DNA from: a virus
IMG/VR virus record: IMGVR_UViG_3300047480_000791
Coordinates: 1-25,402 of that record
DNA: 25,402 nucleotides
Reading direction: 5' to 3' (one strand)
Shown here: positions 1-25,402 of the stretch, piece by piece
How positions within the stretch are numbered: position 1 is the first letter of the stretch
How the letters are laid out: every line of letters begins with the position of its first letter
Position numbers and translations under genes: made by a program
The notes under the pieces: generated by a model
Seen by the model: only the letters and a program-made list of their open reading frames with translations
Database searches by the model: none
What the model was told of the DNA's origin: nothing

Positions 1-327
1 GCTCCTGCTATCCTAGAAGAATATGTTCACGATTATTTTGATATGCCCGAGGGAATAACGGCTAGTCCGTTTATGCAATTTACTGCAAAGTGCAAAAAGC
101 CCGATGAATTTCCGGCTATCATTCATAAAGATGGGACTAGCCGTGTTCAAACAGTTAGTAAAACAGACAGCCCTGGGTTTAGAAAACTACTGGAAGATTG
201 GCACAGCGAAACTGGTTGTCCAATTTTACTGAATACCAGTTTGAATATCAAAGGTCAGCCCATGGTTAATAATCTGGCAGATGCGGCAGCATTTACTGAA
301 AAATACAACGTTGCGGTGTTGAGTTGA
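1..327 (+). CDS. Carbamoyltransferase, C-terminal part (NodU/CmcH family), cut by window edge
   Basis: The reading frame is open from base 1, so only the last 108 residues are present and the start lies outside the window. These match the C-terminal domain of O-carbamoyltransferases of the NodU/CmcH type. An opening APAILEEYVHDYF is followed by SPFMQF, then IPA-like FPAIIHKDGTSRVQTV, and the hallmark LLNTSLNIKGQPMVN near the end. Known members move a carbamoyl group from carbamoyl phosphate to a hydroxyl of a sugar or natural product, using an N-terminal metal/ATP site not visible here. It is followed after 19 nt by sugar-transfer-like genes, which suggests a glycan or small-molecule substrate. 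Family confidence is high; the substrate is unknown. Confidence 0.87.
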   Translation, partial: APAILEEYVHDYFDMPEGITASPFMQFTAKCKKPDEFPAIIHKDGTSRVQTVSKTDSPGFRKLLEDWHSETGCPILLNTSLNIKGQPMVNNLADAAAFTEKYNVAVLS

Positions 328-346
328 AATATTAAATACTAGCATA

Positions 347-1093
347 ATGCTAGATGTATTTTTCCTCAGCTACAACGAACCCTACGCCGACGAGCACTAC
401 GAGCTTTTATTACAACGAGCCCCGCATGCTCGTCGTGTTCATGGTGTAAAAGGATTTGTGGAAGCACACAGAGAATGTGCACGTCAGAGTATGACATATA
501 ATTTTTATGTCGTGGACGCAGACGCCATATTAGTCAAAGATTTTGATTTTAGTTATACCCCCAGCAAATATAATTATTGGTGGCAGGGCGTGCCTGAAAG
601 CGAATGCCTCAGTGTATGGAGTAGTATCAATCCTATTAATAAGTTGACATATGGCTATGGTGGTGTTAAACTAATACCTAAAATACCATTGCTTAGGAAA
701 AATAAAGACACCATAGATTTCAGCACTGGTTTTGGATTACCATTTAAGGTTTTTGATAGAGTTAGTAATATAACAGCTTTCAATTACGATGAGTTTAATA
801 CTTGGCGCAGTGCGTTTAGAGAATGTACCAAGCTGGCGTCTAACCTTACAAACAGAGACATGGAATCGTCAGATGACATGGACTATGATGAGATTGAACG
901 AATGAGGTCTATTACAAGACGTCGTCTTAATACATGGTGTACTGTGGGAGAAGATCAACTATTTGGCAAATATGCCATAGATGGTGCAAGGCGCGGCAAA
1001 TTATTCGGTGAGGAAAATGTTGGAAATCCCCTAGCACTGAAACAAATCAATGATTATGAATGGATAAAAAATGAGTTTACTAGATTCTTTTGA
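347..1093 (+). CDS. Glycosyltransferase-like protein, paralog 1 of 3
   Basis: This is a 248-aa soluble protein without signal peptide or membrane segment. It starts with a beta-strand-like VFFLSYNEP (res 4-12), then RVHGVKGF (30-37) and VVDADA (55-60). The DAD resembles the metal-binding DxD of GT-A glycosyltransferases. Downstream blocks shared with the next two genes are N-x-I-N-x-L-x-YGYGGVKL (95-109), TWRSAFRE (152-159) and W-x-x-x-G followed by I-x-GAR near the end. The three genes are clearly tandem paralogs. The glycosyltransferase call is inferred from the DxD and from the neighbouring carbamoyltransferase; I do not recognise a named family. The 19-nt gap upstream is one of very few in the run. 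No strong Shine-Dalgarno is seen. Confidence 0.6.
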   Translation: MLDVFFLSYNEPYADEHYELLLQRAPHARRVHGVKGFVEAHRECARQSMTYNFYVVDADAILVKDFDFSYTPSKYNYWWQGVPESECLSVWSSINPINKLTYGYGGVKLIPKIPLLRKNKDTIDFSTGFGLPFKVFDRVSNITAFNYDEFNTWRSAFRECTKLASNLTNRDMESSDDMDYDEIERMRSITRRRLNTWCTVGEDQLFGKYAIDGARRGKLFGEENVGNPLALKQINDYEWIKNEFTRFF

Positions 1094-2078
1094 AATCAAA
1101 AATACACAAGATACAACACTAAATCTTGGTGATATTCCTGTAGTTTTTTTAAGCTACGACGAACCAAACGCAGATACTAATTTTGAACACCTTAAAAAGT
1201 ATCACCCTAATAAAAATATTATTCACAGAGTACATGGGGTCAAAGGTTTTGATGCCGCGCACAAGGAAGCGGCAAGAGTAGCAGATTCAGATAGATTTTT
1301 TACAGTTGATGCAGACTGTCTAGTTGATAAAGCGATATGGTATAAGCAACTGGAAATAACCGGCGAAATAAGTTCAGCAACATTTAGTTGGAGTAGTAGA
1401 AATATTGTCAATGGACTGGTATATGGTAATGGTGGAATTAAGCTATGGTACAGTGATTATGTTAAGTCCATGAAAAGTCATGAAGCTGCCGACAAAGAAG
1501 ACAATAAAAATAACATAGATTTTTGCTGGGACTTTGACAATTACAAGCAAATGAATAATACCTATGGTACGGTAATGAACAATGCCACCCCGTATCAAGC
1601 ATTTAGGGCTGGTTTTAGAGAAGGTATTAAAATGGGTCTGGACCAGGGCCACAAAGTTGACCCCAGTGAATTTAATTGTAAGATGTATCCTGCAAATTAC
1701 AGTCGTTGGTTAACCTGGATGACAGTGGGCAGAGATGTAGAAAACGGTATATGGTGTATCTATGGAGCTAGACTGGCAACGACTATGTTGTACATAGAAA
1801 ATTTTGATCATACTCTAGTTGCAGACTATGACTGGTTTGCAAAACTCTGGCAGGAAGTTAACACAGACACTGATTCTGGAAAATATGTGGAAGACAAAGC
1901 ACATAAATTACTGATAGACATACGCGACACACTAAAGTTACCTTTGGTTGAGTTAGATGCAGATCAAAGTGAGTGGTTCAAACACGTTAACATCTGTCCG
2001 GGCAAGGGTACTAACTGGCCCACATTGTTAAACTATAGTGCACTGCCTTTATTTGGATTTAAACTTCCAGAATGGTAA
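1071..2078 (+). CDS. Glycosyltransferase-like protein, paralog 2 of 3, with C-terminal extension
   Basis: This 335-aa protein starts inside the previous gene (23-nt overlap). It has the same series of blocks as its neighbours: VVFLSYDEPNAD (24-35), RVHGVKGF (53-60), VDADC (79-83), N-x-V-N-GLVYGNGGIKL (to res 125), AFRAGFREG and a W-x-x-W-x-x-x-G / GAR pair. It differs in a ~20-residue N-terminal lead and about 85 extra C-terminal residues after the region where the other two paralogs end. The extension is polar with a Trp-rich tail and no recognised domain. A GT-A-like sugar nucleotide transferase is inferred from DAD; the acceptor is unknown. Confidence 0.6.
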   Translation: MSLLDSFEIKNTQDTTLNLGDIPVVFLSYDEPNADTNFEHLKKYHPNKNIIHRVHGVKGFDAAHKEAARVADSDRFFTVDADCLVDKAIWYKQLEITGEISSATFSWSSRNIVNGLVYGNGGIKLWYSDYVKSMKSHEAADKEDNKNNIDFCWDFDNYKQMNNTYGTVMNNATPYQAFRAGFREGIKMGLDQGHKVDPSEFNCKMYPANYSRWLTWMTVGRDVENGIWCIYGARLATTMLYIENFDHTLVADYDWFAKLWQEVNTDTDSGKYVEDKAHKLLIDIRDTLKLPLVELDADQSEWFKHVNICPGKGTNWPTLLNYSALPLFGFKLPEW

Positions 2079-2755
2079 TTCCTGTTTACTTTCTTTATTC
2101 CCGGGAAACCAATATGAATGAAAACTGGGAAAGACTACTGGAAAAGGTTCCTCATGCAGAAGCCATTGCCAGCGTTGGTTCTATTTTTGAAAGTCATAAG
2201 CATATTGCAGACCTGTGCACAGCTGATAGATTTTATGTAGTGGATGCAGACTGTTGGATAGTTGACAAGTTTAATTTTGATACCAAGATAGAATTGACTC
2301 CTAAGAGTGTTGCAGTGTTCAGGGCTAAGAATCCCGTTAATGGCCTAGTATATGGTCACGGTGGTATCAAACTGTTTAGTAAAGATTGTTTTAGTGTAGA
2401 ACGCTTGGATAGACCGGACATGACTACCACACTGGCCGACAGTTATATAAAAATAAATGTCTTAGCCAGTGAGCATAGATTCAACTATACCGCTTACAGT
2501 ACTTGGCGAACAGCATTTAGAGAAGCAATTAAACTAAGTGCAGGTATAAACAAAAATAACAATATATTAGAAGATACCCAGCGACTGGATATGTGGCTTA
2601 ACGCAGGGCTAGAAGCCCCGTACGGATATTTTTCCATACAGGGTGCTAGGCAGGGTATTGAGTATACAAAAAGCCAGCATTACGACCATAGTGTAGTCAA
2701 TAATTTTGATTGGCTGCGTAATAGATTTGTAGAGTGGACGGGCTTAAATGAGTAA
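2072..2755 (+). CDS. Glycosyltransferase-like protein, paralog 3 of 3
   Basis: At 227 aa this is the shortest of the three tandem paralogs and the most diverged at the N-terminus, with VYFLYSRETN in place of the FLSYxEP block. RFYVVDADC (53-61), NPVNGLVYGHGGIKL (87-101), TWRTAFRE and IQGARQG are all kept, so the putative metal-binding DAD and the GGxKL block are intact. Start: ATG at 2072 overlaps the preceding stop by 7 nt. It ends in Leu-Asn-Glu, a consequence of the ATGAGTAA overlap with the next gene. The family call has the same limits as for the two preceding genes. Confidence 0.6.
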   Translation: MVIPVYFLYSRETNMNENWERLLEKVPHAEAIASVGSIFESHKHIADLCTADRFYVVDADCWIVDKFNFDTKIELTPKSVAVFRAKNPVNGLVYGHGGIKLFSKDCFSVERLDRPDMTTTLADSYIKINVLASEHRFNYTAYSTWRTAFREAIKLSAGINKNNNILEDTQRLDMWLNAGLEAPYGYFSIQGARQGIEYTKSQHYDHSVVNNFDWLRNRFVEWTGLNE

Positions 2756-3614
2756 CGAAGATCAAACAAGTTGGTTGTTCGGTCTTGAAAAGTTCTTTGA
2801 ATTTACGGGACACAGAGATAAAAAAGAACTTGTAAAAAATATGATTAGAATGATTCATTCTAATGAAAAGGATAAAATTTGGGCGTTAAAGAACTGCATA
2901 GCCAACGACTATGAAAAATTTGGCACAGAGAACAGAGAACTACGACTGGGATTATATGTTGAATTGTTACAGCAACAGCGCATAGATCACAAGTCATTGT
3001 TTTGGTTAATGAACGATATCTGGGCAGATGACTTTAGTAATAAATTACATTTATTTTTTAATAACTCGGATATAAACACTGCCAATGATCTTTTTAGTAA
3101 GAGTCAAGTGTTAAGTAAGATCTGGATGGCAGAAATCCTACAAAAATTTATGCCCAATCTGGGCAACATAGCATTGTTTGGTGGTTGGTATGCTCAGCAT
3201 ATGTATTATCTAGACAATTTAAACTTTAAACAAGTATTGAATATAGATCTGGATTCCGAAGTCTTAGTTAAATCAAACAATATACTAGGTTCTCCGTCTA
3301 ATTACAAAACGCTGACAGCAGATGTGAATTACGTGTTGCATGAAGGTAAAATTTTTATTGATGGCACAGCGTTTGATCCTGACTTGGTTATAAATACCAG
3401 CGCAGAACACATGTCCACAGAATGGTTTGATAAGTTATCACTGGGGCAAATGGTATTAATTCAGACCAATGACATGCAGGATATGCAAGGGCATGTTAAT
3501 TGTTGTTCTTCTTTGGAGGAAGTAAAATTAAAATATAAACTGCGACAAGTCTTATTTGCAGGAGAGCTCACACTTAGCAAAGGTTGTCGCTTCATGTTAT
3601 TTGGAATAAAATAA
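2748..3614 (+). CDS. Class I SAM-dependent methyltransferase-like protein
   Basis: This 288-aa protein has a helical N-terminal half (res 1-130) and a Rossmann-like C-terminal half. That half reads as a methyltransferase fold: strand 1 plus glycine loop NIALFGGWYAQ (140-150), strand 2 ending in the acidic VLNIDLD (163-169), then TADVN, and a DLVINTSAEHM block (212-222) followed by strand VLIQTND (236-242). The final strands RQVLFAGELTL and RFMLFGIK fit the last antiparallel strands of the fold. The expected GxGxG is relaxed to FGGW, so SAM binding is likely but not certain. It starts by an 8-nt overlap (ATGAGTAA) and its stop shares one base with the next ATG. The substrate is unknown. Confidence 0.6.
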   Translation: MSNEDQTSWLFGLEKFFEFTGHRDKKELVKNMIRMIHSNEKDKIWALKNCIANDYEKFGTENRELRLGLYVELLQQQRIDHKSLFWLMNDIWADDFSNKLHLFFNNSDINTANDLFSKSQVLSKIWMAEILQKFMPNLGNIALFGGWYAQHMYYLDNLNFKQVLNIDLDSEVLVKSNNILGSPSNYKTLTADVNYVLHEGKIFIDGTAFDPDLVINTSAEHMSTEWFDKLSLGQMVLIQTNDMQDMQGHVNCCSSLEEVKLKYKLRQVLFAGELTLSKGCRFMLFGIK

Positions 3615-4765
3615 TGTACAAATCAAATGAAATTACTACAGTGCACTTGGAAGTCACAGAAAAGTGCAACGCAAGCTGTTCACAGTGTGCCAGAAATTTA
3701 AATGGCGGAGAGGTTAACCCGCAACTTCATGACGCTGAACTAAGTTTAGATGATGTTAAAACAATTTTAAAACCCGACTTTATTAAACAACTAAAGAGAT
3801 TGTATATGTGCGGTAACTACGGTGACCCTATTAGCGCACGTGACACGCTGGAGATATTTGAATATATTCGCAGTCACAATGACAAGATGCAACTTAGCTT
3901 TCACACTAATGCCAGTGCAAAAACACCTGAATGGTGGAGTAAGTTACCAGCAGCCATGGGTAAGAGTCACTATGTTGTGTTTAGCTTAGACGGTTTAGAA
4001 GATACCAATCACTTATATCGCCAAGGCACAGTATGGAAAAACATTATGCGTAATGCAGAAGCTTTTATCAAAGCTGGTGGCAGAGCTCGTTGGGATTACA
4101 TTGTATTTGGACATAACGAACATCAAGTAGAAGAAGCTAGGACACTGGCAGAAAGCATGGGCTTTGAAAAGTTCAATGTTAAAAAGTCAAATAGATTCTT
4201 TAGTAATACACGTGGCGCAGTTAAAACAGAGCATCAAGCAGGAAATCGCAAAGGCACTGCTACTACCGTTATAAGCATGCCCAAGAACCCAGAATACCAA
4301 AATTCTGCAATACAACAATTAGCCAATCTCAGCAAAGACAAAGCTAAAATAGAATTAGATCTATTAACAACAGTCAAGGAACTGGAACAGAGAAGCCTGG
4401 CACCACAAAAATATAACATGGAAAAGTATTGGGATACTGTGCCCATTAAATGTAAGGTCTCCGAAGAAAAAAGCATTTATATTACGGCAGAAGGATACTT
4501 ACAACCCTGTTGTTGGACAGCTGGTCAAATGTATGTATGGTATTGGAAGCAACGTGGTGGACAGATTTGGAATGCCATAGATCAAGCGGGGCTTGACACT
4601 TTGGATGTTAAAAATAATGACTTAGTTGATGTTATTAACGGTAAATTCATACAAGAAATTATTCCCGATAGCTGGGATAAACCCAGTTGTGCAGAGGGTA
4701 AGCTAGCTGTATGTGCCAAGACCTGTGGAACTAAATATGATGCATTTACAGAACAATTCAAATGA
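3614..4765 (+). CDS. Radical SAM protein with C-terminal SPASM-like domain (group III)
   Basis: This is a 383-aa protein. The core begins at once with HLEVTEKCNASCSQC; C18, C22 and C25 are the CX3CX2C ligands of the SAM-binding [4Fe-4S] cluster. The usual GGEP is replaced by CGNYGDP (66-72). Later blocks are FHTNAS (96-101) and FSLDGLED (123-130). The C-terminal part carries C280, C299, C300, C359, C367 and C371, with a GYLQPCCW block typical of SPASM auxiliary cluster domains. I chose ATG 3614 because TAATG joins it to the preceding stop and the core starts close behind. An in-frame ATG at 3584 adds 10 unremarkable residues. It is the only member of its group here, so it probably has a different substrate from the group I proteins. 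Confidence 0.88.
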   Translation: MYKSNEITTVHLEVTEKCNASCSQCARNLNGGEVNPQLHDAELSLDDVKTILKPDFIKQLKRLYMCGNYGDPISARDTLEIFEYIRSHNDKMQLSFHTNASAKTPEWWSKLPAAMGKSHYVVFSLDGLEDTNHLYRQGTVWKNIMRNAEAFIKAGGRARWDYIVFGHNEHQVEEARTLAESMGFEKFNVKKSNRFFSNTRGAVKTEHQAGNRKGTATTVISMPKNPEYQNSAIQQLANLSKDKAKIELDLLTTVKELEQRSLAPQKYNMEKYWDTVPIKCKVSEEKSIYITAEGYLQPCCWTAGQMYVWYWKQRGGQIWNAIDQAGLDTLDVKNNDLVDVINGKFIQEIIPDSWDKPSCAEGKLAVCAKTCGTKYDAFTEQFK

Positions 4766-5514
4766 CACCCATAGAATACAATGAACTTTTAAAGACACGT
4801 AGAACAGCCAAAGTTTTCAAAGAAGAAAAATTAACGGCAGAACAGCGCAGGCTAGTAATTGACGCTGTAAATTTTGCGCCAGCCCAAAATTCCAATAGAA
4901 ATTTTATCCCACTGCTTTTAGAAAAACAAGAACACAAAGAATGGTTCCAGGATAATATATTCTTTATGGTGCCTAAATACAGTGATAAATTGGGCAAGGT
5001 CATGCCCAAAGAATATCAACTAGGCATACTCACCGCACCAGTGGTGATACTATATTTAGAAGCTAGTAAAAATTTACCGATTGTAAACCATCCCAGTCAT
5101 TTAGATCAAAATGGTTCATATATGAAAGAACAGGATGTTAATGATCTATACATACGCAATATAAATGTTGGTATGAGCATGGCTTTTGTTTCCAGCCAAG
5201 CATATATGCTGAACTTAGATGTCGGATTCCTCGGCTGTACCCGGGGAATTAGAACGGTAATGGATACACCTGAATTAAGAGATCATATGTTTGGTATTTT
5301 CAGTGAATATGGTGTTAGTAAGGAATTAGCAAATAAGCATTGTCTAGCTCCGGGATATGCGGTATGCATTGGACATGCAGAGCCCATACATAACCAGAAT
5401 CGGCGCACCACAATAGAAGAACTTGAGGGATTGCCGTACAAAGACGGTTATTATACAAATATTAAAAAACATCAGTTAAATAGTATGGAAAATATTAGAG
5501 TAATCAATGAATAA
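4762..5514 (+). CDS. Nitroreductase-family FMN oxidoreductase-like protein
   Basis: This 250-aa protein has the nitroreductase layout. RRTAKVF (13-19) corresponds to the N-terminal RRSxR-type FMN phosphate site, and APAQNSNRNFIP (39-50) to the APSGxNxQP loop. NVGMSMAFVSSQAYMLNLDVG (from res 135), followed by FLGC, is the long helix and glycine/cysteine block before the second FMN contact. APGYAVCIGHAEP (196-208) is the closing strand with the family's G-x-P. The family uses FMN and NAD(P)H for two-electron reductions, and some members oxidise azolines in peptide natural products. It sits by a 4-nt ATGA overlap between two radical SAM genes, so a redox role in the same pathway is likely but unproven. 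Confidence 0.75.
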   Translation: MTPIEYNELLKTRRTAKVFKEEKLTAEQRRLVIDAVNFAPAQNSNRNFIPLLLEKQEHKEWFQDNIFFMVPKYSDKLGKVMPKEYQLGILTAPVVILYLEASKNLPIVNHPSHLDQNGSYMKEQDVNDLYIRNINVGMSMAFVSSQAYMLNLDVGFLGCTRGIRTVMDTPELRDHMFGIFSEYGVSKELANKHCLAPGYAVCIGHAEPIHNQNRRTTIEELEGLPYKDGYYTNIKKHQLNSMENIRVINE

Positions 5515-6844
5515 AGATTTTGACAAATATAATAAGGTACCAAGCAACTTTTGTTTGGTGCCATTTTTACACAAAGCAATTGACGGCAACGGAGATATTA
5601 ATCCTTGTTGTATTGCAGATCCTCATAAAATGAGTGACGGTAAAAAAGCCAATATTAACTTCGTTGATTTTGATACTTTTATTAAATCAAAAGAAAACAA
5701 CGATTTTAAAGAAGCATTTAAACGTAATGAGCGTCCAGAAATATGCCACAGATGTTGGAAAGTAGACGACCATCAAGGCGAAAGTCATCGCAAGCGTGTA
5801 ATGACATTCTTTATGAATAAAAGTTGGGAAGGTGGCGAAACAGAATTATACAAACGATTAGAAAGTTTCTTTGCAGATGAAACAGAATGGCAGGACGTTG
5901 TTGTAGAATTGGACAAAATAAAAGAGCCCATGGATCTAGAAATAGAACCAGGAACGACATGTAATTTTAAATGTCATTTCTGTGGACCACATGCTAGTAG
6001 TAGTTGGATCAGTGATCAAAAAGAACTTTACGGAACCAGTCAGGAAGATGCCGCAAAAGCAACTAAGCTGGGGCACTGGGCTCTGGACAGTGAATTGTGG
6101 AACAGTGAAGTTATGTTCAACGGTAAAAAGTTTCACTTCATGGGCGGTGAACCAATGTTAATCAATGCACATTTTAAATTTTTAGCTAAACTAGCCGAAC
6201 GTCCAGACGCCGCACAAGTTCGCATGTCTTACAATACCAACGCTAGTACACTGCCTCCAGAAAATGTATTAAAAACAGTATATGATAAGTTTTATTATAC
6301 CAGAGTTGCATTTAGTATTGATGGTATAGGTGAAAAGTTTCATTATCAACGTTTTCCCGGAGACTGGGCACAGGCAGAAGCCAACATGGAAACCTGGGTA
6401 ACCAATGTTAAAAACATAGAAGCTAAAATCGATCCTGGCTGGAGTATCATGAATCTCCTAGACATTGCTGAATTATTTTTATGGGCAGATGGCTTCAAAC
6501 GTAAATTCAATTTAAGTGACAAGCAATTTGATTTTGACGGTCACTATTATTTTGGACCGCACTATTGCCCGCAAAGTCTAAAGCCAGAACAAAAAGAACA
6601 ATACAAAACTAAAATGTTAGCTGATTTAGAATTACTTCGTTCCAGTAATCTAACTACTAGGATGTTAGAACGTGCAGAAACAACGGTAGAGAACATGATC
6701 AATCACATGATGGCCAAGGATACTTGGAATCAAGAAACCGAAGATAAACGTAACTTCAGATTTAGAGGTCTTGATAGAATACGAAATCAGAAGCTTCCAG
6801 ACTATTTGCCAGAGGTCAATAAAATATTAGGTTTGTATGTTTGA
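5507..6844 (+). CDS. Radical SAM protein with N-terminal twitch domain (group I)
   Basis: This is a 445-aa protein. N-terminal twitch-like domain: FCLVPF (C16), NPCC (C34, C35), and C80/C83 in EICHRCW; these should hold an auxiliary Fe-S cluster. Radical SAM core: LEIEPGTTCNFKCHFC with C152, C156 and C159, then S164-x-x-W167, MGGEP (213-216 for GGEP), YNTNAS, and FSIDG with Y-x-R. The C-terminus ends in the shared LDxxR...LPEV block. Start by 8-nt overlap ATGAATAA. The downstream end is odd: the stop is overlapped by the start of a truncated radical SAM gene. The substrate cannot be read from the sequence. Confidence 0.92.
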   Translation: MNKDFDKYNKVPSNFCLVPFLHKAIDGNGDINPCCIADPHKMSDGKKANINFVDFDTFIKSKENNDFKEAFKRNERPEICHRCWKVDDHQGESHRKRVMTFFMNKSWEGGETELYKRLESFFADETEWQDVVVELDKIKEPMDLEIEPGTTCNFKCHFCGPHASSSWISDQKELYGTSQEDAAKATKLGHWALDSELWNSEVMFNGKKFHFMGGEPMLINAHFKFLAKLAERPDAAQVRMSYNTNASTLPPENVLKTVYDKFYYTRVAFSIDGIGEKFHYQRFPGDWAQAEANMETWVTNVKNIEAKIDPGWSIMNLLDIAELFLWADGFKRKFNLSDKQFDFDGHYYFGPHYCPQSLKPEQKEQYKTKMLADLELLRSSNLTTRMLERAETTVENMINHMMAKDTWNQETEDKRNFRFRGLDRIRNQKLPDYLPEVNKILGLYV

Positions 6845-6896
6845 TGTTCTAGAAAAACTTGAAATAGAAATAACAACCAAATGTACATTATATTAA
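6837..6896 (+). pseudogene. 19-codon remnant of a radical SAM gene
   Basis: An ATG at 6837 overlaps the previous stop in the same 8-nt way (ATGTTTGA) as most radical SAM genes here. It reads MFDVLEKLEIEITTKCTLY and then TAA. LEIEITTKC is a textbook start of a radical SAM core, and the stop falls exactly at the codon that should be the second Cys of CX3CX2C. The downstream sequence in this frame (Gly-Gln-Ile-Lys-stop) has no cluster motif, so this is more likely a deletion or replacement junction than a point nonsense mutation. The stop overlaps the Shine-Dalgarno of the next gene (TAAGGA). The short frame might still be translated as a leader that couples translation to that gene. Confidence 0.72.
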
Positions 6897-6899
6897 GGA
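6895..6899 (+). promoter_or_regulatory. Shine-Dalgarno AAGGA for the gene at 6908
   Basis: AAGGA lies 8 nt before the ATG at 6908 and overlaps the stop codon of the remnant frame. It is one of few clear ribosome binding sites in the run, fitting a gene whose translation no longer depends on an overlapping intact upstream gene. Confidence 0.65.
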
Positions 6900-6907
6900 C
6901 AAATTAA

Positions 6908-7261
6908 ATGAAAGAATTTGGAGACGATTTTAAATTATATGCTTATAAAAAATACGATATATGTGATTTGTCATTGAAAGTCACTGAGAATTTTGTATTG
7001 ACTTATAGATTTACGCACGATGAGCTAAAGCAAATATTTACTCATTCTTTTGATAAGGAAGGCGTTAATATAAGATTAAACTCTGGAACAAAGCTATATG
7101 CAGTTATTAAAAAGAACATAAGCGCACTGAGACTAACTATCAACACTCATGGTGGTAATTTTAACTTACGTTATGAAGTTCAAAGTTTTATAAATTTAAT
7201 AGCAGAGTACGAAAGGCAAATGAATAATCCAGTTGATTGGGATCACTATGATCCTCGATAA
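6908..7261 (+). CDS. Small protein of unknown function (117 aa)
   Basis: I do not recognise this protein. It is polar and mixed alpha/beta in pattern, with alternating strand-like stretches (FVLTYRF, NIRLNSGTKLYAVI, NFNLRYEV) and a final amphipathic helix before an acidic tail (DWDHYDPR). It has a single Cys, no signal peptide and no membrane segment. It has its own Shine-Dalgarno and follows directly on the truncated radical SAM start, so it may have arrived with the replacement that destroyed that gene. Its stop lies inside the following gene (14-nt overlap). It could be an accessory protein for the SGNH-like neighbour or simply a phage accessory gene. Confidence 0.7.
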   Translation: MKEFGDDFKLYAYKKYDICDLSLKVTENFVLTYRFTHDELKQIFTHSFDKEGVNIRLNSGTKLYAVIKKNISALRLTINTHGGNFNLRYEVQSFINLIAEYERQMNNPVDWDHYDPR

Positions 7262-8144
7262 CAAAATAATATATGTTAACGGAGATAGTTTTACAGAAGG
7301 TTGCGACACTGCCAATCATATGTTTCCTTTTCCTGTGGAGTACTTTTCGTTAAATGACGTCAACGACAACGTAAACAACGAACATGTAATTTCTGCTCAA
7401 CATAAATTTATTGAAATCAGAGAAAACCTCATTAATGAAGATAAAGCCTTTAATGATAATATTCTTAGAATAGAAAAAGAATTGCGATGGAGTACTACCC
7501 TGGGCAAAATTTTAAACCGTGATGTTATTAATATGTCATCAATGGGCGGAAGTTCTATGTTTGCCATTGCGTTTAGATCTATAGCAGATATTAATGAGTT
7601 AATAAAACGAGGTTATAAAGTCACAGATGCAATTATACAAATAACTTCTGATAGTAGATTTAGTATATTCCAGGATGTAGGTAAAGAAAAAGAACCAAGT
7701 CCATCTAGATTTGGCCAACGATATTATAAATTAAACAGTGGAAACATTTTCCATTCAGATATTAAGTTAAAAAATTTAATTAGTTCGTTTTTCGAAGCTG
7801 AACTTGCCGAGTTTAATAACTATAGATGGTTCCATGAACTGTATATGTTAACGCATACATTACAATCTATATCCCCGGGTATTAGAGTAATATTTGTGGA
7901 CAGTATTTTTTATAAGAATACAATATACGGAAAAGCCGGCAGCTTTGACGATGTGATCGACTTCGAAGTTCCAGAGTTTAATCATATCCTAGATTTTAAA
8001 AAAGAGTTTGATGATAAATTAGAATTATGCATGCTAGATCAAATTGGGCATGATGAAAAGTTAATAACAGCGGGGTTACATTTTGCGTCCGAAGTTCATG
8101 ACCGATTTGCCAAAGCTATAGCAGAAAGATACTTTAATGAATAA
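7248..8144 (+). CDS. SGNH/GDSL hydrolase-like protein
   Basis: This is a 298-aa protein. Block I is VNGDSFTEG (10-18), with Ser14 as candidate nucleophile. NMSSMGGSS (95-103) fits block II glycine, and IIQITSDSR (129-137) occupies the block III position but lacks the usual GxND Asn. The end, AGLHFASEVHDRFAKAI (275-291), fits block V with H278 (or H284) as the catalytic His; the canonical Asp three residues before it is not obvious. Known members are esterases, acetylhydrolases or acyltransferases acting on glycans and lipids. I chose ATG 7248 over the earlier TTG at 7233, because the strand IIYVNGDS then starts near the N-terminus. It could act as a sugar O-deacetylase, but divergence in blocks III and V leaves activity uncertain. 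Confidence 0.7.
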   Translation: MILDNKIIYVNGDSFTEGCDTANHMFPFPVEYFSLNDVNDNVNNEHVISAQHKFIEIRENLINEDKAFNDNILRIEKELRWSTTLGKILNRDVINMSSMGGSSMFAIAFRSIADINELIKRGYKVTDAIIQITSDSRFSIFQDVGKEKEPSPSRFGQRYYKLNSGNIFHSDIKLKNLISSFFEAELAEFNNYRWFHELYMLTHTLQSISPGIRVIFVDSIFYKNTIYGKAGSFDDVIDFEVPEFNHILDFKKEFDDKLELCMLDQIGHDEKLITAGLHFASEVHDRFAKAIAERYFNE

Positions 8145-9396
8145 TACATTTTGTGTAATACCTTGGGTACAAATGGCAGCAAAGCCGATTGGCACTGCCA
8201 GAGTATGTTGTTTAATGACTAACAGTAAAGATAGTCAGCAAGGAACGATTCGTGATGAAAATGGTAAGCCATATAATCTCGGGCGTGATGATTTTGACGT
8301 CATTAAAAACGGTGATAAGGCACGTGAGATTCGACTAGCCATGTTGGCTGGTGAACGCCACAGTGATTGTAATACATGCTGGGTCAAAGAGGACGCGGGC
8401 GCAAGCAGTCGTAGAACTGTAAGCAATAAAATGTATCTAGGCGAGTTCGATGAATCCGTGGCAAGAGAACATACGGACACTGAAGGTAATACAGACTGGC
8501 AGCCTAGTTATTGGGATCTGCGTTTTGGTAACTTGTGTAATTTAAAATGTGTAATGTGTCACCCTGCTAGTAGCAGTCAATGGTATGAAGATTATGTATT
8601 GATAAATGGTACCACGAAATTTACCGACAGCGGCACAAAGATAAATCTCAAAGAAGTCGACGGTAGGTACAAAGATGCCGGCGAATATAATTGGTGGGAT
8701 AATCCTGAATTTTGGACTAAGCTAGAAGCCAAGATTCCCTATTTAAAACAAGTGTATCTAGTCGGCGGTGAGCCCATGCTTATAGAACCGCACTATGATT
8801 TTTTACAAAAAGTGATTGACAGCGGCAGAGCGCATGAAGTCACACTGGAATATGATACCAATTTAACCGCCATACATAAACGTGCACAGAATCTCTGGAA
8901 GCATTTTAAAAAGGTATGGCTGCGTATTAGCATAGACGATTTCGGTGACCAATTTGATTATATACGCTTTCCGGCTAGATGGCCGCAGATAAGTAAGAAT
9001 GTAGAAACATTAAGCAAAGAAATGTCTAATATCAAAATGGATTTCACAGTAACATGGCAAGTATTAAGTACATATACTACACCAAACCTTTTGGATTATT
9101 TTGAACAATTTGATAACCACAATTCTAGCGTTAGGATTTTAAGTAGCCCGGATTATTTCGATGTTGCTATTTTACCTAAGGAAGTAAAACAGGACATCAT
9201 AACAGTGTATAATACATGGGCGACCACCGACAAAAAGAAAAAACAAGTAGCCCATTTAATTAATTATTTAGAAACAAATATAGAAGGCGACCACGTAAAG
9301 GTCACTAAGTGTATTGAAATTTTAAATAAATTAGATGCCATTAGAAGTACAAATTGGAAGACTACATTCCCACAATTACATGAAAAGTTAAAATGA
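8137..9396 (+). CDS. Radical SAM protein with N-terminal twitch domain (group I)
   Basis: This 419-aa protein begins directly with the twitch-like domain: FCVIPW (C6), RVCC (C24, C25), and CNTCW (C78, C81). Core: LRFGNLCNLKCVMC with C134, C138 and C141, S146-x-x-W149, VGGEP (GGEP 210-213) followed by MLIEPHY, YDTNLT, and SIDDFGDQFDYIRFP. The end carries LDAIR and a TFPQL variant of the shared C-terminal block. Start by ATGAATAA overlap with the SGNH-like gene; end by ATGA overlap with the next radical SAM gene. Blocks MLIEPHY and DDFGD are close to those of the gene at 10843, suggesting a recent common ancestor within the array. Confidence 0.92.
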   Translation: MNNTFCVIPWVQMAAKPIGTARVCCLMTNSKDSQQGTIRDENGKPYNLGRDDFDVIKNGDKAREIRLAMLAGERHSDCNTCWVKEDAGASSRRTVSNKMYLGEFDESVAREHTDTEGNTDWQPSYWDLRFGNLCNLKCVMCHPASSSQWYEDYVLINGTTKFTDSGTKINLKEVDGRYKDAGEYNWWDNPEFWTKLEAKIPYLKQVYLVGGEPMLIEPHYDFLQKVIDSGRAHEVTLEYDTNLTAIHKRAQNLWKHFKKVWLRISIDDFGDQFDYIRFPARWPQISKNVETLSKEMSNIKMDFTVTWQVLSTYTTPNLLDYFEQFDNHNSSVRILSSPDYFDVAILPKEVKQDIITVYNTWATTDKKKKQVAHLINYLETNIEGDHVKVTKCIEILNKLDAIRSTNWKTTFPQLHEKLK

Positions 9397-10850
9397 CAGA
9401 ACAAACACCAGACTTTAATAAACATCGCGATCCCAATCGAAAAACATCACATTATTTTAATGTTAGTAAAACATGGTGCATTCTTCCCTGGATACACTTA
9501 AGCACTAGACCAGACGGACAAATGCGTGTGTGCTGTACAGCCAATGCCAGTAGTGTGGGCGCCACTAATGACAAAATACATGGTGGAAATATTGGTATTC
9601 TAAAAGACGAAGAAGGTCGTCCTAATAACCTAAACGTTGCAGATTTTGAATCAAGCTGGAACAGTACATATATGAAGAATGTACGTAGGCAAATGATGGC
9701 CGGGGAAAAGCCTTCTAGTTGCTTAAAATGCTATAAAGAAGAGGCCGCAGGCCATAGAAGTAAACGTCAGTGGGAAACAGAATACTGGAGTAAACGAGTT
9801 AGTATAGACGAACTGGTGCAAGAAACTAATGACGACGGGTCTATCCCACCCAAACTTAGATACATCGATTTGCGCTTTGGCACCAAATGTCAGCTAGCAT
9901 GTATTATGTGTAGCCCGCATGATAGTTCAGGCTGGATCAAAGACTGGCAAGCAGTTTATCCCAAAATTGAAAATGATAAAGTAAAAGAAATATGGAACTG
10001 GGAAAACAAAGGCAGTACCAACGGCAGCAGTTATAATTGGCATAAGAATAATCCTGTATTCTGGGAACAGTTCTATCAACAAATTCCTCACATGAAACAA
10101 CTATACTTTGCCGGTGGCGAAGCACTGATCATTGAAGAACATTATGACATACTAGAAGAATGTATACGTCAAGGTGTTGCTAAAGACATGGAAATACGTT
10201 ATAATAGCAATGGTATAGAGTGGAGAGAGGACTTATTTGAACTATGGAGTCACTTCAAACTTGTACGCTTTCATTATAGTGTTGATGCATTTGGTGCACA
10301 CAATGAATACATTAGGTATCCCAGTGACTGGAAGCGCACAGAAGAAGTATTCCATATATTAGATACACAGACCACCGACAACGTTGAAGTCACCGTAGCC
10401 TGTGCAGTTAATGCGTTAAACATTCATTATCTGCCAGAATTTATTAAGTGGAAAATGACACAGGACTTTAAGAAGATTAATATGTGGCCCCTGGGCGCTG
10501 GTGGTATCAACTTCCACTTTGTGTATTGGCCTGCATTCTTAAATGTCAAAGTACTTCCTAAGAAATTCAAAGACGAAGTTGCACGTAAGATCGAAGAAGA
10601 ACTGATCCCATGGTGGACAGAAAACTATATGAAAGGTGTTCGCGAAGGCGAAACACTGGATCAAGACGTGTTTTTGATGAATGAATATGGCATCAAGCGT
10701 TTACGCGGGTTGATTAGATTCATGCAAAGCGAGGACTGGAGCCAACGTTTACCTGAAATGAAAGATTACCTAGAAAAAATAGATGCACATCGTGGTACTA
10801 GTTTTTATGAAACGTTTACTGAAATGAAGGATATCTTCAACGATGTCTGA
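9393..10850 (+). CDS. Radical SAM protein with N-terminal twitch domain, GGEA variant (group I)
   Basis: At 485 aa this is the longest of the group. A 20-residue lead precedes the twitch-like domain: WCILPW (C29), RVCC (C47, C48), and CLKCY (C110, C113). Core: LRFGTKCQLACIMC with C166, C170 and C173, S178-x-x-W181. The SAM-contacting GGEP is GGEA (241-244), the only group I member where the Pro is lost. Then YNSNGI, SVDAFG and EYIRYP follow. An insertion of roughly 60 residues between about 350 and 420, rich in Trp and aromatic residues (MWPLGAGG, FHFVYWPAF), may shape a distinct substrate pocket. It ends with LEKIDAHR and a TFTEM block. Start by 4-nt ATGA overlap. Confidence 0.92.
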   Translation: MTEQTPDFNKHRDPNRKTSHYFNVSKTWCILPWIHLSTRPDGQMRVCCTANASSVGATNDKIHGGNIGILKDEEGRPNNLNVADFESSWNSTYMKNVRRQMMAGEKPSSCLKCYKEEAAGHRSKRQWETEYWSKRVSIDELVQETNDDGSIPPKLRYIDLRFGTKCQLACIMCSPHDSSGWIKDWQAVYPKIENDKVKEIWNWENKGSTNGSSYNWHKNNPVFWEQFYQQIPHMKQLYFAGGEALIIEEHYDILEECIRQGVAKDMEIRYNSNGIEWREDLFELWSHFKLVRFHYSVDAFGAHNEYIRYPSDWKRTEEVFHILDTQTTDNVEVTVACAVNALNIHYLPEFIKWKMTQDFKKINMWPLGAGGINFHFVYWPAFLNVKVLPKKFKDEVARKIEEELIPWWTENYMKGVREGETLDQDVFLMNEYGIKRLRGLIRFMQSEDWSQRLPEMKDYLEKIDAHRGTSFYETFTEMKDIFNDV

Positions 10851-12120
10851 ACGAATCATGTCTTTTGAAAAGAAAGACAAAATACATCGCTGGCTTGATA
10901 CCAATAATTTTTGTGTTATGCCATTTGCGCACGTTGCCATAGAATCAAATGGTGACGTTCGACCATGCTGTTTAGGTAACGTTTTAAAAAACGATGACGG
11001 TGCCAGTCTTAATATTGACAATGGTTCAGTGGCAGATGTTATCAAGCATCCTACGCATATTAAATTTAGAGAAGCATTTCTTAGAAACGAGCAACATCCT
11101 GCCTGTGAACCATGTTGGGGTGTCAATGCTAAGGATAGATTCAGTGGTAGATACGTGTACTCTAGTAGTTTAAAAGTAGCCGAAGTAGTTGAAGAAGTCA
11201 TGAATGGCAAGCAACCCGAACAACGTTTGGTCTGGCTGGAAATAAAAGCAGGCAATAGATGCAATCTTGCATGTAGAATATGCGGGTTATGGAACAGTGC
11301 TAAGTGGTTAAAAGAAACATTTGATTTGAAAAAATTAAACAACCCAGAGTACCCTGATTTTAGATCTAGCTCAGAGTTTAAGTATAACCAACAAGCTAAG
11401 TGGATTGACAACATAGACTTTTGGCGAAACATAGACATGTTCGAAGACGTTCGCGTCATACACATCATGGGCGGAGAACCTTTGATGATTGAAGAACACT
11501 ATGAAATGTTAAAAGCTATTATTGATCGCTTTGATGCCAGTAAGATATTACTATGGTACAACACCAACGGTACTATTATTCCTACACCTGAGCAGGAGGC
11601 TATACTTAATAAATTTAATGCTGTACATTGGAGTTTAAGCATAGATGATTTTGGCGATAAATTTAATTATCAACGCAGTGGAGCAGTCTGGGACGAAGTA
11701 AAAAATAATTTAGAATATTTTTTCAGTAAGCCAAACTATCACTCTACTATAGATGCCACTGTCAACATTTATAATATTGCAACTCTGCGTATTTTTTTAC
11801 AGGAACTCGAAAAGATGCCGTTTATAAATTCATTTACGCCGCATTATGTAACGACTCCCAATAGCCCAAATAATGTAAGAAGTCTACGCAAGGACATAAA
11901 AGAAACAATAACTAATTATTTGCTAGAAACTAAACAGCATGTAAATGTACGTTATCATCAAACCATAGATGAAATAATTGACTATATGAACGGTATAGAC
12001 ATGTGGTGCGAAGATACAGATGCTAGAAGAAAAAAAGAAATATTCTTTATTGATAAATCTAGAAACGAAGATTTTGTAAAAACATTCCCGGAGATGGCAC
12101 AGCTATTAAACTATGAGTGA
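10843..12120 (+). CDS. Radical SAM protein with N-terminal twitch domain (group I)
   Basis: This is a 425-aa protein. Twitch-like Cys: FCVMPF (C24), RPCC (C42, C43), and CEPCW (C88, C91). Core: IKAGNRCNLACRIC with C140, C144 and C147, S152-x-x-W155, MGGEP (GGEP 210-213), YNTNGT, SIDDFGDKFNYQR. C-terminal TFPEM block. ATG at 10843 gives the 8-nt overlap ATGTCTGA and has AAGGA 11 nt upstream; an in-frame ATG at 10858 would lose the junction pattern and is less likely. A long opposite-strand frame lies across the 5' half, but the conserved domains place the real gene on this strand. Confidence 0.92.
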   Translation: MSERIMSFEKKDKIHRWLDTNNFCVMPFAHVAIESNGDVRPCCLGNVLKNDDGASLNIDNGSVADVIKHPTHIKFREAFLRNEQHPACEPCWGVNAKDRFSGRYVYSSSLKVAEVVEEVMNGKQPEQRLVWLEIKAGNRCNLACRICGLWNSAKWLKETFDLKKLNNPEYPDFRSSSEFKYNQQAKWIDNIDFWRNIDMFEDVRVIHIMGGEPLMIEEHYEMLKAIIDRFDASKILLWYNTNGTIIPTPEQEAILNKFNAVHWSLSIDDFGDKFNYQRSGAVWDEVKNNLEYFFSKPNYHSTIDATVNIYNIATLRIFLQELEKMPFINSFTPHYVTTPNSPNNVRSLRKDIKETITNYLLETKQHVNVRYHQTIDEIIDYMNGIDMWCEDTDARRKKEIFFIDKSRNEDFVKTFPEMAQLLNYE

Positions 12121-13426
12121 ACAAGGCGATAAAAACAAACAACTAAGTCCTACCATTTGTTTACTTCCGGTCAGCAGTATTAGTATACATGCCACTGGTA
12201 AAATTGTACGTTGCCAAATGAGCGAAACTCCCATGGGAGACGTATCAGAAGGCAGTATTATTCAGCAATGGGATAACGAAAAATTTCAACAGCTAAGACA
12301 AACACAGTTAGATGGAGATTGGTTACGTGGCTGCGATAACTGTAAAATAAAAGAAGAAAAGAATGTAGTCAGTAAACGACAACATTGGATGACCCTGGAT
12401 CTCTTCGACGATGTATGGGAAAAAGTCGACTGGCAAAAAAAGACTGGTAATAAAATATATCATCTAGACATTGCATTTAATAATATTTGCAATTTCAAAT
12501 GTATGATGTGTAGCAGTGCCTATAGTAATGCGTGGATAGGCGACGAAGAAAAATTAAAAGAAAAAGGATTCAATGGCAGCTCAGGGCATGATATAAGAAC
12601 TAGTAGCACATGGAATAGACAGAAATGGACTTTGAGTAGCCAACAACTAGAAGAAGTAATAGATAATGCTCCGGATCTTAGACGTGTTGAAATATTAGGA
12701 GGCGAACCTTTCCTAGTACCAGAATTCTTAGAATTCCTAAAACTATTGCGTGATCGAGGCCTAGATAAAAACATCGAGTTAATGATTACTACTAACGGTA
12801 GCGTAGTAACCGAAGAAAAGCTAGAATTGCTAGAAGGGTTCAAATATGTAAATATCAATCTTAGTCTAGACGGCACTGGTGCTTACTTTTCTTATCTCAG
12901 AAGTGCCGGATGGATTGATTGGCAAGGAATAGTAGAAAAAGCCACCATGATTAAAGAATGGTGCGACCGACCACGTCCGGGGCAATATAAGCTAAACATT
13001 AATGGAACATTTCAGCTTATTAACATATTGAATTTGCGCGAGTTCATCGAGTTCATTATCAAGTTCTATGGTTGGGACAAAAATGATCCCGTAACTGCTA
13101 GTAAAAATAGACATAGCTTTGAACATAGAATTTTAGTAGGACCTAAAATGCTAAAGGCTGACTGGGCACCAGTCAGGTTAGTTGATGCTGCCATTGATCA
13201 AATCGACAGTTTGATACACGACTACCCGTTCTTATCAAGGATAACAGAAAGACGATACTTAAATGATATTAGGACTCTGTTAATGAAAATTAAATCTGAC
13301 ACTCACGGTGATGCAGAGGAGTATAGAAAAAACTTTGTTACTTTTATTAAGGCCATTGACTTCATAAGAAAAAATAATATCGTAGATGTAGCGCCGGAGT
13401 TGGCAAAGGAGTTATTCAATGAATGA
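12113..13426 (+). CDS. Radical SAM protein with variant N-terminal twitch domain (group I')
   Basis: This is a 437-aa protein. The twitch-like domain keeps ICLLPV (C16), C34 and CDNC (C74, C77), but the usual Cys-Cys pair is Cys-Gln, followed by the block SETPMG. The same change is seen in the gene at 20201 (RCMMSSAPMG). Core: FNNICNFKCMMC with C126, C130 and C133, S138-x-x-W141, LGGEP (GGEP 196-199), ITTNGSV, SLDGTG and YLR. The C-terminus has IDFIR and APEL. The block KTGNKIYHL before the core also matches 20201 (KTGNNIYHL), so the two form a subfamily. Start by ATGAGTGA overlap. Confidence 0.92.
   Translation: MSEQGDKNKQLSPTICLLPVSSISIHATGKIVRCQMSETPMGDVSEGSIIQQWDNEKFQQLRQTQLDGDWLRGCDNCKIKEEKNVVSKRQHWMTLDLFDDVWEKVDWQKKTGNKIYHLDIAFNNICNFKCMMCSSAYSNAWIGDEEKLKEKGFNGSSGHDIRTSSTWNRQKWTLSSQQLEEVIDNAPDLRRVEILGGEPFLVPEFLEFLKLLRDRGLDKNIELMITTNGSVVTEEKLELLEGFKYVNINLSLDGTGAYFSYLRSAGWIDWQGIVEKATMIKEWCDRPRPGQYKLNINGTFQLINILNLREFIEFIIKFYGWDKNDPVTASKNRHSFEHRILVGPKMLKADWAPVRLVDAAIDQIDSLIHDYPFLSRITERRYLNDIRTLLMKIKSDTHGDAEEYRKNFVTFIKAIDFIRKNNIVDVAPELAKELFNE
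13406..13411 (+). promoter_or_regulatory. Shine-Dalgarno AAGGAG for the gene at 13419
   Basis: AAGGAG lies 7 nt before the ATG at 13419, inside the end of the preceding radical SAM gene. It is the best ribosome binding site in the run; many neighbouring starts have none. Confidence 0.65.
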
Positions 13427-14594
13427 TAATTTTTGTTACATGCCATGGCATGGTCTAGCTATTGCTGCCAACGGCGGCGTTAAACCATGCTGTCAATGGC
13501 AGGGAAACTTAGGAAAAGTCGACGAAGTTAATCTAGTAGAGCAATTTAAGTCACACCCTAAAATTGTTGCTCTTCGAACAGATTTTATCAATAACAAAAA
13601 ACCCAGCAGTTGTTCTAGTTGTTGGACTAGGGAAAGTCAAATAGGCGAAAGTAGACGCTTATGGTTTAAAGAAAAATTCATTGATTCCATACCCACAGAC
13701 TACTCGTATTCAGCTGAGTTGGATGAAATATATTGGACTCAGGCTGATATAAATCTCAGCAATGTCTGCAACTTAAAGTGTAGGATGTGTGGCAGCTGGG
13801 CTAGCAACAGTTGGTTTGAAGAAGATCTTGTACTAAGTAAAATAAATCCTGCGTTTGAAAAAGAAAGCAATCCTGCAAATCAAAAAATCAGACAACATGA
13901 ATTGGATGATCTTAGATCTCTGCTACCTTATCTTAGCAAAGTTAAACGAATTGATTTTAAGGGCGGAGAACCTATGATGGCTAAAAATCACGTCGAGTTC
14001 TTAGAAATGCTGGTCGAAGAAGGTTTACATGAAAAGTTAGTTCTACAGTATACAACCAATGGTACAATAGTTAATCCTAAAATACTAAATGTATTATCTA
14101 AATTTAAAAAGATTAGAATAATGTTTAGTATAGAAGGAACAGGTAGCCTATACAGTTACATCCGCGGTGGCAAGTATACAATTGATCAAATGGAAGAAAC
14201 TTTAGTTTTGTATAACAATTTGCCCAATGTAGAGATAGGTTTTAACGTAACTATTCAGGCTTATAATCTTTTAAATCTCAAAGAATTAAGACAACAATTA
14301 ATAACATGGGATAAAAAGTATTCCAATGTAAGTTCTAATAGTGCATTCACAACAATATGTAACAGTCCAATGTACCTAAGCCCGTTTGTATTGCCAGCGC
14401 CTCTTAGATTACTAGCAGAAGAACAGTTATCTGATATAGAAGATTTTAAGATACTAGTCAGCAATATTAAATCTGATAATATACACCGGCAACATTGGCA
14501 AACTTTTAAACATTTTACCAAAGAATTGGATCAAATGAGAGAAGAAAATATACTCAGTCTTATACCTGAATTAGAAAGTTACTGGCATGGTTAA
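13419..14594 (+). CDS. Radical SAM protein with N-terminal twitch domain (group I)
   Basis: This 391-aa protein is compact and starts with FCYMPW (C6), KPCC (C24, C25) and CSSCW (C65, C68). Core: INLSNVCNLKCRMC with C117, C121 and C124, S129-x-x-W132, KGGEP (GGEP 182-185), YTTNGT, and SIEGTGSLYSYIRGG with Glu where most paralogs have Asp. It ends with LDQMR and IPEL. The start is set by a strong Shine-Dalgarno and the ATGAATGA overlap. It ends at ATGGTTAA, which overlaps the split group II gene. Confidence 0.92.
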   Translation: MNDNFCYMPWHGLAIAANGGVKPCCQWQGNLGKVDEVNLVEQFKSHPKIVALRTDFINNKKPSSCSSCWTRESQIGESRRLWFKEKFIDSIPTDYSYSAELDEIYWTQADINLSNVCNLKCRMCGSWASNSWFEEDLVLSKINPAFEKESNPANQKIRQHELDDLRSLLPYLSKVKRIDFKGGEPMMAKNHVEFLEMLVEEGLHEKLVLQYTTNGTIVNPKILNVLSKFKKIRIMFSIEGTGSLYSYIRGGKYTIDQMEETLVLYNNLPNVEIGFNVTIQAYNLLNLKELRQQLITWDKKYSNVSSNSAFTTICNSPMYLSPFVLPAPLRLLAEEQLSDIEDFKILVSNIKSDNIHRQHWQTFKHFTKELDQMREENILSLIPELESYWHG

Positions 14595-15288
14595 ATTAGT
14601 TGCTGTAGAAGACAATTATGCTCCTAAGGACAATTGGTTGCGTATAGAATGGAATTTAGGAAAACGTTGTAATTACGATTGTAGTTACTGCGGCAGCGAC
14701 ATTCATGACAGAGAAAGTCCTCATTTAAGTTTAGAAGTAATCGAAAAAACAGTTAAACAAATTGCAGATGTTGCCAAATCACAGGGCAAGGAATGTCGTA
14801 TTAGTTTAACTGGCGGTGAGCCGTTTGCGCATCCAAAAATAATTGAGATACTTAAGACTATTAAAGATCACGGTATCAACAAAATCAGTGTTACTACCAA
14901 CGGCAGTGTGCCACTTAAAAAATATGTGGACAGTCTGCCATATATTAATTATTACATTTTTAGTTACCATTTTGAATTTGCTTATCATGACAAAATTATA
15001 AACACTATCGTAGAGTTAAATAAACTTGTTAAAGAACGTAAGAATCAAAATTTGCATACCCATTTGATGTACCTACCAGGTAAAATGGCAGAAGCAAATG
15101 AGATAATTGATATCATGAATGAAAATGATGTACACTGGGTAATAAGAAGAATCCGTCCTAGGTTAGATCCAGAGACAAAGACATGGGCGGCACCTGGATT
15201 AAGTGGTTTGAAAACTACACACGATAAATGCAAGGACGATTACTATACTCAAGAAGAACTTGATTTTATGTTGAATAAAAAGAAATGA
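14587..15288 (+). CDS. Radical SAM core protein lacking its own auxiliary domain (group II, split, part 1)
   Basis: This 233-aa protein is short for a radical SAM enzyme with an auxiliary domain. Core: EWNLGKRCNYDCSYC with C28, C32 and C35, TGGEPFAHP (GGEP 76-79), and VTTNGSV. It stops at YTQEELDFMLNKKK, which aligns with YTQSQIDYIQANRK in the middle of the fused relative at 21381. The missing C-terminal Cys domain is encoded by the next gene, which starts by ATGA overlap in the -1 frame. The two probably form a heterodimer. Alternatively they are joined by a -1 frameshift in the A-rich stretch 15277-15285, or the split is a one-base sequence error. Confidence 0.9.
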   Translation: MVKLVAVEDNYAPKDNWLRIEWNLGKRCNYDCSYCGSDIHDRESPHLSLEVIEKTVKQIADVAKSQGKECRISLTGGEPFAHPKIIEILKTIKDHGINKISVTTNGSVPLKKYVDSLPYINYYIFSYHFEFAYHDKIINTIVELNKLVKERKNQNLHTHLMYLPGKMAEANEIIDIMNENDVHWVIRRIRPRLDPETKTWAAPGLSGLKTTHDKCKDDYYTQEELDFMLNKKK

Positions 15289-15623
15289 CCAGTAAAGTAA
15301 CAAATTGGGCAAATATAGTAGTGCATTACGCAGACGGTACCAGTGAAGAAAGCAACGTCAATGATTTACTGGCCAACGAAACAAATAAGTTTAAAGGTTG
15401 GATGTGCTGGGCAGGTTTGCAAAACTTAACCATAGACAACGATGGTAATGTTTGGCGTGCTATCTGCAAGGTAGGTGGCAAATTAGGTGACATACACACT
15501 GGTTTTTCTGTGCCCACAGAACCCATAATATGCACCAAAGAAAACTGTACTTGCGCTGCCGATATACAGCTAAGTAAAGCAGATTTAAATAATATTAAAA
15601 GATTAAGGATTAGTAATGAGTGA
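15285..15623 (+). CDS. Stand-alone SPASM/twitch-like Cys domain (group II, split, part 2)
   Basis: This 112-aa protein is made almost only of the C-terminal domain of group II radical SAM enzymes. NETNKFKGW leads to C41, then DNDGNVWRAIC (C61), GGKLGD, and C83-x4-C88-x-C90. The fused relative at 21381 has C252, C273, C299, C304 and C306 with the same CX4CXC ending and the same NKFKDW lead. It has no SAM-binding core of its own, so it should work with the 14587 product and carry the auxiliary cluster. It begins at the ATG of the ATGA overlap and ends in the 8-nt overlap ATGAGTGA. Confidence 0.85.
   Translation: MTSKVTNWANIVVHYADGTSEESNVNDLLANETNKFKGWMCWAGLQNLTIDNDGNVWRAICKVGGKLGDIHTGFSVPTEPIICTKENCTCAADIQLSKADLNNIKRLRISNE
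15605..15609 (+). promoter_or_regulatory. Shine-Dalgarno AAGGA for the gene at 15616
   Basis: AAGGA lies 6 nt before the ATG at 15616, within the end of the preceding gene, and supports that start together with the 8-nt overlap. Confidence 0.55.
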
Positions 15624-16920
15624 CGAAGGCTTGGGTAAAAAACACCTAAAGAATTTTAAACCCAGCGAAATTTTCAAAGAAAAATACGGCTTTACTGTAG
15701 ACGATAGTACGTTTTGTATAATGCCATTCATACATACAAGTACAACCACCAATGGCGATTTTAGACTATGCTGCCGTAGTACCAAAATTTGGGATATTAA
15801 AAATATTCCTTTGCGTGATCTATGGAATCATAGAAAATATAAAACAGTTAGAAACAATTTAGCAGTTGGTGTTAAAGATACTCATTGCAACGCTTGTTGG
15901 AAGATGGAAGACAAAGGTATCACTAGTCTTAGACAGAGTCAAAATTACGAACGCACAGAACAATATGCACATATAGTCAACGAATGGAATCGCACAGAAT
16001 TGGTTCCATGGAGTATCCCCATTGTTGAATTTAAATTAAGCAATTTATGCAATCTAAAATGTCGCATGTGCTGGCCCAAGGACAGCACACCATGGTTGCA
16101 AGACTGGGACGATGTAAAACATATATACGAAGACGGTGAGCAGGATTACATCAATGGAATCATTGACAGTAATAATATGCGAAGTAAACCTATACTAAAC
16201 TTATTCGAAACACATAACGACTTTGTCAATGATTTATATGAAATAATAGACGATATCAAAGAATTTGAATTTGCCGGTGGTGAACCTCTAATGGATCCAC
16301 TTCATTATAACATGTTAGCGAGGATTAAAAAACCCGAAGAAGTAATTTTAAAGTATAGTACAAATTTATCTGACCTTGAAGCTAAAAAAGGTCGTAATGT
16401 GTTAGACCTTTGGGGAAAATTCAAAGCAATACGTTTAACAATTAGTATAGACGGCTACGACGAACTCAATGCTTATATTAGACACGGTTCTATATGGAAC
16501 GACGTAAAAGAAAATATAAAACAAACCAAAGACAGACTGGGCGACAAATTAGAGTATATAAAAGCCAGTACTTGTATATCTGCACTTAATATTGAATATC
16601 TAGTAGAAACCCTCGAAGCAATAGACACTGACTTTGATGTAATGTGGCATACAAGTCGCTTACAATGGCCTAGCTTCTTACATGCTAACGTTCTACCAAT
16701 AGATAGACTTGAAGCAGCTAAAGAAAAGATGGTTGCAAAAACGTTGTTGATGAAAGAAGACTCTGTTAAAGAAATTAACAATAAGAGACATATGTTAGAC
16801 GCCATTAACTGGGTAGACGAGTGTATAGCTACGAATAAATACAATGTTAACTTTGAAAAGTTTCAAAAATTTAATGAAACATTAGACACAAAAAGAAAAG
16901 AACAGTTTACAGGAAAATAA
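15616..16920 (+). CDS. Radical SAM protein with N-terminal twitch domain (group I)
   Basis: This is a 434-aa protein with a 30-residue lead before FCIMPF (C34), RLCC (C52, C53) and CNACW (C91, C94). Core: FKLSNLCNLKCRMC with C145, C149 and C152, S157-x-x-W160, AGGEP (GGEP 221-224), YSTNLS, SIDGYDELNAYIR. The C-terminus has LDTKR, but the protein ends a few residues later, so it lacks the final PEL-type block seen in most group I members. It is followed after 3 nt by a different kind of gene, so it closes the first block of consecutive radical SAM genes (8137-16920). Confidence 0.92.
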   Translation: MSDEGLGKKHLKNFKPSEIFKEKYGFTVDDSTFCIMPFIHTSTTTNGDFRLCCRSTKIWDIKNIPLRDLWNHRKYKTVRNNLAVGVKDTHCNACWKMEDKGITSLRQSQNYERTEQYAHIVNEWNRTELVPWSIPIVEFKLSNLCNLKCRMCWPKDSTPWLQDWDDVKHIYEDGEQDYINGIIDSNNMRSKPILNLFETHNDFVNDLYEIIDDIKEFEFAGGEPLMDPLHYNMLARIKKPEEVILKYSTNLSDLEAKKGRNVLDLWGKFKAIRLTISIDGYDELNAYIRHGSIWNDVKENIKQTKDRLGDKLEYIKASTCISALNIEYLVETLEAIDTDFDVMWHTSRLQWPSFLHANVLPIDRLEAAKEKMVAKTLLMKEDSVKEINNKRHMLDAINWVDECIATNKYNVNFEKFQKFNETLDTKRKEQFTGK

Positions 16921-16923
16921 TTA

Positions 16924-18324
16924 ATGGCTTACTACGATTACTTACATTTGAAAAACATTGGCTTTGGTATTGCATGGTTAGATATAACAGATAAAATTAC
17001 AGACACCACAGCTCTAGCATTGTCTAAAAATATAACAGAGTATTGGGTTCAGGAAAACGAAAACTTCCACTTGTCCACTACATGTAATAAAGATCCCGAT
17101 GCCATTTTATCCTGGGCAGCAGATGCAGGATTAAATTATTTGTTAGTAGCCGCCATAGGCACTAATCTTAGTAAACGAAATAACTTACATCACGAAATAC
17201 CTCAGTTCCTAGAAAACAACGCCAATTTCGCAGTTGCAGGTCACGTACTTGATAAAGGCGATAAGTTTTATGAACTACACCATCAGTGCTATCTTGTTAA
17301 TATGAACTGGTGGAAAAATAATGGCCGTCCATCTATGGGCATGGAAGAATTAAACACGGCATGGTCAACTAATAAACCTGTTCGCAGTGAAGAAAATTGG
17401 CATGACAATTATACACCGCATTGGATTGCACAGGGCGACACAGTTGAAAACTACACAGGTAGACGTTTTGGCTGGAACATAATTAATACTGCGCTACATA
17501 CAGGACATACTGTGATAAGTTTCGATGAAACTGTGCGCGACAGCAAATATTACATATACCCAGAAGTTTCCAATGATTTCCATTCAAAGATTTCTAATGT
17601 ACTGGAAAGTTTACAGGGGTACAGTCATTTTGCGGCAAACACAGAATCTCCTCCGGATAAGTTGCTGGATACTGATATGCAGGGTGTGATATGCACTGCC
17701 GGTGGTATAACACCACTGTTAACTGCTTATACCGCTGGGTTAAAACCCGGTGGTAAAGTCACAGTTTTTGATTTTAGTCCAGTTTCTCTGGCTATACAAA
17801 GAAGACTCAGGGAGGTTAAATGCGATTACAAAGATTTCAAAACAACATTTCAGAGTTTATTCACTGAGTTAAATTTAGAACCCATGGTCAAAGCTCAGCG
17901 CAACATAGACAGAATGCAAGAACTTATAAACGGTATGATGCCAGAAGGTCTTGAAGATTTCATCAAGAATGTCTGGCCGCATCTTGATATACTATTTGTA
18001 TCATGCAATCTATTTGACATCAGCCAAGTAAAAAATAAACTAGCATCTAGGCATTCGGGCGAAAAAACATATGTACATTTAACTAACATATTGCATTATC
18101 AAAATACCGCATGGTTGTTTAGTGCAACTTCTAGATATAGACTAGAGCTTGATATTCTTTATAAATTTGCAGATGCGGGCATGGATAAATTCCAACTGTA
18201 CCAAAATAGACCAGGATTTAAGGTAAACTGGAGGAACGAAACACCTAGACAGGTTTTTGATAATCCAGCTAAGTTATTATATAGAGTTAAAACATTGGAG
18301 ATCCTACCATGGATAACAAAGTAA
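16924..18324 (+). CDS. Two-domain protein: glycosyltransferase-like N-terminus, methyltransferase-like C-terminus
   Basis: This is a 466-aa protein. The N-terminal half has the strand NYLLVAAIGT (71-80), then AVAGHVLDKGDKFYELHHQCY (103-123) and LVNMNWW (124-130). That block resembles conserved regions in uncharacterised glycosyltransferase-like proteins. From about 250 a Rossmann-like domain begins: GVICTAGGITPLL (254-266), KPGGKVTVFDFSPVSLAIQ (274-292), then LDILFVSCNLFD, consistent with a class I methyltransferase fold. A middle block, TGRRFGWNIINTALHTGH (178-195), is of unknown role. It has an AGGA 9 nt before the ATG. It may transfer and methylate a sugar, or a single unknown activity may use both halves. 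Both assignments are tentative. Confidence 0.5.
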   Translation: MAYYDYLHLKNIGFGIAWLDITDKITDTTALALSKNITEYWVQENENFHLSTTCNKDPDAILSWAADAGLNYLLVAAIGTNLSKRNNLHHEIPQFLENNANFAVAGHVLDKGDKFYELHHQCYLVNMNWWKNNGRPSMGMEELNTAWSTNKPVRSEENWHDNYTPHWIAQGDTVENYTGRRFGWNIINTALHTGHTVISFDETVRDSKYYIYPEVSNDFHSKISNVLESLQGYSHFAANTESPPDKLLDTDMQGVICTAGGITPLLTAYTAGLKPGGKVTVFDFSPVSLAIQRRLREVKCDYKDFKTTFQSLFTELNLEPMVKAQRNIDRMQELINGMMPEGLEDFIKNVWPHLDILFVSCNLFDISQVKNKLASRHSGEKTYVHLTNILHYQNTAWLFSATSRYRLELDILYKFADAGMDKFQLYQNRPGFKVNWRNETPRQVFDNPAKLLYRVKTLEILPWITK

Positions 18325-19049
18325 CAGAATTTTTTGATAAGTGGAGAGACTTCGCTCACTATAGTACATTAAATGCTCGCCCTGAACGTTTCAATAGTTG
18401 GAACAACGACAAACAAGTAATGCGGGATTACTATAATTGGATAGAAAAAGAAAGTAACTGCCCTAGTCTTAGATTAGATCTTCCTGTGCCACAAAAGGAC
18501 ATGGAAGCAGAAGCGCTGGCATTAATGGATGAATTTGTCAAGCATCGTGGCGAAGAACATCCTGGCTGGCACAGTCTAGTATTACATGGCTTTGACAAAT
18601 ACACCACAGATGACTGGCGCAGTAAAGCATATAATTTTACAGAACAGCCGGAATATACTTGGACAGAGATAGCGGACGTTTGCCCTGTTACTGTGAACTG
18701 GCTTAAAAATACTTGGAACTTTACACGTTTTGATCGTGTTAGGTTTATGCTACTGTTACCCGGTGGTTATATTAAACAACATGCAGACTATGAGGTGCGT
18801 AAAATGGCTGCATATAATGTAGCTATTAACAACCCCGATGGCGTAGAATTTGTCATGGAAGATGCTGGTTTAATACCATGGAGTCCCGGTGACGCTAGAG
18901 CTATTGACATTGGTAGACGGCATAGTGTTAGGCATTTAGGTACAGAGCCTAGAATTCATATGATTATACATGGGGCTCCCGGTGAGAAACATGCAGAGAC
19001 TATGTGCAGAAGTTACGATTTATTATTAGAAGAATTAAATGCAAAGTAA
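18309..19049 (+). CDS. 2OG-Fe(II) oxygenase, aspartyl/asparaginyl beta-hydroxylase-like
   Basis: This 246-aa protein has a double-stranded beta-helix signature in its C-terminal half: LLLPGGYIKQHADY (148-161) with H158-x-D160, then VAINNPDGVEF, IPWSPGDARAID (189-200), H205 in GRRHSVRHLG, and R215 in EPRIHMIIHG. H158 and H205 are the candidate iron ligands (D160 possibly a third). R215, ten residues after H205, fits the Arg that binds 2-oxoglutarate in the Asp/Asn hydroxylase family. Known relatives hydroxylate peptide Asp/Asn or free amino acids. It starts 8 nt after GGAG and overlaps the previous gene by 16 nt. A tailoring role in the same pathway as the radical SAM enzymes is inferred from position only. 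Confidence 0.8.
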   Translation: MDNKVTEFFDKWRDFAHYSTLNARPERFNSWNNDKQVMRDYYNWIEKESNCPSLRLDLPVPQKDMEAEALALMDEFVKHRGEEHPGWHSLVLHGFDKYTTDDWRSKAYNFTEQPEYTWTEIADVCPVTVNWLKNTWNFTRFDRVRFMLLLPGGYIKQHADYEVRKMAAYNVAINNPDGVEFVMEDAGLIPWSPGDARAIDIGRRHSVRHLGTEPRIHMIIHGAPGEKHAETMCRSYDLLLEELNAK

Positions 19050-20211
19050 AACATTTTGCATCCTACCCTGGATGCACTTAGCAACCAATGCCAGTGGCAA
19101 TCTACGTGTGTGCTGTAATAGCACACCGGGCAAAAACTTCATTCTAAGAAATGGAACCAATAAAGCATACAAGATAACAGATCCGGACATGCAAGATTTC
19201 TGGCATAGTGATACTATGAAAACTATACGTAACGAACTGTTAACTGATCAACGCCCTGCAATGTGTGAACGGTGTTTTAGAGAAGAAGACAGCGGAGTTC
19301 GTAGTGCAAGAATGGCTTGGAATGAAAAGTACATGTTTGATTATGAACCAGTCGCCACACCCGAACTTACGGTTCAATATATAGATATTAGACTGGGCAA
19401 CTTATGTAACTTAAAATGTCGTATGTGTAATCCATATGCCAGTAATCAATGGGTAGACGAATGGCATTTGGTTGAACAACAGCTAAATGATTCTGAAATT
19501 AAACGTCTAAGTAGCATGGATTGGCCCAACGATGATGCCGTGGCGGTAAACTTATTAAAATTAGCTAATACCATAGATGAAATTTATTTAACAGGCGGAG
19601 AACCAACACTGGCACTGAGCCAGTATAAATTATTTGATAAGCTAATCGAATTAGATCTTGCCAAGAATATTACATTAAAGTATAACACTAACTGTACTAA
19701 TTTGCCCAAAAAGTTAGTTGACTATTGGAAACATTTTAAAAAAATAAAGATCAACGCTAGCATCGATGCCCATGGTGACCTTAATAGGTATATTAGGTAT
19801 CCCACTGGCTGGTCCTTGGTGGAAAAGAATCTTGCAACTTTTGTTGATATGAGCAAGCAGGGGAAAATAGATTTACAAGTTCATTGTACAGTGCAAATAT
19901 ACAACGTATTACAGCTGGATAGATTATTTAATTATCTCAGTGATTTATCTATCTCCGATATACATCTAAATATACTTGATCATCCAGATTATTTAAATGT
20001 TCGTGTTTTGCCTGAGAGTTTAAAAAAGTTGGCCATAGAAAGATTGCAGCCTTATTTGCATATCAAACGAGTAACATCACTGATAGATTATATGACAGCA
20101 GAAAACTGGAACAGTAAATGGCCAGCCTTTGTCAAGTATACAGCAACACTGGATGCAAGCAGAGACGAAGCTATATCTTCCCTAGTACCAGAACTAACCA
20201 ATGATACCTGA
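19039..20211 (+). CDS. Radical SAM protein with N-terminal twitch domain (group I)
   Basis: This is a 390-aa protein. Twitch-like domain: FCILPW (C7), RVCC (C25, C26), CERCF (C76, C79). Core: IRLGNLCNLKCRMC with C123, C127 and C130, S135-x-x-W138, TGGEP (GGEP 186-189) followed by TLALSQY instead of the common xxIEEHY, YNTNCT, SIDAHGDLNRYIRYP. It ends with LDASR and VPEL. Start by 11-nt overlap with the oxygenase gene. It opens a second block of radical SAM genes. Confidence 0.92.
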   Translation: MQSKTFCILPWMHLATNASGNLRVCCNSTPGKNFILRNGTNKAYKITDPDMQDFWHSDTMKTIRNELLTDQRPAMCERCFREEDSGVRSARMAWNEKYMFDYEPVATPELTVQYIDIRLGNLCNLKCRMCNPYASNQWVDEWHLVEQQLNDSEIKRLSSMDWPNDDAVAVNLLKLANTIDEIYLTGGEPTLALSQYKLFDKLIELDLAKNITLKYNTNCTNLPKKLVDYWKHFKKIKINASIDAHGDLNRYIRYPTGWSLVEKNLATFVDMSKQGKIDLQVHCTVQIYNVLQLDRLFNYLSDLSISDIHLNILDHPDYLNVRVLPESLKKLAIERLQPYLHIKRVTSLIDYMTAENWNSKWPAFVKYTATLDASRDEAISSLVPELTNDT

Positions 20212-21400
20212 TAAAGTCTGTCTAATACCATTTGTAAGTATTGCAACACACCCTGCTGGTTTTATTAGCAGATGTATGATGAGCTCTGCACCCATGGGAT
20301 CAATGACAGATAGTAACGTATGGGACAACGGTAAATTTGTACAACTAAGAACAGACATGGTGGATGGAATATGGAATTTACCGGGCTGTAATACCTGTCA
20401 TGAACGTGAAAAACAAGGACTTGTTAGCCAACGCCTTAATTGGAAAACCAATGAAAGATGGTGGAACGGCGACATCTGGGATAGTAAAAACTTCGAGCAC
20501 AGTAAAACAGGTAATAACATATATCATCTGTTCTTAAATACCAGTAACTTATGTAATTTCAAATGCAGAATGTGTAACAGCATGTTCAGCAATAGTTGGA
20601 TAAATGATGATAAATTGCTTAGAGACAATGGATTTAAGCGAGAAGAATATGTAGATTATACGAAAAATAAAAATGATTTAATGACCTTTGTAACCAATTT
20701 ACTGCCGCAACTGTCAGAACTTCGTATGATAACCGTAACAGGCGGTGAACCTTTTATCAACAACGACTTACTAGATGTTTTCGATGTATTGGATAATGCA
20801 GGTATATTAAAGAATGTTAGACTAAGCATAACAACCAACGGCAGTTTGTTAACGGAACAACACTTATTACGTTTACGTAATGCCAAATCTGTTAATATTA
20901 ATATCAGTGTGGACGGTACAGGTAAACTATTTGAGTATATGCGAGGTGGCGAGCAATGTACCTGGCAGGAGCTTACTGCTAAAATAGACATGGTATGCAA
21001 GTTCAGAAACGAATATAAAAACTTTTTATTCAGTCCTAACGCTAGCTATCAAATATATAACATGCTCAACGTAAAAGATTTTTATGACTGGGCAGAATCT
21101 CTGATCAAACGTCCAGACGAATGGATAGAATTTAGACTGTTGACTCATCCTGAATGTTTGCATGTAGCAACTGCTCCGGATAGCATCAAGAAAAAGGCAC
21201 TGGCTCAGATAGAGTATGTTGAACAGAAATATAGCAGCGCCAATAAGTTTTTTCTAGATAACATGAAAAAGAACCTAGCTATGCCGGCTTCCAGTGCCCA
21301 CTGGCAGGATTTTAAAAAATTTACAACATTATTAGATAATAAACGCAATCAGAATCTGCGTGAAGTCTGTCCTGAACTATATGAAAACTTTACCGTTTGA
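20201..21400 (+). CDS. Radical SAM protein with variant N-terminal twitch domain (group I')
   Basis: This is a 399-aa protein. VCLIPF (C7), C25 and CNTC (C63, C66) are kept, but the Cys-Cys pair is Cys-Met, followed by SSAPMG, as in the gene at 12113 (SETPMG). Core: NTSNLCNFKCRMC with C118, C122 and C125, S130-x-x-W133, TGGEP (GGEP 181-184), ITTNGSL, SVDGTGKLFEYMRGG. It ends with LLDNKR and CPEL. It starts by an 11-nt overlap and is followed by a group II enzyme. At 12113 the order is similar, with one extra group I gene in between. Confidence 0.92.
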   Translation: MIPDKVCLIPFVSIATHPAGFISRCMMSSAPMGSMTDSNVWDNGKFVQLRTDMVDGIWNLPGCNTCHEREKQGLVSQRLNWKTNERWWNGDIWDSKNFEHSKTGNNIYHLFLNTSNLCNFKCRMCNSMFSNSWINDDKLLRDNGFKREEYVDYTKNKNDLMTFVTNLLPQLSELRMITVTGGEPFINNDLLDVFDVLDNAGILKNVRLSITTNGSLLTEQHLLRLRNAKSVNINISVDGTGKLFEYMRGGEQCTWQELTAKIDMVCKFRNEYKNFLFSPNASYQIYNMLNVKDFYDWAESLIKRPDEWIEFRLLTHPECLHVATAPDSIKKKALAQIEYVEQKYSSANKFFLDNMKKNLAMPASSAHWQDFKKFTTLLDNKRNQNLREVCPELYENFTV

Positions 21401-22337
21401 TAGTATACAGGCAGATCCAGGCTGGGTAATTATAGACTGGACCATGACCAATGTATGTAATTATGCCTGTGAATATTGTCCCAGCATAACGCATGATGGT
21501 AGTTTTGGCTGGCCTAGTCTAGACAGCGTAGATTACACCACCAAAATTTTACAAGAGCACTACGGTAAAAATAGAAGATTAGAGTATACGTTGCTAGGCG
21601 GTGAACTAGCTATATGGAAAAAATTACCAGAGGCCATTGATATAATTAAGAAAAATAGTCCAGACAGTAATATTAAGTTTATTACCAATGGAGTAATGCC
21701 CGAGGATTACTGGCGCAAAATAGGCAGTCAAATATCTTCAGTTGTGTTTAGCTATCACCCTACACAGGTAAAAAGTGTAGAGAAGTTTGTTGAAAGTATA
21801 AATGCACTGGACAATGACTACAAAACGATACTGGTATTAGCTTGGCCCAGTGTCTGGGATAAAGTATTAAAAGATCGAGAATACATATTAAATAATGTCA
21901 AAGAGTTTACCAGCCTGGAACTTAAGCTGGTTGATAATAGATATGAAACCATTGCAGACAGTAAAGTAGTATATACACAATCACAGATAGATTATATACA
22001 GGCTAATAGAAAAGTTTCTAAATCCGGTAAAAGTATATATAAACCAAGTTTCACTTATCTCGGAACACATCGTTTGCAAGAAGTAACCGGGCAAATACTT
22101 GTTGATGAACAAAATAAATTTAAAGACTGGAGCTGTGGCATCGGCGTAGATAAAATTACTTTGGATGCCAATGGCACAATAAGACGCGGTAGTGGCTGCA
22201 TGATAGGTTCCAAGGAAGATTTTGGAAATTGGAAACAGTCAAATATCAAAAACTTACCTAATTCTGGCGTAATGTGTCCTTATAATACATGCTGGTGTAT
22301 GCCAGATCTAATGGCAACAAAACGTAAATATGTATAA
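21381..22337 (+). CDS. Radical SAM protein with C-terminal Cys domain, GGEL variant (group II)
   Basis: This is a 318-aa protein. Core at the N-terminus: DWTMTNVCNYACEYC with C26, C30 and C33. GGEP is changed to GGEL (73-76). ITNG (101-104) follows. The C-terminal domain after NKFKDW has C252, C273, C299, C304 and C306 (CX4CXC ending), the same set as the stand-alone protein at 15285. It is therefore the fused counterpart of the split pair 14587/15285. I chose ATG 21381 (20-nt overlap) over GTG 21360, which would add seven residues and lengthen the overlap to 41 nt. Its stop shares one base with the next ATG. Confidence 0.88.
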   Translation: MKTLPFDSIQADPGWVIIDWTMTNVCNYACEYCPSITHDGSFGWPSLDSVDYTTKILQEHYGKNRRLEYTLLGGELAIWKKLPEAIDIIKKNSPDSNIKFITNGVMPEDYWRKIGSQISSVVFSYHPTQVKSVEKFVESINALDNDYKTILVLAWPSVWDKVLKDREYILNNVKEFTSLELKLVDNRYETIADSKVVYTQSQIDYIQANRKVSKSGKSIYKPSFTYLGTHRLQEVTGQILVDEQNKFKDWSCGIGVDKITLDANGTIRRGSGCMIGSKEDFGNWKQSNIKNLPNSGVMCPYNTCWCMPDLMATKRKYV

Positions 22338-22567
22338 TGAATATACAAGATCTACCATTACGACAATTACAATTAGAAGCTGCTCGTGTTATCAGCACTA
22401 TGCCGGCCACCAATGATAACATTTATATTTTTAACAAAGAAAGCAGGCATAATAGCCAAGGTTGGTATGTCGCTGCCATAGAATGGTATGTAAAACAATA
22501 TGGTGGAATGCCCAGCGACACGGGTCCGGGCAAAGATGTAAAAATGATATACGAAGACAATGAGTGA
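22337..22567 (+). CDS. Small protein of unknown function (76 aa)
   Basis: I do not recognise this protein. It has an N-terminal helix-like stretch (LRQLQLEAARVI), a short strand (NIYIFN), an aromatic segment GWYVAAIEWYVKQYGG (42-57) and an acidic end (IYEDNE). It has no Cys and no signal peptide. It is tightly joined to radical SAM genes on both sides, TAATG upstream and ATGAGTGA downstream. It could be an accessory or recognition subunit, or a modified substrate peptide. It lacks a Gly-Gly or Gly-Ala leader cleavage site near the centre that would mark a typical RiPP precursor (Gly-Gly occurs at 56-57 but is followed by only 19 residues). Confidence 0.65.
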   Translation: MNIQDLPLRQLQLEAARVISTMPATNDNIYIFNKESRHNSQGWYVAAIEWYVKQYGGMPSDTGPGKDVKMIYEDNE

Positions 22568-23756
22568 TTTAAAAACCAGTGAATATGACTTTACTAAGAT
22601 TCCTTACAGTGACTTAGTTAGAGTTGGGCAAAGAACAATGCTGTACCGCGATATGTTTACCGTATCGTGGCTACTGGGACGTTACTGTAACTATCGTTGT
22701 AGTTATTGCTGGCCCTATGCCCGCAGTGACACCAAAGATCACAGACCCACGCCATTGATGTTAAAAACAGTAGATGAGATCAAACGTCAAGCACGCGAGC
22801 GTGGCTTTAATAGTTTCCACTTTAGTCTAAGTGGAGGCGAGCCAACATTCCATCCTGCTTATATTGATATTCTTAATCATTTAAATGCAGATGCAGGTAA
22901 TACAAATTATACCAGTGTGCATATGACTTCAAATATGAGTCGTCCTATTAAATGGTTTGAAGAACAGTATGTGCCCGCAGTCAAGAATTTCCATAGAGCA
23001 AGTATTACTGCTAGCTGTCATTTAGAACATGTTGATACTGATAAAAAAGTAGAACAGTTTGCAGATAAACTAGTGCTATGTCAAGAATATGACACACAAA
23101 TAACAGTCAATCAAGTTATGGTGCCTGAACAGTTCTACAAGATCTATGACCTAGCATTATATTTTCATAGCCGTGGAATTAACGTAACATTAAAGCCACA
23201 GAGTGATCCTACTGCAAGTAGAGTTGTTGACGGATATACAGATGACATGTTAGATAAATTACACAATGGCATGCCACAGCGCGCCTTCACTGAAGAAAAG
23301 GCACAAAAGGCAGGGTTAGTTGCTAGACCAAAACCTACTTTTAAAATTGATGATGCCAGAACTATGCAAAAACAAACATACGGTCAGGGTATACCGCAAC
23401 ACTTTCAAATAGAATTCATGGACAAAGAGGGTAATCCCTGGTTCATGGATCAGGCAGAGCGTTTTAATGCATTTAATTTCAACAACTTTAATAAGTGGGA
23501 ATGTAGTAGCGGTTATAGAAGTATTATTATTCGCGAACCCGACGGTACTGTTAAACGAAGTTATAGTTGCAGTGAAGTTCCTCTGGGACATATAGAGACA
23601 GGCTTTAAGTTATATGATAAGCCAATGCCCTGCGGTGGTACAAGTTGCGTAAGTAGTGCTGATTCAAAGATACCTAAACGAGCACCAGGTACAAAGTTAC
23701 CATTATTCCCCGGAGATAAAACATATGAAGAAGATACTAGTAGCGGGCAACAGTAA
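22560..23756 (+). CDS. Radical SAM protein with C-terminal Cys domain (group II)
   Basis: This is a 398-aa protein. Core: SWLLGRYCNYRCSYC with C43, C47 and C50, LSGGEPTFHP (GGEP 92-95) close to TGGEPFAHP of the 14587 product, MTSNMS. C-terminal domain: FNKWEC (C315), C337 in SYSCSEVPLG, then C358-x4-C363. The sixth-position Cys of the group's CX4CXC ending is Ser365, so one possible cluster ligand is lost. Between core and Cys domain it has about 50 more residues than the relative at 21381. Start by ATGAGTGA overlap. Confidence 0.9.
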   Translation: MSDLKTSEYDFTKIPYSDLVRVGQRTMLYRDMFTVSWLLGRYCNYRCSYCWPYARSDTKDHRPTPLMLKTVDEIKRQARERGFNSFHFSLSGGEPTFHPAYIDILNHLNADAGNTNYTSVHMTSNMSRPIKWFEEQYVPAVKNFHRASITASCHLEHVDTDKKVEQFADKLVLCQEYDTQITVNQVMVPEQFYKIYDLALYFHSRGINVTLKPQSDPTASRVVDGYTDDMLDKLHNGMPQRAFTEEKAQKAGLVARPKPTFKIDDARTMQKQTYGQGIPQHFQIEFMDKEGNPWFMDQAERFNAFNFNNFNKWECSSGYRSIIIREPDGTVKRSYSCSEVPLGHIETGFKLYDKPMPCGGTSCVSSADSKIPKRAPGTKLPLFPGDKTYEEDTSSGQQ

Positions 23757-24279
23757 TTATGGTCTTGCGGAAGGTTTGAAAGAAGCCTTAAAAGACTATG
23801 ATGTTACATTTATCAGTAGAAGTTGTGGTTATGATCTAACCAAGGCCGAGCAACAATTACGTTTTGCGGAATTATCACTGGACTATGATGTTATTATATT
23901 ATGTAGTGCACTATGGAAATTTAATCAAACATTATTACTAGAAGCCACATATAAACGTTTGAAATCTATCAGCAAGAAGGCGCATATCATTGCTATTGGT
24001 AGTACCACCGATAGAGTGATGAAAGCCACCGATTGGTTATACAATGCAGAAAAGAAAGCTCTTAGAGATTACTGTAATAGCCTTGGTTTAAATGGCGTAT
24101 GGAACGAAGGACCACGTGTTAGTTATATAAGTTTTGGGACATTAAGTAATATGCAGGGAAAACATCCTGATCGTAAAACAATTACAATACAGGATGCCTC
24201 TGATTATATTAAATGGTTAGTAGAGCAACCTGCTTATCTGCACGTAAATGAGATAAGCATTGATCCTTTACAGACCTAA
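23725..24279 (+). CDS. Short-chain dehydrogenase/reductase-like protein
   Basis: This is a 184-aa protein. MKKILVAGNSNYGLAEGL matches the first strand and glycine loop of an SDR Rossmann fold (G8...G13...G17). YDVIILCSALWKFN (54-67) is in the position of the NNAG strand, IIAIGSTTDR (88-97) gives catalytic-like Ser93, and Y106-x-x-x-K110 is the SDR Tyr/Lys pair. At 184 aa it is shorter than the usual ~250 aa, and the region after the active site is reduced. The ATG at 23725 follows GGAG by 9 nt and puts the Rossmann strand at the N-terminus. It overlaps the previous gene by 32 nt and converges on thyX with a 12-nt 3' overlap. It is the last gene of the rightward run. Confidence 0.75.
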   Translation: MKKILVAGNSNYGLAEGLKEALKDYDVTFISRSCGYDLTKAEQQLRFAELSLDYDVIILCSALWKFNQTLLLEATYKRLKSISKKAHIIAIGSTTDRVMKATDWLYNAEKKALRDYCNSLGLNGVWNEGPRVSYISFGTLSNMQGKHPDRKTITIQDASDYIKWLVEQPAYLHVNEISIDPLQT

Positions 24280-25152
24280 TTTGTCTTTAAATTCTCTTAG
24301 TTCACGAACTCCAAGCCCTGCGACTAGGCCCAGGGCTTTTTCGTCATTGCCGTATTGTTCCACCATACTAGCCCATTTAGTATGACTAATTAAATTCTTA
24401 ACCAGCTCATATTCTCCGGCACTTAGCTTAACAGATTTAACTGCATAGTCTTCGAATGCTTGGCATGCTTCTGGGAACAAAGGTTTCGCTAAGTTGTACA
24501 TAGCTGCCGCAAACTCTCTAATTTCCCATTGTGCGTGTGGATCCATGCGCAAGCGAGCCATGTGCAAAAAGTTCTTTAAGTTAGCTTTCCAATACAATTC
24601 TGTGTATCCACCTACTGGAAGCACACTTCTAGCTAGCTCACGTGCAAGTCCACTATCATCTTTGCCTAGCAAACTTGCATATTCTTTGTATGCATTATGA
24701 AAGCTACGCTGGAAGGCATGTTGTACGCCACGCTTTTCTTCAAAGCCCCATTCACTGTCTTCACGGCCTTGCTTGTTTGTTGTGCTTTGCTTTTGGATTT
24801 GTTCTAGTTCAGGAATGTAAAACTCATCTGTAAGCACACTATAACGAGCACTGTATTCGTTCATGCTGGCAGTACGATGACGTACTAGTTGTCGCATAAC
24901 GAAGATAGGAAGTTTAATGTGGAACTTCACTTCGCACATTTCAAAAGGTGTTGTGTGTTCGTGACGCATCAAGTAACGTATTAGATTACGATCATCTTGA
25001 ACTTGTTTTGTGCCAGCACCATAGCTAACACGGGCGGCTTGTACAATAGCACTGTCACTGCCCATATGGTCAACAAGACCTACAAAACCATGATCCAATA
25101 CTGGTACGTAGTTTTTATCTTTTTCGAAATCAATCTCTGTTCTTAATGTCAT
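24268..25152 (-). CDS. thyX: Flavin-dependent thymidylate synthase
   Basis: This 294-aa protein makes dTMP from dUMP using FAD, NADPH and methylenetetrahydrofolate. The family signature RHRX7S is complete as RHRTASMNEYS (91-101). HEHTTPFE (64-71), just before it, and the C-terminal ARLRMDPHAQWEIREFA region (199-215) are also typical. Length is slightly above many bacterial ThyX proteins. It is common in phages as a nucleotide metabolism gene. It is transcribed leftward, opposite to the radical SAM run, and starts inside the upstream 89-aa gene (23-nt overlap). No role in the tailoring pathway is implied. Confidence 0.96.
   Translation of the reverse strand: MTLRTEIDFEKDKNYVPVLDHGFVGLVDHMGSDSAIVQAARVSYGAGTKQVQDDRNLIRYLMRHEHTTPFEMCEVKFHIKLPIFVMRQLVRHRTASMNEYSARYSVLTDEFYIPELEQIQKQSTTNKQGREDSEWGFEEKRGVQHAFQRSFHNAYKEYASLLGKDDSGLARELARSVLPVGGYTELYWKANLKNFLHMARLRMDPHAQWEIREFAAAMYNLAKPLFPEACQAFEDYAVKSVKLSAGEYELVKNLISHTKWASMVEQYGNDEKALGLVAGLGVRELREFKDKLGL
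24313..24341 (+). terminator. Intrinsic terminator of the rightward run, inside convergent thyX
   Basis: AAGCCCTG (24313-24320) and CAGGGCTT (24331-24338) form a perfect 8-bp stem with a 10-nt loop, and the T-run reaches 24341. It lies 33 nt after the last rightward stop codon. Only the plus-strand orientation has the T-run on the 3' side. It sits in the coding sequence for the C-terminus of ThyX. Confidence 0.72.
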
Positions 25153-25399
25153 TTTCTTCGCCGAATTGGCTGGTTAATAATCCACGTACATGCTTGATGA
25201 CGCGGCTTTTGATTTTTGCGCTGTCAATGAATACTTCAATGTCTTGTACATTGTCGCGTAAATGTTCTAATCCACTTGCCCGTAATACATCTCTCGCGTC
25301 CTTCATGCCAACGAGTTCTTCATGAGTAAATTCCAATATTTCACCGCCGTTCATTTTTAATTGAATATGTGTGATATACTCTATTGGAACTTCGTCCAT
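25130..25399 (-). CDS. Small protein of unknown function (89 aa) upstream of thyX
   Basis: I do not recognise this protein. It reads MDEVPIEYITHIQLKMNGGE and continues with an acidic, helix-rich body and a charged C-terminus (FGEENDIKNRD). It has no Cys, signal peptide or membrane segment. Its 3' end overlaps the thyX start by 23 nt, so the two are likely co-translated from a leftward transcript that begins outside the window. The frame stays open to the window edge, so a start further upstream is possible. Confidence 0.65.
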   Translation of the reverse strand: MDEVPIEYITHIQLKMNGGEILEFTHEELVGMKDARDVLRASGLEHLRDNVQDIEVFIDSAKIKSRVIKHVRGLLTSQFGEENDIKNRD

Positions 25400-25402
25400 G
25401 AC

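Follow-up and report, generated by a model that had tools for sequence, protein, structure and literature searches.

A short reading frame in a phage radical-SAM gene array as the probable scar of a deletion

The window, that is, the whole stretch of 25,402 nt analysed here (IMG/VR virus record IMGVR_UViG_3300047480_000791), comes from a freshwater T4-like phage. As the window itself is a fragment, the T4-type assignment is taken from the Gp23 major capsid protein of the relatives with the longest contigs (G004, E 1e-80; G008, E 3e-81). The window, G004, G006, G007 and G008 share a collinear array of about 27 genes, as does G005 over its examined part. The genes considered below lie on the plus strand. 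The radical-SAM protein encoded at 5507..6844 belongs to the N-twitch family NF033640, the main family of the array (263 bits, cut-off 170), and the product of the 8137 gene also exceeds this cut-off (371 bits). The genes in between are u6908 (6908..7261), encoding a protein of 117 aa, and the gene of an SGNH-hydrolase-like protein (7248..8144), which was assigned by eye, has no family match and is collinear in the relatives. The gap between the 5507 and 6908 genes (6844-6908) is +63 nt, the largest between full genes of the array; all others range from -41 to +19 nt.

A short frame at 6837..6896 translates as MFDVLEKLEIEITTKCTLY followed by a stop. It consists of the first 19 codons of a radical-SAM core gene and a new TAA stop, as seen from its translation, comparison with orthologues and a shuffle test. 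The 5507 gene (stop codon at 6842-6844) runs 8 nt into this frame, from the ATG onward (6837..6844), as it does in L004, L006 and L007. This is the commonest spacing in the array, found at nine other junctions. The codon at 6882..6884 encodes Cys1 of the CxxxCxxC motif, the sole cluster cysteine kept, and the TAA at 6894-6896 sits on the Cys2 codon of all intact relatives (CTLY|CPDC). None of 20,000 shuffles reached the score of the remnant against the N-terminus of any of four orthologous cores. When all six frames of the window are compared with the core motif, LEIEITTKCTLY scores 56 and the second-best 12-mer, which is antisense, 35. The likeness of the remnant to a radical-SAM N-terminus is not due to chance. 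With Cys1 as its only cluster cysteine, the frame has no complete CxxxCxxC; the 19-aa product cannot hold a [4Fe-4S] cluster and is non-functional as an enzyme. It may be translated via the start/stop overlap without having to serve any function.

When IMG/VR was scanned with the 5507 protein, nine records contained a close relative and one a remote one. In the records other than those of the window's own virus, the gene after the 5507 homologue opens with a very similar stump (MIEPKNIELEITSKCTLYCPDCARTKD... in L009, MIDPVTIELEITSKCTLYCPDCARTKD... in L006) and then continues. An intact core lies directly 3' of the 5507 homologue in L004, L005/L006, L007, L008 and L009, and L002 and L003 contain 5' parts of the core, Cys2 and Cys3 included. 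The intact slot consists of a radical-SAM core of about 210 aa (PF04055), a separate SPASM ORF of about 108 aa (PF13186) and then the 6908 homologue. The core orthologue L006:7331-7966 matches PF04055 with E 8e-10 (39.6 bits, cut-off 29.5), and residues C15, C19 and C22 are invariant in six core orthologues. The SPASM orthologue L006:7963-8289 matches PF13186 with E 5e-8 (33.6 bits, cut-off 21.5). Both score far below the 170-bit cut-off of the N-twitch family NF033640 (30.0 bits for the lost core, 27.1 for the SPASM ORF). A programmed frameshift joining the core and the SPASM ORF was rejected, because their relative frame varies between lineages (L006 versus L004, L007-L009, L016 and L018). 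No relative turned up in prokaryote genomes scanned with the lost core.

Could the short frame be a conserved leader peptide or other regulatory short ORF of gene 6908? The 8-nt start/stop overlap is kept and the frame ends 11 nt before the next start codon, as would suit such a role. However, in all relatives beyond the window's population the full gene takes the place of the short frame, and the region contains no RNA family or terminator-like element. The short frame is thus not conserved among relatives, and a leader function is extremely improbable. The first-pass annotation had named a leader shared by related genomes as an observation that would speak against gene loss; among the sampled relatives, the short frame is confined to the window's own population.

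The distance from the start codon of the core to that of the 6908 gene is 71 nt in the window; in six relatives it is 949-967 nt, so that the window falls short by 878-896 nt. No other part of the core or of the SPASM gene is left in the window. The 6908 family is present in eleven contigs, and in ten of these the core and the SPASM ORF precede it; the eleventh is the window's own virus. As the ten intact IMG/VR contigs include close copies of each other, they represent about six lineages. On the 5507 protein tree, the core is present in the outgroups L008 and G006 and in all others reaching that slot; outgroup lineages possess the SPASM ORF as well. The absence of the genes from the window is therefore a loss. 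Judged by its sequence, the stump itself shows that the gene was present before the event. L004 also has an intact core, and its 3614 gene product and that of the window are 95% identical. The marks of a deletion remnant are found together: a collinear neighbourhood, a homologous stump, and sister and outgroup lineages in which the gene is intact. A move of the lost gene to another place was rejected, as only paralogues of about 34% identity were seen in the window and in the examined part of the sister contig.

Thus the 60-nt frame is very probably the scar of a deletion of about 0.88-0.90 kb in this phage lineage. The first-pass annotation had suggested that a whole radical-SAM gene once stood here and was lost between Cys1 and Cys2, and the relatives, which keep the intact gene right after the 5507 homologue, agree with this. 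The loss it placed at this slot has to be extended: the core is gone, and so is the stand-alone SPASM-domain ORF of the same stretch.

The same annotation described the genes at 6908 and 7248 as two unrelated genes that now follow the stump. In fact, they are the ancestral next neighbours in every relative whose contig reaches there; u6908 lies 3' of the SPASM ORF in all ten intact contigs reaching it, and forms the ancestral right flank, as the 5507 gene forms the left one. The u6908 protein (window 6908-7261) represents an orphan 117-aa family found only in these arrays, with no Pfam, NCBIfam or PHROG family. Searches of catalogued phages yielded nothing, whether with the DNA or with the proteins of genes 5507 and 6908. 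The predicted model of the 6908 protein (pLDDT 80) has a doubled beta-sheet/helix pattern; fold searches found solved structures with PUR/Whirly-like folds as weak matches only, and a single good match in an unnamed phage protein. These matches do not allow a function to be assigned.

The locus had been read as a case of loss or replacement. The loss stands, and replacement would concern at most divergent alleles of 6908 and 7248, for which the data are suggestive but not significant. The 6908 protein of the window is 63-68% identical to all relatives, those of G004, G005, G007 and G008 being 84-85% alike, and the 7248 allele has 40-47% identity to relatives. Recombination with a divergent phage could have brought in 6908 and 7248, with an illegitimate left joint inside the core, so that deletion and replacement would be one event. 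These two alleles are deep while the flanking genes 5507, 8137 and 9393 stay 88-95% identical to G004/G005, and the distance to L008 is not raised in the window (dN 0.245 versus 0.24-0.27), which points to a deep allele rather than to acceleration. On the other hand, the ordinary placement of 6908 is not rejected by a tree test (p-AU 0.112, 117 columns). The window also has a divergent 4762 gene, on the other side of the site, so that a mosaic of exchanges independent of the deletion would explain the data equally well. We consider such a replacement possible but somewhat unlikely. Still more doubtful is the wider proposal that deletion and divergent alleles arose in one event, that exchange ends prune the arrays, and that 6908, as a partner of the lost enzyme, changed its allele when the enzyme was lost. 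If true, it would mean that illegitimate ends of allele exchange between phages trim radical-SAM arrays gene by gene.

A deletion within otherwise ancestral surroundings can be followed to its junction (6888..6900). The left arm is homologous to the core as far as approximately position 6893, where the window reads TTATATT and G006 CTATATT. The right arm is like the stop/leader before the 6908 gene, and resembles the leader ATATTAACTAAGACAACAAATG of G004/L006. The ATATT common to both arms is compatible with short homology. Dating by synonymous change meets saturated sites in comparisons with the sampled relatives, and therefore none of these is the immediate undeleted parent. Because no relative is close enough to serve as this parent, the right breakpoint and the microhomology are inferred, and the exact base is not resolvable.

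The ancestral order was the 5507 radical-SAM gene, the core (about 210 aa, CxxxCxxC), the SPASM ORF (about 108 aa), 6908 and the SGNH-like gene. Comparison with the relatives shows that the deletion took the core from Cys2 onward and the whole SPASM ORF, leaving the stump joined to the 6908 leader. Illegitimate recombination at a few shared bases (ATATT-like) was probably responsible. The deletion may have been tolerated as the enzyme was dispensable and 6908 retained its own start and ribosome-binding site; a candidate AAGGA Shine-Dalgarno-like stretch with its spacer was noted by eye at 6895..6907. The simplest and most likely account is a deletion at short homology, in an array whose tightly packed genes are each dispensable. 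In the 3614 radical-SAM gene of the window, compared with the sister contig, there is a 24-nt in-frame deletion between ACATGGA repeats (window 4405-4430; L001 4875-4925). Thus short-repeat deletions appear to occur in this population. No promoter, terminator or Rfam element beyond chance was observed at the junction.

The junction is short and AT-rich, and the assembler might have joined contig ends of two variants across a short repeat. However, the flanks are the correct ancestral neighbours in the correct orientation, and a search of IMG/VR with the junction pattern identified one contig, 3300042260_000295, with the identical junction. Over 10,134 window bases it differs by one base and one 24-nt indel (99.8% identical DNA). 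It is a separate assembly record of the window's own virus population, possibly from the same site. The two records are identical in DNA around the junction, and may share site and assembler; the second record makes chance misassembly unlikely, although it is weaker than evidence from reads. An assembly join, the other objection foreseen in the first-pass annotation, does not fit a junction seen in a second assembly, and an artefact is very unlikely.

Other differences between lineages in the array are mostly absences of single genes. The 5507 homologue is absent in G007 and G008, where ATGAATAAATATTTTT..TTATGA remains, that is, both gene tips with the first and last few codons, in a scar of about 32 nt (L016 4020-4060 in G007, L018 4020-4060 in G008). 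This is a parallel deletion in a different clade. The nitroreductase-like 4762 gene is absent in G006 and L008. A tandem second SGNH-like gene (L006 9521-10465) is present in G004, G005, G007 and G008 and absent from the window and G006.

Similar variation is known. In the flexible region of pelagimyophages, related T4-type phages differ by radical-SAM cassettes, which was read as gradual divergence and not wholesale replacement (PMC7029224). As there, regions of T4-type phages vary in radical-SAM content; here, in contrast, the direction of loss, the boundaries and the remnant can be named, and the freshwater genomes of that paper have no radical-SAM genes. The virulent Campylobacter phages CP220 and CPt10 contain 11-12 radical-SAM genes; some of these belong to an interchangeable module that is considered non-essential (PMC2853527). 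One CP220 protein, 30% identical to the lost core, ranks among its closest counterparts in catalogued phages. However, in those phages a cluster was exchanged en masse, whereas here one gene pair was cut from a collinear array. A TARA T4-like environmental virus has 12 radical-SAM genes (PMC5332604), and is likewise an environmental T4-like genome rich in these enzymes; the passage of that paper describing it mentions no deletion scar. Since radical-SAM-rich T4-type phages and cassette flux have already been described (PMC5332604, PMC2853527, PMC7029224), the scar is a well-resolved, ordinary instance of known gene flux in a phage metabolic array. It provides a base-level example of how single enzymes disappear from the tightly overlapping metabolic arrays of environmental T4-like phages without a change in the order of the other genes. 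Taken with the scar in the other clade, it marks several radical-SAM genes as individually dispensable, which is relevant to whether the array forms a single pathway or consists of separable modifications.

For two cores of the array, a separate ORF downstream encodes the SPASM-like partner, which is an uncommon arrangement (window 14587-15623, where the 15285 ORF was assigned as the partner by eye, and L006 7331-8289). Along the window (1-25402), the nearest relative shifts gene by gene among G004, G005 and G007/G008, a mosaic typical of exchanging phages.

Follow-up and report, generated by a model that had tools for sequence, protein, structure and literature searches.

Overlapping genes for a radical SAM core and an auxiliary-cluster protein

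The stretch of DNA analyzed here, called the window throughout, is a virus record of 25,402 bases. It contains two overlapping open reading frames (ORFs), P1 and P2, which lie between two further radical SAM genes, A and B, and two fused paralogues are found further downstream.

13419..14594, + strand: gene A, an N_Twi radical SAM gene with an N-terminal twitch domain (NF033640, 280.5 bits; cutoff 170), which ends 8 nt into P1
14587..15288, + strand: P1, an ORF of 233 amino acids (aa), radical SAM core protein without an auxiliary-cluster domain
15285..15288, + strand: ATGA, the stop/start overlap of P1 and P2, 4 nt common to both ORFs
15285..15623, + strand: P2, an ORF of 112 aa, putative stand-alone auxiliary iron-sulfur-cluster protein with cysteines C41, C61, C83, C88, and C90
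15616..16920, + strand: gene B, an N_Twi radical SAM gene (NF033640, 294.1 bits), whose first 8 nt overlap the end of P2
21360..22337 (from a GTG; or from an ATG at 21381), + strand: fused core-auxiliary radical SAM paralogue, matched by the A1 and A2 profiles in core-auxiliary order
22560..23756, + strand: second fused core-auxiliary paralogue, matched by both the A1 and A2 profiles

P1 carries a CxxxCxxC motif (C28, C32, and C35) that is invariant in all 12 aligned orthologues, and PF04055 gives a full radical SAM core match to it (56.7 bits; cutoff 29.5), so that both marks of the radical SAM superfamily, the motif and the core, are present. Its best NCBIfam match is to the viperin-like family NF038283 (61.2 bits, below the cutoff of 180), and its match to the N_Twi_rSAM model NF033640 also falls below the cutoff (38.5 bits against 170).

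The cysteines of P2 are spaced C41-x19-C61-x21-C83-x4-C88-x-C90, exactly as an earlier note on this DNA had described them; that note's account of the two ORFs at 14587-15288 and 15285-15623 with an ATGA join, and of a five-A run at 15277-15281, was also accurate. C41, C61, C83, and C88 are invariant in all 35 auxiliary sequences compared, which come from all three forms described below (split, fused, and reversed order), and C90 is kept in at least 90% of them. Judged by sequence, P2 has the conserved cysteine set for at least one extra cluster that marks SPASM/Twitch proteins, and its four invariant cysteines would suffice to ligate one [4Fe-4S] cluster, in keeping with the single auxiliary cluster by which a Twitch domain is defined (PMC10470005). 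Assignment of P2 to a family is weak. The Pfam SPASM model PF13186 does not match P2, its sole Pfam match is to Amidase_2 (E = 0.16), and its only NCBIfam match at an E value of 0.1 is to the C terminus of STM4011 (NF038073, 19.1 bits; cutoff 200). Nor does P2 share a chain with its core in the manner of a SPASM/Twitch auxiliary domain, as the two are separate ORFs in the window, in 20 other viral contigs, and in four bacterial genomes.

The two halves are encoded separately in viral relatives

A search of viral contigs with P1 gave 17 loci (42 to 94% identity), and P2 is a separate ORF in every one of them. A profile of P2 found 20 viral loci, namely, those on the same 17 contigs and three more, and P1 is a separate upstream ORF in all 20; some viruses may be represented by two of these records, and the distinct viral P1 sequences number 14, the window included. 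Looking for the same split in relatives, as the earlier note had proposed, thus gave the same two ORFs in each of the 20 viral contigs with a P2-profile match, a pattern far beyond chance. The possibility raised in the same note that homologs are always fused is false, given the split pair in these 20 contigs and in the four bacterial genomes.

The spacing of the halves varies among the 20 contigs. They overlap by 4 nt in nine and are adjacent with a different overlap in one (contig 009181), and in the other 10 they lie 893 to 2,227 nt apart with other genes between them. At the loci for which ORFs were listed, the intervening genes are other radical SAM genes, and in these arrangements P2 stays beside gene B rather than beside P1.

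Comparison of the window with five relatives gave 0.035 to 0.177 nonsynonymous changes per site for P1 and 0.017 to 0.162 for P2, against synonymous values of 0.700 to 0.844 and 0.619 to 0.814, which are near saturation. The resulting pn/ps ratios are 0.05 to 0.24 for P1 and 0.02 to 0.20 for P2. Both genes are under strong purifying selection, and neither is decaying.

A terminase match was obtained in 3 of the 20 viral records (172, 66, and 205 kb), so at least those three are phages; the other records are fragments or have a terminase beyond the reach of the model. The match in the 172-kb virus record (G152:C1:128506-129705) contains four in-frame stops, one TGA and three TAA. Among annotated phage records, the P1 search gave only two weak matches, to Campylobacter phage CP21 (24% identity), and the P2 search gave none. 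A DNA search with positions 13000 to 17000 of the window also gave no match.

The split pair in bacterial genomes

The pair was found as two ORFs in four bacterial genomes, G001, G002, G083, and G084, the first two being Bdellovibrionales metagenome-assembled genomes and the last two coming from a search of the order to which G002 belongs. P1 and P2 overlap by 4 nt in all four, the overlap reading GTGA in G002. The G001 contig with the pair also holds a PheT-like gene (named by eye), and the G084 pair lies on a contig of 916,837 bases, where the neighboring radical SAM genes are N_Twi-like (scores were obtained for two). In the order search, which covered 140 genomes, the P2 profile matched in 20; by open-frame length and ORFs, a stand-alone P2 is present only in G002, G083, and G084, the remaining matches being pieces of longer proteins or contig-end fragments. 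G001 has, in addition, a third core/auxiliary pair (L142:4434-5108/5087-5491), with a core unlike P1, near a carbamoyltransferase-like gene.

Fused and reversed-order relatives

The P1 profile found 550 viral relatives. The 80 best of these are mostly single proteins of about 290 to 370 aa with a P2-like C-terminal domain, and among them there are 60 distinct relatives that form one fused core-auxiliary protein. When aligned, the P1/P2 join sits in the interdomain linker of the fused relatives, bordered on one side by a conserved YYs.eEL helix and on the other by N.vNdl...N.f.GW.C, where the auxiliary part begins; neither P1 nor P2 lacks a conserved block. In line with the comparison drawn in the earlier note, the fused gene at 21381 in the window has the same C-terminal cysteine pattern, and the P2 profile matches its residues 243 to 321 (E = 1.2e-10). 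The top match of this paralogue (21360; P0003) is STM4011, NF038073, at 36.6 bits (below the cutoff of 200).

The opposite order, auxiliary part before core, occurs in six bacterial relatives (L124 to L128 and L130), from Bdellovibrionota and one gammaproteobacterium. Since core and auxiliary parts are found in one chain in both orders, their pairing seems to be independent of how the chain is linked. The occurrence of fused, split, and reversed forms within one family makes this a readable case of a domain changing ends. Coordinates of four reversed-order genes are L124:4647-5777, L127:4611-5792, L128:4602-5804, and L130:4046-5230, and some of the reversed-order relatives share a locus with a core-auxiliary paralogue.

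A tree was built from 84 core sequences (18 split, 60 fused, and 6 in reversed order); it replaced a 107-row tree with many long branches, from which 25 distant paralogue rows were dropped and to which 2 were added. The three forms require at least 4 changes on the 84-row tree, compared with 22.2 in shuffles. Seventeen split rows and three fused rows (L032, L046, and L050) make up one set (support 94/94), the 57 other fused viral rows lie apart from this split-containing set (97/94), and the remaining split row, L123, falls outside the set of 17 on a long branch, its placement being unsure. There may have been one split origin with later refusion, or more than one splitting.

Structure prediction for the fused relative L032, based on 46 sequences, gave a pLDDT of 87.1 and a pTM of 0.86. 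By VIA-align, this model matches BlsE (7vob; Z = 16.5, rmsd 4.2, 267 residues, model residues 22..358), MoaA (2fb2; Z = 16.5, rmsd 4.0, 237 residues, model residues 21..339), and SkfB (Z = 16.0, rmsd 4.1, 254 residues), and the three matches span both domains. A fold is also predicted for P2 by itself (pLDDT 88.8, pTM 0.77). A Foldseek search of the PDB with the P2 model gave no match (best E = 1.4), and a search of PDB sequences with the auxiliary profile gave nothing useful (best E = 0.29).

Genes around the pair

Of the 14 split loci examined, 12 have a homologue of A immediately before P1 (the exceptions are L026 and L114), and 12 have a homologue of B immediately after P2 (the exceptions are L141 and L143, the latter ending soon after P2). 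Genes A and B both encode a SPASM-like domain at the N terminus. With A, P1, and B included, 13 radical SAM genes are present in the window: nine that score above the N_Twi cutoff (starting at 5507, 8137, 9393, 10843, 12113, 13419, 15616, 19039, and 20201), P1, the fused genes at 21360 and 22560, and a gene at 3584. Its other genes include a carbamoyltransferase C terminus, a weak glycosyltransferase match, a nitroreductase, an Asp/Asn hydroxylase, and ThyX; the proteins encoded at 16924-18324, 7233-8144, 2748-3614, and 347-1093 gave no Pfam match at an E value of 0.01. At a guess made from these neighboring genes alone, the substrate step is perhaps the decoration of a glycan or peptide. Pelagimyophages have been described as carrying radical SAM cassettes in a host-recognition cluster together with glycosyltransferases (PMC7029224).

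Homologues of the gene at 347-1093 were recognized by eye in the bacterial cluster L143. The two N_Twi radical SAM genes that occupy 12113-14594 overlap by 8 nt, and their counterpart in L006, L011, L012, and the bacterial locus L141 is a single double-enzyme ORF of 840 to 876 aa.

A probable radical SAM enzyme in two subunits

We consider it likely, with a probability of roughly 0.8, that P1 and P2 are translated separately and form the two subunits of a single Twitch-like radical SAM enzyme. We infer a heterodimer because fused relatives exist in both orders, the two halves always co-occur, and synteny is kept; the P1-P2 complex itself, the occupancy of the clusters, the electron-transfer or ligand role of the auxiliary cluster, and the substrate are all likewise inferred. 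P1 would provide the partial barrel and the SAM-cleaving [4Fe-4S] cluster, held by C28, C32, and C35, and P2 would be a detached Twitch-like domain with one further [4Fe-4S] cluster on C41, C61, C83, and C88, C90 being a possible extra ligand. In the clade of the window, the ATGA overlap probably couples translation of the two genes, which would yield similar amounts of the two proteins, and these would then assemble noncovalently at the interface that lies within a single chain in the fused relatives. The auxiliary cluster could thereby come to lie near the active site of P1 and serve in substrate binding or in the uptake or return of electrons. For PapB, a case has been made that auxiliary clusters take part in electron transfer between molecules (PMC10470005), and a detached cluster is therefore chemically plausible.

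The earlier note had offered three readings of the join, and the natural two-protein enzyme is the one that stands. A one-base sequence or assembly error that broke a fused gene might be suspected from the homopolymer at 15277-15281, but the split is repeated in independent contigs (20 viral ones besides the window, and those of four bacterial genomes, including copies with the halves far apart), and together with the purifying selection on both halves this refutes the reading, which we give a negligible probability. The remaining reading was programmed -1 frameshifting where P1 ends in an A-rich stretch, which would produce a fused protein of 345 aa besides the short one. At the window join, the sequence reads AAA AAG AAA TGA and P2 is in the -1 frame; a TAA at 15276-15278 in the P2 frame means that the shift would be possible only within the last few codons of P1. 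Against such a mechanism, P2 starts with its own ATG at the join, and the A-run varies among relatives that have the ATGA overlap (L025 and L111, GTATCGAAATGA; L123, TATAAAGTATGA). Moreover, no frameshift could join the halves in the 10 of 20 viral contigs where they are 893 to 2,227 nt apart with genes between them. With neither a slippery site nor an overlap conserved, programmed frameshifting was rejected for the family, and for the window we regard it as highly improbable.

Two further explanations accept separate proteins and differ over the partner of P2. Since P2 lies beside gene B when genes intervene, a partner other than P1 is possible, and P2 might be an auxiliary-cluster subunit shared by several radical SAM cores of the gene cluster rather than dedicated to P1. 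A second split family, described below, also speaks for sharing, in that four contigs each combine a single split pair with a single core-only paralogue: 042889 (L204 and L202), 027808 (L209 and L205), 033571 (L203 and L212), and 017917_001873 (L208 and L225). On the other side, P1 orthologues and P2 always co-occur, the fused relatives join the core type of P1 to the auxiliary type of P2, and genes A and B already have their own SPASM-like domains, which makes sharing unlikely in our judgment. Somewhat less probable again is that P1 is a complete single-cluster enzyme, as its match to the full radical SAM core by itself would allow, and that P2 travels along with it as an independent protein, either an iron-sulfur protein or a substrate carrier; the nearest relatives, however, hold both parts in one chain, in either order.

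Relationship to known radical SAM enzymes

In the SPASM/Twitch enzymes MoaA, BlsE, BtrN, SpeY, anSMEcpe, and PqqE, both domains are in one chain. P1 and P2 likewise combine a core with a C-terminal cysteine domain for auxiliary clusters and differ in being two genes. The STM4011 family (NF038073) is also a single chain, unlike P1/P2, and all matches to it are far below the cutoff. The N_Twi proteins (NF033640), which are encoded in the same gene cluster as P1 and P2, similarly have a core and a Twitch/SPASM-like cysteine domain; they are single chains in which the cysteine domain is N terminal, like the auxiliary-core relatives and unlike P1/P2.

Among radical SAM systems made of two proteins, Dph1-Dph2 is a heterodimer whose two subunits each have a cluster (PMC11048331); unlike P1/P2, it has atypical cysteine motifs in both subunits and no core/auxiliary division. 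LipS1 and LipS2 are two radical SAM proteins in place of one enzyme, but each is whole, has its own two clusters, and acts in sequence with the other (PMC9585515). The GeoRSP SPASM protein TIGR04304, by its name, comes from a system in which a radical SAM/SPASM protein is also present; TIGR04304 does not match P2, and no mention of GeoRSP was found in the open-access literature searched. Marine T4-like phages resemble the window in their wealth of radical SAM genes, of which a 183-kb member has 12 (PMC5332604), and no split enzyme is described in the available portions of these reports (PMC5332604 and PMC7029224). No division of a radical SAM enzyme into core and auxiliary proteins was found in the open-access literature searched; the enzyme type is known, and the arrangement of a detached core and auxiliary subunit appears to be undescribed in that literature.

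The role of auxiliary clusters in radical SAM enzymes has been called "largely enigmatic" (PMC10470005). In a natural two-subunit form, the cluster could be omitted, restored, prereduced, or swapped with the core left unmutated, turning the question into a mixing experiment. There is also a warning for annotation: the other half of a short radical SAM gene that encodes only a core may be adjacent or kilobases away.

A second split radical SAM family

Related viruses encode a second such family, in which the core is of the CxLxCPxC type and 205 to 235 aa long and the auxiliary half is often the next, usually overlapping, ORF; four cysteines are invariant in all seven aligned auxiliary halves. 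Its 58 distinct proteins, tallied at 79 loci out of 121 relatives, comprise 22 that are split, 26 that are fused, and 10 short cores without a recognized auxiliary half. One of these 10, L213, begins an auxiliary ORF that is broken by the contig end, so that core-only proteins number 9 or 10 of the 58. Their existence suggests that the core may work alone or with a shared helper, and the core-only proteins L202, L205, L212, and L225, from contigs that also have a split pair, are candidates for the use of a shared auxiliary subunit.

Auxiliary-cluster domains in these viral and bacterial gene clusters might, more generally, be interchangeable modules, detached in at least two families, placed on the opposite side of the core in bacterial relatives, and perhaps serving several cores, core-only paralogues in the same genome among them, a proposal that we put forward tentatively and with considerable doubt. 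If it is true, radical chemistry would be run by a core together with a mobile electron-transfer or ligand subunit.

Second-family split pairs include L178:1547-2179/2145-2528, L179:1552-2184/2114-2491, L016:3716-4345/4335-4664, and L204:2504-3172/3132-3458. The four core-only paralogues named above lie directly before thyX (L202:2456-3163, L205:2492-3163, L212:760-1428, and L225:705-1370). In L175 (2093-2776) and L177 (926-1600), the second-family auxiliary half is fused to the next gene, from which it is separate in L176; by eye, the gene fused in L175 and L177 is a homologue of the YAYKKYD protein gene at 6908-7261 in the window.
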